NCBI RefSeq assembly: GCF_023278365.1 | Contig: NZ_CP075338.1 | Coordinates: forward strand, 1,054,001-1,118,000 | DNA length: 64,000 bases | DNA from: Epilithonimonas zeae | GTDB lineage: Bacteria; Bacteroidota; Bacteroidia; Flavobacteriales; Weeksellaceae | Direction of reading: 5' to 3' | Part shown: positions 1 to 64,000 of the stretch, one piece after another | Layout: each line of letters starts with the position of its first letter | Position numbering within the stretch: position 1 is the first letter of the stretch | The notes under the pieces: generated by a model | The model's input: the letters and a program-made list of their open reading frames with translations, nothing else | The model's database searches: none | Told to the model about the DNA's origin: nothing | Program-made: the position numbers and the translations under genes

Positions 1-971
1 ATGCCGACAAAGCCAATCAGTTAGGCGTTTCTGTAACCGATTTGATGCAGACAATGCAGATTTATTATGGAAGTAGTTTCGTTTCAGATTTCAACAGATT
101 TGGAAAATACTACAGGGTGATGGCTCAGGCTGATGTTCCTTACAGAACCGATGCTAACTCGTTGGAAGGAATTTATGTTAAAAATAATCAAAGTGAAATG
201 GTTCCTGTAAAAACGTTGGTGACTTTGAAAAGATCTTTCGGACCAGAAACCGTGACTCGTAATAACCTGTTCAATGCTGTCACCATCAACGGAACTCCGA
301 AACCTGGCTACAGTACAGGTGACGCCATCAAAGCAGTTGAAGAAACTGCGAAAATGTCTTTGCCAAGAGGTTACGGATACGAATGGACGGGAATCACGCG
401 TGAAGAGCGACAAACTGGTGGACAAACCGCTTTCATTTTTATGTTGAGTATTTTGTTTGTTTACTTTTTATTAGCTGCACAGTACGAGAGTTACATCCTG
501 CCTTTCGCTATTATTTTAACTATTCCTACAGGTATTTTCGGGGTTTATGCTTTCACAGGATTGGCTGGAATTGATAATAATATTTACGTTCAGGTTGGAT
601 TGATTATGCTTGTCGGATTATTGGCAAAAAATGCGATTCTGATTGTGGAATTCGCTGTTCAAAGAAGACACGCAGGTAAAACTTTGATTGAGTCTGCACT
701 CCAAGCTTCGAGGCTGAGATTGAGACCAATTTTGATGACATCGTTTGCGTTCATCATTGGAATGTTGCCGTTGGTTTGGTCACAAGGTGCGGCTGCGAAA
801 GGAAATCACTCCATTGGAATCAGTACAGTTGGTGGGATGTTGACAGGTGTAGTTTTTGGGATTTTCATCATTCCTGTGATGTATGTGATTTTCCAATACT
901 TGCACGAAAAAATGCCTAGCAGAAAGAAACGCAGACTAAAAAAAGAAAAAGCGGCTTTGAATTATATTTAA
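1..971 (+). CDS. RND efflux pump permease (AcrB/HAE1 type), 3' part
   Basis: The reading frame is open from the left edge (first full codon at position 3), so only the C-terminal ~320 residues of a ~1050-residue proton-driven inner-membrane pump are seen. The fragment starts in the periplasmic porter/docking region and continues into the final transmembrane bundle. The segment FMLSILFVYFLLAAQYES, the loop-helix LLAKNAILIVEFA and the following RLRPILMTS are hallmarks of the hydrophobe/amphiphile efflux (HAE1) family. It ends with a basic cytoplasmic tail. An OprM/NodT-type outer-membrane channel gene follows 190 bp downstream on the same strand, so the two are probably part of one tripartite pump operon whose membrane-fusion gene would lie left of the window. 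The substrate cannot be told from this fragment. Confidence 0.95.
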   Translation, partial: ADKANQLGVSVTDLMQTMQIYYGSSFVSDFNRFGKYYRVMAQADVPYRTDANSLEGIYVKNNQSEMVPVKTLVTLKRSFGPETVTRNNLFNAVTINGTPKPGYSTGDAIKAVEETAKMSLPRGYGYEWTGITREERQTGGQTAFIFMLSILFVYFLLAAQYESYILPFAIILTIPTGIFGVYAFTGLAGIDNNIYVQVGLIMLVGLLAKNAILIVEFAVQRRHAGKTLIESALQASRLRLRPILMTSFAFIIGMLPLVWSQGAAAKGNHSIGISTVGGMLTGVVFGIFIIPVMYVIFQYLHEKMPSRKKRRLKKEKAALNYI

Positions 972-993
972 AAACGTGAATCAAAATTATGGT

Positions 994-1130
994 ATTGTTT
1001 TGGGCAGCTTTTCCGCCTTCCGCTCCCAATCTTTTTTGCAAGACGTTTTCTCATTAATTAGAAATTGAGAACAAGCAAAAAAGGATTTCCGCTCAAGTCG
1101 GGCTGCGAAAGATTGAATGTCCAAAACAAT
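994..1130. repeat. Intergenic palindromic repeat element, family A
   Basis: The gap between the pump and channel genes holds a nested inverted repeat. The outer arms ATTGTTTTGG (994-1003) and CCAAAACAAT (1121-1130) are perfect complements, and inner arms CTTTTTTGC / GCAAAAAAG nest inside. The left half carries CAGCTTTTCCGCCTTCCGC and the right half CGCTCAAGTCGGGCTGC. Both signatures recur, in reverse orientation, at 57727-57783, so this is a dispersed repeat rather than a simple terminator. As RNA it could fold into one long hairpin between two operon genes. Confidence 0.7.
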
Positions 1131-1161
1131 TCATAAATAAAATTTATAAGAAAGAAAATCT

Positions 1162-2583
1162 ATGAACATCATATCAAAAATAAAAGAAATTTTGGTTTCG
1201 ACAGCAGTTGTGGCGAGCGCCGTTTCCTGTATGCCAAAATTAGCGTTGGACAAAGTGAGTCCAGATGTGCCGGAGAAATTCCAATATACGGCAACGGCCG
1301 ATACAGCGAGCGTTGCGAATCTGGAATGGCGACAGTTTTTCAACGACCCTATTTTACAAGGTTTAATAGAAAAGGGGATCAAAAATAATTATGATTTACA
1401 AATTGCCTTGAAGCAAGTTGCCTCTTCGCAGGAACGTTTGAAACAAGCGAAATATATGCAATATCCGGATGTGGGTTTCGGAGTTTCTGCCCAGATTTCC
1501 AAACCTTCCAAGAATAGTATGAACGGACAAAGTCTGAACTTATTTTTAGGACAAAGTCACGTTGAGGATTATAATGCGGCGTTCAATCTGTCGTGGGAAG
1601 CTGATATTTGGGGAAAAATCAAAAACCAACAAGAGGTTTCTAAAATGCAATATCTGCAAACTTATGAAGCGACAAAAGCGATTCAGACCCAAGTGGTGGC
1701 AGCTATTGCACAAGGTTACTACAACCTTCTCATGCTGGATAAACAACTACAAATTGCAAAATCGAATTTGGAATTGAGTACCAATACGCTTTCTATCACA
1801 GAAAAAATCTGGAAAAGTGGCGATGCTACTTCTTTGGGGATTCAACAATCTAAAGCTCAAAAAGAATATACAGAACTTTTGATTACACAACTGGAGCAAA
1901 ATATTGCCATTCAGGAAAATGCGTTGAGTATTTTGGTAGGCGAAAATCCGACAAAAATCAACAGAACGATTGAAATGTCGGACACTTCCCTACCTCAAAA
2001 TTTATCTGCAGGATTACCAGCAGCAATGGTAAGCCGCCGTCCGGATGTTCGTCAGCAGGAACTGGTTTTGCTGGAATCCAATGCTTTGATTGGAATTGCC
2101 CAAGCGAATATGTATCCATCCTTGAAAATCACTGCAAATGGAGGTGTAAATTCTTTCAAAATTGATAATTGGTTTCAGATTCCGGCATCGTTGTTTGGTT
2201 CTGCTTTAGGAGGATTGACTCAACCTATTTTCCAAAAAAGACAATTAAAAACTGATTTGAATGTAGCTAAAATACAAAGAGAGAAAAATGTTTTGGCATT
2301 TCGTCAATCTGTCCTGAATGCTGTCGGCGAAGTTTCTGATGCATTGGTTTCTAATGAAAGCTTGAAAGTTCAGGAACAAAAGGCAAGCGAACAAGTTTCA
2401 ACATTGAAAGATGGAATAAAAAGCGCTGAACTACTTTATAAAAGCGGAATGGCAAATTACCTAGAAGTGATTGTTGCTCAAGGTAATTCTCTACAAGCTG
2501 AACTGAATCTTGCTTCTGTAAAAAGACAAAGACTGAGCAGTATTGTTGACCTTTACCGAGCGCTTGGTGGTGGTTGGAAGTAA
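1162..2583 (+). CDS. RND efflux outer-membrane channel lipoprotein (NodT/OprM family)
   Basis: This is a TolC-like outer-membrane factor of 473 residues, the usual length for NodT-type channels. The N-terminus is a lipoprotein signal with a lipobox ending A-V-S-C, predicting a lipidated Cys23. Two outer-membrane efflux repeats follow (about residues 60-250 and 290-470). The segment DIWGKIKNQQEV, the motif SRRPDVRQQE and the late segment SGMANYLEVI are typical of the family. It would form the trimeric exit duct for the RND pump encoded just upstream. A rho-independent terminator follows at 2612. Confidence 0.93.
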   Translation: MNIISKIKEILVSTAVVASAVSCMPKLALDKVSPDVPEKFQYTATADTASVANLEWRQFFNDPILQGLIEKGIKNNYDLQIALKQVASSQERLKQAKYMQYPDVGFGVSAQISKPSKNSMNGQSLNLFLGQSHVEDYNAAFNLSWEADIWGKIKNQQEVSKMQYLQTYEATKAIQTQVVAAIAQGYYNLLMLDKQLQIAKSNLELSTNTLSITEKIWKSGDATSLGIQQSKAQKEYTELLITQLEQNIAIQENALSILVGENPTKINRTIEMSDTSLPQNLSAGLPAAMVSRRPDVRQQELVLLESNALIGIAQANMYPSLKITANGGVNSFKIDNWFQIPASLFGSALGGLTQPIFQKRQLKTDLNVAKIQREKNVLAFRQSVLNAVGEVSDALVSNESLKVQEQKASEQVSTLKDGIKSAELLYKSGMANYLEVIVAQGNSLQAELNLASVKRQRLSSIVDLYRALGGGWK

Positions 2584-2611
2584 TTTCTATATTTAAATTA
2601 AATTATTAAAA

Positions 2612-2640
2612 AAATGCAGTCTTTTGGGACTGCATTTTTT
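2612..2640. terminator. Bidirectional rho-independent terminator
   Basis: The stem ATGCAGTC / GACTGCAT is flanked by an A-run on the left and a T-run on the right. It lies between the convergent channel gene and the lone response regulator gene, so it can serve both strands. Confidence 0.85.
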
Positions 2641-2659
2641 GTTTTTGAGTAAGATATTT

Positions 2660-3022
2660 TTAATTCAAATATTTAGCAACTTTCTGTTCCAAATCTTCCA
2701 GATCAAAAGGTTTAGCTACAAAATCATCTGCCTGAGCACTTGTTGCCAAAGCTTCAATATCATTATTGGCTGTGACGTAAATTACCGGAATGTGTTTAAA
2801 TTCTTCCTGACTTTTCAAAAGTTTTGTCGCTTCTATCCCTCCAATGTTCGGGATCCAGTTATCCATCAGAATAATATCCGGATGAAACTCCGACACTTTT
2901 TCGAGAATATTATGCGAAGTTTGCGATATATCGACTTCGTAACCACCATCTTCAAAAATAATAGAAATCAGTTCCAGAAGTGTGGTATCATCATCAAAGA
3001 TTAATATTTTTTTCTTGTTCAT
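2660..3022 (-). CDS. Single-domain response regulator (CheY-like)
   Basis: This 120-residue protein is a bare receiver domain with no output domain. The acidic pocket is DDD at residues 10-12, the predicted phospho-acceptor is Asp54 (LMDNW), the switch residue is Thr84 and the conserved lysine is Lys104 (AKPFD). It is the last gene of a co-directional block with CheB, CheR, another receiver and two histidine kinases. It probably relays phosphate from one of those kinases to a protein partner. It is clearly different from the other lone receiver at 4458. Confidence 0.92.
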   Translation of the reverse strand: MNKKKILIFDDDTTLLELISIIFEDGGYEVDISQTSHNILEKVSEFHPDIILMDNWIPNIGGIEATKLLKSQEEFKHIPVIYVTANNDIEALATSAQADDFVAKPFDLEDLEQKVAKYLN

Positions 3023-3040
3023 ATAAAGTTAATTTAAAAT

Positions 3041-3616
3041 CTATATTTTATTATTTTTATTTAGTTCATTAAGTTGGATTGGAAGATTTTCAGAAGTTAT
3101 CAATTGATTAAATCTTACTCGTTCCACAGCTTGTCTTGGCATATAATCTACTTGCGCTGTATCAGGATTTTGTATCCATATTTTACCTCCATTCTTTTTG
3201 ATTTGCTGTAAACCTTCGACGCCATCAGAATTGGCTCCCGACAAAAGAACAGCTAACAATTTGTCACCAAATACTTCTGCAGCAGAACTGAAAGCTATAT
3301 CAATTGACGGGCGGGAAAAATGCAGCTTCTCTGATCTGTCCAGTGAAACATTTGTTTTGTCATCAAACAACATATGGTAATCGGCCGGAGCAATGTAAAT
3401 TTTATTGATTTCTATTTCTGTTTTATCTTCTATTTCTATGACTTCTATCTTAGAATATTGTTGTAATAATGATGGTAAAATACTTACAGATTGTGCTTTG
3501 CGATGAACAACCAATACGATAGAAAAATTCAAATCCGTATCCAGATTTCTTATGAGTTCTATTATCACTTGCAAACTGCCGGCTGATCCTCCTATAATCA
3601 CTAATTCTGTTTCCAT
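3041..3616 (-). CDS. CheB-type protein-glutamate methylesterase, catalytic domain only
   Basis: The product is about 191 residues and equals the C-terminal methylesterase domain of CheB without the usual N-terminal receiver. The catalytic triad is visible: Ser11 in IGGSAGS, His38 in VVHRK and Asp131 in SGANSDG. The ATG at 3616 is chosen because METELVIIGG matches the start of the catalytic fold, it has AATAAGG just upstream, and it avoids overlapping the CheR gene that ends at 3627; a longer frame starts at 3664. The enzyme would remove methyl esters added by the neighbouring CheR. No chemoreceptor gene is present, so its substrate is unknown; see the hybrid kinase entry. Confidence 0.9.
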   Translation of the reverse strand: METELVIIGGSAGSLQVIIELIRNLDTDLNFSIVLVVHRKAQSVSILPSLLQQYSKIEVIEIEDKTEIEINKIYIAPADYHMLFDDKTNVSLDRSEKLHFSRPSIDIAFSSAAEVFGDKLLAVLLSGANSDGVEGLQQIKKNGGKIWIQNPDTAQVDYMPRQAVERVRFNQLITSENLPIQLNELNKNNKI

Positions 3617-3626
3617 CCTTATTGTA

Positions 3627-4457
3627 TTAATTGTGATCTGCTTTTTTCCAAATCTTCTGATCATCCAACTGCTGATATCGCTTTTGAAGATGAGAAAATC
3701 TCAACGTTTCCTTCGTACCCAACGCCAGATAACCAAGATTCTCCAAACTATCATCAAAAAGATGGAAAACTCTTTCTTGTAGTCGCTTATCAAAATAGAT
3801 CAAAACATTACGACAAATAATCAATTGAAAACTATTGAAAGAACTATCTGAAACTAAATTATGCGTTGATAGTATCATCTTTTCTTTCAGATTTTTATCA
3901 AATTTTGCACTGTCATAATTGGCTGTATAATAATCTGAAAAATCTTTTTTTCCACCGGAAAGTATATAATTTTCAGAATAAATCTTCATCTGATTAATCG
4001 GAAACACACCTGAACTTGCTGTCTCTAAAACCGACGGATTAATATCTGTAGCATAAATCAAAGACTTGTTATAAAGACCTGCTTCTTTCAATAAAATCGC
4101 GACCGAATAAGCTTCTTCTCCTGTAGAACATCCTGCTACCCAAATTCTTATCAGCGGATAAGTCCCCAGCTGTGGTAAAACTTTTTCTCTCAGAGCTTTG
4201 AAGAAATGGGGATCTCTAAACATCTCGGTGACATTGACAGTGATTTCTTCTATGAAATGTTTCAAATAACCCGGATCATTAACGATTTTATACCGCAATT
4301 CAGCAAAACTCGTGAACTTATCTATCAGACAAATTCGGTTGACTCTTCGTTTAAAAGAGGCTCTGCTGTAAAGTGAAAAATCATAACCATAAACCTCATG
4401 AACATCTTTGATAAGGTGCTCTACTTCGTGATCTAAGACAATATTGGGTTCTAACAT
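3627..4457 (-). CDS. CheR-type protein-glutamate O-methyltransferase
   Basis: This 276-residue protein is a full-length CheR: an N-terminal helical domain (about 1-80, with SFKRRVNRI) and a SAM-binding methyltransferase domain. The SAM motif is VAGCSTGEEAYS, and LIICRNVLIYFD is the conserved strand near the catalytic face. It transfers methyl groups from S-adenosylmethionine to glutamate side chains of signalling coiled coils. Its start codon directly abuts the stop of the receiver gene at 4458, and CheB follows 10 bp after its stop, which implies co-translation. Confidence 0.93.
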   Translation of the reverse strand: MLEPNIVLDHEVEHLIKDVHEVYGYDFSLYSRASFKRRVNRICLIDKFTSFAELRYKIVNDPGYLKHFIEEITVNVTEMFRDPHFFKALREKVLPQLGTYPLIRIWVAGCSTGEEAYSVAILLKEAGLYNKSLIYATDINPSVLETASSGVFPINQMKIYSENYILSGGKKDFSDYYTANYDSAKFDKNLKEKMILSTHNLVSDSSFNSFQLIICRNVLIYFDKRLQERVFHLFDDSLENLGYLALGTKETLRFSHLQKRYQQLDDQKIWKKADHN

Positions 4458-4823
4458 TTATGACTTTTTTTCTATGGCAATCAATAACTGATCCACATTA
4501 ATCGGTTTGATAATATAATCGTCTGCTCCGGCTTCCAAACATTTCTCACGGTCTTGCGCCATTGCTTGTGCTGTTACAGCAATAATAGTTTTATCTTTTA
4601 TCGCAGGCGTTTTACGAATGATTTTCATTGCCTGATACCCATCCATATCAGGCATCATCATATCCATCAAAACAATAGTGATATTACTGTCTTTTTTTAA
4701 GATATCAATTGCTTCTTGACCCGTTGCTGCAGTTTCAGTGGTATAATGTCTGGCTTTCAAAGTCAGTTTTAAAGCAAAAATATTTCGTGGATCATCATCC
4801 ACTATCAGAACTTTTTTATTCAT
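4458..4823 (-). CDS. Single-domain response regulator
   Basis: This is a lone 121-residue receiver. Acidic residues are DDD 9-11, the phospho-acceptor is Asp54 in VLMDMMMPDMDGY, the switch Thr84 and Lys106 (IIKPI). The true start is the ATG at 4823; the longer open frame to 4940 would overlap the kinase gene that ends at 4831. It is strikingly similar to the third receiver of that kinase (shared DDDxRNIF, VLMDMMMPxMDGY, IIAVTA, DxxKCxxAGAxDYIxKP and DQLL), which suggests local duplication of a REC domain followed by separation. Confidence 0.92.
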   Translation of the reverse strand: MNKKVLIVDDDPRNIFALKLTLKARHYTTETAATGQEAIDILKKDSNITIVLMDMMMPDMDGYQAMKIIRKTPAIKDKTIIAVTAQAMAQDREKCLEAGADDYIIKPINVDQLLIAIEKKS

Positions 4824-4830
4824 TGAAAAA

Positions 4831-7800
4831 TTAACTTTCGTATAACCAAACACGTAATAATGATAATAACTGATCGATATCCACAGGCTTGGAAATGTAA
4901 TCCGACGCACCTGCAGCCATACATTTGTCCCTATCGCCAATCATAGATTTGGCAGTAACAGCAATGATAGGAAGTTTTGAAAATTTTGGAAGTTTTCGGA
5001 TTTCCCGAATTGATTCATAACCATCCATCTCCGGCATCATCATATCCATTAGAACTACATCAATATCCGGATTTTTTTCAATTTGTTCTAAGGCTTGTTT
5101 GCCATCCATAGCCAAGACCACTTCTACTTTATACTTTTCCAATGATTTTGTTAATGAGAAAATATTTCGGGCATCGTCATCGGTAATCAGGATCTTTTTG
5201 CCACTCAAAACCTCTGTCAATGATCCCAGAGTTTTGCTTCTGGATTCTTCCGCATTATTTTTCTCCTCAACCAAGTGCAAAAACAATCCAACTTCATCTA
5301 AAATCCTCTGGTAAGAATGCGCTGTTTTCACAACAATAGAATCTGCATATTGTTTGATTTTCAGTTCTTCCGCATTAGACAAACTATGTTCTGTGAAAAT
5401 GATGATTGGTAAGTTCTCCAGACCTTCATAACTTTTGATTGATTCTACAATCTCGTACTCTCTGCCTTTGAAAGCGCCAATGTCCAAAATCACACAATCG
5501 ACTCTATTAGAAACCAAAGCATTAACACTGTCTTCCACATTATTTTCTACCGATAACGAAATGTTATAATTACTCAAAAAGAAAGACAAAGCTGTTGCGT
5601 GTTTCGCATTTTCTTCCACAATCAGGACTTTTTGAGGTGATTTTCTGATGACTTCCTCTATTTTTTTAAAAACATTGTTCATTTGATCCAGAGCCACAGG
5701 TTTACTGATAAAATCAATGGCACCTTTCATCAGACTTTCCTTTTTAGCGCGCATTACAGACATCATATGTACCGGAATATGTCTTGTCTCATCAATTGAT
5801 TTGAGATCGTCCATCACTTGCCAGCCATTTTTTACAGGCAGTTGTATATCTAATAAAATTGCGGATGGACGATATTGTATCGCAAAAGGAACGGCTTGAT
5901 CGCCGCGCACAGAAACCACAGCTTTATAATTTTGTTTTCTGGCATATTTCAGTAAAGCTTTTGCAAAATTGGTATCATCTTCTACAATCAAGATCACTTT
6001 ATCATCTTCTTTGATAGAATTTCTGTCGTCTTCTATATCTTCCGGAATTTCTAAAATCGGAGTTTTCAATAATTCAATAGGATCTTCTTCGCCCAAAATA
6101 GTCTGGATTTTTTCCACATCATCTTTGATGACATCTACCAAATCCTGATTATTATCAAAATGAATGACTTCAACAGGTTTCACAGTCGGAATTCTGAAAC
6201 TAAATTCACTTCCCTCATTCAGCTGACTGGTTACTGATAATTCTCCACCTAATAATCTTGCAATCTCACGGCTGATTGATAATCCCAAACCTGTTCCTCC
6301 AAACTTTCTTCTGGTAGAACCATCGGCTTGTTGGAAAGCTTCGAAAATAATATTCTGTTTCTCTTCCGGAATTCCGATTCCCGTATCTTTCACTGAGAAT
6401 ATAATTGAATTCTGATTTTTCGGATCGTTTTTAATATTTAGATTAATGCTTCCTTTCTCTGTGAATTTGATAGCGTTGGACATTAGATTTCTCAAGACCT
6501 GATCCAAACGCAATCTGTCGGTTTCTATATTTTTTTGAACATCTTTGTCCACATTAATATTGAACTGAAGTTCCTTTTGATGAATAATTGGATTAAAGAG
6601 ATTTCGCAAATCTTTTACCACTTCTTCTAACGAAACGTCCTGATGTTCCAAAGTCATTTTCCCCGATTCGATTTTGGCTAAATCTAAGATTTCATCAATC
6701 AAAGTTAGAAGACTTGTTCCGGAGCTTTGGATGACTTTTGCGGATTCGATTTGATCTTCGTTTAGATTTTCATCCGGATTTTCAGCCATTAATCTTGAAA
6801 GCAAAAGAATCGAGTTCAAAGGAGTTCGCAGCTCGTGCGACATATTCGCAAGGAATTCTGATTTATATTTGGTGCTTAAAGCCAATTCCTCAACTTTTCG
6901 CTGAATTTCTGCATTACGTTCACCAATCAAATGATTTTTTTCTTCCAGCAAAGTAGAACGTTCTTCTAATTCTAAATTAGATTGTAGTAATTCCTCCTGC
7001 TGAACCTTCAACTCTTCTTCAGAAGCTTGTAATTTTTGAGTTTGCGCTTCCAGTTCGGTGTTCAGATTTTCTAGTTCAGAATGCTGAACCTGTAGTTCTT
7101 CTGCCTGAGTCTGTGTTTCTTCCAACAGACGTTGCTCTTCTTCACGGCTTTTTGCAACATTCAGGGCTATACCGATATTTCTGCAGGCTTCTACAAAATA
7201 TTCAACTTTATCTTCATCAAAATTAGAAGTTGAACTCAGTTCCAAAACACCATAATTATAGCTTCCGGAAATAATAGGAATCAACAAAATATTATTAACA
7301 TTGATCTTACTACCAGCAAAACTAATAGCAATATTATCATCGTTAAAATCATTAAAGACTTTCAATTCTTTATTTTGAAAAACCTGTCCAACCATACCTT
7401 CACCAGGTTCGAAGGTTTTTTTCATATGATCTTCCAAACCATAGGCTGAGCTGAGTTTCAATCTTCCTTCTTCATTCAAATAAATTGCACCATTGATACA
7501 GCCTCCGTAATCGATTAAATTCTTCAGAGAATCTTTGGTGACTTCCTTCACAGTTTTGTTTCCAGACAAAGAATCATTCAGTAACACCAAACCTTTTTGT
7601 CGCCATTCGCTCTTATTAATTTTGTCGAATGAAGTTTTGAGAGAATCCGTCATATGATTGAGAGATTCTACCAAATCACCCAAATCATCTTGCGAATTAT
7701 CCACTGCTTTTTGACTGTAATCTCCATTGGAAACTCTATTTGCAATTTGTTTTATTGCATTCACACGTCTTGAAATTTCCAAATCTTTTGCAGTAAGTTC

Positions 7801-8439
7801 TTTTTCCAATTTATCTCTTCGGATCAGATCTGACTTCAGTTTTGCATAGAAAGAAGCGGTAACAATAACTGCTGCAATGGCCGATAAAATGATGAACAAA
7901 ACTGTCATATTGGACGATCTTGTCAAATCAATATTCTTAATCTCCAACTGTTGCTCTTCATATTTCACAAACTCGGCAACCAGATTTCGACATCTGTCCA
8001 TATAAACTTTACTGGTCAGGATTTGCTCCTGAGTCATCACCAATCCATTATGTTTGTTTTCTACAAATTGCTTAAGATTGCTGATATTAATATTACCATT
8101 TTCCTCCAGTTTATTGAGACGGTCCAGTTGAACTTTATCATCAATATCCAAAGCTTTTGCTTTTTCTATAGCTTTAGAAAACTCAACCAAACTCTTGTTA
8201 TAAGGTTCCAAGAAAGTTTCTCTGCCGGTTAGCTGATAACCTCTGTTTCCTGTTTCCGCATCCAAAAGTGCTACCAAAACATCTTTCACAGCTGTGATAG
8301 AACGTCGGCTTGCAGAGAGCTTTTCTCTATTGTCCATTTGTTTTTGTATACTCCAGTAAGAGGCTACGGAACTGGCAATTAATATCAAAAGTGACAGCCC
8401 GACTCCTATCTGAAGATTTCTGATAATTTTCTTTGGCAT
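4831..8439 (-). CDS. Hybrid sensor histidine kinase, CHASE3-HAMP-GAF-HisKA-HATPase-REC-REC-REC
   Basis: This 1202-residue membrane kinase has, in order: a transmembrane helix (10-30), a helical extracytoplasmic CHASE3/5HP sensor (about 38-170, with ETGNRGYQLTG), a second transmembrane helix (178-198), a HAMP linker (to about 275), a GAF domain (285-430), a Gln/Glu-rich coiled coil (432-520), HisKA with His535 in MSHELRTPLNS, HATPase_c (N655, DTGIGIP, GGTGLGLSI) and three receivers. The receiver acceptors are Asp864, Asp986 and Asp1132. REC2 looks inactive: its acidic pair is VEEN and its lysine loop reads VVKTAH. The coiled coil between GAF and HisKA is rich in EE and Q pairs and is a plausible substrate for the CheR/CheB pair encoded downstream. 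That is inference; no methylation site can be proven from sequence. Confidence 0.95.
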   Translation of the reverse strand: MPKKIIRNLQIGVGLSLLILIASSVASYWSIQKQMDNREKLSASRRSITAVKDVLVALLDAETGNRGYQLTGRETFLEPYNKSLVEFSKAIEKAKALDIDDKVQLDRLNKLEENGNINISNLKQFVENKHNGLVMTQEQILTSKVYMDRCRNLVAEFVKYEEQQLEIKNIDLTRSSNMTVLFIILSAIAAVIVTASFYAKLKSDLIRRDKLEKELTAKDLEISRRVNAIKQIANRVSNGDYSQKAVDNSQDDLGDLVESLNHMTDSLKTSFDKINKSEWRQKGLVLLNDSLSGNKTVKEVTKDSLKNLIDYGGCINGAIYLNEEGRLKLSSAYGLEDHMKKTFEPGEGMVGQVFQNKELKVFNDFNDDNIAISFAGSKINVNNILLIPIISGSYNYGVLELSSTSNFDEDKVEYFVEACRNIGIALNVAKSREEEQRLLEETQTQAEELQVQHSELENLNTELEAQTQKLQASEEELKVQQEELLQSNLELEERSTLLEEKNHLIGERNAEIQRKVEELALSTKYKSEFLANMSHELRTPLNSILLLSRLMAENPDENLNEDQIESAKVIQSSGTSLLTLIDEILDLAKIESGKMTLEHQDVSLEEVVKDLRNLFNPIIHQKELQFNINVDKDVQKNIETDRLRLDQVLRNLMSNAIKFTEKGSINLNIKNDPKNQNSIIFSVKDTGIGIPEEKQNIIFEAFQQADGSTRRKFGGTGLGLSISREIARLLGGELSVTSQLNEGSEFSFRIPTVKPVEVIHFDNNQDLVDVIKDDVEKIQTILGEEDPIELLKTPILEIPEDIEDDRNSIKEDDKVILIVEDDTNFAKALLKYARKQNYKAVVSVRGDQAVPFAIQYRPSAILLDIQLPVKNGWQVMDDLKSIDETRHIPVHMMSVMRAKKESLMKGAIDFISKPVALDQMNNVFKKIEEVIRKSPQKVLIVEENAKHATALSFFLSNYNISLSVENNVEDSVNALVSNRVDCVILDIGAFKGREYEIVESIKSYEGLENLPIIIFTEHSLSNAEELKIKQYADSIVVKTAHSYQRILDEVGLFLHLVEEKNNAEESRSKTLGSLTEVLSGKKILITDDDARNIFSLTKSLEKYKVEVVLAMDGKQALEQIEKNPDIDVVLMDMMMPEMDGYESIREIRKLPKFSKLPIIAVTAKSMIGDRDKCMAAGASDYISKPVDIDQLLSLLRVWLYES

Positions 8440-8446
8440 AAAGAAT

Positions 8447-9913
8447 TTAGTTTAATGGTAAAGTGAAATAAAATGTAGAACCTTCTCCCAGCTCGCTGGA
8501 AACACCGATTGTCCCGTGGTGCTGATTAATAATTTCTGAACAGATATAAAGTCCGATTCCCAGACCTTGAAACTGCAGAGACGATTCTTCAACACGATAA
8601 AACTTCTGGAAAACATATTCCTGTTTGAAATCCGGAATCCCAATCCCAAAGTCTGTTACGCTGATTCGAACTTCTTTTTCGTCGGTAAAAGTGGTGACAA
8701 TAATCTGATGATTTTCAGGAGAATATTTGATAGCATTGGTTAAGAAATTAATCAAAACCTGCTCTATTCTTATCTTATCAAGCGGAATCATAAAATCCGG
8801 TTTCACGCCGTGACGTTCGATTTTAACATCGCTTCCACTCGTATGCAGAATCGTTTCAAGAGCATTTTCCAGAACCTGATTCAGATTTTCCGGTTTTTTA
8901 TTAATCTTTAATTTTCCGTTCTCTATTTTGGAAACATCAAGCAAATCTGTAATCAAACTGTTCAGTTTATCGATTTGGTCTAATGTTTTTTGGACGTACA
9001 TCAATTCAGAATTTTCATCGTTCTGCTTTAGTTTACGACTTAGTAATTGAGTGTAAGCTTTTATACTTGTCAAAGGCGTTTTCAGCTCGTGGCTGGCAAT
9101 ACTTAGGAACTCGTCTTTTTCTTTCTCGATTCTTTTTTGATCATCGATATCCGTGAAAGTCCCTACCCAATTTTTGATATTTTCACCTTCAAAAACAGGC
9201 GACATTCTCAGCAAATGATAGCGGTAAACTTGATTTTTGATATTCTTGATTCTGATTTCCAGCTCCAGCGCTTTGCCCCTTTTTCTACATTCTTCAAACT
9301 GCTCTCGGATATTGTGATCGTCCGGATGAGTTTCCGGAAAATCTTTTTCATTTTCAGAATATTGATACCATTTGCAATTAACAAAATCGACTTCGCCATT
9401 TTCATTAAGCGTAAAAGCGATTTGAGGTAAAGCCTGCAACATCAAATGAAAATGATCAATCTGAGATTTCATGGTTGCCTGCGCTTCCTTTCGTCCTCTG
9501 TTTTCCAGCTCCAGATTGTGCTGTGTTTTCTTCATCGCAAGATTGTTCTCCTGCAGATTGTAAAACGTTTTTGCTTTTAATAAAAGAATATCCGGATCAA
9601 CGGGTTTGGTAACATAATCTTTACCTCCGGATTTATAGCCTTGGGTAATGAATTTTTTCTCGATGCTGACTGCTGAAAGAAAAATGATCGGAACATCTTT
9701 GGTTTTGCTGTAACCTGATAAATTTTCAGCAACTTCGAAACCATCCATATCCGGCATCTGAACATCCAGAATTACCAAAGAATAGTCATTTTTAAGCGCT
9801 TTCCCCAAAGCCTCTTCACCTGAAAGTGCTGTATCTACTTCAAAATCATTGGACTCTAATAATTTTTTTAAAGAAAATATATTATTGGGATTATCATCAA
9901 CAATTAAGACCAT
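8447..9913 (-). CDS. Response regulator / PAS histidine kinase (REC-PAS-HisKA-HATPase)
   Basis: This soluble 488-residue protein opens the operon. An N-terminal receiver (1-120, acceptor Asp50 in VILDVQMPDMDGF, Lys103 in TKPVD) is followed by a short coiled coil, a PAS/PAC domain (about 155-260, ending WVGTFTDIDDQKR), HisKA with His275 in SIASHELKTPLTS, and HATPase_c with DFGIGIP and GLGIGLYI. A receiver placed ahead of a kinase suggests it is a relay step that receives phosphate and adjusts its own kinase output. It ends 7 bp before the start of the large hybrid kinase, so the two are almost certainly co-transcribed. Confidence 0.93.
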   Translation of the reverse strand: MVLIVDDNPNNIFSLKKLLESNDFEVDTALSGEEALGKALKNDYSLVILDVQMPDMDGFEVAENLSGYSKTKDVPIIFLSAVSIEKKFITQGYKSGGKDYVTKPVDPDILLLKAKTFYNLQENNLAMKKTQHNLELENRGRKEAQATMKSQIDHFHLMLQALPQIAFTLNENGEVDFVNCKWYQYSENEKDFPETHPDDHNIREQFEECRKRGKALELEIRIKNIKNQVYRYHLLRMSPVFEGENIKNWVGTFTDIDDQKRIEKEKDEFLSIASHELKTPLTSIKAYTQLLSRKLKQNDENSELMYVQKTLDQIDKLNSLITDLLDVSKIENGKLKINKKPENLNQVLENALETILHTSGSDVKIERHGVKPDFMIPLDKIRIEQVLINFLTNAIKYSPENHQIIVTTFTDEKEVRISVTDFGIGIPDFKQEYVFQKFYRVEESSLQFQGLGIGLYICSEIINQHHGTIGVSSELGEGSTFYFTLPLN

Positions 9914-10099
9914 AAAATTTTAAAATGAACTGATTATTATATTTCATTTATGTAGTTACCAAAAATACTTACAATATTCCAATAAAGCATTATTTTTATA
10001 AAATCAACATAAATAAACTCGAAAAATTAGCCTAGCAAAAACACAGCCAACTTTGCTTATTTCTGACAATTTTTAGTGATTCATCTATTTTCACATGCT

Positions 10100-10107
10100 T
10101 ATCTTTG
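10100..10107 (+). promoter_or_regulatory. Candidate flavobacterial -7 element (TATCTTTG)
   Basis: TATCTTTG matches TAnnTTTG. It overlaps the first codons of the longest frame of the next gene but sits 15 nt before an in-frame TTG at 10122. The same motif lies 18-26 nt before the starts of atpD, menB, the antitoxin gene and the NUDIX gene. I see no good -33 TTG. Confidence 0.4.
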
Positions 10108-10121
10108 CAAAAACTTTTCTT

Positions 10122-12314
10122 TTGAAAGACATTCTTCTCATCACTCCGCCTTTTACCCAACTGAATACGCCCTATCCCGCGACGGCTTATATTAAAGGTT
10201 TTCTGAATACCAAAAATATATCCAGTCACCAGATAGATCTTGGGATTGAGGTGATTTTGGAGTTATTTTCCAAGAATGGACTTCAGAAAGTTTTCAATGT
10301 TTCGATTGATCTTTATAATGTTTCTGAAAATTCTCAAAGGATATTTGCCCTGCGAGAAGAATACATCAAAACCATAGATCAGGTGATTCTTTTTTTACAG
10401 AATCAAAATCCAACTTTGGCGAGACAGATTTGTTCGATGAATTTCCTTCCGGAAGCTTCCCGCTTCAATCAGTTGGATGATATGGAATTTGCTTTCGGGA
10501 ATATGGGTTTGCAGGATAAAGCAAAACATTTGGCAACCTTATATTTAGAAGATCTTTCCGATTATATTGTGGAGAATATTGATTCCGATTTTGGATTCAG
10601 CAGGTATGCCGAAAGACTAGGAAAGAGTGCTAATTCTTTTGATGAATTATATTCTAAAATCAATAATGCTAATAGTTTTATTGATGAAATTACCTTAGAC
10701 ATTTTAAAGAAAAAATTAGAATTGGTTCAGCCAAAATTGGTTTGCTTTTCTGTCCCTTTTCCCGGAAATTTGTATTCTGCTTTCCGATGTGCCAAGTTGA
10801 TTAAAGAAAATTATCCTGGCATCAAAACCGCAATGGGTGGTGGTTTTCCAAATACTGAATTAAGAGATATTAAAGATAAACGCGTTTTTGAATTCATAGA
10901 CTTTATCACATTAGACGACGGCGAATTACCACTTGAATTGGTTTATCAGAATATTTGCAATACTGAGAATCTAGAAGCTGAATATAAAAGAACATTCCTT
11001 CTCGAAAATGGAGAAGTTACTTATAAAAACAATTCCAAAAAACACGATTACAAACAAGCCGAAGTTGGAACGCCGGATTATTCGGACTTACAATTAGACC
11101 ATTATATTTCTGTGATAGAAGTTGCCAATCCGATGCACAGCTTGTGGAGCGACGGGCGATGGAATAAGCTAACGATGGCACACGGTTGCTATTGGGGCAA
11201 GTGTACTTTTTGTGATATTTCTTTGGATTATATCCGTATTTACGAACCTATTTCTGCCAAAATTTTGGTGGACAGAATGGAAGAACTCATCCAAACGACA
11301 GGTGAAACAGGATTCCATTTTGTGGATGAAGCAGCGCCTCCAGCTTTGATGCGAGAAGTTGCTCTGGAAATATTGAGAAGAAATCTCGTTGTGACTTGGT
11401 GGACGAACATTCGATTTGAAAAAAGCTTTACGCAAGATTTGTGTTTCCTTTTGAAAATATCAGGTTGTGTCGCAGTTTCTGGCGGTTTGGAAGTAGCGAG
11501 TGACCGATTGCTAAAACTAATAGACAAAGGCGTTTCCGTAGATCAGGTAGCTAGAGTGACAAGAAACTTCACCGAAGCTGGGATTATGGTCCACGCTTAT
11601 CTGATGTATGGCTACCCGACTCAAACCATTCAGGAAACGGTGGATTCTCTCGAGATGGTTCGACAATTGTTTGAGATGGGCATTTTACAAAGTGGTTTTT
11701 GGCATCAGTTTGCGATGACCGCACATTCCCCAGTGGGACAAAATCCAGAAGAGTTTGGCGTTACACCTATCAAGCAAGAGATTTTGTTTGCCAACAACGA
11801 CATCGATTTTGTTGATAAAACAGGCATTGATAATAGCAAGTTCAGTTTTGGGCTGAAAAAATCTTTGTTCAACTATATGCACGGGATTAACTTCGAAATG
11901 CCTTTGCAGGATTGGTTTGATTTCAAAATCCCGAGAACTACAATTGATCCTGATTATATCCACGACAGTCTTTTGGAGGAAGAAAATTTCGCCTTCAAAC
12001 CCAATTCCAAAATTATTTTTCTGGACAGAAATGTGATTGCTGAAGATTTTGTCAAAACCAAAAAAGGCAATTCCTACAACCTAACAAGAATCACTTTTCA
12101 CCTTAAAACCAACATTCTAAAAATAGAATTGGAAAAAGAAAAAGCCGATTGGCTGATCTCTGTTTTGCAGGACAATTCTATTGAAAACACTAAGAAAATC
12201 ACGCTTCAACAGCTCAAAAATCAATATGAAGAACATTTGGAAGACTTTGAGTTATTCTGGTTCTCAAAACCGATACAGCAGTTGAAGGAGAATGGGATTA
12301 TTCTGAGTTTGTAA
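10122..12314 (+). CDS. Radical SAM enzyme with Rossmann-like (B12-binding-type) N-terminal domain
   Basis: This ~730-residue protein has an N-terminal alpha/beta domain like those of cobalamin-dependent radical SAM enzymes (DILLITPPF; SVPFPGN; AMGGGFPNTE). No DxHxxG cobalamin motif is seen, so B12 may not bind in the usual way. The radical SAM core carries its 4Fe-4S cysteines as C-YWGK-C-TF-C, a CX4CX2C spacing rather than the classical CX3CX2C; this wider form occurs in some B12-type radical SAM groups. Later segments (GGLEVASDRLLKLIDKGV, AYLMYGYPTQT) fit the TIM-barrel. The first frame codon is ATG 10095, but TTG 10122 fits the family start (KDILLIT) and the promoter position better. The following DUF1826-like gene is 28 bp away. 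Substrate unknown. Confidence 0.85.
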   Translation: MKDILLITPPFTQLNTPYPATAYIKGFLNTKNISSHQIDLGIEVILELFSKNGLQKVFNVSIDLYNVSENSQRIFALREEYIKTIDQVILFLQNQNPTLARQICSMNFLPEASRFNQLDDMEFAFGNMGLQDKAKHLATLYLEDLSDYIVENIDSDFGFSRYAERLGKSANSFDELYSKINNANSFIDEITLDILKKKLELVQPKLVCFSVPFPGNLYSAFRCAKLIKENYPGIKTAMGGGFPNTELRDIKDKRVFEFIDFITLDDGELPLELVYQNICNTENLEAEYKRTFLLENGEVTYKNNSKKHDYKQAEVGTPDYSDLQLDHYISVIEVANPMHSLWSDGRWNKLTMAHGCYWGKCTFCDISLDYIRIYEPISAKILVDRMEELIQTTGETGFHFVDEAAPPALMREVALEILRRNLVVTWWTNIRFEKSFTQDLCFLLKISGCVAVSGGLEVASDRLLKLIDKGVSVDQVARVTRNFTEAGIMVHAYLMYGYPTQTIQETVDSLEMVRQLFEMGILQSGFWHQFAMTAHSPVGQNPEEFGVTPIKQEILFANNDIDFVDKTGIDNSKFSFGLKKSLFNYMHGINFEMPLQDWFDFKIPRTTIDPDYIHDSLLEEENFAFKPNSKIIFLDRNVIAEDFVKTKKGNSYNLTRITFHLKTNILKIELEKEKADWLISVLQDNSIENTKKITLQQLKNQYEEHLEDFELFWFSKPIQQLKENGIILSL

Positions 12315-12342
12315 TTATACGTTCATTTACATAATATTTAAT

Positions 12343-13041
12343 ATGTCTAAGACATTTTCTAACCATCATCAAATCAAGACCGTTTCAACTTTCAAGGAAC
12401 TTGTAGAAACAGAGTTTCAAGGTAACAACAATGCTATCTGCTGGCAAAGAAATCTGGTTGGAGATTTTGGAGAAATTGTCTCCAAACTTGAACTGAAAGA
12501 CAACATTACAGAAGTTTCTATAGAAGATTTGGAAAATTTGACACTCTCAGACAATGCTCAGCTCGCAAGAGAAATTATCATCAATGATATGCAATTATTA
12601 ACTGATTTTGGCGCTTCGCCGTCACTTAATTTACTTAAAAATTACGAGCGTGATGATGAGTTCAATTTCATCTCAACAGATGTCTATTCTTATCATGTAG
12701 ACCGCTCACCTATTGCTACCAGTACATTTCTTTGCACTTATTTTGGTACAGCAAGTGACATTTTGCCCAATAATCAGGCCATCCAAAAAATTCTGGTTCC
12801 TGAAATCCGTGAAAAACTAAAAGAGCTACACGATGGCAAAGAAGAAGATTTTGAAGCTTTTTTGAAAGAGTATTATTTTGATTTGCATTATCAGCCGAAA
12901 GCCAATGCGCATCCCATCAATATCGGTTTGGGAAATCTCTGGCGTTTGTCTGTAGATCATCCGGAACAGACAGTGCCACCGTGTGTCCATCGTGCACCTG
13001 TAGAAAATGAGGACGAATATCGGTTGCTTTTGATTTGCTAA
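12343..13041 (+). CDS. DUF1826-like protein
   Basis: This soluble 232-residue protein has no signal peptide. It shares with DUF1826 proteins a YHVDR segment followed by a C-T-Y-F-G strand, and near the end VHRAP followed by an R-x-L-L-L strand. The H-x-D and distal H-R arrangement resembles metal-binding double-stranded beta-helix (cupin or 2-oxoglutarate oxygenase) folds, but this is my reading of a distant match. It follows the radical SAM gene by 28 bp and is probably co-transcribed, so it may act on the same substrate or supply a metal-dependent step. Function is not established. Confidence 0.6.
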   Translation: MSKTFSNHHQIKTVSTFKELVETEFQGNNNAICWQRNLVGDFGEIVSKLELKDNITEVSIEDLENLTLSDNAQLAREIIINDMQLLTDFGASPSLNLLKNYERDDEFNFISTDVYSYHVDRSPIATSTFLCTYFGTASDILPNNQAIQKILVPEIREKLKELHDGKEEDFEAFLKEYYFDLHYQPKANAHPINIGLGNLWRLSVDHPEQTVPPCVHRAPVENEDEYRLLLIC

Positions 13042-13065
13042 AACAGTCTGTATTAGCATAAAACA

Positions 13066-13087
13066 AAACCTGCTCAAAAGCAGGTTT
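13066..13087. terminator. Bidirectional hairpin terminator
   Basis: Perfect stem AAACCTGCT / AGCAGGTTT with a CAAA loop, placed between the convergent DUF1826-like gene and the sugar permease gene. Confidence 0.75.
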
Positions 13088-13107
13088 CTATTTATAAAGT
13101 AAAAATC

Positions 13108-14529
13108 TTAATGTCCAGATTTAGCATCCGCATCTTGTTTTACGTGACTAAGATACTTAGTACAATAACCACCAAAAATCAAAATCACAAGATAACAAAA
13201 CACAGGAATCACAAAGGAATGCTGAACGCCAAACTGGTCTGCCAGATAACCTTGGAAAATCGGAACAATCGCACCTCCTAAAATTGCCATTACAACTAAT
13301 GATGAACCTTGGCTTGTATATTTTCCTAAACCGGAAATCGCCAATGTATAAATATTAGAGAACATAATCGAGTTGAAAATCCCGATTCCTAAAATACTGT
13401 ACATTGCTAATGGTCCTTGATTCAACATTGCGGAAATTAATAACACAACATTAATTGCTGCGAAGATGGATAAAGTTCTTGCCGGAGCTGATTTCCCGAT
13501 GAAAAATGCTACGAAATTCAAAGCAATAAATACCAAGAAGAAACTGATCTGTGCAAACGTCAAATCAACAATACTGAAGATTACTAAGAAAACAGCTGCA
13601 GCCGCAACTAACATATACACAGCTTTCTTACTTTGACTAATGGAATGATTCAATGAAATGGCTCCTAAGAAACGTCCGATCATAGCACCACCCCAATATA
13701 AAGAAAGATAGTTTTTACTTACAGATTCGGTAAGATTCATAATCTGCGGTTGCTCCAAGAAGCTAATGATAAAGCTACCTACAGCCACTTCCCCACCTAC
13801 ATAACAAAACATTGCCAGAACGCCAAACTTCAAATGATTGTGTTGCAAAGCACCGAAACCTTTTACCACTTCCTCACCTACTACTTTGAAATCCGGTAAT
13901 TTAACTCTTGAGATAATCAAAGCCACTAACAAAAGAATCCCAGCAAAAATCAAATAAGGAATCTTAGTTGCTGCTGCAGAGAAAGAACCGTCTGCCTCGG
14001 AGAACAATTCGAAAATCAAATGTCCTCCTAAAACCGGAGCAATCGTAGTTCCGAAAGCGTTAAAAGCCTGAGTCATATTCAGTCGGCTGGATGCAGAATC
14101 TTCTGGCCCTAACAATGATACATAGGCATTTGCCGTGATTTGTAATACAGTGAATCCCAATCCTAAAATGAATAAAGCACCTAAGAATAATGGGTAAGAT
14201 GACAAACTTGCTGCCGGATAAAACAATACACAACCTAATGCTGCTAAGAAAATCCCGAAAAGAATTCCTTTCTTGTACCCCACTTTATCAATCGGGTCGC
14301 CTTGTGTAGTAGAAATGATGAAATAGATCAATGAGCCTATAAAATAAGCACCAAAAAAACAGAATTGTACCAACATCGATTGGAAGAATGTCAGGCTGAA
14401 AAGCTGTTTCAGGTAAGGAATCAAAATGTCATTCATACAAGTGATGAATCCCCACATAAAAAATAAAAGTGTAATAGTAACCAAAGGAACAGTATAGTTC
14501 CTTTTTGTTCCAACTTCATTATTTGCCAT
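13108..14529 (-). CDS. Sugar:H+ symporter, FucP/GluP-type MFS permease
   Basis: This 473-residue protein has about 12 hydrophobic segments and the FucP-family signature FFMWGFITCMNDILIPYLK in the first helix. The family imports L-fucose, glucose, galactose or other monosaccharides with protons across the inner membrane. It is the last gene of a minus-strand carbohydrate block and would take up the sugar released by the exported GH3 enzymes encoded upstream. A strong hairpin terminator lies only 14 bp before its start codon, so its expression may depend on read-through or attenuation. Confidence 0.9.
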   Translation of the reverse strand: MANNEVGTKRNYTVPLVTITLLFFMWGFITCMNDILIPYLKQLFSLTFFQSMLVQFCFFGAYFIGSLIYFIISTTQGDPIDKVGYKKGILFGIFLAALGCVLFYPAASLSSYPLFLGALFILGLGFTVLQITANAYVSLLGPEDSASSRLNMTQAFNAFGTTIAPVLGGHLIFELFSEADGSFSAAATKIPYLIFAGILLLVALIISRVKLPDFKVVGEEVVKGFGALQHNHLKFGVLAMFCYVGGEVAVGSFIISFLEQPQIMNLTESVSKNYLSLYWGGAMIGRFLGAISLNHSISQSKKAVYMLVAAAAVFLVIFSIVDLTFAQISFFLVFIALNFVAFFIGKSAPARTLSIFAAINVVLLISAMLNQGPLAMYSILGIGIFNSIMFSNIYTLAISGLGKYTSQGSSLVVMAILGGAIVPIFQGYLADQFGVQHSFVIPVFCYLVILIFGGYCTKYLSHVKQDADAKSGH

Positions 14530-14542
14530 ATATTTTTAATTT

Positions 14543-14569
14543 AAAAAGAGGCTAAAGATAGCCTCTTTT
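14543..14569 (-). terminator. Hairpin terminator or attenuator just upstream of the permease gene
   Basis: Stem GAGGCTA / TAGCCTC extended by A/T pairs, with a U-run on the minus strand. It ends 14 nt before the permease ATG at 14529. It closes the GH3 transcript but is also in the 5' leader of any transcript that enters the permease gene from upstream. Confidence 0.7.
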
Positions 14570-14650
14570 GTTGATATTATATTATTTTGAGACATTAAAT
14601 TTGTCATTAAAAGTCAAGTTTAATATTGATTATTTTATTTGACTAAAATC

Positions 14651-14717
14651 TCTCGCAGATTTTACAGACGGCGTAGATTAAAAAAAAGAATCTGCAAAAT
14701 TTGCTCAGTCTGCGAGA
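14651..14717. repeat. Intergenic inverted repeat, family B (TCTCGCAGA ends)
   Basis: Arms TCTCGCAGA (14651-14659) and TCTGCGAGA (14709-14717) are perfect complements. Internal CAGAC, GTAGATT and AATCTGC units are degenerate copies of the same short word. A second member is at 18272-18350. Confidence 0.65.
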
Positions 14718-14725
14718 ATATAATT

Positions 14726-17182
14726 TTAAGGTTTCAAATCTTCAAACTTTTGGTCCGCAGGCAAAATATGCTGAACTTTCTCCACCACCAATTCTTTTGG
14801 AACAGAGAATTCTGCAGTCTGCTTAATGTCCAAAGAAGATGCTCCCACAGAAATTTTGTAAGTTCCGGCTTCTGCAACCCACGCAGATTTTGCGGTTTCA
14901 TAGGATGCCAAATCTTTTGGGTTCAATGTCAAAGTAATGGTTTGAGATTCTCCCGGTTTCAGATCTTTCGTTTTAGCATAGGCTTTCAGCTCAGATTTTG
15001 GTTTGTCGATATTTTTTCCCGGAGCTGAAACGTACAATTCTACCACTTCTTTTCCGGCAACCTTACCTGTATTTTTTACATCAACCGTAACTTCTAATTT
15101 ATTATTAAAAGTTGTTGAATTGGTTTTAATATTCGAATAAGCAAAATACGTATAAGATTTTCCATAACCGAATTCATAAGAAGGTTTCACCCCAAACGTA
15201 TTGAAATAACGGTAACCGACATACACACCTTCCTGATATGTCACCTCTTTCGGATTATCTGCAGGAATTCCCGGGAAATTCTTCGCTGAAGCGTGGTCTG
15301 CGTAATTCACTGGGAAAGTCATCGTCAGTTTTCCGGAAGGATTTACTTTTCCTGAAACCACATCTGCAACGGAATGTCCACCTTCCTGTCCCGGCTGCCA
15401 AGCCAAAAGAATGGCATCCACTTTATCTTTCCAGGAAGCGGTTTCGATAACACCGCCGATATTTAAAATCACAACCACTTTTTTCCCTTTTGCGTGGAAA
15501 GCTTTCGAGATTTTATCCAGCATTTCGATTTCTTCCGTCGCCAGATTGAAATCATTATCAACAACTCTGTCGCCGCCTTCGCCTGAGTTTCTTCCCAACG
15601 TCACGAAAGCGATTTCCGAAGTTTCTGCTTTTTTAGCATAGAAGGCATCGTCTAATTTCATTTCGGAAAGTCTTTCCGGCAAAGCCAAAATTCCTTTTGC
15701 TTTTCTTCTTTCCTTTTCGGCAGCTACTTCTTTTTCAGCGTGTGGTGTATATAAATCAACCAATTCTTTGTCTAATTTGTAACCTGCCGCATTCAAACCT
15801 TCCAAAAGAGAAACCGTGTGTTTGTTGTTCACACTTCCGCTTCCTGTTCCGCCTGTAATCCACGCGTAAGAAGTCACGCCAAATAAGGAAACTTCTTTCT
15901 GCTTGTTGTCAAAAGGCAAAGCATTTTGTTCATTTTTAAGCAAAACCATTCCTTCTGTCGCAGCGTTTCTGGTTACTTCTGCGTGTTCTGCAAGATTAGG
16001 TTTGTCGCTGTATTGGTATCGGGCAAAAGTTGGTGTTTTGAAAACATATTCCAGGATTCTTTTCACATTGAGGTTGGCTACTTCCTGAGATACTTTCCCT
16101 GAATTTAAAGCTTCCAACAATACTTTTTTCTGAGCTGGAATTCCCGGCATCAAAAGGTCATTTCCTGCATTCATCTGTTTTACAACATCGGAAATTCCGC
16201 CGCTTCTGATGGATTCAAATCCTGGGAAACCTCCGAACCAATCGGTCATTACGATACCTTTGAAACCCCATTCGTTTCTCAAAACCTGAGTCAGTAAATC
16301 TTTTGAATCCGAGGTGTAGACGCCGTTCACTTTGTTGTAAGATGACATTACCGTCCAGGGTTGAGATTCTTTAACGGTGATTTCGAAATTTCTCAAATAC
16401 AATTCTCTCATCGCTCTTTCAGAAACGTGGGCGTTGATAGTCAAACGGTTGGTTTCTTCATTATTTGCTGCGAAATGTTTGATAGAAGTTCCCACCCCCT
16501 GAGACTGAATTCCGTTCACAATAGCAGCAGCCGTTTTTGCTGAAATCAAAGGGTCTTCAGAATAATATTCGAAGTTTCTTCCGTTCAAGGGATTTCTCTG
16601 GATATTCAAAGCCGGCGCTAAAAGGACATCAACACCATATTCTTTCACTTCATTTCCCATTGCTTTTCCCACCTGCTCCAAAAGTGTTTTATTCCAGGTT
16701 GAAGCCAACGCTGTTCCCACAGGAAATGCTGTTGCATAATACGTTTTTGAATCATTTTTTCTGGTTGGTGCAATTCTCAAACCGGCAGGTCCGTCCGCAA
16801 CTACCGTCGCAGGAATTCCGAATCGGTCGAAATTAGCTGTTCCACCCGCTGCTCCGGGAACCAATCCTTGCTTTGAATCTCCGACAGGCCCCGTCAGAAC
16901 TTCGATTCCGGGCATTCCTGTTCCGATTAAAAGGTTTACTTTTTCCTCGTTGGTCATTTGCTTGATGATGGCATCAATTCTTTTGTCCACCGAAAGTCTT
17001 GTATCTTCCCAGACGTCGAGTTTACCATTTTTATTAAGGTCTTTGAATGTCTTTCCACCAACGGTAACAGTCGGATTATTTTGAGCCTTTGTAAAGGGCG
17101 AAGCTGCTAACAAAGCCAGGAACAATCCTGCAAACTTTGCTTTTTTTGAAAGCATAAGCAAGGTAGTTTCGTTCTTGTTCAT
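14726..17182 (-). CDS. Exported glycoside hydrolase family 3 (beta-glucosidase type)
   Basis: This 818-residue protein carries an N-terminal signal peptide (hydrophobic 17-33, cleavage near TKA-QN). An EF-hand-like loop, DLNKNGKLDVWED (48-60), precedes the GH3 TIM-barrel. The conserved K-H-F substrate loop (SIKHFAANNEETNR) and the nucleophile in VMTDWFGG are present, followed by the alpha/beta sandwich domain and a C-terminal fibronectin-III-like domain (ELYVSAPG). GH3 enzymes release terminal beta-linked sugars, usually glucose. The gene follows the nucleoside-hydrolase-like gene by 12 bp and belongs to the same transcript. It is one of three GH3 genes in the window; the one at 22745 shares the EF-hand loop. 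Confidence 0.93.
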   Translation of the reverse strand: MNKNETTLLMLSKKAKFAGLFLALLAASPFTKAQNNPTVTVGGKTFKDLNKNGKLDVWEDTRLSVDKRIDAIIKQMTNEEKVNLLIGTGMPGIEVLTGPVGDSKQGLVPGAAGGTANFDRFGIPATVVADGPAGLRIAPTRKNDSKTYYATAFPVGTALASTWNKTLLEQVGKAMGNEVKEYGVDVLLAPALNIQRNPLNGRNFEYYSEDPLISAKTAAAIVNGIQSQGVGTSIKHFAANNEETNRLTINAHVSERAMRELYLRNFEITVKESQPWTVMSSYNKVNGVYTSDSKDLLTQVLRNEWGFKGIVMTDWFGGFPGFESIRSGGISDVVKQMNAGNDLLMPGIPAQKKVLLEALNSGKVSQEVANLNVKRILEYVFKTPTFARYQYSDKPNLAEHAEVTRNAATEGMVLLKNEQNALPFDNKQKEVSLFGVTSYAWITGGTGSGSVNNKHTVSLLEGLNAAGYKLDKELVDLYTPHAEKEVAAEKERRKAKGILALPERLSEMKLDDAFYAKKAETSEIAFVTLGRNSGEGGDRVVDNDFNLATEEIEMLDKISKAFHAKGKKVVVILNIGGVIETASWKDKVDAILLAWQPGQEGGHSVADVVSGKVNPSGKLTMTFPVNYADHASAKNFPGIPADNPKEVTYQEGVYVGYRYFNTFGVKPSYEFGYGKSYTYFAYSNIKTNSTTFNNKLEVTVDVKNTGKVAGKEVVELYVSAPGKNIDKPKSELKAYAKTKDLKPGESQTITLTLNPKDLASYETAKSAWVAEAGTYKISVGASSLDIKQTAEFSVPKELVVEKVQHILPADQKFEDLKP

Positions 17183-17194
17183 AATACTATATTT

Positions 17195-18223
17195 TTAATT
17201 TTTTTTGTTGAATAATTTTAGTTTTGTGTAGAAATCCTCGAACATCAGTCTTGTGTCGAGTTGCGTATAAACTCTGATGCTTTTTCCTTTTGGATTGTAT
17301 TGATACAAACCATTATCATCGATTTTCGGAGCGTTTTTCAGAACATAAGAACTTGATGAAGAATCTGCCTCAAACGAAGACTGTAAAGCCGTCACCAACA
17401 CCAAAGGTGAATCTCCCATAATGTAAGTTTCACCGATATGGAAATTCAGTTTCTGAACTCTTTCCATTAACTCTTCGATTTTCCTGGTTAAATAAGCTCC
17501 CGTTTTTCCTTCAGGTTTTACTTTGGTAATAAGTTCGGTGTAAGACATCAAAGTCTGTCTATAAGCATTTCTCGGGATTTGCCAGATGTTTAAATTGGAC
17601 TCGTTGAAAACAACTTGAGCAGCTTTAATATCGATTCCGAGATTATATTCTAAAGGGGTAAATCCGGGAGGAGGCGTTGCTAAATCGGAATATTCAGGAC
17701 CGCCAATCCAAACGACAACGATTTTGTCAGCGATTTTTGGTTCCATCAGATAAGCACTTGCAACTTCCGTTAAACCAGCGCCACAAACTACGAACAAAGG
17801 ATTTTTCTCATCGGCTTTCATTGCTTCTGCAACGATTGCTTTTGCACCTTCGGAAATGTTTGGAGTTTTTAAATCTTTCAATTGGTCATTTGAACCTTGA
17901 AAAACATTGAATTTGTTTTTCAGATTCATCACTTCCAAAGTTTCATTGACTTTCTTTACAGCGTTTTCTGCAGTAATTTTTGAAGAATCAAAAGGGTCGC
18001 CCGGTTTTAAATGTGAACCAATAATTCCCTTGATTTCCGCAGAAGGCGAAAGAATCTGATGAACGAGCTGGAAAAGTCCATCGGGATCGCCACCGAAATC
18101 ATTGTCGACGATGACTCGATAGCGGGGTTTTACATATTTATCCATTTCCGAAATCACGGCAGTAGACTGTGCGGACACAGCCATTGCCGCAAAAAAAGAA
18201 ACTATATTAAAAATTGATTTCAT
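17195..18223 (-). CDS. Exported nucleoside hydrolase-like protein
   Basis: This 342-residue protein has a signal peptide (cleavage near VSA-QS). Its mature start, YRVIVDNDFGGDPDGLFQL, matches the Ca2+-binding DTDxGxDDxxAL motif of inosine-uridine-type nucleoside hydrolases, with partial substitutions. A later VVWIGGPEY segment is also family-like. Such enzymes cleave N-ribosidic bonds. Export and its position 12 bp upstream of a GH3 gene suggest that it acts on a glycoside outside the cytoplasm rather than on salvage nucleosides. The second nucleoside-hydrolase-fold gene (DUF1593, 20884) is in the same locus. Confidence 0.8.
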   Translation of the reverse strand: MKSIFNIVSFFAAMAVSAQSTAVISEMDKYVKPRYRVIVDNDFGGDPDGLFQLVHQILSPSAEIKGIIGSHLKPGDPFDSSKITAENAVKKVNETLEVMNLKNKFNVFQGSNDQLKDLKTPNISEGAKAIVAEAMKADEKNPLFVVCGAGLTEVASAYLMEPKIADKIVVVWIGGPEYSDLATPPPGFTPLEYNLGIDIKAAQVVFNESNLNIWQIPRNAYRQTLMSYTELITKVKPEGKTGAYLTRKIEELMERVQKLNFHIGETYIMGDSPLVLVTALQSSFEADSSSSSYVLKNAPKIDDNGLYQYNPKGKSIRVYTQLDTRLMFEDFYTKLKLFNKKN

Positions 18224-18238
18224 TGCTTTGGTTTAGAA

Positions 18239-18350
18239 TTAACCACAAAAGAAATGTTGATTTCATTAAAATTTTCTCGCAGATTATTCAGATAGAGCAG
18301 ATTTTTAATTGTATTTATCTACAAAATTTGCTTAATCTGCGTGAAATTTT
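18239..18350. repeat. Intergenic inverted repeat, family B with family C-like left edge
   Basis: Left unit CTCGCAGATTA and right unit TAATCTGCGTG are complementary with one mismatch. Between them lie 9-bp spaced words (GCAGATTAT, TCAGATAGA, GCAGATTTT). The left edge at 18239 starts TTAACCACAAAAG, the end word of the family at 19281 and 22513. Confidence 0.6.
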
Positions 18351-18383
18351 AACTAATCCAATCTTTATGATTTAATTAAATAT

Positions 18384-19262
18384 TTATAAAAACTTATGAA
18401 ATTTCAACCAGTCCAAATAAACATCAGACCATTTGTCAACAGGTAAATTCTGCTTTCCCATTCCAAAACCGTGGCCGCCTTTTTCGTAGATGTGAAGTTC
18501 GGTTGGCTGTCCTGCTTCCAACCATTTGTTGTATAGTAAAACTGATTTCGGAGCTAATTTCAACTGATCATCACTTGCTGCACAAATGAATAATGGAAGT
18601 GGAGATTTCGGAATTTCTGTATCTAAAATTTCCTGACTTGGTCCGCCGTAAATTGAAGCTGCGAAATTTGGCAAAGTTGAAGCATCTTTGCTGTGAAGAA
18701 CGCTTTCCAAAATTACACTTGCTCCAGCCGAGAACCCGATTACACCAAGTTTTTCAGGATTAATATTCAATTCTTTTGCGTGAGTTCTTATATAAGAAAT
18801 TGCTGTTTTGATATCTTCACCTGCCATTACTTTAATTGGAGCCGTTCTTTTATCAAAAGCTGGTCTGTCTTTGATGTTTTCCATCATTTCTTTGGCTGGG
18901 TCGTTGGATTTGGTTTCCAATAGTCTGTATTTTAAAACCACAGCGGTAATTCCGTTTTCTGCGAGTTTTTTAGCCATATCAATTCCTTCTCGGTTGATGG
19001 ATAAACTTTGGAAACCTCCACCCGGAGCGATAACGACAACTGTTCCGTTGGCTTTTGATTTATCGGCTTCAAAAACCAAAATTGAAGGTTGGGTAACGTT
19101 AAAAACAACTTCTGTTTTAAACAATTCGTTGAATTGCTGTGCTTCTTTTTGTGTCCAGTTTTCTGTTCCCGGCGCTTTACCTTTATATAATGGAATTGAT
19201 TTTTGAGCGTTGATGCTTGTTAAACCTGCAAGAAATAGACTTGCTATGATTAATTTTTTCAT
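18384..19262 (-). CDS. Exported alpha/beta hydrolase (BD-FAE/acetylxylan-esterase-like)
   Basis: This 292-residue protein has a signal peptide (cleavage near INA-QK). The oxyanion segment VVIAPGGGFQSL, the nucleophile elbow GFSAGAS, the acid in CAASDDQL and the histidine in EKGGHGFGM form a complete esterase triad. The layout is that of small secreted sugar-ester hydrolases, which remove acetyl or similar groups before glycosidases act. It lies between the nucleoside-hydrolase-like gene and a CE1-type esterase gene, so the locus probably targets an esterified glycoside. Confidence 0.85.
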   Translation of the reverse strand: MKKLIIASLFLAGLTSINAQKSIPLYKGKAPGTENWTQKEAQQFNELFKTEVVFNVTQPSILVFEADKSKANGTVVVIAPGGGFQSLSINREGIDMAKKLAENGITAVVLKYRLLETKSNDPAKEMMENIKDRPAFDKRTAPIKVMAGEDIKTAISYIRTHAKELNINPEKLGVIGFSAGASVILESVLHSKDASTLPNFAASIYGGPSQEILDTEIPKSPLPLFICAASDDQLKLAPKSVLLYNKWLEAGQPTELHIYEKGGHGFGMGKQNLPVDKWSDVYLDWLKFHKFL

Positions 19263-19280
19263 TTTGATTTGATTTAATTT

Positions 19281-19443
19281 TAAACCACAAAAGGCACAAA
19301 AGATTTAAGTTTAATATTGAGAATTTCGAGAAGCTCACAAAATTGAAAATCTTAGATTTTCAGAAGCTTTTATGGACTTTAATCTGGTTAGATTTCAGCT
19401 TTGAAAATTTAAACATTAAACTTTTATGACTTTTGTGTTTAAG
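19281..19443. repeat. Intergenic element, family C (9-bp direct repeats at inverted ends)
   Basis: The left end reads TTAAACCACAAAAG then GCACAAAAG. The right end, on the opposite strand, reads CTTAAACACAAAAG then TCATAAAAG. Each end thus has two copies of a 9-bp word nCAnAAAAG, inverted with respect to one another. A small internal palindrome AAAATCTTAGATTTTC is present. The element fills nearly all of the gap between the two esterase genes. Confidence 0.65.
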
Positions 19444-19457
19444 TATTTTTAGTTATG

Positions 19458-20627
<1,170 letters not shown>

Positions 20628-20636
20628 TTAATTGTG

Positions 20637-20800
20637 TGTATTTAAATTTTAAACATTAAGAAATTAAGTTTTAAAGAGTTTTTACTTAATGTATCTTAAT
20701 GAAAATCAATTTATTGATTTCTTTATTTTTAATAATTGTGGTCTTTCTTAAATCCTTAATGTTGAAATATTTTAAGAATAAACTTTGTTTATTTTCATTA
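20637..20800. repeat. Degenerate intergenic inverted repeat (ACATTAAG words)
   Basis: The gap contains AACATTAAGAAATTAAG on the left, ACTTAATG and TCTTAATG in the middle, and CCTTAATGTT on the right. It has the same architecture as the family C elements on either side but a different core word. The arms are imperfect, so I hold this loosely. Confidence 0.4.
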
Positions 20801-20818
20801 AGAGAAATAAGTTTCGTT

Positions 20819-20845
20819 AAAACCGGACATTTTTAGTCCGGTTTT
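20819..20845 (-). terminator. Hairpin terminator after the DUF1593 gene
   Basis: Perfect stem AAAACCGGAC / GTCCGGTTTT with a 7-nt loop, 38 bp beyond the stop codon of the DUF1593 gene. It splits the carbohydrate block into separate transcripts or attenuates the downstream part. Confidence 0.65.
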
Positions 20846-20883
20846 AAGACATTCATTAGTATCAATTATGAATCATTTTTAAA

Positions 20884-22482
20884 TTATCTTACCGTGATGA
20901 TGACACGTTGATATCTCGTCAATGCCGGAGTTCCGTTGTCTGTGGCTTCTAAAATCAGGTGAATGGTTTGTCCGCTTTTTGCTGTTTTTGGAACAATGAT
21001 CTCGGGATTTAAGCTGTCTGATTTTGAAATTTCAACATCACCATTATAGGTTCCTGCTTGCTTGAACTGCCACCATTTTATCGTCACTTTATTTCCGTCC
21101 GGATCGGTTACAGAACCGTACAAGGGAACTTTTTCACCTGCCGAAGAACGGATATTTGTCGGGCCTAAAATTTTTACAACCGGTTCGTGATTAGCCTTGG
21201 AAAAAGTAGGTGTCGTAGACCAAGTTAATCTTGCTGCAAAATCATTCATCGCTTGTGGTAAAAAGTTTGGGAAAGCCAATTCTTTCTCCGATTTCTCTTT
21301 GGAAGCCATCGAATTGGACATTGCTTCTGCGCTGTTATTTCCGTCCGCTGCATTATCGAAAAACATATTGGAACTGGCTTTTGAAGCAGGTTCAATTCCA
21401 CCCCAACCGCCATAAGAACCGGATTCGTAAGCACGCAATCCATTTCCGAGCATATTCATAAAGGTAAAATTGTCGCCTTCACTTAAAAAAGAACCTTTCG
21501 GCTGTAACGGCATCCAGACTTTATAGCCCTGTTTTTTCAGCTCTTCAGCGGTTACACCTGAGAATCCGAAGAAATCGACAATATCATTTTTTACCATTTG
21601 TTTTCCGTCGCCCCAAACTCGGTAAAGTTCGCCAAAAGCGCCTTTGTGGGAAATATTTTTCTTCATCCAATCGGCTGAGAAATATTTTGCATTTTCAGGA
21701 CTTGCCTTCAAAGGAGCTGTGTAACCGTAGTTTGGTCCGTCTACAAATTCCCTGTAATCCAGTTTTGGCCAATTGGGTTTGATGTAAGAAGCGTAGGTAT
21801 CATCTTGGTCTCCCGAAGGTAAAATGACTAATTTTCTTGCTACTTTAGTCTGAATTTTCTCCCAATCTGTTGTATTTTCAAACTCTTCCTGAATCGATTT
21901 TAAAGCTCTTGCAATCGTGCTCAATCCGCCCCAAGCGGTGACGTATAATTTTCCGGGTTTGTTATCGAGAATGGCAGCTTTAATTAAATTTGAACCTTCA
22001 GAATCTTTAGAAATATCGCCATCAAACTCAATATTTCCGTATTTGATTTTTGATTTTAAAACTTCCGGAGAAGGATAATTCGGGTTATGAACTTTTAAAT
22101 TGGAATAAGATTTAGCATACGCATCCACCGCATCGTGAATGAATTTTTCATCTTCGCCCCATCTCCAGGATTCACAAGGACAAATTCCAGTTCCAAATCT
22201 TGAGTATTCTCTACTCGGAACGAACCATTTCGTCCCTTTTCCGTCGCCTTTCCAATGGAATGCGCTGCTGGCATACACCAATCCATCAATATCCAAATCT
22301 GAACTGTACAGTAAAAAACGAATCATCGAATTGCTGTCGTCTAATTCCGGATCTGCTGTAATAATAATTCTCGGTCTTTCCTGATTGGAAAGGGTTTGAG
22401 CCTGTCCGAAAACGGAACTCATCATCAAGAAACCAACGGCAAGATTCTGAACTTTTTTATAGGTTTTGAAATTAATTTTCAT
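20884..22482 (-). CDS. Exported DUF1593 protein (nucleoside-hydrolase-like plus Ig-like domain)
   Basis: This 532-residue protein has a signal peptide (cleavage near GQA-QT). The N-terminal domain starts RPRIIITADPELDDSNSMI, the DUF1593 form of the nucleoside hydrolase fold with its metal-binding acidic cluster. The C-terminal ~100 residues (VKILGPTNIRSSAGEKVPLYG, TDPDGNKVTIKWWQF) form an Ig/PKD-like beta domain that may bind sugar. It is a second, distantly related nucleoside-hydrolase-fold protein in this locus. Its reaction is not known; hydrolysis of an unusual N- or C-glycosidic bond is a guess from the fold. Confidence 0.85.
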   Translation of the reverse strand: MKINFKTYKKVQNLAVGFLMMSSVFGQAQTLSNQERPRIIITADPELDDSNSMIRFLLYSSDLDIDGLVYASSAFHWKGDGKGTKWFVPSREYSRFGTGICPCESWRWGEDEKFIHDAVDAYAKSYSNLKVHNPNYPSPEVLKSKIKYGNIEFDGDISKDSEGSNLIKAAILDNKPGKLYVTAWGGLSTIARALKSIQEEFENTTDWEKIQTKVARKLVILPSGDQDDTYASYIKPNWPKLDYREFVDGPNYGYTAPLKASPENAKYFSADWMKKNISHKGAFGELYRVWGDGKQMVKNDIVDFFGFSGVTAEELKKQGYKVWMPLQPKGSFLSEGDNFTFMNMLGNGLRAYESGSYGGWGGIEPASKASSNMFFDNAADGNNSAEAMSNSMASKEKSEKELAFPNFLPQAMNDFAARLTWSTTPTFSKANHEPVVKILGPTNIRSSAGEKVPLYGSVTDPDGNKVTIKWWQFKQAGTYNGDVEISKSDSLNPEIIVPKTAKSGQTIHLILEATDNGTPALTRYQRVIITVR

Positions 22483-22512
22483 TGTTTTTCTTTTAGTTTG
22501 ATAACTGTTTTC

Positions 22513-22678
22513 TTAAACCATAAAAGTTTTTTAACACATTAGTCACATTAGATTTAAGTTTTAAAGCTTTGAAAATATTAGAACACATTAGTTTTGAAAA
22601 TCTTTGATTTTCGATTTTGTGAACTTTTTTTAAATATTAATTACAGCTTTAATCTTTTGTGACTTTTGTGGTTTAAAA
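22513..22678. repeat. Intergenic element, family C, second copy
   Basis: The left end reads TTAAACCATAAAAG, later with ACACATTAG then TCACATTAG. The right end, on the opposite strand, reads TTAAACCACAAAAG then TCACAAAAG. This right end is almost identical to the left end of the copy at 19281. It also contains AAAATCTTTGATTTTC, the internal palindrome of the first copy. Confidence 0.65.
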
Positions 22679-22706
22679 ATCAGACAGTTTTTAATTCAAA
22701 AAATAA

Positions 22707-22739
22707 AATTCTGAGCCTGTAAAATACAGACCCAGAATT
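22707..22739 (-). terminator. Imperfect hairpin, probable terminator of the GH3 gene
   Basis: Arms AATTCTG and CAGAATT enclose an inner CTGT/ACAG pair, just beyond the GH3 stop codon at 22745. Confidence 0.5.
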
Positions 22740-22744
22740 ATCAA

Positions 22745-25036
22745 TTATTTTTTATATTTCTCTGTTCTCGCATCTTTAATAACACCAGACCAGTTCATTC
22801 CGTATCCGAAATCATAGTTATGACCTTCGGAATCTTTATGTGTTTCCATATCGTAAGGTACGTCTTCTTTTTGCTTTTCAACGGTTGCCATATTCGCAGG
22901 CATCTGAAGCGGAAGCAACCCTGAAGGCTCATATTTTCCTGTGATAATATCCACAACCGCCTGATTGGATACATTGAAGTTCATCAGAATTGCATCAGCG
23001 TGCTTTTCAAATTCGTTAAATACCATCGGTTTTGAAGCCGTTACAGAAACAATCACAGGTTTTCCGTTCATTGCTTTGTATGTATTTTCAATCGTCAACA
23101 AATCTGTAAAGTTGGTCACCGTTGAAGTTTTATTTTTGAAAGTTCTGTCGTGTACGTTAGGTGCAACAACAGGATCTCCCGCTGCGATACTTTTTTCACG
23201 AGCTTCTGTCGCTGTGTAAGTCTGGTATTGAAGAGAAATCGGAAGGTAACCGTTTCCGCCTTCTTTAGCATCGATGTCGCTGTAACCACCTTCTTCACTG
23301 TGCGGACTTTTCACAAAAACCAATGCGAAATCTGCTTTTGTAGGGTCTTCGGTTACGTTATAATATTTCTTGATTTTCTCAATATCAACAGGGAAATCCA
23401 AAGTAGGAGCCGTGTAAATCCCCCACCAGTTGAACGTTGCGGGAGAATATCTCTTCGGAATGTAAACCGTTTTTCTTTCTTTGATCGGAAGAATATTCGC
23501 TTTGTTTTTCAATAGTACGATAGATTTTACCTGAGCTTCATATCCGGCCTTCATAAATTCAGGATTACCAACGATTTTCTTAGTTTCTTCTACGTTGACG
23601 TAAGGGTTTTCAAACAATCCTGTTCTAAAGAAATTTCTCAACAAACGAACGGCTGACTGCTCAAATTTTGCACGATAAGCCTTTTCGCCGTGTTCTTTTA
23701 CACCCATTTGATAAGCTTCCAAAACAGGTCCTTTATCATTATTTCCTCCAAATTGATCAACACCCGCTTCCAACACTTTGTAATGACGTTCCGCGATGGA
23801 TAATTTTTCTGCGCCCCAAGGTTTTCCGGCAAATCCGCCCGGCGTTTTTGGTTCGTCAGCTGTAATCAACCAGTCGGTACAAACTACACCGTCATATTTG
23901 TATTTTCCACGAAGTAAATCTGTGATTAAATATTTGCTGTAACCGTTTCCAACGTTTTCGCCGTTTTTCGTATCCTGATCAAAGCTAATCGTGTAATAAG
24001 GCATCACCGCAGAAGCTTCCTTAGTTCCACCATTTAATTTGAAAGCACCGTCTGTAAAAGGCTTTACGTGATTTTGGAAATTATTCCCCGGATAAACCGC
24101 AAATTTCCCCATTGCCCAGTGACCGTCGCGACCGCCTTCTTCAGGTCCGCCTCCCGGCCAGTGTTTTACCATTGCATTCACACTTTTGTTTCCCCAACCG
24201 TTTTTGCTGCCAGAAGTGGTCTGGAAACCATCGATGTAACCTCTTCCTAAATCCGCCGTTAATTCCGGACTTTCAGAAAAGACGTAAGCGATTCTGTACC
24301 AACGAGGTTCTGTTCCTAAATCGATTTGTGGAGATAATGCTGTTGAGATTCCCAACGCTCTGTATTCCTGAGCAGCGATGTTTCCGAATTTTTTAACCAA
24401 TTCTGGGTCGAAAGTGGCACCCATCGCCAATCCATCTGGCCAAAGAGAAATCTGGCCGCCGGCTCCTTCATTAAATTCGGCTGTTACTGTTGCAGAATGT
24501 CTCGGGTCTGTACTGTTGTTCGCAGGAATTCCCAATCCTAAACCTTCGATATAGGCCTGAATATTGTTGCTCCATTGTGCGGCAATTACAGGAGATTCTA
24601 CCGTGGTTACCAAAACGTGACGAAGGTTGTCTTCCTTTAAAAATTTCTTTTGCTGATCTGTTAAATCAGAGGCTTTTGCACCGCTCTCCTTATAAAATTT
24701 GCCGTTATATTTTCCTGCTCTTATGCCATCTGGTGGCGCCGGAACCGATTGGTGACCGCTGTATAACATCAAACCTGCAATCTGTTCGATAGACATTTTT
24801 GAAGCTAAATCTTTCGCTCTTTCATCAACAGGAAGTCTCCAGTCTTCGTATTTATCGAGTTTTCCGTTTTTATTTAAATCTTTGAATTTATTTCCTCCGA
24901 CTGTCAGAATTTTAACACCAGAATCTGTGGAATATCCCAAAACAGGACCTTTAGAATTCGTAACTGTTTGAATATTTTGTGCAAATGCTGTTACTCCTAA
25001 AAATAATGCAGCAACATTTAAAACCGTTCTTTTCAT
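22745..25036 (-). CDS. Exported glycoside hydrolase family 3, short form
   Basis: This 763-residue protein has a signal peptide (cleavage near AFA-QN). It has the EF-hand-like loop FKDLNKNGKLDKYEDWRL near residues 50-70, then the GH3 barrel with the K-H-W loop (AMVKHWPGGGPEEGGRDGH) and the nucleophile Asp in VVCTDWLIT, and the alpha/beta sandwich. It stops at the GYGMNW segment and so lacks the fibronectin-III-like tail of the other two GH3 proteins here. The sequence is quite different from the 14726 enzyme, so this is not a recent duplicate. It starts 10 bp after the receptor gene's stop and is probably co-transcribed with it. Confidence 0.92.
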   Translation of the reverse strand: MKRTVLNVAALFLGVTAFAQNIQTVTNSKGPVLGYSTDSGVKILTVGGNKFKDLNKNGKLDKYEDWRLPVDERAKDLASKMSIEQIAGLMLYSGHQSVPAPPDGIRAGKYNGKFYKESGAKASDLTDQQKKFLKEDNLRHVLVTTVESPVIAAQWSNNIQAYIEGLGLGIPANNSTDPRHSATVTAEFNEGAGGQISLWPDGLAMGATFDPELVKKFGNIAAQEYRALGISTALSPQIDLGTEPRWYRIAYVFSESPELTADLGRGYIDGFQTTSGSKNGWGNKSVNAMVKHWPGGGPEEGGRDGHWAMGKFAVYPGNNFQNHVKPFTDGAFKLNGGTKEASAVMPYYTISFDQDTKNGENVGNGYSKYLITDLLRGKYKYDGVVCTDWLITADEPKTPGGFAGKPWGAEKLSIAERHYKVLEAGVDQFGGNNDKGPVLEAYQMGVKEHGEKAYRAKFEQSAVRLLRNFFRTGLFENPYVNVEETKKIVGNPEFMKAGYEAQVKSIVLLKNKANILPIKERKTVYIPKRYSPATFNWWGIYTAPTLDFPVDIEKIKKYYNVTEDPTKADFALVFVKSPHSEEGGYSDIDAKEGGNGYLPISLQYQTYTATEAREKSIAAGDPVVAPNVHDRTFKNKTSTVTNFTDLLTIENTYKAMNGKPVIVSVTASKPMVFNEFEKHADAILMNFNVSNQAVVDIITGKYEPSGLLPLQMPANMATVEKQKEDVPYDMETHKDSEGHNYDFGYGMNWSGVIKDARTEKYKK

Positions 25037-25046
25037 TGTTTACATT

Positions 25047-27299
25047 TTAGAAATTAAAGCTTACTGAGAATTGACCTGTCAATGGCATAATGTACGTACC
25101 CGTCAGCAATCTTCCGTAATATTGACTTGCGTCTGTAATCAATTCGGCACCGTTGATGGTTCCACTTGCTCCTCTTTGGTTCAGGAAGTTGATTACTGTT
25201 GCACCCAAATTGATATTTTTATTAACCGTATAATTCACACCACCAAAAGTTTCCCATCTCGGAGCGAAATACAATGCATTCGTAATACTTGCATATTGCT
25301 TAGAGAAATATCTGAAACTTGCCCAGAATCTGAATTTCCCTGTTGTATAACTCGGGTCGATTTCCATTAATGTTTTCGCAACTCCAACTACATTTTTGTC
25401 TCCATAATTGTAGTTTTGTCCAAAAGCATCAAATGCAAAATCTTTGTAAATCGGATTTTGGAATGTTATCAAATAGTGTAAATTGAATCCTTTGAAAGGC
25501 TTCAAAACAAAATCTGTCGTCCAGCCTAATGTCTGAATGCTGTAATCTACCTGAGCAACGCTTACCTGTGTGGTATTGTTAGGATTTACAAGGTTGTATC
25601 TTCCTAAATATCCGTTTTTCGTCAACCAGGTTGCCTGAGAAATCAACTGAATGAAATTGGTATTCCAGAAAACTCCGAACGCTCCCAATGGACTTTTGAT
25701 TTTTCCTGTATCTGGTGTGAATGGCTGAGAATAACTCTCCAATCTTCTGTTTTCTTCGGTATATAAGAAGTTGGCTAAAAGCCCGAAGTTTTTATTGATG
25801 TTGTAAGTGGCATTCAAACTTCCTGCGATGTGAAACCAGTTTTCTTTGATATTCTGGAAATCATTAGCTCCGAAAACGAAATTCTGAGACCTTGGTGTTG
25901 TAGAATACTGTCCGTCGATGATTTGATTTCTTAAATGCAGCCCGTAGCTTATATTGAAGTTATCAGAAACTTTCCATTCGTCGTTGGCATAAACCGAAAG
26001 TTTGTTTTCTGTTCCGCTGTGGAATTCTCCGCCAACGTTGTAATTGTAGAATCCGTAGCTGTCCGTATTTGGACCAATCAATCTCTGAGGCTGAGCTCCA
26101 ACAGTCTGGAAAAAGAACGAACGGTTTGAGGTGAATTTATCAATGTTATAATATTGTTCCAACAAACCGACAGTCACATTATGATTTCCGATTTGTTTGT
26201 TTAATGAAAAACGACCTGCGATATTGGTAATCGGAGTTTCAGGCGTGTGCATCGCCAACTGAGTCCCAACCGGACCTGAGTAAGCCTGACCGTTTTGCAA
26301 AGTATAACCCGCCGAAGCATCCGCATTGAAAATACTCAAAGGAATAATGGTTGACATTCTTGCAGTTGCAAAATGCGCTCTTGTGGAGAACTTGAAATTC
26401 CAGCCGTTATTCAACAAATAATTCCCGAAAATATCGATGTTGTGAGAAGAAGTTCTGTTGTCTTTTCCGCTCATTCCAGCCCAATAATCCTGCCCTGAAA
26501 GGATATCTTTCATTCTGATTTGTCCGTCGTTCACAACATAAGAATCTCTACCGATTCTGAAATTGTCAAGTTCCGTCACTTTTCCTTCCGCTCCATATTG
26601 GAAAACCGCGTAGTTTCCTACGTTGAAAGAATCTGCATATTTATATAAGATCGAGATTTTACCTTTATCATCATTGAAATATTTGGTAACTCCCGCTCTG
26701 AAAATCTTGGTTTCATCCACATTTCTGTTGAATCCTAGCTTAAAAGTACTTGGGTCATAATTGGCAAAAGCACCAACCGTATATGTCCAACCGTTTTTTG
26801 AAATTGGTCCGGAAACATTGACATCGCCTTGTAACCATCCAAAAGTACTCGTCGTGAATTTTCCTTTCAGTTTAAAATCTTTAGTCCCCGTTTGAGAATA
26901 AGAATTGACAGCGAAACCAAGGTCACCCATTGTGTTGGCTAATTGGTCCATTTTTAAAAGTCCGGTTCTTTCAAGACCTACACTTTGTCTCCACGTTTTG
27001 TTGGGAAGTTCGGGCCAGAAAAAGTAAACAGTAGGCAAATCGTTTTCAAGGATTGTAATGCCTCCCACCGTTGCCGGCAAACCGATATTCACGTCTCTCG
27101 GACTTGTATTATTGGCTGCGTTCAGCATTACGTTTCTGTTGTTGTCTTCTTTGGAAGTCACAGTTTTTACGCCTTCCTGGGTTTTTGAAGCTTCTTTTAA
27201 AGCATTTTTAACAGTTAAGCTGTCTGTTTCCTGTCCAAAAGCGCTGACAAAGGAAAGCATTAGGCCTAATGCTGAAATTTTTAGGGTTGATTTTCTCAT
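25047..27299 (-). CDS. TonB-dependent receptor
   Basis: This 750-residue protein has a signal peptide (cleavage near AFG-QE), a periplasmic plug-like segment (about 60-190) and a long beta-barrel, ending with Phe-Asn-Phe (FSVSFNF), typical of outer-membrane barrels. It lacks the carboxypeptidase-like N-terminal domain of SusC proteins, and no SusD gene is adjacent, so it is a stand-alone receptor. It is the first gene of the minus-strand carbohydrate block and would import the glycoside into the periplasm. The plug is divergent, with FFWPELPNKTW in place of common plug motifs. Confidence 0.82.
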   Translation of the reverse strand: MRKSTLKISALGLMLSFVSAFGQETDSLTVKNALKEASKTQEGVKTVTSKEDNNRNVMLNAANNTSPRDVNIGLPATVGGITILENDLPTVYFFWPELPNKTWRQSVGLERTGLLKMDQLANTMGDLGFAVNSYSQTGTKDFKLKGKFTTSTFGWLQGDVNVSGPISKNGWTYTVGAFANYDPSTFKLGFNRNVDETKIFRAGVTKYFNDDKGKISILYKYADSFNVGNYAVFQYGAEGKVTELDNFRIGRDSYVVNDGQIRMKDILSGQDYWAGMSGKDNRTSSHNIDIFGNYLLNNGWNFKFSTRAHFATARMSTIIPLSIFNADASAGYTLQNGQAYSGPVGTQLAMHTPETPITNIAGRFSLNKQIGNHNVTVGLLEQYYNIDKFTSNRSFFFQTVGAQPQRLIGPNTDSYGFYNYNVGGEFHSGTENKLSVYANDEWKVSDNFNISYGLHLRNQIIDGQYSTTPRSQNFVFGANDFQNIKENWFHIAGSLNATYNINKNFGLLANFLYTEENRRLESYSQPFTPDTGKIKSPLGAFGVFWNTNFIQLISQATWLTKNGYLGRYNLVNPNNTTQVSVAQVDYSIQTLGWTTDFVLKPFKGFNLHYLITFQNPIYKDFAFDAFGQNYNYGDKNVVGVAKTLMEIDPSYTTGKFRFWASFRYFSKQYASITNALYFAPRWETFGGVNYTVNKNINLGATVINFLNQRGASGTINGAELITDASQYYGRLLTGTYIMPLTGQFSVSFNF

Positions 27300-27538
27300 T
27301 TCAGTTATATATATTTTTATTTTCTTTTGAACTGGTCATTGATTATTTTAAACTTTGTTATTTTCAGAAAGGCAATTTTGTTTCAATTGCTGCAAATATT
27401 GTAGTTGTCAATCTGAAAATTGAAAAGAAAATTTCAGTCAATTTTCATTGTTTCATTAAGAAGCATTACAAGTATAAGTCAAAAAAATATTGTGACAAAA
27501 TAAATGTTAATAAAAATTAATATTTAAATAATTAACTC

Positions 27539-27605
27539 GTTTACAATCAATTAGGAATAAATTGTAAACTATTTTTCATTGATTCTTATTGAATCAATGA
27601 AAAAT
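27539..27605. promoter_or_regulatory. Two adjacent palindromes, candidate operator
   Basis: GTTTACAAT (27539-27547) and ATTGTAAAC (27561-27569) are perfect complements spaced by 13 nt. Immediately next, ATTTTTCATTGATTC (27571-27585) and GAATCAATGAAAAAT (27591-27605) form a 15-bp perfect stem with a 5-nt gap. They sit upstream of both the receptor and regulator genes, as expected of an operator for the NrtR-type regulator. Which palindrome is bound, if either, is unknown. Confidence 0.5.
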
Positions 27606-27674
27606 ATGTAATAAAAAATCTCCAAAAACACTTTTGATTTTTTAAATTTTATCTTTCGTCAATTTTTTTATTAA

Positions 27675-27682
27675 TATTTTTG
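27675..27682 (+). promoter_or_regulatory. Candidate -7 element (TATTTTTG) of the NUDIX regulator gene
   Basis: Matches TAnnTTTG and lies 26 nt before the ATG at 27708. No clear -33 element at standard spacing. Confidence 0.45.
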
Positions 27683-27707
27683 TAACATTGACCTCAGAAA
27701 CAGAAAA

Positions 27708-28460
27708 ATGGATTCTAAAGAACTAATACTAAAACGATCAGAAGAAAATAAACAATTATATATCCCAAATCTCTCGGCGGATCCTGTTATTTTTGGTTTT
27801 GATCAAAATGAGTTGAAAGTTTTACTCGTGAAGATGAATTATAGAAAAATGTGGATTTTGCCTGGCGGATACATTCAAAAAGATGAAGATCTGGATGATG
27901 CAGTTGTAAGAATCTTAAAAGAAAGAGCTGGTGTTAATGCAGTTTCTTATCTAGAAGAGTTTGCTGTATTTGGAAAAAAGAACAGAAGTGAAGGCTATTT
28001 CGAAGATTTTGATGAAACTTTATTCCACAAACAGAGATTCATTACAATAGGTTATTACGCCTTGTATAATCCTTCTAAAATTGATTTGGCTGCTGACGAG
28101 TTCAGTGAGAGTTGTGAATGGATTTATCTAAGTCAATTGGCAGAGATAGAAATGGCGATGGATCATAAAGAAATCGTAGAAAAAGCTCTTTTAGCCTTAC
28201 GAGAAAAAATATCAATCAAACCAATAGGATTTAATCTATTACCTGAAAAATTCACGCTTTCTGAGCTTCAGAAACTTTACGAAGCTATTCTTGGAAAGGA
28301 ATTAAACAGAGGAAATTTCTACCGAAAAATCAAAAATCTTGGAATCCTAAGAAAACTAGACGAACAAAGACGAGGCGGTGCTCATAAAGCGCCAGATCTT
28401 TATTCTTTTGACGAGGAGAATTACAACAAAGCTCTAGAAAACGGTTTGACAAGTTGGTAA
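27708..28460 (+). CDS. NrtR/AraR-type NUDIX-domain transcriptional regulator
   Basis: This 250-residue protein joins an N-terminal NUDIX domain (about 20-165) to a C-terminal winged helix (about 180-250, with FTLSELQKLYEAILG and FYRKIKNLGIL). The NUDIX box GGYIQKDEDLDDAVVRILKE deviates from GX5EX7REUXEEXGU at the catalytic glutamates: R-E becomes R-I and E-E becomes E-R. Loss of hydrolase residues with a DNA-binding tail is the hallmark of NrtR-family regulators, which sense sugars or nucleotide sugars in Bacteroidota. It is divergent from the TonB receptor and GH3 genes and probably controls them. Confidence 0.88.
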   Translation: MDSKELILKRSEENKQLYIPNLSADPVIFGFDQNELKVLLVKMNYRKMWILPGGYIQKDEDLDDAVVRILKERAGVNAVSYLEEFAVFGKKNRSEGYFEDFDETLFHKQRFITIGYYALYNPSKIDLAADEFSESCEWIYLSQLAEIEMAMDHKEIVEKALLALREKISIKPIGFNLLPEKFTLSELQKLYEAILGKELNRGNFYRKIKNLGILRKLDEQRRGGAHKAPDLYSFDEENYNKALENGLTSW

Positions 28461-28481
28461 TTGCAATATTGCTTTTAAATA

Positions 28482-28517
28482 AAAAAAGAATCATTAAATA
28501 ATTAATGATTCTTTTTT
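28482..28517. terminator. Bidirectional hairpin terminator
   Basis: Long A/T-rich stem around TCATTAA / TTAATGA flanked by A-run and T-run. It lies between the convergent regulator and atpC genes. Confidence 0.85.
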
Positions 28518-28539
28518 GTCTATGTGATTTCAGGATTTT

Positions 28540-28821
28540 TTACTCGCAAAGAATAATTCCTTTATCATTATTAAATTCTAAAACTCCGCTTTTAATTTCG
28601 TAAGAAAATGCTGATTTAGCTTCAGTTTCTTTAGTCAAAAATTTCTGATAAGCAGAATCTACTTTCTCTGTGTAAATTTTCACTTTACCGTGTACTAAAG
28701 CTGATACAATCGCAGCGTGATTTTTAAATATTTGGAACTCCCCGCTTTTTCCGGGAAGAAGAACTGAATCTACTTCGCCATCAAAAACAACGTATTCCGG
28801 AGTTAAAATTTTTATATTCAT
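28540..28821 (-). CDS. atpC: F-type ATP synthase epsilon subunit (short form)
   Basis: This 93-residue protein matches the N-terminal beta-sandwich of the epsilon subunit (LTPEYVVFDGEVDSVLLPG, GEFQIFKNHAAIVSAL). The inhibitory C-terminal two-helix domain is absent, which is usual in Bacteroidota. It lies 78 bp downstream of atpD on the same strand. The other ATP synthase genes are not in the window, so the enzyme's genes are split, as is typical for this phylum. Confidence 0.95.
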   Translation of the reverse strand: MNIKILTPEYVVFDGEVDSVLLPGKSGEFQIFKNHAAIVSALVHGKVKIYTEKVDSAYQKFLTKETEAKSAFSYEIKSGVLEFNNDKGIILCE

Positions 28822-28899
28822 TTTCGTTAGATTAAAGAGTAAAGAGAAAAAGAAAAAAGAGAACTATCTTGACTCTTTTTTCTTTATTCTATTTTCTAA

Positions 28900-30477
<1,578 letters not shown>

Positions 30478-30568
30478 TTATCATATTTGTATGACAATTT
30501 TTAACACCCTATTTAGGTGTATTTTTACACAGGCAGATTTGATTACTTTTTGCCATAAAATTCAGAAT

Positions 30569-31495
30569 TTGAAAATCATCAGAGATCTTACAGGTTACCA
30601 TTCTACAATACCTTTAGCATTATCATTAGGTATGTTCGATGGTGTTCATTTGGGACATTTATCGATTATTAATAAATTGAATGAAATCGCAGAAAAAGAA
30701 CAACTTGAATCTGCGATTCTAAGTTTTTGGCCACATCCGAGAAAGTTTTTGAATCCAAATGATGATGTGAAAATGCTAAATACGCTTGAGGAGAAATTGG
30801 AATTACTTGAAAAAAGCGGAATCAAAAATATTTTTCTAAAAACTTTTGATGAAGAATTCAGAAATCTGACGGGAACTGAGTTTTGTGAACAGGTTTTGGT
30901 TGATAAGCTCAACGTTAAACATATTATAATAGGATACGATCATACATTCGGTAAAAACAAAAGCGGAAATTTTGAATTGTTGAAATCTTTGTCTGATGGA
31001 TTAGGCTTTAAAGTCAATCAATTGGAAGCTGTTCAAACGAATGATCTTAACATTAGTTCTACAAAAATCAGAATAGCTTTGTCGGAGGGCAGAATTACTG
31101 ACGCTAATACAATGTTGGGTTACAATTATCCTTTGACAGGGAAAGTCATTCACGGGAAAAAATTGGGTAGAACAATTGGTTATCCAACTGCAAACATCGA
31201 AGTTCCAATCAACAAATTATTACCTAAAAGCGGCGCCTATATTGTTGAAGTTTATATTGACAATCAATTCTATAAAGGAATGCTAAGCATCGGAACTAAT
31301 CCAACCATTGACGACAAAAATCAATCATTACATACCGAAGTCTATATTCTGGATTTTGACCAAGATATTTATGGTAAAGACATCACTGTCAAATTCCGGG
31401 ATTTTCTACACGACGAAATCAAATTTGAAGGTTTGGAAAAACTAATTGAGAAATTGGATGAAGACAAAAGACTGACAGAGGAATTTCAGTTTTAA
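30569..31495 (+). CDS. ribF: Bifunctional riboflavin kinase / FAD synthetase
   Basis: This enzyme makes FMN from riboflavin and then FAD. The N-terminal adenylyltransferase domain has LALSLGMFDGVHLGH, HPRKFL, GYDHTFG and the late SSTKIR. The C-terminal riboflavin kinase domain has GKVIHGKKLGRTIGYPTANIE and MLSIGTNPTI. An ATG-initiated frame runs back to 30452, but homologues start about 16 residues before LSLGMFDG, which points to the TTG at 30569 (LKIIRDL). The N-terminal 39 residues of the long frame look like untranslated leader. Start choice is moderately sure; the function is firm. Confidence 0.93.
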   Translation: MKIIRDLTGYHSTIPLALSLGMFDGVHLGHLSIINKLNEIAEKEQLESAILSFWPHPRKFLNPNDDVKMLNTLEEKLELLEKSGIKNIFLKTFDEEFRNLTGTEFCEQVLVDKLNVKHIIIGYDHTFGKNKSGNFELLKSLSDGLGFKVNQLEAVQTNDLNISSTKIRIALSEGRITDANTMLGYNYPLTGKVIHGKKLGRTIGYPTANIEVPINKLLPKSGAYIVEVYIDNQFYKGMLSIGTNPTIDDKNQSLHTEVYILDFDQDIYGKDITVKFRDFLHDEIKFEGLEKLIEKLDEDKRLTEEFQF

Positions 31496-31503
31496 TAAAT
31501 AAA

Positions 31504-31527
31504 AAAGGATAGCAATTGCTATCCTTT
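31504..31527. terminator. Bidirectional hairpin terminator
   Basis: A 24-bp perfect palindrome (AAAGGATAGCAA and its complement) flanked by an A-run, between convergent ribF and the GH3 gene. Confidence 0.85.
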
Positions 31528-31549
31528 AATTATATATTTTCAATTAAAC

Positions 31550-33808
31550 TTATTTCAAAGTAAACTTGATTTTGGTTCTGATATCAGAAGACGAACTTCC
31601 AATCAAAGCTTCGAAATCGCCTGGCTCAGCAACCCAATCGTGTTTTGCAGGATCAAAGAAGCTCAATGCAGATTTGTCAATTGTGATAGAAACATCTTTA
31701 GATTCTCCAGCTTTCAAATAGACTTTATCAAATCCTTTCAGTTCTTTCAAAGGTCTTGGCAAAGATGATTTCAAATCACTGATGTATAATTGCACCACTT
31801 CTGCTCCATCAACTTTACCATTATTTTTAACATTTACCGTGAAAGTGATTTTATCATTAGCTGTTAATTCAGATTTGTCTGCTTTTACTTTTCCATACTC
31901 GAAAGTGGTGTAACTCAAACCGTGTCCAAAACTGAATAATGGTTTGATATTCTTCGTATCGTGCCAACGGTAACCCACAAAAATCCCTTCATTATAAGTA
32001 ATATTGATAGGATCTTTCAAATCTTTTCCTTTTCCAGCAGCTAATTCAGCCTTGTTTCCAGGGTACTCTCCTAAAGCGTGTGCTGAATTATCTTCCAATT
32101 TCACAGGAAAACTGAAAGGTAATTTCCCAGATGGGTTGACATCACCAGCCAAAACTGCCGCAATCGCGTGACCAGATTCAGAACCCAAATACCAAGACTG
32201 CAAAACTGAAGGCACTTCTTTGATCCAAGGCATTGCAACGGCATTACCGGAAACCAGAACCACAGCCAAATTTTTGTTGGCTTTAGACAATTCGGAAATC
32301 AATTTATCTTGGTCATAAGGCAAACCATAGCTTTCTCGATCCATTCCTTCTGCATCCTGATGATCACTTTTATTCAAACCTCCGACAAACACTACAAAAT
32401 CGGACTCTTTAGCCAATTTCACAGCTTCGGAAATCAATTCTGCGGAAGAACGCGTTTCTTTTAGATTTTGACCAGATTTTACACCATTATAATCTCCACC
32501 AACATCGCCAACATAACCTCTTGCATAAACTACTTCAGCCTGCTTCCCAAAACGTTCTTTGATTCCGTCAAGTGGTAAAGTTTCATATTTTACTTTCAAA
32601 GAAGAACTTCCACCGCCAACAGTCATCATTTTGATAGCGTTCTCTCCTATTACAGCAATTTTTTTAGTCTTAGATAAGTTGATTGGTAATGTTGCTTTTT
32701 GATTCTGAAGAAGAACAATTCCTTCTGATGCAATTTGTTTTGCTGCAGCAATGTGATCTTCTGAAGCGATAGAACCGAAAGGCTTATTTTTATTCATCGA
32801 GGTTTTGTAAGCCAAACCAAGAACTCTTCTTACTTTATCATCCAATTCTTTAGTTCCGACTTTTCCGGATTTAATCAAATCCAAATAAGGCTTTGCTAAA
32901 TAATAATTCTCGTAAGCATTGCTCGTGCCTTTGGATAAACCATTTGTCCAGGTTCCAAATTCTAAATCCAAACCATTATGAATCGCTTGATCTGTGTCTA
33001 AAACGGCACCCCAATCGGAAACTACAACACCTTTGTAACCCCACTCGCCTTTCAGAATATCATTCAACAAATATTGATTATGACTAGCGTGTTGTCCTTT
33101 ATATAAATCGTAAGCTCCCATAATCGTCCAAGAATCACCTTCCTGAACTGCTGCTTTGAATGGCGGTAAATAAATCTCATACAACGCTCTGTCATCCACA
33201 ATCACGTTGCTCGAGTGTCTAAAAGTTTCCTGGTTGTTCAATGCGAAATGTTTCACACTTGTAGCGACACCATTAGCCTGAACACCTTTGATGTAAGGCA
33301 CAACCATCTGAGAAGTCAAAAATGGATCTTCTCCCATATATTCGAAATTACGACCATTAAGAGGTGTTCTGTAAATGTTAACGCCAGGTCCTAGAATTAC
33401 ATCCTTGCCTCTGTATCTAGCTTCTTCCCCGAGAGATTTCCCGTAGATAGAAGACATATTTCTGTTCCAAGTTGCAGATAATGCTGTCAACGCTGGATAA
33501 GCGATAATGGAATCATTGGTCCAACCAGCTTGATCCCACTCGTCCCAAAGCACTTCGGAACGTACGCCGTGAGGACCGTCGGCTGTCCAAAGTTCTGGAA
33601 TTCCTAATCTTGGAACGCCGTGAGAACTGAATTTGGATTGAGCGTGAATGATATTGATTTTTTCCTCCAAAGTCATCCTTGACAAAGCATCTTCGATACG
33701 TTGTTCTACAGGTTTGGAATCGTCTAAATAAACAGGTGTTTTTTTCTGAGCAAAACTAAACTGTGTCATACAGCCTAATACAGAAAGTAATATTAATTTT
33801 TTAATCAT
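31550..33808 (-). CDS. bglX: Exported glycoside hydrolase family 3 (BglX-like beta-glucosidase)
   Basis: This 752-residue GH3 protein has a signal peptide (cleavage near SFA-QK). The ATG at 33808 is used; the frame opens at a TTG six codons earlier. It has WTADGPHGVR at the barrel start, SVKHFALNNQETFR, the nucleophile Asp in VVVSDWGAV, the GVDxG-like sandwich domain and a C-terminal fibronectin-III domain (VQLYISDLKSSLPRPLKEL). Its organisation is that of periplasmic BglX. It stands alone, 3.1 kb from the other GH3 locus and across atpDC and ribF, and lacks the EF-hand-like loop of those two enzymes. Confidence 0.93.
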   Translation of the reverse strand: MIKKLILLSVLGCMTQFSFAQKKTPVYLDDSKPVEQRIEDALSRMTLEEKINIIHAQSKFSSHGVPRLGIPELWTADGPHGVRSEVLWDEWDQAGWTNDSIIAYPALTALSATWNRNMSSIYGKSLGEEARYRGKDVILGPGVNIYRTPLNGRNFEYMGEDPFLTSQMVVPYIKGVQANGVATSVKHFALNNQETFRHSSNVIVDDRALYEIYLPPFKAAVQEGDSWTIMGAYDLYKGQHASHNQYLLNDILKGEWGYKGVVVSDWGAVLDTDQAIHNGLDLEFGTWTNGLSKGTSNAYENYYLAKPYLDLIKSGKVGTKELDDKVRRVLGLAYKTSMNKNKPFGSIASEDHIAAAKQIASEGIVLLQNQKATLPINLSKTKKIAVIGENAIKMMTVGGGSSSLKVKYETLPLDGIKERFGKQAEVVYARGYVGDVGGDYNGVKSGQNLKETRSSAELISEAVKLAKESDFVVFVGGLNKSDHQDAEGMDRESYGLPYDQDKLISELSKANKNLAVVLVSGNAVAMPWIKEVPSVLQSWYLGSESGHAIAAVLAGDVNPSGKLPFSFPVKLEDNSAHALGEYPGNKAELAAGKGKDLKDPINITYNEGIFVGYRWHDTKNIKPLFSFGHGLSYTTFEYGKVKADKSELTANDKITFTVNVKNNGKVDGAEVVQLYISDLKSSLPRPLKELKGFDKVYLKAGESKDVSITIDKSALSFFDPAKHDWVAEPGDFEALIGSSSSDIRTKIKFTLK

Positions 33809-33982
33809 AAATTTTACTCTTTTCAAATAGAAATTTTCGAATGCCTAATATACAAATTATTTCATTATCTCAAAATGAGAAAATAAAAATTGATTATGAT
33901 TTATAAGCATTAATAAGGTTTGGAAGTATTAATTAGAATATGTATATGAATTGAATCTTAATGAAGCTAAATATTCGAAAAT

Positions 33983-34336
33983 TTAGCTATTGAGAATTTC
34001 CGCTTGTAACTTCTTCGTCAAAGATTTAAATACCAGATCATAAGAATGGTCAATCATTTTCAGAATCAATTCTTTTTTGAGACCTTCACAGAGGACTGAA
34101 TTCCAATGGGTTTTATTCATATGATAAGCACCAGAAATCTGAGGATAATTTTCCCGAAGTTCCTCACTCCATTCTGAGTCGGCTTTTGCAGAAAATGTAG
34201 TGGGCTGTTTTTCTAAGGAAATCAAAAGAAACATTTTTCCGCCGACCTTGAAAACCAAGGTTTCATTATCAAAAGGAAAACCTTCTGTAACTGCTTTTTT
34301 GGATAGACAATATTCGCGGATTTCCTCGATTTCCAT
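33983..34336 (-). CDS. MmcQ/YjbR family protein
   Basis: This 117-residue protein is a complete MmcQ/YjbR (CyaY-like fold, double-wing) protein: EIREYCLSKKAVTEGFPF, VFKVGGKMFLLI and SGAYHMNKTHWNSV match conserved positions. YjbR binds DNA non-specifically, but the physiological role is unclear. It is 11 bp downstream of the LolA-like gene and likely co-transcribed with it. Confidence 0.92.
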   Translation of the reverse strand: MEIEEIREYCLSKKAVTEGFPFDNETLVFKVGGKMFLLISLEKQPTTFSAKADSEWSEELRENYPQISGAYHMNKTHWNSVLCEGLKKELILKMIDHSYDLVFKSLTKKLQAEILNS

Positions 34337-34347
34337 TGATGAGAAAT

Positions 34348-35010
34348 TTAGAATTTAAAAGTATTCTTCGGCAGCTCTTTATTGATTTCGATTTTATTAA
34401 TCATCATCACATAATCGCTGTCTTTTTTAGGCGAAGACGATTCGATTCGATAAGGCATTAATAAGTTTCCTACTTTTCTGTAATCGGAATAAGTCAGAGT
34501 TTCGTCTTTCTTGATTTCCCGGAATAGCATATAGTTTTTGACATCAAAAAAGTAAATGGTTTTGTTCACATTTTTCGTCAATTCTACTTTAAAATAAACT
34601 TGTTCTCCGATTTTTTCTTTACCTAACAATTCTGCTTCAAAACCTTTGTTTTCCCAGTCTATAAAGTCATTGTCAAAACTCTCAGGAATGTAATCGTTAT
34701 ACTTTTGTAGCTTGTTCTGAGCGTAGTTCATTGCGTAGCCATTCGTTCCATCATAGCCTTCAACAGGTGTTTCTTTTCCACCTACTACAATTGCCGTTTT
34801 TGTAAGATTAGGGCGTTGCTGATAGATTTTCATTAAGTAAGAATCATTAATTCCCAAAGTTACTCGCCCTTGTATCTGAACCGTATTCAGAAGTTTCCAG
34901 TTGGTAAGACCTCCAGAATTTTCTATGTTTTTATCAATGATATCTTTTGCCGATTGAGCAGAAATAATGATAGAAAACATAATGGAAAATATGAGAATTA
35001 ATTTTTTCAT
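34348..35010 (-). CDS. LolA-like exported protein
   Basis: This 220-residue protein has a signal peptide (cleavage near ISA-QS) and a single LolA/outer-membrane lipoprotein-sorting-like beta fold (AKDIIDKNIENSGG, GYAMNYAQNK, YFFDVKNYMLFREI). In Bacteroidota many such proteins exist beyond the true lipoprotein carrier, and this one has no diagnostic feature for LolA itself. It probably acts in the periplasm, perhaps in lipid or lipoprotein handling. Confidence 0.7.
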   Translation of the reverse strand: MKKLILIFSIMFSIIISAQSAKDIIDKNIENSGGLTNWKLLNTVQIQGRVTLGINDSYLMKIYQQRPNLTKTAIVVGGKETPVEGYDGTNGYAMNYAQNKLQKYNDYIPESFDNDFIDWENKGFEAELLGKEKIGEQVYFKVELTKNVNKTIYFFDVKNYMLFREIKKDETLTYSDYRKVGNLLMPYRIESSSPKKDSDYVMMINKIEINKELPKNTFKF

Positions 35011-35096
35011 TCAAAATTTTTAAGGTTGCTAAGATAAAATTTTCAATTGGCTTCTTGTCTTAAAGAACGTTAATTTTGACATTAATAACGACTAAA

Positions 35097-35819
35097 TTAA
35101 ATCAGTTTTTTGGCTTTCTCCAAATCTTCCGGCGTATCAATCCCAATCCCGACAAAATCGGTTTCTACCATTTTAATTTTCATTCCATTTTCTAAGTAAC
35201 GCAATTGCTCTAATTTTTCCGAAATTTCCATAGGAGTCATTTCTAAAGAAGAGAATTTAAGTAAAGCTTCTTTTCGGAAAGCGTAAACGCCAATATGTTT
35301 GTAATATTTGACATTATAAGATAATTCTCGATGAAAAGGAATCACGGAGCGACTGAAATACAATGCAAATCCATTATTATCAGTAACGACTTTTACGTTA
35401 TTTGGATTTTGGATTTCCTCAGCTTCTTTTAATTGAATTTTCAATGAAGCTAAAGAAATTTCCTTTTTATCATCTCTATAAAAAACATCAATCAACTGCT
35501 TCAAAGGTTCTTTCTTGAGGAAAGGTTCATCGCCCTGAACATTAATCACAATATCACAATCGATGTTTTGAACAGCTTCTGCAATTCTGTCACTCCCCGT
35601 TTCGTGTTCGCCCGTCATTACAGCTTTTCCGCCGTTTTTGGAAATTTCATTAAAAATAATTTCTGAATCTGTTGCTACAAAAACATCATCAAATAAACCT
35701 GTTTCGACAACATTCTGATAAGTAGTGGTAATAACGGTTCTGTCTCCTAAAATCTCCATCAATTTTGCTGGAAATCTTGTAGAGTTATAACGAGCAGGAA
35801 TGACTGCAATAACTTTCAT
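35097..35819 (-). CDS. kdsB: 3-deoxy-manno-octulosonate cytidylyltransferase
   Basis: This 240-residue enzyme activates Kdo with CTP for lipopolysaccharide inner core synthesis. The N-terminal [34 protein letters not shown] and [11 protein letters not shown] are the family motifs, and the length is standard. Its 5' leader is the left heptamer array of the S23 cassette, only 9 bp before the ATG, so the cassette supplies the immediate upstream sequence of this gene. Confidence 0.96.
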
Positions 35820-35828
35820 ATAGTTTAA

Positions 35829-35863
35829 TTATGAGTTATGAATTAATAGTTATGAATTGTTAG
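35829..35863. repeat. Left heptamer array of the S23 cassette
   Basis: Five consecutive 7-bp units: TTATGAG, TTATGAA, TTAATAG, TTATGAA, TTGTTAG. The array contains the stop codon of the four-helix-bundle gene and the leader of kdsB. Positions 35825-35841 (TTAATTATGAGTTATGA) are a perfect 17-bp inverted copy of 36217-36233. Confidence 0.8.
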
Positions 35864-36206
35864 CTTTTGACGTTTTAATAATGCTTTTCAAGATTTTCAA
35901 AATTTCAGTTGCATCATTTTTTAAATCATCAAAATCTTCTTTCTGAATATAATTGGTTTCAAATAACAAGTCTATCCAATAAATAGTTTCATCACATTCT
36001 TTTTGTGCAATTGAAAGTTTATGAATAAAATCTCTTTTACTTTGGGCATTAATTCCTTCTCTGATATTAGCACCAACAGAAGTTCCTGAACGAAGTAATT
36101 GTTTTGATAAAATAAATTCTCTTTTCTCAACAGAAAACTTTTTATAAAAATTTACAATTTTGACAGCGAATTCAAAACTTTTTCTACCAACAATACTGTC
36201 ACTCAT
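35850..36206 (-). CDS. Four-helix-bundle protein (S23 / 23S rRNA intervening-sequence protein family)
   Basis: This 118-residue protein is a typical S23/IVP member: FEFAVKIVNFYKKF, then LLRSGTSVGANIREG, a basic helix and DLKNDATEILKIL. Related proteins are encoded in 23S rRNA intervening sequences and include the Avd partner of diversity-generating retroelements; a free-standing one has no established role, though nucleic-acid binding is expected. The gene lies between inverted arrays of a 7-bp repeat; its ATG is in one array and its stop in the other. In the leader, three further ATGs at 7-bp steps (36213, 36220, 36227) open mini-frames that end at TGA, partly overlapping the next ATG. It interrupts the gap between the aminotransferase and kdsB genes. 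Confidence 0.9.
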   Translation of the reverse strand: MSDSIVGRKSFEFAVKIVNFYKKFSVEKREFILSKQLLRSGTSVGANIREGINAQSKRDFIHKLSIAQKECDETIYWIDLLFETNYIQKEDFDDLKNDATEILKILKSIIKTSKANNS

Positions 36207-36243
36207 AACTCATAACTCATAACTCATAATTAATAACTTATAA
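36202..36243. repeat. Right heptamer array of the S23 cassette
   Basis: Read on the minus strand: TTATAAG, TTATTAA, then four TTATGAG units, six consecutive 7-bp units that begin directly after the aminotransferase stop codon and run into the S23 start codon. The orientation is opposite to the left array. Confidence 0.85.
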
Positions 36244-37497
36244 CTATTTAAGATTTTCTAAAGCTGTTTGCAACTTCGGAAGACAGTCCTTAATATCATC
36301 CAAAGAACAGCCTCCAACAGAAGCTCTGAACCAAGGAACTGACTTATCATTTCCAAACGCTGAGAACGGCACCAAAGCCATTCCTGCATTATTAATCAGA
36401 TAGAAAACCAAATCTGTAGAATCTTCCAAAATTTTTCCGTCCGGTGTAGTTTTTCCAAGATAATCCAACTTGATTGTCAAATAAAGTGCTCCCATTGGCG
36501 AAATACTTTCCACAGCAAGACCTTTCGATTTCAAATCTTGGATACCAGCGTGAAGTTCTTTCAAACTTGTATTCAGTTTTTGTTTGTAATCCTCTAAGAA
36601 AGTATCGACTGCAGAATCATCAGCTAAAAACTCAGCAACCGCTTCTTGTTCTGGTTTTGGTGCCCAAGCTCCAACGTGAGTTAAAAGGGCTTTCATCTTG
36701 TCAATCACCAAACTCGGCCCAAATCCCCAACCTACTCTAACGCCGGTCGCTGCGAAACATTTAGACGTTCCATCAACATAGATTGTGTAATCTTTCATTT
36801 CTGGGAAAAGGCTTACCGGGTTATAATGGTCTTCGCCAAAAGTCAGCATTGCGTAGATCTGATCATACATCAAGTAAAGCGGTTTCTCGTCTGCACCTCT
36901 TTTTTTATTTTCTTCTAAAACCAATTCGCAAATCTCAGACAATTGTTCTTTTGTGAACATTGTTCCAGTTGGATTGAGTGGAGAACAAAGGCAAAGCAAA
37001 ACTGCGCCATCAACATAAGGACGAAGGTCATCCGCTGTTGGTAAGAAATTATTAGATTCCTGAGTTTGAACTTCAACCGCATTGGCTGTTGTTAAATACG
37101 CATAATGATTGTTGTTCCAAGAAGGAATCGGGTAAATCACTTTATCGCCTTCATCAACAATTGTTTTGAAAACGGCGTAAATCAAAGGTCTTGAACCAGC
37201 TGTAATCAAAATATCATTAGCGGAATAATCCAGATTCCAACGTTTTTTAAGGTCGTTGCTCACAGATTGTCTTAAGGATTGCAAACCGTTTGCAGGCGGA
37301 TAATTGGTCAGATTATTTTTGTAGGCTTTCTCAATTCCCTGTTTCAATTCCGAAGGAATTGGATAGATATTAGAATTAAGGTCGCCAATTGTAAGATTTG
37401 AGATTTGTGCACCTTTGGCTTTCAAATCGTTGACTTCATTTCCGATTTTGATGATTTCCGAACCAATCAGGTTAGATGCGAGTTTTGATACTTTCAC
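36244..37497 (-). CDS. PLP-dependent aminotransferase, class I/II (aspartate aminotransferase-like)
   Basis: This 417-residue fold-type I aminotransferase has the substrate/cofactor segments TAGSRPLIYAVF, CSPLNPTGTMF, LMYDQIYAML and the PLP lysine in VDGTSKCFAATGVRVGW. The C-terminal arginine region is WFRASVGG. The family transfers amino groups between amino acids and 2-oxo acids; the exact substrate is not certain. It ends exactly where the S23 cassette begins. Confidence 0.9.
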   Translation of the reverse strand: MKVSKLASNLIGSEIIKIGNEVNDLKAKGAQISNLTIGDLNSNIYPIPSELKQGIEKAYKNNLTNYPPANGLQSLRQSVSNDLKKRWNLDYSANDILITAGSRPLIYAVFKTIVDEGDKVIYPIPSWNNNHYAYLTTANAVEVQTQESNNFLPTADDLRPYVDGAVLLCLCSPLNPTGTMFTKEQLSEICELVLEENKKRGADEKPLYLMYDQIYAMLTFGEDHYNPVSLFPEMKDYTIYVDGTSKCFAATGVRVGWGFGPSLVIDKMKALLTHVGAWAPKPEQEAVAEFLADDSAVDTFLEDYKQKLNTSLKELHAGIQDLKSKGLAVESISPMGALYLTIKLDYLGKTTPDGKILEDSTDLVFYLINNAGMALVPFSAFGNDKSVPWFRASVGGCSLDDIKDCLPKLQTALENLK

Positions 37498-37600
37498 TTA
37501 ATTATTTTTTGATGTTTTCCCAGAACTTAATCCAGGTTTTTACTTTTTATGATTTACAAAAGTCTTAAATGTAATTGAGTAAATCAAATTACAAAACAAA

Positions 37601-37641
37601 AAAGTTCTCAAAACTAAACTAAATCAGTAATTGAGAACTTT
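37601..37641 (-). terminator. Probable terminator of the phosphosugar mutase gene
   Basis: Arms AAAGTTCTCAA and TTGAGAACTTT (11 bp, perfect) with a 19-nt loop, about 50 bp beyond the mutase stop codon. Confidence 0.6.
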
Positions 37642-37688
37642 ACTTTTAAAATATTATAGATGATATTTTATCAGATAAAAATTTCCAA

Positions 37689-39410
37689 TTACAAGTTGAG
37701 ATCCTGCTTTACCTTAGCAATCTTCTCTTCAAGCTTAGGAAGTTTTGCAACAAAATCTTCTTTGGAAGAGATGCTGTCTTTTACAGAAACGTAGAATTTG
37801 ATTTTTGGCTCGGTTCCTGAAGGACGAACACAAACTTTGGTTCCGTCTTGTGTGTAGAAAATCAATACATTAGACTTTGGAATATCGTCCATTACTTTTT
37901 TCTCGTTCTTAGAAACGACGAAACAAGTCTGCTCTTTGAAATCCTTTACTTCTTCTACTGGAGAACCAGCAATTTCTTTTGGTGGATTACTTCTGAAATC
38001 GCTCATCATCTGGGTAATTTCTTCAGCACCTGTTCTACCCTTTCTTACAACATTAATCAAGCCTTCGAAATAGAAACCAACTTCTTTATAGATGTCAATC
38101 ATATATTCGTAAACCGTTGTTCCATTGGCTTTACACCAAGCAGCGATTTCACAAGCTGTCAAAATAGAACCACAAGAATCCTTGTCACGAACGAAATCTC
38201 CGGTCATAAAACCGAAACTTTCTTCGCCTCCGCAAATGAACTTTTCCTGACCTTCAAAATCACGAATCATTTTCCCAATCCATTTGAATCCAGTCAATCC
38301 AACTTTGCAATCCACTCCGAATTTTTCTGCAACATCAAAGAAAACGTCAGAAGTCACAATTGTAGAACCAATGAACTCTTTTCCAGTAATTTTTCCAGCT
38401 TTTTTCCATTGGTCAAGGATATAATAAGTAAGAATTGTATTGGTTTGATTTCCATTAAGAAGCTGCATTTCTCCTTCAAGATTTCTTACTGCAATTCCTA
38501 ATCTGTCACCGTCCGGATCTGTTCCGATAACGATATCAGCATTTGTAATTCTCGCCAGATCCATTGCCATAGAAAGCGCTGCAGGCTCTTCCGGGTTTGG
38601 TGAAGCTACGGTTGGGAAATTTCCGCTTGGAATCATCTGTTCCTTAACCAAGTCCAATTTCGTAAATCCGGCTTTCTTCAATGCTTTTGGAACGGTCGTA
38701 TAAGTTGTTCCGTGGATGGATGTGAAAACGATGTTTAAGTTATCTCTTCCAACATTTTGATAAAGAGAATTTTCCATACAAGCACCGATGTAAACATCAT
38801 CCTGGTCTTCGCCAACCCATTCGATTAGGTCATCATTTCCGTTGAATTTGATGTCCTCAAACTTAGTAGCATAAACTTCTCTGATGATATTTTCATCATC
38901 CGGCGGAACGATTTGCGCACCGTCACTCCAATATACTTTGTAACCGTTATATTCCGGTGGATTGTGAGAAGCCGTCAAAACGATTCCCGCATTACATTTT
39001 TTATCTCTAACAGTGAAAGACAATTCTGGAGTTGGGCGATGTTGCTTGAACAGCAGGACTTTGATTCCGTTCGCTGTTAAAACATCCGCAACAATTTTCC
39101 CAAATTCTTTGGAGTTATTACGAACGTCATAAGCAATCGCCACTTTGATTTCTTCATTTGGAAAAGATTGATGAAGATAGTTCGCAAGTCCCTGAGTAGC
39201 CTGACCTAATGTGTATTTATTTAAACGATTCGTCCCAACTCCCATTACACCACGCATTCCTCCTGTTCCGAATTCTAATTCTCTGTAAAAAGAATCTTCC
39301 AAATCTGGTGAATTGGAATCGATTAAAGTTTGTACTGCATTTCTAGTTTCTAAATCAAATGCTTCTGCAAGCCAAAGTTTTGCTTTATCTAATGTTGATA
39401 ATTCTGACAT
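37689..39410 (-). CDS. Phosphoglucomutase/phosphomannomutase family phosphosugar mutase
   Basis: This 573-residue enzyme of the alpha-D-phosphohexomutase family interconverts sugar 1- and 6-phosphates. It has FGTGGMRGVMG, the phosphoserine loop LTASHNPPEYNGYKVYW, the Mg2+ loop GTDPDGDRLGIAV, the sugar-binding CGGEESFGFM and the phosphate-binding RPSGTEPKIKFYV. The length fits the phosphoglucomutase-2/PgcA subgroup. Glucose 1-phosphate is the likely product or substrate. Confidence 0.95.
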   Translation of the reverse strand: MSELSTLDKAKLWLAEAFDLETRNAVQTLIDSNSPDLEDSFYRELEFGTGGMRGVMGVGTNRLNKYTLGQATQGLANYLHQSFPNEEIKVAIAYDVRNNSKEFGKIVADVLTANGIKVLLFKQHRPTPELSFTVRDKKCNAGIVLTASHNPPEYNGYKVYWSDGAQIVPPDDENIIREVYATKFEDIKFNGNDDLIEWVGEDQDDVYIGACMENSLYQNVGRDNLNIVFTSIHGTTYTTVPKALKKAGFTKLDLVKEQMIPSGNFPTVASPNPEEPAALSMAMDLARITNADIVIGTDPDGDRLGIAVRNLEGEMQLLNGNQTNTILTYYILDQWKKAGKITGKEFIGSTIVTSDVFFDVAEKFGVDCKVGLTGFKWIGKMIRDFEGQEKFICGGEESFGFMTGDFVRDKDSCGSILTACEIAAWCKANGTTVYEYMIDIYKEVGFYFEGLINVVRKGRTGAEEITQMMSDFRSNPPKEIAGSPVEEVKDFKEQTCFVVSKNEKKVMDDIPKSNVLIFYTQDGTKVCVRPSGTEPKIKFYVSVKDSISSKEDFVAKLPKLEEKIAKVKQDLNL

Positions 39411-39430
39411 TATTTATAGTTTTTTGTTTC

Positions 39431-40132
39431 TTAATTAATTTTCCTATTCTCCAAAGTCGCTTTATCAGTTACTTTCAGTTTTTTTGAAGGATTTCCGTAA
39501 TAAATCAATTTTGATGTATTACCGATTTTCCCTTTGATCTCTTCATCTACATTCAGTTCTGCATAATTTCCGTTCTGAGACTCGATTTCCAAATCTTTGA
39601 TATACCAATATGGCGAAATAATACTTGCAGTATCTTTGATATTAAGCTTGGCTAAAGTCGTTTTTCCCAACAGATTAGCCCGGCTTTTATTTGCCATTTC
39701 TATCTCAGACTTTTCTGAAATCACTGAACCGATAAATTTAGCATTATCTTTTAAATGAAGTGCGAAATTTTCAACTTTCATCTGACTGGAAATATTAAGC
39801 TCCACAGAATCAGAGATTTTAATCACATCAAAAGGATTTTTTCCATAAATCGTAATGTTATAAAAATCCACTTTATCTGTTTCGCTTTTCTCTGAGATTG
39901 ACAGATTTTTGTCTTTAACTTCAATATTAAGATTATCAAAGAAATTAGGATAAGTTTCCACGTTCACGAAATTGTGCGGACTCTGAACATAAAAAACACG
40001 GAATTTACCTTTCAAATCCAGTCTGGAAAATTCAGCTAACTCCAAATCTTTGGACTGGATTTCGCCTTTTGGTTTTACTTTTCCACAGGAAACGATTGTT
40101 AAGATTAGAAGTAAGTATAATAGTTTTTTCAT
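39431..40132 (-). CDS. GIN-domain (DUF2807) lipoprotein
   Basis: This 233-residue protein has a lipoprotein signal (LTIVSC-G) followed by a GIN domain, a right-handed beta-helix-like repeat protein found on Bacteroidota surfaces. Repeated strands such as DLKGKFRVFYVQSP and VKISDSVELNISSQM support this. No enzymatic motif is seen. It starts 2 bp after the stop of the nuclease-like gene, so it may share a transcript with the ATPase/nuclease pair, although it appears to be an ordinary cell-surface gene. Confidence 0.8.
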   Translation of the reverse strand: MKKLLYLLLILTIVSCGKVKPKGEIQSKDLELAEFSRLDLKGKFRVFYVQSPHNFVNVETYPNFFDNLNIEVKDKNLSISEKSETDKVDFYNITIYGKNPFDVIKISDSVELNISSQMKVENFALHLKDNAKFIGSVISEKSEIEMANKSRANLLGKTTLAKLNIKDTASIISPYWYIKDLEIESQNGNYAELNVDEEIKGKIGNTSKLIYYGNPSKKLKVTDKATLENRKIN

Positions 40133-40134
40133 TT

Positions 40135-40632
40135 TTAGACAATTACAATATTAGTTTGAATATCGATTCTAAATCCATATTCACCTTTAAATGATTTTTG
40201 GAATTCATTATCGATAACAAAAAAGTTACCTTTCTTTTTGCTGTTACAACCAAAAACCTTTTTATGTGTAAATGACTTAAGCTCTTCAGTATGGAATTCT
40301 TTTAGAAATTTAATTGTGCTTTCTAGCTGGTCTAACATTTCTCCACTACTTAAGTTTTTCTTGTCTTTCAATTCCACAAGATAAAGATGTCTCTTAGTAG
40401 TTAGCATTCCTTCGCATCTTCCTCTACCCTTATATTCATTATCTTGAATGATACATTTATCTATAGCTGTGAATATTATGTCATATCCATTTTTATTAAA
40501 AACTTCTGCTTGCCAAGAATCTTTATTTGTTTCAATAATATATGCTGGAGTTCCATCTTCATCATCTCGTAAACCAAAATTATTTTTATCTACAGGAATT
40601 TGCTGACATTTTGAATCAAAAAAATCTGTCAT
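40135..40632 (-). CDS. Small PD-(D/E)XK-like protein, ATPase partner
   Basis: I do not recognise this 165-residue protein as a named family. Its centre reads RCEGMLTTKRHLYLVELKDK: Glu74, then twelve residues to Glu87-x-Lys89, the pattern (D/E)-Xn-E-x-K of PD-(D/E)XK nucleases on a predicted strand-turn-strand. A helix with Asp101-Gln102 follows, as in many such nucleases. The frame overlaps the ATPase stop by four bases (ATGA), implying coupled translation. Its base composition is AT-rich like the ATPase and unlike its flanks. I infer an effector nuclease of a two-gene defence or toxin system; binding without cleavage remains possible. Confidence 0.75.
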   Translation of the reverse strand: MTDFFDSKCQQIPVDKNNFGLRDDEDGTPAYIIETNKDSWQAEVFNKNGYDIIFTAIDKCIIQDNEYKGRGRCEGMLTTKRHLYLVELKDKKNLSSGEMLDQLESTIKFLKEFHTEELKSFTHKKVFGCNSKKKGNFFVIDNEFQKSFKGEYGFRIDIQTNIVIV

Positions 40633-41861
40633 AACTCTTCTTCTAACTCTAATAATTTATCAAAAAACTCATTACTTTTTCTCAAACCAAGATTTAAAAA
40701 ATTTTTGTCCGAGGGAATTCCCTCAAAGTTAGGAAGCAATCTTAAAGTTCCATCTTCTTCATTCATTTCATAAATTGAAATATCTGAAGGTCTAATAAAT
40801 AAATCTGAAGACAACATTTCCGTCAATTTCTTCTGAACAACATCATTTTTACTCTTCTTGGCTTTATCAAATAATGTATAGCTTTCTATCATAATTCCTA
40901 AAAAGCTCATTAAGTATGGACTATGAGAAGTAATAATCAGTTTGTTTCCTGCAATCTTATTATTATTTAATACTAGATTTTTGATGATTTCTAATTGAGA
41001 ATCCGGAAATAAGTTCTGCTCGGGTTCCTCAACTATATTAAAGAAAACATTTTTGTTAAATTTATTTGATAATGTTGAAATAGTAATACGCTTTTGTTCA
41101 TCAGTCAAATTTTTATCCGACCAAATTTTATCTACAATAAATCTAAATCTTAATTGTTCATCAATACTCATCGACTCCCTTTGATTAATTTTAGAATCAA
41201 CAGAGTTTGTTAAATAGTTTGTTACTAAAAAAAGAGGAATCGAAGATTGAAAACCACTCGACGACTCGGTCAAAAAAACTTTATAATCAGAACCTTTTAA
41301 GTTTACAACATCATTTAATTTATCATATTCAATTGACAAATTATTTATTGGAAAAACAACTGAACTTTTTAAAGTATTTTTTGCATTGTTAAACTCAGTG
41401 AGGAATTCATTTAGTGCTTCTGAAGATAATTTTAATTCGTTTGGCGTTTTAACGTATGAGATAAAATTTCTTTCAGAAGGGATGTACATAATTTGTGGCA
41501 ATTGATAACTACCATCAACGTTTGTAATAACTTTGAAATTATCATTCTCGTATATAAAATGAAAAGCGTCACCTTTATATTCAATAATTGTTTTTTTATC
41601 TGTAGGAAAATAATTTTCTAGTCTATGATAAGTTAAAAAATGGTTTTTAAATCGGTTTTTTCGAATTAACCATTTTTCATCAAAATCTCCTCTAGTCAAT
41701 GCTTTTTCAATCCACATAAACGTAGAAATCAATTTTGCAATTGTACTTTTTCCAGAACCTTGATTTCCAATAAAAATTGTATTTTTAGAAATATCTATCC
41801 AACCATCATTTTCTAGAAGACCATTTTTAATAGGCCCAAAATTCTTAATCTTAATTTTCAT
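40629..41861 (-). CDS. ABC/OLD-like AAA ATPase (AAA_15/AAA_21 type)
   Basis: This 410-residue protein has the full ABC-type ATPase set in order: Walker A GNQGSGKST (32-40), signature-like SSSGFQSSIPL (200-210), Walker B VFFNIVEEPEQNLFP (272-286) and the H-loop ITSHSPYL (His313). There is no long SMC coiled coil and no C-terminal Toprim nuclease, unlike OLD proteins. Such stand-alone ATPases pair with small effectors in PARIS, Septu and similar systems, where they sense phage. The partner gene overlaps by 4 bp. The gene begins 11 bp after a glycosyltransferase stop. Two sample lines I counted here (41281-41400) have 26 G/C in 120 bases, against 28 in 60 at 42121-42180. Confidence 0.88.
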   Translation of the reverse strand: MKIKIKNFGPIKNGLLENDGWIDISKNTIFIGNQGSGKSTIAKLISTFMWIEKALTRGDFDEKWLIRKNRFKNHFLTYHRLENYFPTDKKTIIEYKGDAFHFIYENDNFKVITNVDGSYQLPQIMYIPSERNFISYVKTPNELKLSSEALNEFLTEFNNAKNTLKSSVVFPINNLSIEYDKLNDVVNLKGSDYKVFLTESSSGFQSSIPLFLVTNYLTNSVDSKINQRESMSIDEQLRFRFIVDKIWSDKNLTDEQKRITISTLSNKFNKNVFFNIVEEPEQNLFPDSQLEIIKNLVLNNNKIAGNKLIITSHSPYLMSFLGIMIESYTLFDKAKKSKNDVVQKKLTEMLSSDLFIRPSDISIYEMNEEDGTLRLLPNFEGIPSDKNFLNLGLRKSNEFFDKLLELEEEL

Positions 41862-41872
41862 AATATTTCAAA

Positions 41873-42826
41873 TTAAATCATTTCCTCAATATGATAATTC
41901 TTATGCTCACGATTGGTTCTGATAATTAACTCTCCTAAGAATCCGGCTACGAAAAGTAAACTTCCCAGAATCATCATTGTCAAAGCAATGAAAAACCAAG
42001 GATTGTTAGCAATCAGATTTCCGTAAATTTTGAAAATATAAACATCAATCAGTTTTGAAACACCTAACCAAACCGCCGATAAAAACCCAATGATGAACAT
42101 CAATGTTCCCGCCGCTCCGAAGAAGTGCATCGGTCTGCCACCAAATCTGCTCACAAACCAAAGCGTTACCAGATCCAAAAATCCGCGAACAAAACGTTCT
42201 GTCCCGAATTTTGAGGTTCCATAAGGTCTTGCCTGGTGCTGAACTGGTTTTTCGGTAATATTTCTGAAACCTGCATTAGCCGCCAGAACCGGAATGTAAC
42301 GATGCATATCACCGTAAACATCAATAGATTTTACGACTTGTTTTCTATAGGCTTTCAAACCGCAATTGAAATCGTGAAGCGAAACGCCGGAAACTTTCCT
42401 AGCCGCCGCATTGAAGAGTTTTGACGGGATATTTTTGGTCATCACATTATCGAAACGTTTCTTTTTCCAACCGGAAACGATGTCGTAATTACCAGCAGTT
42501 ACCATTTCGTAAAGCTCAGGAATCTCTTCCGGAAAATCCTGTAAATCTGCGTCCATTGTGATAATTACATCACCATTCACTTTTTCGAAAGCAGCGTGAA
42601 GTGCCTGCGATTTTCCATAGTTTTTGGAAAATTTAATCCCGTGGATCTGCGGATGCTGGATTTTCATATTTTCTATGATAGACCAAGACAAATCTGTGCT
42701 TCCGTCATCTATGAACCAAACTTCGTAAGATAATTTGTTGTCTCGACAAACATTGTCGATTCGGGTGAACAACTCTTCCAAAGAGTCTTGTTCATTAAGC
42801 AAAGGAATGATTATAGAAAGATTCAT
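41873..42826 (-). CDS. Family 2 glycosyltransferase, DPM1/ArnC-like, membrane anchored
   Basis: This 317-residue protein has the GT-A nucleotide-sugar site (FIDDGSTD, MDADLQDFPEE), the catalytic-side QHQARPYGTSKF, and two C-terminal transmembrane segments. This is the layout of ArnC/DolP-mannosyltransferase-like enzymes, which transfer a sugar to a polyprenyl phosphate carrier on the inner membrane. A repeat array begins 11 bp upstream of its start codon. Confidence 0.92.
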   Translation of the reverse strand: MNLSIIIPLLNEQDSLEELFTRIDNVCRDNKLSYEVWFIDDGSTDLSWSIIENMKIQHPQIHGIKFSKNYGKSQALHAAFEKVNGDVIITMDADLQDFPEEIPELYEMVTAGNYDIVSGWKKKRFDNVMTKNIPSKLFNAAARKVSGVSLHDFNCGLKAYRKQVVKSIDVYGDMHRYIPVLAANAGFRNITEKPVQHQARPYGTSKFGTERFVRGFLDLVTLWFVSRFGGRPMHFFGAAGTLMFIIGFLSAVWLGVSKLIDVYIFKIYGNLIANNPWFFIALTMMILGSLLFVAGFLGELIIRTNREHKNYHIEEMI

Positions 42827-42837
42827 TTTTTATAAAA

Positions 42838-42936
42838 AGATGTTAGATGTTAGATATCAGATATTAGAATTTTTAATTTCAGAGTAAATAATTTGTTTAA
42901 ATAATACCCTTTAATTATTTATTATCCAACATCTTA
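42838..42936. repeat. Intergenic 7-bp-periodic element (AGATGTT words)
   Basis: Five consecutive 7-bp units (AGATGTT, AGATGTT, AGATATC, AGATATT, AGAATTT) at 42838-42872. The right end AACATCTTA (42928-42936) is the inverse of the same word and contains the stop codon of the DUF4199 gene. The architecture matches the S23 cassette with a different core word and no gene inside. Confidence 0.6.
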
Positions 42937-43521
42937 CTCATAGCGTTTTTTGTTTTTCAAAAAGCCAGCGATGATAATAGACAAAAGTAAATAAAATAGT
43001 AAAAATCCACCAAAAATAGCCGACAAAAATTGGAAAGAAAAATAGTTTCTGTTTTCCTTTTTCGCAATATCGCGTGCTAATTTTTGTTCTTTATAATTGT
43101 CTTCTAATTCTTTAATCTTAGTTCTGTCTTTTTGATTGGCTGCTTCAACTTTCAATTTTGCATAAGACTCATCCAGGTTTTTCATTTCTGTTTGGATGTA
43201 TTGATGATTCAGCATTTCTCTTGCTTCTGTATCTACGTAATTTAGAAAAGCAAAAATCGCCAGCATAGAAAGCCCCCCTCCAACGAACAAAGTCACGAAA
43301 CATTGCTTAAAAGCTTGCGGATATGTGATTTTGTTGTTTCCTCGCAACCAAAGAACGGAAAGAAATCCAGCCAAAACATACAGAAAAGTCATCCCAAATG
43401 CATTGACTTTCATACTGGTATCAAAATAATTGGCATCAGCGAAAAAGTAATAAACAACGAAGAAAGTCAACATTGTCGCTAAAAATAAACCAAAGCCAAC
43501 GGCTACCGGATTTTTTGTCAT
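42934..43521 (-). CDS. DUF4199 membrane protein
   Basis: This 195-residue protein has four hydrophobic segments: three in the N-terminal half (about 8-28, 42-60, 70-92) and one near the C-terminus (about 166-188). A charged helical stretch rich in Lys and Glu (about 105-155) separates them. This is the DUF4199 pattern of Bacteroidota. No function is known. It lies upstream of the glycosyltransferase gene. Confidence 0.85.
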   Translation of the reverse strand: MTKNPVAVGFGLFLATMLTFFVVYYFFADANYFDTSMKVNAFGMTFLYVLAGFLSVLWLRGNNKITYPQAFKQCFVTLFVGGGLSMLAIFAFLNYVDTEAREMLNHQYIQTEMKNLDESYAKLKVEAANQKDRTKIKELEDNYKEQKLARDIAKKENRNYFSFQFLSAIFGGFLLFYLLLSIIIAGFLKNKKRYE

Positions 43522-43643
43522 AATTTTATTTTTCTAAAAAAAATTGAAAATTTTTAATTCTGAGAATCAGTTTTTTAAAATCATAAATGGATTAATAATC
43601 TTAATATCCTGTGTTTCTCATTTTTTAATTCAATATTAAATTT

Positions 43644-43651
43644 TATCTTTG
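43644..43651 (+). promoter_or_regulatory. Probable -7 element (TATCTTTG) of the SRP RNA gene
   Basis: Exact TAnnTTTG match ending 3 nt before the predicted 5' end of the RNA, close to the expected transcription start. Confidence 0.65.
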
Positions 43652-43653
43652 CA

Positions 43654-43755
43654 CCGGCAAGTCCTAAACAACCAGCTCCTGAGAATCCTCCAGGGTGGGA
43701 ACGCAGCAAAGGTAATCGGTTGTAGCGGTGTGATTTAGGTAGCTTGCCATTTTTT
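43654..43755 (+). ncRNA. ffs: Bacterial small signal recognition particle RNA
   Basis: The RNA is about 97 nt. Terminal stem GGCAAG / CTTGCC and the adjacent TCCTAAA / TTTAGG close the molecule. The apical domain IV reads CCAGG-GTG-GGAA-CGC-AGCA, i.e. the asymmetric loop, a 3-bp stem and the GGAA tetraloop that bind Ffh. A T-run directly follows, as terminator. It lies alone between two minus-strand genes with its own TAnnTTTG promoter. It pairs with Ffh to target membrane proteins. Confidence 0.9.
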
Positions 43756-43823
43756 ATTTCTATAGGTTAAGAGATTAAGCAATATTCAAGATTTTGAAAT
43801 TACTTAATCTCTTAATTTTTTTG

Positions 43824-44507
43824 TTAGAATTCGAACTCCTCTCCTAGTTTTGGTAAAGAAAAGTCGATGTTTTTATCAGAGAAATGCTTTTTCGCATCTT
43901 CATGATTGATTTCAATTGGTGGAAAAGTATCGAAATGGCAACCAATTACCTTCGGAGTTTTCAATAATTCTGATGCCGCAAAAGCCGCTTTTCTAGGGCA
44001 CATTGTATAATGTTTACCAACTGGAAGGATTGATAGGTCTAATTTCCCAAAAACTTGCGGAAACAAGCTCATTTCGGCAGTTACACCTGTATCTCCAGCC
44101 AAATAAAGGTTTCTTCCATCAGCAAATCTAAAAATATATCCGGAAGCTAATCCTCCGTAAGAACCGTCTGGAAAAGAACTTGTGTGTAATGCCGGAACCA
44201 TAGAAATTTTCAAACCCTCCAACTTCGCAGAACCTCCGAAATTGATATCGATATTATTGGAATGTCCAAAATATCCGCAAATCTCTGGTTGTCCAATTAC
44301 AGTTGCATCAGGATGATTTTCAAGAACCTCTTTCACATCAGCGATATGGTCGCCGTGAGCGTGCGTAATTAACACATAATCGATTTTCTGAGCCTTGATA
44401 TCAAATCCGGATTGCGCTTTCTGATAGTTGTAAAAAGGGTCAGAAAGAATTGTTACGCCGTTATATGTGAACAAAAAACAGTTTTGTCCCAAGAATTTTA
44501 TTTTCAT
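43824..44507 (-). CDS. UPF0173-type metal-dependent hydrolase (metallo-beta-lactamase fold)
   Basis: This 227-residue cytosolic protein has the MBL-fold motif THAHGDHIAD, the later LAGDTG and the C-terminal histidine in GCHFDTFPP. The short length and KIKFLGQNCFLF start match UPF0173/YtkL hydrolases. The physiological substrate is unknown. It follows the TPR gene by 6 bp. Confidence 0.92.
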   Translation of the reverse strand: MKIKFLGQNCFLFTYNGVTILSDPFYNYQKAQSGFDIKAQKIDYVLITHAHGDHIADVKEVLENHPDATVIGQPEICGYFGHSNNIDINFGGSAKLEGLKISMVPALHTSSFPDGSYGGLASGYIFRFADGRNLYLAGDTGVTAEMSLFPQVFGKLDLSILPVGKHYTMCPRKAAFAASELLKTPKVIGCHFDTFPPIEINHEDAKKHFSDKNIDFSLPKLGEEFEF

Positions 44508-44513
44508 TTTATA

Positions 44514-45494
44514 TTATTTATTTTTTCTTTTAATAATGAGAACTGAAAGTATTGCTACAATAAAAATTATTGGTAATATTATCCAAAGTGAAAAAATCAT
44601 TTCCTTTTCTGGAGCTATTTTGACATTCTTAAATTCGGGAGTTTTATTTTTATCTTCATTCTGGTAATACAATTCTTCATTAGTTGTCTCTTTTACTTTT
44701 TTTCCAGAATCTTTGTTATCTTTAATAAGCTGAGCAAAGTAGGAAATTCGTAAATTCAGCAACGGATTATCAAATCCATATTGTTTTGAAAGATTATAAG
44801 CTTTCTGAGCCGATTCTAAATCGTAAACTATAGACAAAGCGTTTCCTAATTCAAAATACAATTTCCCAACAATCTTATCTGTTGGCTTTACAAATTGAGT
44901 TCTTTCTGATAATTGGTAAGAAACATCATTAATAAACTCTATCAATTCTGGCTTTTTATATTTTGAAGTTGGAGTTTTATCATTTCCAAAATCAATATCC
45001 AAAAGATTTTCAAGAGTTCTATTCCCTAATTTGTTTTCTAAAATTTTCACGTGAATCCACTCAGAACCGTGATGAGAATCTTTGTTGAGTTGTAATGCTT
45101 TTTGTATGTATTTCAGAGCATTTTTATTATCTCCAATTAATTCATAAGCTGTTCCCAAGTTAGAAGCGAGTTCATATTTATCTGGTTGCTTTTCTTCTAT
45201 CTCTTTGAATATACAAATCGCCTTATCATATTCTCCTAAATAAACTAATGAAGTAGCATAATTTAAATAGTTGTCAAGATTTTTGGTCTTCTTGTACTCT
45301 TCCAAATCATATTTCCCATTTTCTTCAATCATTGATTTGTCAAAATCATAGATGTGCAATCCAAAGTTATGCTCTTTCATTGCGTGAGTCGTTTTTCTTT
45401 TGCCATTAACATCTGTTCCTACAATCGAGTAATTAAGACAAGCAAAAGCAAAGCTTGAAATAACAAATGCTAATAAAAATGAAATTTTCTTCAT
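44514..45494 (-). CDS. Tetratricopeptide-repeat protein with C-terminal membrane anchor
   Basis: This 326-residue protein begins with a signal sequence (MKKISFLLAFVISSFAFA-C) that may be a lipoprotein signal, contains two to three TPR-like repeats (NYATSLVYLGEYDKAICIFKE, LASNLGTAYELIGDNKNALKY, YFELGNALSIVYDLESAQKAY) and ends with one transmembrane helix (IFSLWIILPIIFIVAILSVL) and a basic tail. ATG 45494 is the start; the frame opens two codons earlier at a TTG. It is probably a periplasm-facing scaffold. No specific partner is evident. Confidence 0.75.
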   Translation of the reverse strand: MKKISFLLAFVISSFAFACLNYSIVGTDVNGKRKTTHAMKEHNFGLHIYDFDKSMIEENGKYDLEEYKKTKNLDNYLNYATSLVYLGEYDKAICIFKEIEEKQPDKYELASNLGTAYELIGDNKNALKYIQKALQLNKDSHHGSEWIHVKILENKLGNRTLENLLDIDFGNDKTPTSKYKKPELIEFINDVSYQLSERTQFVKPTDKIVGKLYFELGNALSIVYDLESAQKAYNLSKQYGFDNPLLNLRISYFAQLIKDNKDSGKKVKETTNEELYYQNEDKNKTPEFKNVKIAPEKEMIFSLWIILPIIFIVAILSVLIIKRKNK

Positions 45495-45521
45495 ACTCAA
45501 GAAGTTAATAATTTGAAAAAA

Positions 45522-46451
45522 TTAATTAACAAAATTAAGCCCGAAAGCCGTCAAAACAGCCATCATAAAAGTCAATATTCCGACTTGTTTTAGAAAAGGG
45601 TCAAGCAATTTTGGTTCTTTGATTTGCATAATGGATCTCCTTAATTTCATAAAAGGAAATATCAAAATCATAACTATAAATGGATAATAAAGACCTTTTT
45701 CCTGAAATCCATTGTACATCAAAAAAGCTAACATCAAAAGAATTGGTAATTGCAATAATATGATTTCGTAAATCATTGCCTTTTTAAAACCAAGCTTCAA
45801 TGCAAAAGTTTTCTTTCCAGATAATTCGTCGTTGACGATGTCTCTCATATTGTTCAGATTAAGAACCGCCATACTCAACATTCCGATTGCTGTAGCAGGA
45901 AATAAAACATCCCAACTGAATGATTTGGTAAACAGAAAATAACTTCCACCAACCGAAACCAATCCGAAAAATACAAACACGAAAATATCGCCCAATCCCA
46001 TATATCCGTAAGGTTTTCTACCCACTGTATATCCAATCGCAGCCAAAATACAGGCAATTCCCAATCCAATGAAAATCCAGAACTCTCTAATATTTGCAGG
46101 ATAAAAAGCAACATACAACAAAGCAACAGTTGCTGCAAAAGACAAAATTGAAAGTAAGATAACCGCATTTCGCATTTGAACTGCGGTAATTTTTCCAGAA
46201 GCTACTGCTCTGCTTTCTGCTTCACCAATTCTATTTTTGTCTGTTCCTTTTACGCCGTCGCCATAATCGTTGGCAAAATTGGAAAGGATTTGATATAATA
46301 ATGTTACGAGAAGTGCCAAAGCGAAAATTCTCCAATCCCAAGTTCCTCCATTCTCAGAAAGTCTCCATTTTGCAATGAAAGCTCCCATAATAATTCCACT
46401 GAGTGAAAGTGGTAATGTTCTAAGCCTCGCAGCCTGTATCCAATGTTTCAT
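45522..46451 (-). CDS. menA: 1,4-dihydroxy-2-naphthoate polyprenyltransferase
   Basis: This 309-residue membrane enzyme attaches the prenyl chain in menaquinone synthesis. It has the aspartate-rich motif NFANDYGDGVKGTDKNR, the second motif NNMRDIVNDE, and about eight transmembrane segments. Its start codon abuts the stop of the serine hydrolase gene, and menB lies two genes upstream, consistent with a menaquinone operon. Confidence 0.95.
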   Translation of the reverse strand: MKHWIQAARLRTLPLSLSGIIMGAFIAKWRLSENGGTWDWRIFALALLVTLLYQILSNFANDYGDGVKGTDKNRIGEAESRAVASGKITAVQMRNAVILLSILSFAATVALLYVAFYPANIREFWIFIGLGIACILAAIGYTVGRKPYGYMGLGDIFVFVFFGLVSVGGSYFLFTKSFSWDVLFPATAIGMLSMAVLNLNNMRDIVNDELSGKKTFALKLGFKKAMIYEIILLQLPILLMLAFLMYNGFQEKGLYYPFIVMILIFPFMKLRRSIMQIKEPKLLDPFLKQVGILTFMMAVLTAFGLNFVN

Positions 46452-47993
46452 TTATTTTATTTCTGTGGCTTTTAAAATCGTTGATTTTTTTCCAAAATCC
46501 GCGCTATTTTTTAATTCGAAAACGATAGAATCATTATCGAAAGTGATATCCATTAAATGTGAGTGTGGTGTTTCCAGATAAATCGTTTTCAGTTCCAAAG
46601 TGTTTTCATCTTTCCATCGAAAACTGTTCGTGATTTTCGCAGGATAAAGTTTGTAGCTGTCCGTTATTGATTTCCTGTCCGAAGTTGGCTGAATCCACAT
46701 TGTTTCCTGCTGATTCCATTTTCCGGAAGTGAATTCGAATGGATATGATTTTCCGTCAATCATTAATTTCATTTCGAATTTTTGACCATTCGATTTTAAT
46801 TCTACCGATTGATATTTGTCGTTATTTTCAGTAAATGAATAAGTTTTATTTATTTTAGGAAAAATTTCACTTTTCAAAGGTTCAATGGAAAGATTATTTT
46901 CCAAATCCTTAAGTTTCTGGTAAGCCAATTTATTTTCGGGAATCGCTTTTGGTTGAAAGGCAGGTAAAAGATGTTCCCAAACAAGGTTTAATTCTTCCTG
47001 AAGATTGTTACTTTCTGCCGTCATAATCACAACTGCATCTTGCTCCGGCAAAACCAACATATATTGTCCGTAAGCACCATCACCACGGAAGGAATTGAAA
47101 CGACTTCTCCACATCTGATAGCCATAACCCTGAACCCAATCGTTTTCGCTTTTCAGCTTTTCGTCAGCATTTGGATTTTGTAAAATATGTGCAGAACTTG
47201 CTTCATTAATCCAATCTTCAGAGATAATTTGTTTGCCGTTCCATTTTCCTTTTTGGAGAAAAAGCTGGGCAAATTTGGCCATATCTTCCGTTTTCACACG
47301 CAATCCCCAACCGCCTGTATTAATGCCTTGCGGATTACTTTCCCAATCGTAACCTTTGATTCCAAGTGGTTCAAATAATCTTGGCTTCAAATAATCTGCA
47401 ACAGTTTGACCGGTCACCTTCTGAATAATTGCAGAAAGCATAAATGTGGCCAACGAACTATAATTGAATTTACTTCCTGGTTTATTGTCAATAGGAACAG
47501 CCAGATAAGCTTTTACCCAATCGTTTTCGCTTCCACGGATAAAATCAGGTTCTTTCGCCATTCCCGATGACATTGTCAAGAGATTTTGGATTGATAATTC
47601 TTTAAGATTATCACTGATTTCTGAAGGTTGTTTATCCGGAAAAAACGAAATGACTTTATCGGTAACTTTCAACTTATTTTCCTGAACTGCAAAACCGATT
47701 GCAGTTGCAGTAAAACTCTTACTGCAAGAATATAATCTGTTCTTTAAATCTTTCTGATAAGGATTCCAATGCACATCCGAAATCACTTTTCCGTGCCTGA
47801 GAAGCATAAAACTCTTAAACTCGGTGGATTGCAATTTATTTGCAGCTTGTAAAAATTTGACAATTGCTTCCGAAGAAATGCCTTCTTTCTCAGGAATACT
47901 TTTTTGCAAAGGACTCTGAGCTGAAAACAAAGCACAAGCAAAAGCCATTTGTGGCAAAACTGCTTTTCTGCAAATAAAAGACGGATTGAACAT
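46452..47993 (-). CDS. Serine hydrolase of the beta-lactamase/penicillin-binding superfamily
   Basis: This 513-residue exported protein has an N-terminal hydrophobic signal (cleavage near LFSA-QS) and the S-x-x-K motif at Ser89-Lys92 (YSCSKSFTA), with a Y-S-S segment as the second motif. It resembles class C-like esterases and peptidases, not true antibiotic-resistance enzymes. The C-terminal ~130 residues form an extra beta domain. It sits between menB (26 bp) and menA (abutting), so it is carried in the menaquinone operon without a known link to it. Confidence 0.85.
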   Translation of the reverse strand: MFNPSFICRKAVLPQMAFACALFSAQSPLQKSIPEKEGISSEAIVKFLQAANKLQSTEFKSFMLLRHGKVISDVHWNPYQKDLKNRLYSCSKSFTATAIGFAVQENKLKVTDKVISFFPDKQPSEISDNLKELSIQNLLTMSSGMAKEPDFIRGSENDWVKAYLAVPIDNKPGSKFNYSSLATFMLSAIIQKVTGQTVADYLKPRLFEPLGIKGYDWESNPQGINTGGWGLRVKTEDMAKFAQLFLQKGKWNGKQIISEDWINEASSAHILQNPNADEKLKSENDWVQGYGYQMWRSRFNSFRGDGAYGQYMLVLPEQDAVVIMTAESNNLQEELNLVWEHLLPAFQPKAIPENKLAYQKLKDLENNLSIEPLKSEIFPKINKTYSFTENNDKYQSVELKSNGQKFEMKLMIDGKSYPFEFTSGKWNQQETMWIQPTSDRKSITDSYKLYPAKITNSFRWKDENTLELKTIYLETPHSHLMDITFDNDSIVFELKNSADFGKKSTILKATEIK

Positions 47994-48019
47994 TAGAAAT
48001 ATATTTAAACTGAATTATT

Positions 48020-48856
48020 TTAAGAAATCCACTGGTCATCACCAAAGTTAGGTTTACGTTTCTCTAAAAACGCATTCCTGCCTTCTTTGGCTTCTTCCGT
48101 CATATAAGCCAAACGCGTTGCTTCGCCTGCAAAAATCTGCTGACCAACCATTCCGTCGTCTGTTAAATTCATAGCAAATTTCAGCATTCTGATGGAGGTT
48201 GGAGATTTTGCAAGAATTTCCTGAGCCCATTCGTAGGCTGTGTCTTCCAATTCTGCGTGAGGAATCACAGCGTTTACCATTCCCATATCAGCAGCTTCCT
48301 GAGCAGAATAATTTCTTCCTAAAAAGAAAATTTCTCTGGCTTTTTTCTGACCCACCATTTTCGCCAAATAGGCAGATCCATAACCGCCGTCAAAACTTGT
48401 AACATCCGCATCGGTTTGTTTGAAGATAGCGTGTTCTTCACTTGCCAAAGTCAAATCACAAACCACGTGAAGTGAATGTCCGCCTCCAACAGCCCAACCA
48501 TTTACAACTGCAATCACAGCTTTTGGCATAAAACGAATCAAACGCTGAACTTCCAAAATATTCAAACGATGTCTTCCGTCATCCCCTACATAACCTTGAT
48601 GCCCACGTGCTTTTTGGTCACCGCCACTGCAGAAAGCATGACCGCCATCTTTTGGGCTTGGACCTTCTCCTGTCAATAATACAACGCCAATAGACGAATC
48701 TTCATAAGCATCATAAAAAGCATCGTAAAGTTCTGAGGTTGTTTTCGGTCGGAAAGCGTTTCTGACTTCTGGTCTGTTGATAGCGATTCTTGCAACGCCA
48801 TTTGATTTTTTATAGGTAATATCTTCGTATTCTTTGACGATTTTCCAGTCTGCCAT
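48020..48856 (-). CDS. menB: 1,4-dihydroxy-2-naphthoyl-CoA synthase
   Basis: This 278-residue crotonase-fold enzyme closes the naphthoate ring in menaquinone synthesis. Diagnostic segments are RPEVRNAFRPKT, the active-site DGGHAFCSGGDQK, AVVNGWAVGGGHSLHVVCD and SFDGGYGSAYLA. The ATG at 48856 (MADWK) is preferred over an in-frame one ten codons earlier because it fits the family start and keeps the promoter at 48874 outside the gene. Confidence 0.96.
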   Translation of the reverse strand: MADWKIVKEYEDITYKKSNGVARIAINRPEVRNAFRPKTTSELYDAFYDAYEDSSIGVVLLTGEGPSPKDGGHAFCSGGDQKARGHQGYVGDDGRHRLNILEVQRLIRFMPKAVIAVVNGWAVGGGHSLHVVCDLTLASEEHAIFKQTDADVTSFDGGYGSAYLAKMVGQKKAREIFFLGRNYSAQEAADMGMVNAVIPHAELEDTAYEWAQEILAKSPTSIRMLKFAMNLTDDGMVGQQIFAGEATRLAYMTEEAKEGRNAFLEKRKPNFGDDQWIS

Positions 48857-48873
48857 TGTGTGAAAATTTTTCC

Positions 48874-48881
48874 CAAATATA
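48874..48881 (-). promoter_or_regulatory. Probable -7 element (TATATTTG) of menB
   Basis: TAnnTTTG match on the minus strand, 18 nt before the menB ATG. Confidence 0.55.
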
Positions 48882-48936
48882 CGCACATTAATTGGAATTG
48901 TGAAGCGTAATGATGGATGTCAGACGTTGATTTTTG

Positions 48937-49060
48937 CGCCAGCGCGTAAGGGATAGTAACGGTTATCCTTTTGTTTTTTCTGGGATTTGGGTTCTATCAG
49001 AAAGACAAATGTTTATAAAAAAACAAAAGATATGAGTGGATAGCCCGACCCGCTTGTTTT
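48937..49060. repeat. Intergenic palindromic element, family D
   Basis: The 314-bp gap between menB and the DUF4920 gene is occupied by GCGCGTAAGGGATAG on the left, an inner A/T stem (CTTTTGTTTTTT at about 48968-48979 with AAAAAACAAAAG at 49018-49029), and GTGGATAGCCCGACCCGC on the right. It shares the GCCCGACC word with families at 994 and 57727. The left and right GC-rich words are typical of dispersed repeats in this group as far as I recall; I cannot count copies from one window. Confidence 0.55.
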
Positions 49061-49170
49061 TCTATGTCAAACTTTGGTTTTTCTCATAAATGTTCTGGAA
49101 AAACAAAGGGTTACGCCCTAATAAAAAGCTCCGGAAAAATCCAGAGCTTGTAAATTATATTGAAATCAAG

Positions 49171-49662
49171 TTATTCTACAACTTTGATTGCGCTTGCCAA
49201 AAATCTAGTCTCAGTTTTTGGTTCTTTGATAGCATCAATTTCTGCCTGAGATTTTTTAGCGTCTTCTGCGTAATGTTGCAATTCTTTCACAGAAGTAGTT
49301 TTGCTTTCTGCGCTGCCTTCCAACACTACAGTTTTACCTTCCAAAGCAGTCGGAACGAAGAATGCGTAATCTTTCATTTTAACGAAGAAAGTTTCGCCAG
49401 AATCTGTTGCCAGACTTACCCAGCATCCTTTTTTAGGGCAAACGCCGGTCACTTTTCCTTTGACGGAAGTTTTAGCGATTTTTGGTGTTGCTTTTAATTC
49501 TTTATTAAGTTCATCCGTAGAAATGGCTTTTTTAACTGCTTTTGCAGAAACATCCTGACCATAGAACTCTCCTACTTTTGCATCGCCAGCCGGTGGACCA
49601 GATTGTGCGAATGCTGAAACTGATAAACCGATGAGAACGAATGCGAATAATATATTTTTCAT
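49171..49662 (-). CDS. DUF4920 exported protein
   Basis: This 163-residue protein has a signal peptide (cleavage near AFA-QS). The core GKVTGVCPKKGCWVSLATD with its two cysteines and VKMKDYAFFVP match DUF4920. The fold is OB-like and the Cys pair suggests metal or redox chemistry, but no activity is known. Confidence 0.85.
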   Translation of the reverse strand: MKNILFAFVLIGLSVSAFAQSGPPAGDAKVGEFYGQDVSAKAVKKAISTDELNKELKATPKIAKTSVKGKVTGVCPKKGCWVSLATDSGETFFVKMKDYAFFVPTALEGKTVVLEGSAESKTTSVKELQHYAEDAKKSQAEIDAIKEPKTETRFLASAIKVVE

Positions 49663-49797
49663 AAAGAATTGTTTTATTTTTAATGATGTAAATTTAGAAA
49701 ATTAATTAAAATGAAAAATTTTATTTTTTGATGTAATGAAAACAACTTTTCAATTGTCATATTAATTAACAAATCAAAACTATAAAAAATTATACTT

Positions 49798-50610
49798 ATG
49801 AAAATAAAACTTTTATCCCTAATTCTTTTGGCTTCTGTTACCAATTTTTCCTGCATACAGAAAAACGGTTCCAATGATGTGATGTTTTCTCACCTATTAT
49901 CAGACTCCGGAAAAGGTGAAGTGATTGAGAAATCTTATTCTATTGAGTTTGATGAGTTGCAAATCTCAACTTCTCTTAGTGCAGAAATTTTTAAATCCAG
50001 TGAAGAAAAAATAGTTGTGTACGCTCCTTCTGACCTAATGCAATATGTGGTAGTAAAACAAGAAGGAAGAAAAGTTCAGGTAAAAATCCAATCTGAAGGT
50101 AAACTGAACATCTCAACAGACAGAATCAAAATTAAAGTTTATGCTAAAGATTTTAACGGATTGGCAGCCAACTCCAGTGGAAGTATTACTTTGAAAGATG
50201 ATTTCAAATTTTCTGACCTTGATGTGAAAGTGTCAAGCTCCGGAAACATCAAAGGAAATATCAATGGAAACAACATCAATATCCAAGCTTCCAGCAGTGG
50301 CGATTTTTATGGTGATATTGTTGCAAAAAATCTTAATTTACAATCTTCTTCTTCAGGCGGAATCAAAATCACTGGAAAGGCAGACAGCGTAAGTGCACAA
50401 GCTTCTTCAAGCGGCGATATCAAAGCTGAAAACTTGACCGCAGACAGCGCAGTTCTTACCACTTCTTCCTCGGCTGATATTACGATTGGTGTTCGTAATA
50501 GCGTGACAGCAAGTGCTTCTTCCAGCGGCGATATCAATGTTGTGAAAAGAGGCGACCTGAATAAAGTGACCAAAAACGAAAGCAGTTCCGGTTCTGTTAA
50601 TATCCGGTAA
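49798..50610 (+). CDS. GIN-domain (DUF2807) lipoprotein with serine-ladder repeats
   Basis: This 270-residue lipoprotein (signal ending TNFSC) is almost entirely a right-handed beta-helix: every 15-20 residues a SSSG turn recurs (ASSSGDF, SSSSGGI, ASSSGDI, TSSSADI, ASSSGDI, ESSSGSV). This periodic serine ladder is a regular feature of the GIN family. It is likely an outer-membrane or surface-facing protein. It is a paralogue type of the protein at 39431, but the two are very different in sequence. Confidence 0.85.
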   Translation: MKIKLLSLILLASVTNFSCIQKNGSNDVMFSHLLSDSGKGEVIEKSYSIEFDELQISTSLSAEIFKSSEEKIVVYAPSDLMQYVVVKQEGRKVQVKIQSEGKLNISTDRIKIKVYAKDFNGLAANSSGSITLKDDFKFSDLDVKVSSSGNIKGNINGNNINIQASSSGDFYGDIVAKNLNLQSSSSGGIKITGKADSVSAQASSSGDIKAENLTADSAVLTTSSSADITIGVRNSVTASASSSGDINVVKRGDLNKVTKNESSSGSVNIR

Positions 50611-50631
50611 TTATATTATTTTCTCAAACTG

Positions 50632-50660
50632 AAAAGAGACCTGAATTTCAGGTCTCTTTT
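50632..50660. terminator. Bidirectional hairpin terminator
   Basis: Perfect stem AAAAGAGACCTGAA with its complement, between the convergent GIN and coiled-coil protein genes. Confidence 0.85.
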
Positions 50661-50685
50661 GTATTTATATAAAATCAAATTCTGA

Positions 50686-51462
50686 TTAGAACTTGATGAT
50701 ATCTTCCATTTTAGCAGTTTCCTCGTTTACCAACTCGTCATCTACCAAGATTTTCCCAGAGTGCTCATCGATAATAATCTTTTTTCTCTGAGCAATTTCC
50801 ATTTGTTTCTGTGGCGGGATTGTGAAGAAAGAACCTTTTGGCGCTCCTCTTTCCAAACCTACAACTGCAAGACCTGTAGATGAACCTTGACGGATTCTTT
50901 GGTAAGAAGCCAATAATCTGTCATCGATTTTCTCAGCAAACTCTTTAGATTTTTCCAATAGATAATCTTCTTCTTTCTGAGTTTCAGAAATCAAATTATC
51001 CAATTCGTTTTTCTTGTGAGTCAAGTGGTTTTTTAGTTCATCAATCTTAGCGTTCAAATCAGCCAAAGTTTCTTTTTTGTGATCGATTTTCCCACCGAAT
51101 TCTTTGATTCTTTTTTCAGCTAACTGAATTTCCAATTCCTGATATTCTACCTCTTTTGATAAAGCTTCGAATTCTTTGTTATTTCTAACGTTATCTTGCT
51201 GCGTTTTATATTTATCAATAAGAGTCTGAGCTTGTTTCATCAAGTCTTTTTTGCTGTTGATTTCAGCATTTTGCTCAGCAATTTCAGATTCGAATTTTTG
51301 GGCTCTTTTTTCAAGACCTTCAATTTCTATCTCAAGGTCTTCTACTTCAATCGGCAATTCGCCTCTTGTATTGCGAATCTCATCCAAACGGGAATCGATA
51401 ATTTGCAAATCGTAAAGAGCTCTTAATTTTTCTTCAACAGAAATTTCGTTTACTTTAGCCAT
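50686..51462 (-). CDS. CdsZ/DUF164-type coiled-coil protein lacking the zinc ribbon cysteines
   Basis: This 258-residue protein is a long antiparallel coiled coil (about 10-180) with a C-terminal ribbon-like tail. The family normally ends with a C4 zinc ribbon (CxxC, then CPxCGR). Here the corresponding segments read PKGSFFTIPPQ and DEHSGKILV, and the protein contains no cysteine at all, so it cannot bind zinc in that way. It sits 2 bp downstream of the Nif3 gene, a common neighbour pair. The role is thought to be in envelope or RNA-linked functions, but is not settled. Confidence 0.85.
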   Translation of the reverse strand: MAKVNEISVEEKLRALYDLQIIDSRLDEIRNTRGELPIEVEDLEIEIEGLEKRAQKFESEIAEQNAEINSKKDLMKQAQTLIDKYKTQQDNVRNNKEFEALSKEVEYQELEIQLAEKRIKEFGGKIDHKKETLADLNAKIDELKNHLTHKKNELDNLISETQKEEDYLLEKSKEFAEKIDDRLLASYQRIRQGSSTGLAVVGLERGAPKGSFFTIPPQKQMEIAQRKKIIIDEHSGKILVDDELVNEETAKMEDIIKF

Positions 51463-51464
51463 AT

Positions 51465-52562
51465 CTATATAAAATAATTAACAGGATTTGTTTTTATTGT
51501 CGTTTTAGCGATTGCAAATGTAGTGAATTTTTCGGACAAAATTTCAAATAATTGTTGAGTTACAAATTGTTCTGATTCGAAATGTCCAATATCACAAATC
51601 AGCAATTTATCTTCCCCTGAAAAGAAATCGTGATATTTCACATCGCCAGTCAAATAGGCATCACATTTTGCAGATATAGCTGACTTTATTCCACTTGCCC
51701 CACTTCCTCCTAAAACTCCTACTCTTTTGATTTTTTTTCGAGTTAAATTATTGTGTCTGATGATATTAAGATTAAATTTTTCTTTAACAAACTTTAGAAA
51801 ATCCACTTCATCCATTTCTGTTTCCAAATCTCCGAATCTCCCCAAACCGGTATATTGATTTTCATTATCTAAAGAAATCAATTGATAAGCGACTTCTTCG
51901 TAAGGATGATTTTGTTTCATCGTAAAAAGAATCTGATGTTTTTTGTAATCTTCAAAAATCACAGAAAATAGAACTTCATTCGCATTTTCTCTTTCATTTT
52001 CTTTTCCCGTTACAGGATTTGAACCTTCTAAGGGTCGAAAAGTTCCATTTCCATTAATCGAAAAACTGCATTCGTCATAGAAACCAATATTTCCGGCTCC
52101 AGCTTCAAATAAAGCATTTTTCAATTTCTCAGCAGAATCAACTGGAACGTAAACTTCTAACTTCTTTAATTGATTTTGTTTTGGCATTAATATTTGCTGA
52201 TTCTTCAAACCAAGAACTTCACAAATTTTATAATTAACCCCGAAATAATCATTATCAAAAGCTGTATGAATCGCATAAATGGCAATTTTATTTTCTAAAG
52301 CTTTCAGAACAGCTCTTTCAACATAATTTTTTCCGGTAATCGATTTTAATCCCGAAAAAATAATCGGATGAAAACAAAATATAAAGTTTAAATTCTTTTC
52401 AAGAGCTTCATCAACCACAGATTCCAAAGCATCGTGAGCAATTAGGATTCCGGAAATTTCTCTATCAGGGTTTCCACAAAGCAAACCAACATTATCAAAA
52501 TCTTCTGCTTGTCTTGTTGGAACTATCTTTTCAAATTCATTTATAAATTCTTTGATTTTCAT
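51465..52562 (-). CDS. Nif3-like dinuclear metal centre protein
   Basis: This 365-residue protein is full-length Nif3/YbgI with the inserted PII-like domain (about 130-240) usual for longer members. Metal ligands are visible in FCFHPIIFSGLKS, AIHTAFDND, and the late DIGHFESE. The ATG at 52562 is used: the frame opens earlier but would overlap the RES toxin gene. The function of Nif3 proteins is unclear (GTP cyclohydrolase I type 2-like). It lies 10 bp downstream of the toxin gene. Confidence 0.93.
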   Translation of the reverse strand: MKIKEFINEFEKIVPTRQAEDFDNVGLLCGNPDREISGILIAHDALESVVDEALEKNLNFIFCFHPIIFSGLKSITGKNYVERAVLKALENKIAIYAIHTAFDNDYFGVNYKICEVLGLKNQQILMPKQNQLKKLEVYVPVDSAEKLKNALFEAGAGNIGFYDECSFSINGNGTFRPLEGSNPVTGKENERENANEVLFSVIFEDYKKHQILFTMKQNHPYEEVAYQLISLDNENQYTGLGRFGDLETEMDEVDFLKFVKEKFNLNIIRHNNLTRKKIKRVGVLGGSGASGIKSAISAKCDAYLTGDVKYHDFFSGEDKLLICDIGHFESEQFVTQQLFEILSEKFTTFAIAKTTIKTNPVNYFI

Positions 52563-52572
52563 ATTTAAGATA

Positions 52573-53025
52573 TTATTTGATGAATAATCTATCATCGAAA
52601 GTAAATTTTTCTATTTTCTTAATTTTCACTTCCGTAAAATTAATATGTCTCGGATTAATAATATAATTGAATTCGCCCTGAACAGCGGCCGAAGGAATTT
52701 TCATCACTAAGAATTTATTCTCTTTGAGGAATTTATCTCCAATTTTCTGCGTACTATCCGGATGCGGAAAAGCATTCCAATCTTTCGGCAATCTTTTTGG
52801 TTCGAAAAAATCAAACTCAGGGAACTCTATATGAACCAAACGATAATCCTTGGGCAAAATCCCCAAAGGAATATGAACAGCAATCTCTGTAACACACAAA
52901 GCAATAGATTGCCCTGTGTATAAAGCAGAATTACCTTTGCTATTCCATCTTCCGCCTGCTATTTCAGCGCCTTTCCCCGAAAGATCATTAGCATAAATTT
53001 CTTTCGCCAATCTATAAACTATCAT
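52573..53025 (-). CDS. RES-domain toxin (NAD-targeting)
   Basis: This 150-residue RES protein has the conserved Arg (VYRLA), GGRWNSKG, YTGQSIALCVTEIAVH and the late EFNYIINPRHI, covering the R-E-S residues of the family. Known members deplete NAD+ or ADP-ribosylate targets. It follows the antitoxin gene by 6 bp, the standard order. The length is typical and no lesion is seen. Confidence 0.93.
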   Translation of the reverse strand: MIVYRLAKEIYANDLSGKGAEIAGGRWNSKGNSALYTGQSIALCVTEIAVHIPLGILPKDYRLVHIEFPEFDFFEPKRLPKDWNAFPHPDSTQKIGDKFLKENKFLVMKIPSAAVQGEFNYIINPRHINFTEVKIKKIEKFTFDDRLFIK

Positions 53026-53031
53026 CCGATA

Positions 53032-53487
53032 TTATGCTAAAATACCGTGCTCTATGCGAGTCAACTCATCCATAAGAAGAGAAACACCAAAATTACTACC
53101 CAGTAAATCCTGCGGTTTCGTTTTACCCAAAGCAAGATTCTCAGATTGCAACCATATCAGGAAATTTTCAGAAGAACCAAAAACTTCCTTACCTCTTGTG
53201 TAAAGCATTTCTATCTGAAGGATTTTTTCCGATTGCAAAGTATCAAACGTTTTCTCTTCTTTCTGATATCTGGATAAAGTTTTCCCGGAAATATGAAGAA
53301 AACCAGCCCACTCTTGAAAACTAAATGGAAATTTTTTCACAAGATTATCAAAAAAATTGAAAGAAATACCTCTTTGGGCAATATCTATAATCTTAAAAAC
53401 ACCAGCATCATCAAAGTTCTGATATCCATAGATTGCGGCAGATTCTTGAACAGCATCTATTTTTTCTGTGACTTTATATTTTTTCAT
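53032..53487 (-). CDS. Xre/MbcA/ParS-family antitoxin (DUF2384)
   Basis: This 151-residue antitoxin has an N-terminal helix-turn-helix-like Xre domain (FSFQEWAGFLHISGKTLSRYQ) and the C-terminal DUF2384 domain (EVFGSSENFLIWLQSENLALGKTKPQDLLGS shape, with the typical WLxxxNxALG-P-LL spacing). It would bind and block the RES toxin and repress their common promoter. A TATATTTG -7 element is 21 nt before the ATG. Confidence 0.93.
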   Translation of the reverse strand: MKKYKVTEKIDAVQESAAIYGYQNFDDAGVFKIIDIAQRGISFNFFDNLVKKFPFSFQEWAGFLHISGKTLSRYQKEEKTFDTLQSEKILQIEMLYTRGKEVFGSSENFLIWLQSENLALGKTKPQDLLGSNFGVSLLMDELTRIEHGILA

Positions 53488-53507
53488 CTTTCTTTATTTT
53501 TCTTTTA

Positions 53508-53515
53508 CAAATATA
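53508..53515 (-). promoter_or_regulatory. Probable -7 element (TATATTTG) of the Xre-RES operon
   Basis: TAnnTTTG match on the minus strand, 21 nt before the antitoxin ATG. Two similar words, GAACTTTGTC and GACTTTTGTC (53517-53550), lie just upstream and could be operator half-sites. Confidence 0.5.
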
Positions 53516-53610
53516 CGAACTTTGTCCAAATAAAAAAGACTTTTGTCTGTTATTTTAAACGGAGTTTATTTTAACTACTTTTATAATCTTAATTTTACTT
53601 TTTTTTAGTT

Positions 53611-54438
53611 ATGAGAATTAAACCAGAATTTGACCTTATTCCTGAGGAAGGTTGGCGTAAGAAAATCTACGAAACCGTTTATTTATCACAGACAAAAGCA
53701 GGTAAAATATTTGATATTAGCTTATTGATTCTAATTATCGTATCTACTGTTTTGCTGATGGTAGAAACTATTCCAATAATAAGACTACAATACTATAAAG
53801 AGTTCTATTACGCAGAATTTTTCATTACTCTAATCTTCACAATAGAATATATTTTGAGAATAATCTGTATAAAAGATCGTGAGGAATACATTTTTAGTCC
53901 TTTGGGAATTATTGATTTTCTTTCCATAATTCCATTTTACATTAGCTTGTTTTTTCCTATTTGGCACTTTGTGGCGGTTATCAGGATTCTAAGAATTTTA
54001 AGGATTTTCAGGATTTTCAACTTAGCTGATTATATGCACGACGGAAGGTTCATCGTGTCTGCATTAAAACACAGTTCTAGAAAAATCTATATTTTCCTAT
54101 TATTTATGATAATTTTCATTGTCATTATCGGGTCATTGATGTATGTTGTAGAAGGAGGAAAAAATGGATTTAGCAGCATTCCGCAGAGTGTGTATTGGGC
54201 GGTTGTGACTATTACGACAGTCGGCTATGGTGATATTTCTCCAGGAACGCCAGTTGGCAAAATCCTATCAATGATAGTAATGCTTTGTGGTTACAGCATA
54301 ATTGCCGTTCCTACGGGAATTGTGACTTCAGAATTCAGAAAACAAAAGAAAAATAATTTTCAGTGTGATAAATGTGGCAATCAGGACAATGATGAAAACG
54401 CTCGTTATTGCAAAATCTGCGGAGAAAAAATTATTTAA
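53611..54438 (+). CDS. Voltage-gated potassium channel with C-terminal zinc ribbon
   Basis: This 275-residue subunit has six transmembrane segments. S4 is the arginine ladder RILRILRILRIFRIF, and the pore has TTVGYGD for K+ selectivity followed by S6. The last ~28 residues carry CDKCGN and CKICGE, two CxxC pairs that make a rubredoxin-like zinc ribbon. This is unusual for a KvAP-like channel and may anchor or gate the tetramer through metal. The gene stands alone and is divergent from the toxin-antitoxin pair. Confidence 0.93.
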   Translation: MRIKPEFDLIPEEGWRKKIYETVYLSQTKAGKIFDISLLILIIVSTVLLMVETIPIIRLQYYKEFYYAEFFITLIFTIEYILRIICIKDREEYIFSPLGIIDFLSIIPFYISLFFPIWHFVAVIRILRILRIFRIFNLADYMHDGRFIVSALKHSSRKIYIFLLFMIIFIVIIGSLMYVVEGGKNGFSSIPQSVYWAVVTITTVGYGDISPGTPVGKILSMIVMLCGYSIIAVPTGIVTSEFRKQKKNNFQCDKCGNQDNDENARYCKICGEKII

Positions 54439-54549
54439 AAATAAATTCATATCCATTAATAAATAATAACATATAAATACTTAAATTTGATATACTTCAA
54501 CATAAAGAAAATATAATTAATAATACTTCAACAATTAAATATAATCTCA

Positions 54550-55344
54550 ATGAAACCATTTAATTTCATAATCTGGATTATTATCATTAATTGTTTTGGC
54601 AGTTGTTCTTCCAAAAAAACAACTACTATTCAACCATCGCACGTTCTTTCTGTTAGAAATCATATTTACACAACAGTCAATTTTAAAACTTCTGATGGGC
54701 TTACTGTTTACGCAGATCATTATTCGAAGTATGGAAAGCATAATCCTTTAATTATTTTTTACCATCAAGCCGGTTTTAGCAGAGGCGAGTTTAGAAATAT
54801 AGCACCAAGATTACTGGAATTAGGCTTCAATGTTTTAGCTGTTGATCTAAGGTCTGGAGACATCGTCAACCAAGTTACAAATCTCACCAACAAAGAAGCC
54901 ATTACCTTAGGAAAATCCACTGAATTCCTAGATGTCATTCCGGATTTGGAAGCATCATATAATTACGCAAAGAATCACTTAAAAGCAAGAAAAATAATTT
55001 ATTGGGGAAGCTCATATTCAGCCTCTTTAGGATTTTATATGGTTGCTAAAAATCCAAAAGACTACAAAGCTCTCATAGCTTATTCTCCTGGTGAATATTT
55101 TAAAATTGAAAACAAAAGCATCAACGAGTACGCAAAAGAAATTAAAATTCCGGTCTATATTTCATCTGCCAGAAATGAAGAGTTTTCTTGGAAATCAATT
55201 TATAAGTCTGTAAGTTCAAAGAAAAACTTTTATTTACCTTCAAAAACAAAAGGTCATCACGGAACAATTGCTTTATCTTCTTTTAACGATGATGCTGAAG
55301 AAAACTGGCAGGCTATTATTCCTTTTTTAGAAAGAATAAAGTAA
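54550..55344 (+). CDS. Alpha/beta hydrolase lipoprotein (dienelactone hydrolase-like)
   Basis: This 264-residue protein has a lipoprotein signal (INCFGSC). The hydrolase fold shows FYHQAGFSRGE (oxyanion), the nucleophile elbow YWGSSYSAS and the histidine in TKGHHGTIA, so a triad is plausible, although the elbow is G-x-S-x-S rather than G-x-S-x-G. Its 3' end overlaps the 3' end of the convergent patatin gene by 29 bp. Substrate unknown. Confidence 0.8.
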   Translation: MKPFNFIIWIIIINCFGSCSSKKTTTIQPSHVLSVRNHIYTTVNFKTSDGLTVYADHYSKYGKHNPLIIFYHQAGFSRGEFRNIAPRLLELGFNVLAVDLRSGDIVNQVTNLTNKEAITLGKSTEFLDVIPDLEASYNYAKNHLKARKIIYWGSSYSASLGFYMVAKNPKDYKALIAYSPGEYFKIENKSINEYAKEIKIPVYISSARNEEFSWKSIYKSVSSKKNFYLPSKTKGHHGTIALSSFNDDAEENWQAIIPFLERIK

Positions 55345-56119
55345 AATCTTCTTCATTTTCGTTGAATGTACGTTTAGCCTCTTCATAACCAATATCGAAT
55401 ATTTCTTTTAAGCGTTGCGGATTTCTTTCGAAAATTCCATATTTGGACAATTTTTTTGAAGTAATGAACCAATCACAAAAAGCGAATTTATAAATCTCTG
55501 TTCTATGAGATAACAATTCATAAGCTCTTGTAGTAACAGAACGAATTGTTTTAAGGTCATTAACTTTTACATCTTGCGGCGGTGTAACATAGACTCCAAT
55601 CAATTTATCACATTCATTATGGATGACATCGGCTGGAAAATTATTTAGAACGCCACCATCGCTGTACATTTCGTCATTGATAAAATAAGGCGTAGAAATC
55701 CCCGGAATACAGGACGATGCAATAATAGCATCAACAATTTTATAATTTTTTTCGAAAACTTTTTGCTGACCTGTAATTAGTTCTGTCGCTACAATTCTCA
55801 CATCTTTCTCCAAATCTCCCAAAGTCATATCCTGAAAAATCGGATTGAGGTAAGTCGTAAAAATAGCAGACGAAACAAACCCAGGCTGATTAAATGTAAA
55901 ATGCTTCCAATGAAAAAAATAAATAGACTGAAAAAAATCCAAAATTTCCTCAGGAGTTTTCCCAACAGCATACAACGAACCAACAATAGAACCAGCACTG
56001 CAACAGGAAAGAATATCTGGTTCGATATTTTTCTCCTTAAAAAACTTCAGCACACCAGCATGAGCCAATCCACGCGTTCCTCCACCTGATAAAACCAATC
56101 CTAATTTTGAATCTTCCAT
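55316..56119 (-). CDS. Patatin-like phospholipase
   Basis: This 267-residue protein has the oxyanion loop LSGGGTRGLAHAG, the nucleophile in SCCSAGSIVGS and the catalytic dyad aspartate in YSDGGVLNNFP. The elbow reads C-C-S-A-G where G-x-S-x-G is usual, so the first glycine is replaced. There is no signal peptide, so it is predicted cytosolic or exported by another path. Its end overlaps the convergent hydrolase gene. Confidence 0.9.
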   Translation of the reverse strand: MEDSKLGLVLSGGGTRGLAHAGVLKFFKEKNIEPDILSCCSAGSIVGSLYAVGKTPEEILDFFQSIYFFHWKHFTFNQPGFVSSAIFTTYLNPIFQDMTLGDLEKDVRIVATELITGQQKVFEKNYKIVDAIIASSCIPGISTPYFINDEMYSDGGVLNNFPADVIHNECDKLIGVYVTPPQDVKVNDLKTIRSVTTRAYELLSHRTEIYKFAFCDWFITSKKLSKYGIFERNPQRLKEIFDIGYEEAKRTFNENEEDFTLFFLKKE

Positions 56120-56133
56120 TAAGTAAAATTAAA

Positions 56134-56159
56134 AAAACCGTAGAAGAATCTACGGTTTT
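56134..56159 (-). terminator. Hairpin terminator after lpdA
   Basis: Perfect stem AAAACCGTAGA / TCTACGGTTTT with an AGAA loop, 26 bp beyond the lpdA stop codon and just before the patatin gene start. Confidence 0.75.
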
Positions 56160-56184
56160 CATTTATTAATATTTTGTTAATCTA

Positions 56185-57576
56185 TTAGATGTGAATCACT
56201 TCTCCATAAGCCGCAGCCGCTGCTTCCATAATGGATTCTGACAATGTTGGATGCGGATGAATAGATTTGATGATGTCGTGACTAGTTGTTTCCAGTCTTC
56301 TTGCTACAACTGCTTCAGCAATCATATCAGTAACGCCGTCACCAACCATATGACAACCTAACCACTCGCCGTATTTAGCATCAAAAATAACTTTGATGAA
56401 ACCATCAACATCGCCATTTGCAGTTGCTTTTCCGGAAGCTGAGAAAGGGAATTTACCAACTTTGATTTCGTAACCTTTTTCTTTAGCTTGCTTTTCAGTC
56501 AAACCAACAGAAGCAATTTCCGGATGACAGTAGGTACAACCAGGAATATTTCCATAATCGATGGCTTCTACGTGCAATCCTTTGATTTTCTCCACACAAG
56601 TAATTCCTTCAGCAGAAGCAACGTGAGCCAAAGCCTGAGTCGGGATAATATCGCCGATTGCATAATAACCAGGAACAGAAGTCTGGTACCATTCGTTTAC
56701 CAAAACTTTTCCTTTTTCAGTTTTGATACCAACAGCCTCAAGACCGATTCCTTCTACGTTAGAAGCAATTCCAACAGCAGAAAGAAGAATATCAGCTTCT
56801 AAAGTGATTTCTCCGGTTGCTGTTTTCACTTTTGCTTTTACTCCATTTCCTGAAGTATCAACAGATTCTACAGAAGAATTAGTCATTATCTCGATACCAG
56901 CTTTTTTCAAAGATTTCTCAACGTGTTTTGAAACTTCTTCATCCTCCAAAGGAACGATGTTTGGCAAAAACTCAACAACAGTCACTTTAGTTCCCATAGA
57001 ATTATAGAAATCAGCAAACTCGATTCCGATAGCTCCAGAACCTACAACAATCATAGATTTTGGCTGCTCAGGAAGCGACAAAGCTTGTCTGTATCCAATT
57101 ACTTTTTTACCATCCTGAGGAAGATTTGGCAATTCTCTAGAACGAGCTCCAGTTGCAATAATAATATTAGTTCCGGAATATTCTGTAGTTTTTCCTTCTG
57201 CGTCGACAACAGAAACTTTTTTACCAGCTTTCACTGTTGCAGTTCCCATAATAACATCCACTTTATTCTTTCTCATTAAGAAAGCAATTCCGCTACTCAT
57301 TTTAGAAGCTACACCTCTACTTCTCTGAATCACTTTTGTGAAATCGAAGCCTGGATTTTCTACTTTATTAAGACCATAATCTTCAGCATGCTTCAAATAA
57401 TTGAAAACGTGAGCAGATTTTAGAAGCGCTTTAGTCGGGATACAACCCCAGTTAAGACAAATACCTCCAAGATTTTCTTTTTCGATTATAGCGGTTTTGA
57501 AACCCAATTGAGCAGCTCTGATTGCAGTTACATATCCGCCAGGTCCACTTCCAATAACAATAATATCGTAGTTCAT
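56185..57576 (-). CDS. lpdA: Dihydrolipoyl dehydrogenase
   Basis: This 463-residue E3 component of 2-oxo acid dehydrogenase complexes has the FAD motif GSGPGGYVTAIRAAQLG, the redox-active GGICLNWGCIP, the NAD motif VVGSGAIGIEFADFY and the C-terminal His-Glu pair in HPHPTLSE. It is encoded apart from the E1 and E2 genes. It has its own terminator. Confidence 0.96.
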   Translation of the reverse strand: MNYDIIVIGSGPGGYVTAIRAAQLGFKTAIIEKENLGGICLNWGCIPTKALLKSAHVFNYLKHAEDYGLNKVENPGFDFTKVIQRSRGVASKMSSGIAFLMRKNKVDVIMGTATVKAGKKVSVVDAEGKTTEYSGTNIIIATGARSRELPNLPQDGKKVIGYRQALSLPEQPKSMIVVGSGAIGIEFADFYNSMGTKVTVVEFLPNIVPLEDEEVSKHVEKSLKKAGIEIMTNSSVESVDTSGNGVKAKVKTATGEITLEADILLSAVGIASNVEGIGLEAVGIKTEKGKVLVNEWYQTSVPGYYAIGDIIPTQALAHVASAEGITCVEKIKGLHVEAIDYGNIPGCTYCHPEIASVGLTEKQAKEKGYEIKVGKFPFSASGKATANGDVDGFIKVIFDAKYGEWLGCHMVGDGVTDMIAEAVVARRLETTSHDIIKSIHPHPTLSESIMEAAAAAYGEVIHI

Positions 57577-57726
57577 TGTGATTAAAAAATTTTAGCGAAT
57601 TTACGGAAAATTATTGAAAGCATAGTATGACAAAAAGCAACTTTGTGAGTTGCTTTTGTATTAAATTAAGTTTAACGGTTTGATTCTAAAACAAACTCAC
57701 TTATATATTATTAGAACACCGAATGA

Positions 57727-57783
57727 CAGCAGCCCGACCTGAGCGAGAGTGACAAAAACGAGAACGGAGGGCGGAAATAGCTG
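57727..57783. repeat. Intergenic repeat element, family A, second copy
   Basis: Read on the minus strand it carries CAGCTATTTCCGCCCTCCG and CGCTCAGGTCGGGCTGC, matching the signatures of the element at 994-1130 with a few differences. This copy is shorter and its outer arms are not perfect. Confidence 0.65.
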
Positions 57784-57793
57784 ACCAAATCAT

Positions 57794-59401
57794 TTACAAT
57801 CCTAATAACACTTTATATTTCAACGAATTGACTTTGAATGAGAAATCTATTTTCTTGGTTTCATTGGCATTAAGAACAATGTCCCAAGTCAAATCGCCTG
57901 TTTTCTCATCGTAAATTGCGCCACCTTTATTCACCATACTGATAATGATTTGCTTGTCCGTAGATACAGGAACCTGATCCTTTATTCTCAGTTTTATTTT
58001 TTCGTTTTTGTTGTTTCTGATGGTAAACTGATAAGCATATTGCTGTTCTTTGTTGGAGGACGAAATGCTTTTTTCCATCGTCTTGTCCTTTATCAAATCT
58101 CTTTTAATAGAAACTCTCCTATCATCGCCCAAAGTGAGCAAAAGTTTGTTGTCCGTATTTTCTGTGTTAAGGGAAGTTTTGCCAACATTAGTATCTTGGA
58201 AAATGATATTCGCTTCTGCATTGATGAGATTGTACTTGTCCAGATTATCCAACTCTGCAATCAAAAATACCGTTTTATCCATCTTCGGAATCGTGTAATA
58301 AGTGTAAGTTGCCGGAATCTCGTTGACATCCAAATTGATGCTGTTATCCTGATCATTAGACAAAATCGTGTATAAATCCTTCAAATCATAACCAACGTTT
58401 AGTTGATTTTGAAATGCACTGGCACGAACAACTACTACAGATTCTATATCTTTTTCATCGGCTCTATCAGCTTGAGGTGTATTTTTTATTCCATAAGTCA
58501 CTTCATCTTTCACGATTGGAATAGGTTGTTGATAATACAAATTCCAATCATACAAATTCGGAATCTGTTTATGAACATTTGGGAAACCAGAAATCAAATG
58601 CAGTTCTACATTTTTCCAATCCAATCCAGAATTTTGTCTGATTAATGCTTTATATAATAATTTTGTTTTTGAATTGATATCCGGAATCACAACATCATAA
58701 TATGGTCGCCAAGAAGCCTCTCGAACACTGTATTTGATGTCCAGATTCACCAATTCGTCGACATCGCTGGAAACCTGAACCACCAATTTTCCTTTTGGAT
58801 AGTTTTCCATTTCCTTGCTGTTCAAATCAAATTTGGTTTGGAGTTTTCCTAATTTGACATTCAGTTTAGAAATGTCATTTTCCACGTTATCCAATTGCAA
58901 ACTAAGGTCAATTCTCTTCTTTTGGTAATATTCAATCAACTTTTCCAATTCTTTGGAATAAGATGTTGACCCAGAATTAATGGTTTGATTTTTATCCAAA
59001 ATCCCGATACTGTTCGCCAGAGAGGTTTTCTGAATTGTAAGATCTTTAATCTTTTTCTCCATCAGAGAAATGCTGTCCAAAACAACTCTGTGTTCCGGAT
59101 TTTTCTTATCCAATTCTATTTTATAAAAATCTTCGTCATCCGTAAAACGATAAGTCAACACAGAAACCTTGGATTTGGAACCGATTTTTATTGAGGATTC
59201 ATCAATGTCTTCAGCGATATTGGCAATCACGATTTCCGAACTTCCTTTTGGGATTTTGAAAGTTGTATTGCTGTACAATTCTGCAGATTGTTCATATAGC
59301 ATCACCGATTTTAGTTTTGCTTCTGAGAAGATTGGTTTTTGAGCTGTAACAATTGTGATAAAAATGCTAAAGCTGATTGTTAAAAAATGTTTTAATTTCA
59401 T
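57794..59401 (-). CDS. DUF4139/DUF4140 (mucoidy inhibitor-like) exported protein
   Basis: This 535-residue protein has a signal peptide (cleavage near VTA-QK), an N-terminal DUF4140 domain (AKLKSVMLYEQSAELYSNT), a coiled coil (about 110-205), and the DUF4139 beta domain (SVREASWRPYYDVVIP, LYKALIRQNSGLDWKNVELHLISG). The function of the family is unknown. It is 17 bp downstream of the vWA chimera and is thus the third gene of the sigma-factor operon. Confidence 0.88.
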   Translation of the reverse strand: MKLKHFLTISFSIFITIVTAQKPIFSEAKLKSVMLYEQSAELYSNTTFKIPKGSSEIVIANIAEDIDESSIKIGSKSKVSVLTYRFTDDEDFYKIELDKKNPEHRVVLDSISLMEKKIKDLTIQKTSLANSIGILDKNQTINSGSTSYSKELEKLIEYYQKKRIDLSLQLDNVENDISKLNVKLGKLQTKFDLNSKEMENYPKGKLVVQVSSDVDELVNLDIKYSVREASWRPYYDVVIPDINSKTKLLYKALIRQNSGLDWKNVELHLISGFPNVHKQIPNLYDWNLYYQQPIPIVKDEVTYGIKNTPQADRADEKDIESVVVVRASAFQNQLNVGYDLKDLYTILSNDQDNSINLDVNEIPATYTYYTIPKMDKTVFLIAELDNLDKYNLINAEANIIFQDTNVGKTSLNTENTDNKLLLTLGDDRRVSIKRDLIKDKTMEKSISSSNKEQQYAYQFTIRNNKNEKIKLRIKDQVPVSTDKQIIISMVNKGGAIYDEKTGDLTWDIVLNANETKKIDFSFKVNSLKYKVLLGL

Positions 59402-59418
59402 AATATGTGTTTTTTAAT

Positions 59419-61794
59419 TCAGTTTTTTATTAATTTAAATGTTTCTGAATCTGTTCCGTATTTCAGTTTAACAAGATACACACTTTGAGGGTAATTTGAA
59501 ATATCAAAATGATGAAGACCTTTTACTAAGTTGTTTTTCTTAATTAAAATCTTCCCTGTATAATCATACAATACAAATTCTTCAACATCTCTTTTTGTAT
59601 CAATTTTGAAACTACCTTTTGTTGGATTTGGATAAATCTTAGTGGCGAAATCTTTTTTATCCAAACTTTCTACTTCCAATTTTTTGTTGATGTATTCTTT
59701 TGTAACACCATCTTTACAATCCGGAACAGTTGAACGCTGAAGAATTAACCTCAATAACAAATCATTCAGTTTTTCAACTTCATATTCGCTTGCAGTTGGT
59801 TTGATGTGATTGTTGCCAATTCCGCTGTCATTAGTCAAAAAGGTATAAGTTCCGTTTGTCAACAATGCAAATGTCCGCATCAGATATTCCGTTTGTTTAT
59901 CGGTGTCGCTTGCTGCAATTGGAATAATAATAATTCCTTTTTTGGAAGCTAGTTTTATTTTTTGGTGAAGTCTTTCAATATTTTCCTCGGACAAATGTGG
60001 TGGCGCATCCAGAAGAAGAAACATTATTTTCGTGGAATTTTCATTACTCCAAGCTAATTCATCAATTGATGAATCTAAAGCTTCTACAACTGCTTCCGGC
60101 GTATCACCTCCACCTTTTGCATCTTGTTTTTTGATGAAATTTATAAGATTTTCTGAATTGTTAGAAAAATCAAATTTTCTAGTCACGTACTCATCACCAT
60201 TATCTCTGTAAAAAACAGAACCATATCTTACATTAGTTTGCGTCAAATTGGATTCTACTTTTTTCAAAACATCCAATAATTCTGATTTCAAATAATTGAT
60301 TTCATCTCCCATAGAACCTGTTGCATCTACAACAAATACTAAGTCTAAAGCTCTTCTTCGAGTACAGCTCTCATTGATTTTAATCAAATTTTGTCCGTCA
60401 CGAAATTCTTTTGCATTGTTAACCAATAAATTTCCATCCTCATCTACAATTGAATATTGAGAATAATTCTGATTTTGATTCAAAATTGATGAAATCCAAA
60501 GTTCAGCATTCCCACGATTGTCCGTTATACTTTCCCAAACGATTTCTTTTTTATCATTTATCAGCTTTAATTTTTTTCCTATAACTGGATTATTATCCAA
60601 ATTGGTCAATTGAACAGAAACTCTTTTATCTGGAAAAAATTTCCAAGTATTTTTATATTGGTCAAGAATAGGAACCGCAATATCCTGCCAATAATTCCAT
60701 TTGGAAAAATCGTTCACTTCGCCAGCTGTTAGTTTTCCAGCGTCTGGTAAATCTTTTTCAGATTCTTCAACTTGTTTTTGCAAAGCTTCTTTAGATTCTG
60801 TCTTAAGTTGTTTTTTTAATGCTCTTTTCTCTTTTCTGGAAAGATTTTTTGTTTTAATTATTACGACACCATTTAACGCTTTGCTTCCATACAAACTGGT
60901 TGCGGCTTCCTTTTTTAGAATCTGCATCGATTCTATAGAATTAGGATTGAGAACAGTCAAAATTTTTGAAGATTCTTCTTTCCCATCCACGATGTACAAT
61001 GGTTCTTTAGATTTATCATAAGAAGATAGTCCTCGAATCAACGTAGTAGCCGAATTAGATTTATTAACTTTAAGTCCCAGTGCTTTTCCTTCAAGAAGCG
61101 AAGAACGTCCTAAAGGGAATCCATCTTTGATTCCTGTTATTGAATTTTTTTCAGCTATTTCTGTAGCATACATTGCAGAAACTTTCGTTTCACTTGCAGA
61201 TTTATGATTAGAAGGAGGCGCTGGCGGTGGAGAATATGTAGGTTCATAAACTTCATTTTTAACTAATCCGCTTGTTGTTTCCAGAAGTTTTGGAATTGGT
61301 GGAGGCACACTTATGTTTTCAACTTCAACACGATTAATGTTGTTTTCATCTGTTACATACTCAGGTTTTCTCTCAAAAAGAATAGCATCATTATTCTTAG
61401 GCTGAGCTTCGTGATATGCAATAATATCTTGTACTTCAGCGGGTTTTATTGGACTTTTAGCTAAATTCTCTTTAAAAGTTTTATTGATTTCTTCAACTTT
61501 TTTCGGAGTTTCTATCAGATTGGGATTGATTGGTTTTCCGTAATCATTTGAAGCGATTTGAAGTTCAATTTTCGCTTTATCATCATTCATAAAATATAAA
61601 ACGCCAAATGTCAAAGCCAATCCTGCAGCAATTCCGTAAGGTAACCAAATCGGGATGATTCCTTTCTTTTGTTCTTTCTTGTCCAGCTTTTCTTCAACTT
61701 TTTCCCAAACTTTTTCAAAAGAAGGAAATGTTGGATTTTCTTCTGCCGATTTCCCAGCATCGCTAAACATTTTATCAATATCTTGATTTTCCAT
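59419..61794 (-). CDS. Chimeric membrane protein: anti-sigma-like N-terminus, TonB plug, vWA domain, T9SS sorting tail
   Basis: This 791-residue protein has no N-terminal signal peptide. Residues 1-47 are a charged cytoplasmic region (SFEKVWEKVEEKLD), resembling the short heads of anti-sigma factors. A single helix (48-69) follows. Then come a Pro-rich linker, a TonB-plug-like domain (220-317; EPLYIVDGKEESS, NPNSIESMQILKKEAATSLYGS, NGVVIIKTK), an insertion with a beta domain, a von Willebrand A domain (483-690; MIDAS Asp490-Thr492-Ser494, Thr565, Asp596), and a T9SS type A tail (718-791; IYPNPTKGSFKI). A sorting tail on a membrane-anchored protein is odd. The gene is 11 bp downstream of an ECF sigma factor, so it is probably its regulator. 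Confidence 0.8.
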   Translation of the reverse strand: MENQDIDKMFSDAGKSAEENPTFPSFEKVWEKVEEKLDKKEQKKGIIPIWLPYGIAAGLALTFGVLYFMNDDKAKIELQIASNDYGKPINPNLIETPKKVEEINKTFKENLAKSPIKPAEVQDIIAYHEAQPKNNDAILFERKPEYVTDENNINRVEVENISVPPPIPKLLETTSGLVKNEVYEPTYSPPPAPPSNHKSASETKVSAMYATEIAEKNSITGIKDGFPLGRSSLLEGKALGLKVNKSNSATTLIRGLSSYDKSKEPLYIVDGKEESSKILTVLNPNSIESMQILKKEAATSLYGSKALNGVVIIKTKNLSRKEKRALKKQLKTESKEALQKQVEESEKDLPDAGKLTAGEVNDFSKWNYWQDIAVPILDQYKNTWKFFPDKRVSVQLTNLDNNPVIGKKLKLINDKKEIVWESITDNRGNAELWISSILNQNQNYSQYSIVDEDGNLLVNNAKEFRDGQNLIKINESCTRRRALDLVFVVDATGSMGDEINYLKSELLDVLKKVESNLTQTNVRYGSVFYRDNGDEYVTRKFDFSNNSENLINFIKKQDAKGGGDTPEAVVEALDSSIDELAWSNENSTKIMFLLLDAPPHLSEENIERLHQKIKLASKKGIIIIPIAASDTDKQTEYLMRTFALLTNGTYTFLTNDSGIGNNHIKPTASEYEVEKLNDLLLRLILQRSTVPDCKDGVTKEYINKKLEVESLDKKDFATKIYPNPTKGSFKIDTKRDVEEFVLYDYTGKILIKKNNLVKGLHHFDISNYPQSVYLVKLKYGTDSETFKLIKN

Positions 61795-61805
61795 TTTTTT
61801 AAACT

Positions 61806-62330
61806 TTAAGAATTAATTGTTTGAAGTTTCACAAGCTCCTGCAATTTTTTGCGGGCAAAATTCACCTGAGATTTGGATGTTCCTTCTGAGATCGAAAGCA
61901 TTTGCGCAATTTCTTTGTGAGGATAACCTTCCATCGCAAACAGATTGAAAATTGTTCTACAGCCTTCAGGAAGGAAATTAAGAAGAGACAAAATCCCTCT
62001 TTCTTCTGAAACATTTTCTGTCTCTGAGTCTGGTAAATCCACAAAATTTTCTTCAATAGAAATAGAAAACGGCTGTTTCTTGCGAAGCTTCTGAAGACAC
62101 TGATTCACTACAATTTTCTTTGCCCAAGCATCGAAAACCTTAAAATCTTTGAGTTGTTCCAGTTTTGTGAAAATGATGTAGAAAGAATCAGCCAAAACTT
62201 CTTCCGCATCTTCGTCGTTTTTCAGGTAACGTTTGCAGGTCGCAAAGAATCTGCCTGCATATTCTTCATAAAGTTTCCGCTGTGCGTTGCGGTCTTTATT
62301 TCTGCATCTTATGTATATGTCGTGTTCCAT
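61806..62330 (-). CDS. ECF-family RNA polymerase sigma factor
   Basis: This 174-residue sigma-70 family protein has region 2 (AQRKLYEEYAGRFFATCKRYLKNDEDAEEVLADSF) and region 4 (LPEGCRTIFNLFAMEGYPHKEIAQML, SEGTSKSQVNFARKKL) with the usual linker. It would redirect RNA polymerase to a small regulon. It heads an operon with the chimeric vWA protein and the DUF4139 protein; it may transcribe its own operon. Confidence 0.95.
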   Translation of the reverse strand: MEHDIYIRCRNKDRNAQRKLYEEYAGRFFATCKRYLKNDEDAEEVLADSFYIIFTKLEQLKDFKVFDAWAKKIVVNQCLQKLRKKQPFSISIEENFVDLPDSETENVSEERGILSLLNFLPEGCRTIFNLFAMEGYPHKEIAQMLSISEGTSKSQVNFARKKLQELVKLQTINS

Positions 62331-62456
62331 ACATTGGCTTTTATAAGGAAAGATGCAATAGTTTAAAAAAGGTTGGAATTATTCTGAAAATTTATGAAAA
62401 AACTTTGAAAGTTGGCTTCCAAAGTTTTGAAATTAAATTATTATTGGATTGAAAGT

Positions 62457-62521
62457 CTTCGACTCCGCTCAGACTGACATTACATTTAGTATTAGAATTG
62501 TCACACTGAGCGGAGTCGAAG
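62457..62521. repeat. Intergenic inverted repeat, family E
   Basis: Arms CTTCGACTCCGCTCAG (62457-62472) and CTGAGCGGAGTCGAAG (62506-62521) are 16-bp perfect complements with a 33-nt loop containing TGACA / TGTCA. It lies between the epimerase gene's end and the sigma factor's 5' region, where a terminator could also be expected, but there is no T-run. Confidence 0.75.
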
Positions 62522-62544
62522 TGTTTTATTTTAATCCATTCAAA

Positions 62545-63435
62545 TTATAATTTCTCTAAGGCTTTTTCAAAAGTATCATACTGAAATTTAAATCCATTTT
62601 CCAATAGAATCTCAGGATAGACATTTCGGCTTTTCAGCATCAGTTCGGTTTCTGTTTTGATGAAGATTGAAGCGATTTCTAATAACCAAACCGGACTTGG
62701 AATCCCAAATGGAACTTTAATCTTTTTCCGAATTTGGCTCATCATATTTTCATTAGACAAAGGTTCTGGAGCTGTAATATTAATTGCACCTTCAAGCTTT
62801 TCATTTTCAATAATGAAGTTAACGGCTTCACAAAAATCATCAATATGAATCCAGCTCATCATTTGGTCACCTCTACCCTGTTTTCCTCCTAAACCGAGTT
62901 TCGAAATCTGCATAAACTTTGGAAATGCACCATCATTTTCTCCAAGAACAATTGAAGTTCTGAGCGCCACTTTTCTGATATTTGGATTTTTTGTTTTGAA
63001 GAATTCTTTCTCCCAAGATTTACAGATATTCATAGAGAAATCATCGCCGATGATTCCGTTTTCCTCTGTATTGAGGTGTGTTTCTGAATGAACATAAATT
63101 GTTGCGGAACTTGCATTCAGCCAAATTTTTGGTGGATTTTGACATTCATCAATAACGCTTTGCAAAACTCTTGTTGAGTTGATTCTAGAATCGTAGATTT
63201 CTTTTTTGTTCTTTTCATTGTAACGACAATCAACAGATTTTCCTGCAAGATTAATTAGGACATTTGCATTTTCCAATTCATTTTTCCAAGCTCCAATTGT
63301 TTTTGCATCCCAAAAGATTTCGTTTCTGCGTTTCGGATTTCTTGTAAGGATTTTAACTTCGTAGTTTTTATCAAGAAAATAGTTTTCGAGATTTCTTCCA
63401 AGGAAACCGGTTCCTGCTGCGATGATTATTTTCAT
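62545..63435 (-). CDS. TIGR01777-type SDR family epimerase (SDR39U1-like)
   Basis: This protein of about 296 residues has a Rossmann start MKIIIAAGTGFLGRNLENYF (glycine-rich motif AGTGFLG), LINLAGKSVDCRYNEKNK, RINSTRVL and the family's C-terminal domain (SPVWLLEIASIFIKTETELMLKSRNVYPE). The ATG at 63435 fits the family start; another ATG is three codons earlier (63444). Substrate unknown. It belongs to the NAD(P)-dependent epimerase/dehydratase superfamily. Confidence 0.92.
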   Translation of the reverse strand: MKIIIAAGTGFLGRNLENYFLDKNYEVKILTRNPKRRNEIFWDAKTIGAWKNELENANVLINLAGKSVDCRYNEKNKKEIYDSRINSTRVLQSVIDECQNPPKIWLNASSATIYVHSETHLNTEENGIIGDDFSMNICKSWEKEFFKTKNPNIRKVALRTSIVLGENDGAFPKFMQISKLGLGGKQGRGDQMMSWIHIDDFCEAVNFIIENEKLEGAINITAPEPLSNENMMSQIRKKIKVPFGIPSPVWLLEIASIFIKTETELMLKSRNVYPEILLENGFKFQYDTFEKALEKL

Positions 63436-63453
63436 TGTGTTCATTTTTTTAGG

Positions 63454-63577
63454 TTAACCACATAGACACATAGAATTATGATGTTAGATTTCAAAAAAAG
63501 AGTAAATAGTAGAATTGAAAGGTTTGCAAACTATTTTATCTTTTAATACAAAGAAACTACATGTCTATGTGGTTTAA
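63454..63577. repeat. Intergenic inverted repeat, family C-like (CACATAGA words)
   Basis: Left end TTAACCACATAGACA followed by CATAGA; right end TGTCTATGTGGTTTAA, complementary over 13 bp. Each end has direct 8-bp repeats of CACATAGA or its decay. The outer TTAAACCAC word is shared with family C at 19281 and 22513, though the core differs. Confidence 0.65.
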
Positions 63578-63584
63578 AATATTT

Positions 63585-64000
63585 TTAATTAATAGCAAAT
63601 TCCACATTTCTCCTTGTATGGACTTCAATTTCAGAACCTTCTGCAAGCATTACTGATATTGGTTTTGCATCGTTCAGAAAATTGAAATCAGCTCCATAAT
63701 TTTCTTTGAAATCCACCTTAATTTCATAATTCTGGATGTTGTAAAAATTCCATTTTGGATGTTTTACTTCATATTCAGAAGTTTGATTATTGTTTTTTGT
63801 AAACCCAAAGTAATGTTCTGTAATGAATTCAAAATCAGAACCCTTAATCATTTCTCCCTGAATATTTTCTGCTTTTAAAGTCATTGTATTGAGTTTTGAA
63901 GTCTGCCAGCTGTAAGAAGTGGAAAGTTCATTATTAGATTCTATGATAGAATGAGCCATCGGTAAAGTGCAATAATTCTCATTATAAAATGTGTTCGCAA
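63585..64000 (-). CDS. DUF2071 protein, C-terminal part (cut by window edge)
   Basis: The frame is open through the right edge: the codons before the ATG at 63959 continue as ANTFYNENYCTLPM without a stop, so the gene starts outside the window. The visible part, with DFEFITEHYFGFTKNNN and EYEVKHPKWNFYNI, matches the YqjF/DUF2071 family, whose function is unknown. The family's usual length is about 240 residues, so about 100 residues lie beyond the edge. Confidence 0.8.
   Translation of the reverse strand, partial: ANTFYNENYCTLPMAHSIIESNNELSTSYSWQTSKLNTMTLKAENIQGEMIKGSDFEFITEHYFGFTKNNNQTSEYEVKHPKWNFYNIQNYEIKVDFKENYGADFNFLNDAKPISVMLAEGSEIEVHTRRNVEFAIN

Follow-up and report, generated by a model that had tools for sequence, protein, structure and literature searches.

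Organization of the locus

Within the 64,000-nucleotide stretch of Epilithonimonas zeae DNA analyzed here (the window), two overlapping genes on the reverse strand occupy a variable site between a GT2 glycosyltransferase gene and a gene for a DUF2807 head GIN domain protein. The first, gene A (40629..41861, reverse strand), encodes a 410-residue OLD/PtuA-like ABC ATPase matching PDC-M29A, the predicted sensor or licensing subunit, and the second, gene B (40135..40632, reverse strand), a 165-residue predicted PD-(D/E)XK nuclease matching PDC-M29B, the predicted effector. The stop codon of A and the start codon of B share the tetranucleotide ATGA (40629..40632, reverse strand), an overlap that, as read from the sequence, suggests translational coupling. 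Upstream, the stop codon of the glycosyltransferase gene (41873..42826, reverse strand; PF00535) lies 11 bp from A, and downstream the GIN gene (39431..40132, reverse strand; PF10988) starts 2 bp after B, both distances being taken from the coordinates. The original prediction was accurate in the coordinates, overlap, and motifs that it gave for A and B, and in placing the pair between these two genes.

The pair is AT-rich. A (26.8% GC) and B (28.5%) have the lowest and second-lowest GC content among the 50 window ORFs of at least 120 residues, in a window of 35.6% GC. The predicted contrast with the flanks stands for the glycosyltransferase gene (39.4%), but it is smaller on the GIN side (31.8%) than the short sample behind the prediction had indicated.

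Conserved motifs and predicted folds

Protein A carries a Walker A motif (GNQGSGKST, with K38), an ABC-signature-like SSGFQS (S201-S206), an EEPE motif (E278/E279), and H313. A profile alignment of matches from 54 genome loci has 55 rows in addition to that of the window. In it, K38, S39, G203, E278, and E279 are constant in all 52 covering rows and H313 in all 53; within the signature, S201 is replaced by alanine in one row and Q205 by histidine in three. The Walker A, signature, Walker B, and H-loop elements predicted for A are present, with residues conserved across loci, and Pfam finds no nuclease domain in A, as had been claimed. Among the matches listed by Foldseek or VIA, on which all our fold comparisons rest, the retron PtuA is nearest to the model of A, and DNA-bound Rad50, SMC heads, and AriA are also listed; the modeled fold thus shows a clear similarity to PtuA-type ATPases. 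A sequence search of the PDB with A gave a best E-value of 0.11. Against the nearest orthologous pair (locus L010), dN/dS of A is about 0.04; a further alignment of A (A2) comprises 24 of the 120 listed homologues, from 5651 found.

The PD-(D/E)XK motif consists of an acidic residue, an E-x-K closing the next strand, and then a helix with a glutamine. B presents these elements in the same order: Glu74 (codon 40411..40413, reverse strand), the first acidic residue of the core, directly after Cys73; Glu87-Leu88-Lys89 (codons 40366..40374, reverse strand); and Gln102. Position 74 is aspartate in 50 and glutamate in 4 of the 54 loci, C73, E87, and K89 are constant in 54/54, and Q102 is glutamine in all 53 covering rows. 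Among 12 highly divergent B proteins, two of them from viral contigs (L186 and L187), the sole invariant columns are again C73, E87, and K89. In the predicted structure, residues 75-78 and 82-89 form strands and 96-119 a helix, so that E74 precedes the first strand, E87-x-K89 closes the second, and Q102 lies in the helix. The E-x-K core and Gln102 helix put forward for B are therefore borne out by residue conservation (with position 74 as D or E) and by the secondary structure of the model; the strands and the helix fit a nuclease core, but the fold match to PD-(D/E)XK members is weak, the best structural matches including McrC, FokI, a repair endonuclease, and BspD6I. On this model, B is predicted to be a small PD-(D/E)XK-type nuclease. 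Scans of Pfam, PADLOC, and NCBIfam gave no HNH or Toprim/DUF4435 match for B, in agreement with the claim that the effector is neither. In the wider searches, no NCBIfam model reached its cut-off and the best E-value in PHROGs was 0.014; a PDB sequence search with B gave 0.63 at best. Against L010, dN/dS of B is about 0.10, and the alignment of B (A1) comprises 42 of 71 homologues.

A profile search against defense models, proposed with the original prediction, placed both proteins. A matches PDC-M29A of PADLOC at 557 bits (E-value 6.9e-168, residues 2-409 of 409), with the runner-up family at 51.5 bits, and B matches PDC-M29B at 180.5 and 170.3 bits, the next best model reaching 16.6 bits. 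By these profile matches, the pair is the candidate PDC-M29 already catalogued in PADLOC-DB 2.0.0 (2023), and not a new system. The profile matches, the conserved core residues, the structural model, and the linkage of the two genes described below all support the original proposal of a candidate two-gene defense system made up of an ABC ATPase and a small nuclease.

Pairing, distribution, and defense context

Starting from B, gene A lies immediately upstream in all 54 B-containing genome loci; in two of these (L015 and L023), A is cut by a contig end and only its end is present. Starting from A, 395 genomes of the phylum were searched: 18 of them contain 20 close A places (the window's own included), and a B-profile match adjoins 19 of these places. 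The exception is L083, and another of the 20 places, L065, has an in-frame stop in A. The B-less A of L083 (L083:1483-4177, in genome G375) stands near a DNA-methylase-like ORF and a 285-residue ORF that, by eye, is maybe a restriction enzyme. By record titles, the pair is found in Bacteroidota, Gamma- and Betaproteobacteria, Desulfobacterota, Spirochaetota, and Cyanobacteria (Microcystis), and the window pair is one copy of a widespread, uncharacterized candidate type spanning five phyla by these titles.

Among relatives, presence is patchy: any A match occurs in 7 of 98 genomes (the window genome included), and 91 of the 97 relatives have none. Divergent A genes in three genomes (G003, G010, and G060) have a B-like neighbor at 31-35 bits in the same gene order, and in a fourth (G024) the neighbor is a 199-residue protein with a C-E...E-L-K...Q-L pattern that the B profile missed. 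A short AAA protein at L008 (genome G033; 31 bits, without B) was rejected as a pair member. Two viral contigs from IMG/VR (L186:4941-6681 and L187:1860-3744) carry divergent A-B pairs, with A matching PDC-M29A at 152-169 bits; the partners have no PADLOC match at 1e-4, yet keep C-D/E and E-L-K. On a plasmid of Persicobacter sp. JZB09 (CP012867.1, 44200-45916), A (42% identity) stands beside B (36%), the only B match among 72,556 plasmid records. Searches with B in phage records and IMG/VR gave no match, nor did a search of E. coli genomes that used the 1727-base proteobacterial pair of L013 as query. A profile built from the 12 divergent B proteins gave 98 matches, with no Vibrio among the source names listed, most matches being unnamed.

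Of 51 loci considered (L013-L063), 26 extend over 16 kb or more. We scanned the neighborhoods of the pair in 22 of these, covering 88 of 104 candidate neighbors; the other 16 proteins, encoded at three loci of Pseudomonas and one of Chitinophaga, were redundant. In two of these 22 neighborhoods, the pair is enclosed by a type I restriction-modification operon, in the order hsdM, hsdS, A, B, hsdR at L013 (L013:3507-11080) and hsdM, hsdS, a HEC-05-like gene, A, B, hsdR at L029 (L029:2392-11049). The Pfam families of the other neighbors are mainly metabolic among the 25 of 95 families listed. The PADLOC batch scan of the neighbors listed 25 of 131 families, and four large neighbors scanned singly gave no PADLOC match at 1e-15. 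As a loose control, not matched for organism, 48 other window genes were scanned at this threshold, and one of them gave a PADLOC match.

History of the pair at the glycosyltransferase-GIN site

In the genus, 23 genomes of which were searched (the window genome included), a close A occurs only in the window genome, and two others have a divergent A. The same site between the glycosyltransferase (GT2) and GIN genes holds A-B in four genomes: that of the window and those of L010, L011, and L012. A search of the genus located GT2 in 21 genomes besides that of the window, and the content of the interval varies; in some, GT2 and GIN lie ~10-170 bp apart, and in five that were examined, the interval holds an ORF of 149 to 192 residues, membrane-protein-like in appearance. 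Two further contents were observed. In G015 (L107:3196-4680), the site holds a 494-residue protein with no significant Pfam or PADLOC match, in which, by eye, an HsdR_N-like nuclease part seems to come after an EVE-like domain. In G022 (L106:9064-16000), the genes after GT2 form a block that includes a type VI secretion system (T6SS) Tle1-like gene and a DUF2931 gene, with a second similar ORF by eye; GIN was not seen within the 16 kb fetched from this genome.

For the wider family, we chose by hand 40 further genomes from 84 with a GIN match. All 40 have GT2 upstream of GIN, at distances of 5 to 3685 bp, and the stretches fetched from them gave no match to A or B at 1e-6. Their intervals are mostly empty or hold short ORFs, with one Fic gene, and we rejected the idea of a dedicated defense island at this site. 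Transposon or integron boundaries were likewise rejected: positions 39700-42200 show only short imperfect repeats, and no target-site duplication or terminal inverted repeat flanking the pair is evident there.

Between the window and L010, dS is 0.67 for A and 0.45 for B, compared with 0.48-0.72 for six flanking genes, and dN is 0.024 and 0.045, respectively. The pair has thus diverged jointly with its flanks under purifying selection, though it is absent elsewhere in the genus. The original hint of a foreign insert holds insofar as most relatives lack the pair, but the shared site in four genomes and the flank-like dS against L010 disfavor a recent acquisition of the window copy. Losses in numerous lineages, or an exchange of the entire segment, account for this pattern better than a recent insertion, and the sequence comparison suggests a cassette that settled here long ago and has often been lost or exchanged. 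Conservation in all relatives, the outcome against which the prediction had been set, is not what we find. A membrane-protein gene beside GT2 (window 42934-43521), a putative DUF4199 gene, evolves faster than its neighbors (dS 1.48 and dN 0.255 against L010).

Proposed mechanism and alternative explanations

The comparison that guides our reading is WonAB of Vibrio cholerae, for which we draw here and below on parts of its published description (PMC12137116). Its ATPase, WonA (AWB73975.1), is of the OLD-type ABC class, and the partner, WonB (AWB73976.1), is a predicted PD-(D/E)xK nuclease; protection requires both genes, fails with ATPase mutants and with WonB K71A, seems to act once phage DNA replication has begun, and takes the form of abortive infection through a block of translation (PMC12137116). 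Overproduced WonB halts translation while genomic DNA stays intact; WonB is toxic in excess of WonA, but non-toxic without WonA or with an inactive WonA ATPase, and extra WonA has no phenotype, although WonA is required for WonB action (PMC12137116).

We propose, with a probability of roughly 0.6, that A and B form a two-gene anti-phage module of PDC-M29 type that most likely acts as WonAB does. By analogy to WonAB, A would be an ATP-gated sensor and B the effector: A would form an ATP-dependent dimer by way of its Walker and signature motifs and would hold or license B; on a phage-triggered signal, A would let B cut nucleic acid, the target, taken over from WonAB, most likely being a cellular RNA on which translation depends; growth of the infected cell would then halt before phage assembly. 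From the motifs, the linkage and overlap, purifying selection, the folds (clear for A, weak for B), the embedding in restriction-modification operons, and the patchy presence, we infer a defense function and an ATPase-gated nuclease, with the RNA target added by analogy. That the pair is a defense module we hold to be highly probable; that it acts abortively and not by direct restriction is somewhat favored, and RNA over DNA as the target of B is about an even call.

Direct restriction, in which an ATP-dependent A would recognize a phage DNA structure and B would cut phage DNA while the host is spared, strikes us as unlikely, though it is the best placed of the alternatives. Rad50-like proteins bind DNA; A matches PtuA best, with DNA-bound Rad50 also listed, the best fold matches of B include the DNA nucleases named above, and two loci lie inside type I operons. 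Fold similarity, weak for B, does not give the substrate, however, and WonAB, of the same design, blocks translation with genomic DNA intact (PMC12137116). A toxin-antitoxin or addiction pair without a defense role, with A as antitoxin and B as toxin, would account for a small effector gene overlapping that of its larger partner, for the patchy presence, and for the constant order, but we consider it improbable: WonB is harmless without WonA, which rules out mere sequestration for WonAB (PMC12137116). The single A place without B among 20 is equally possible for an antitoxin and not decisive. We give very little weight to a housekeeping pair for DNA repair or RNA processing, made a PADLOC candidate by chance. 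Its Rad50-like ATPase fold, many metabolic neighbors, and long stay at one site would be in keeping with such a role, but A is missing in 91 of the 97 relatives and is patchy yet wide across phyla, divergent pairs occur on viral contigs L186 and L187, and the pair has been inserted within two restriction-modification operons.

An orphan ATPase gene in Microcystis phage Mic1

Microcystis phage Mic1 (MN013189.1, 16586-17824; L184:3995-5233) carries an intact orphan A, gp13, whose protein is 92-95% identical to those of six full-length Microcystis A genes. At the DNA level, Mic1 and L059 share 96.5% similarity over A and 30 bp upstream, stopping where B would start. B was not found in the 92.6-kb Mic1 genome by a query that detects it in 3/3 Microcystis genomes. 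Seven of 12 Microcystis genomes searched have A; six are full length, each with B adjoining, and the seventh match covers the first 120 residues only. Searches with Mic1 A in IMG/VR and in other phage records gave no match. The apparent direction of transfer, from host to phage, is drawn from the missing B and not from the tree, in which the outgroup joins the Mic1 branch at a support of 0.14 and Mic1 A may lie either inside or beside the host genes.

The dN/dS of the phage gene to host genes is 0.40-0.51, compared with 0.10-0.20 among three host genes, and its branch is 0.029 long, against 0.004-0.013. Two of its changes, P11S and P385T, are at positions where six host copies are identical; the equivalent prolines of the window protein are P10 and P383, and alignment A2 shows no variation at either. 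We tentatively suggest, as a reading somewhat short of even odds, that Mic1 A is a counter-defense, an ATPase subunit alone, seemingly taken from Microcystis, that in surplus or altered form keeps the host A-B inactive. Relaxed selection on Mic1 A could instead mark a passenger gene in decay; for WonAB, additional WonA is without phenotype and WonB depends on WonA to act, so that surplus A need not inhibit (PMC12137116). In the part of the Mic1 transcription study used here (PMC11237433), gp13 belongs to the late L2 cluster, and such late expression fits a system acting after DNA replication but would be unexpected for an early inhibitor. In the parts of two Mic1 papers used here, gp13 is not discussed as related to defense. 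If the counter-defense reading is true, the ATPase would be the on/off gate of the module, and PDC-M29, perhaps also WonAB, could be neutralized by supplying its own sensor subunit. The orphan A of Mic1 gives concrete, testable access to the question of how the nuclease is controlled by the ATPase.

Comparison with known systems

The PDC candidates originate from a guilt-by-embedding study (PMC12988326, drawn on in part), and a preprint of Payne and colleagues is cited by the WonAB authors (PMC12137116). Both window proteins align near full length with PDC-M29, whose gene order is common to all 54 loci, and we see no difference from it; a literature search under the name "PDC-M29" returned no assay. 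What the present analysis adds is how widely the two genes are strictly paired, how constant the core is, and that a phage carries the ATPase gene as an orphan.

The original comparison with PARIS and Septu was right for the ATPase but not for its partner, and the two-part design of WonAB is nearer. In Septu (PtuA/PtuB) and in the PtuAB of retrons Ec78 and Ec83, the partner of the ATPase is an HNH nuclease, and B differs in having no HNH match in Pfam, PADLOC, or NCBIfam. Unlike OLD and Gabija GajA, in which a C-terminal Toprim is fused to the ATPase, A has 410 residues and no Pfam Toprim match, and GajA models match it only partially, at 28.1 bits or less among those listed. In PARIS (AriA/AriB), AriB is a Toprim nuclease, according to the part of its description consulted (PMC12409363), whereas B has an E-x-K core and no Toprim/DUF4435 match.

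The WonAB authors see their system as one of a larger family in which ABC-ATPase sensors work with nuclease effectors, and as related to it they name PD-T4-4 and an operon described as "OLD-ABC ATPase + novel REase" (PMC12137116). PD-T4-4 is likewise an operon of an ATPase and a nuclease, and four divergent A relatives match PD-T4-4_A at 31-47 bits; this model is, however, absent from the best 25 of 34 matches of the window A, and the four matches of B include no PD-T4-4 model.

On the evidence of its published description, WonAB is the best-studied system of the same two-part design. Each is a two-gene operon whose OLD-type ABC ATPase stands alone and has the Walker A, signature, Walker B, and H-loop motifs. 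The small partner is in each case predicted to be a PD-(D/E)xK nuclease, for B on a weak fold match, with a lysine that is K71 in WonB (essential) and K89 here (conserved). The two differ in that WonAB is prophage-borne, whereas the window pair is chromosomal between the GT2 and GIN genes. The ATPase motifs are also spaced differently (K34/E300/H333 in WonA and K38/E279/H313 in A), and the likeness drawn here is one of design. With this WonAB-like design, the pair offers a natural second system in which to ask a general question: do stand-alone ABC ATPases with small PD-(D/E)XK nucleases all stop translation?
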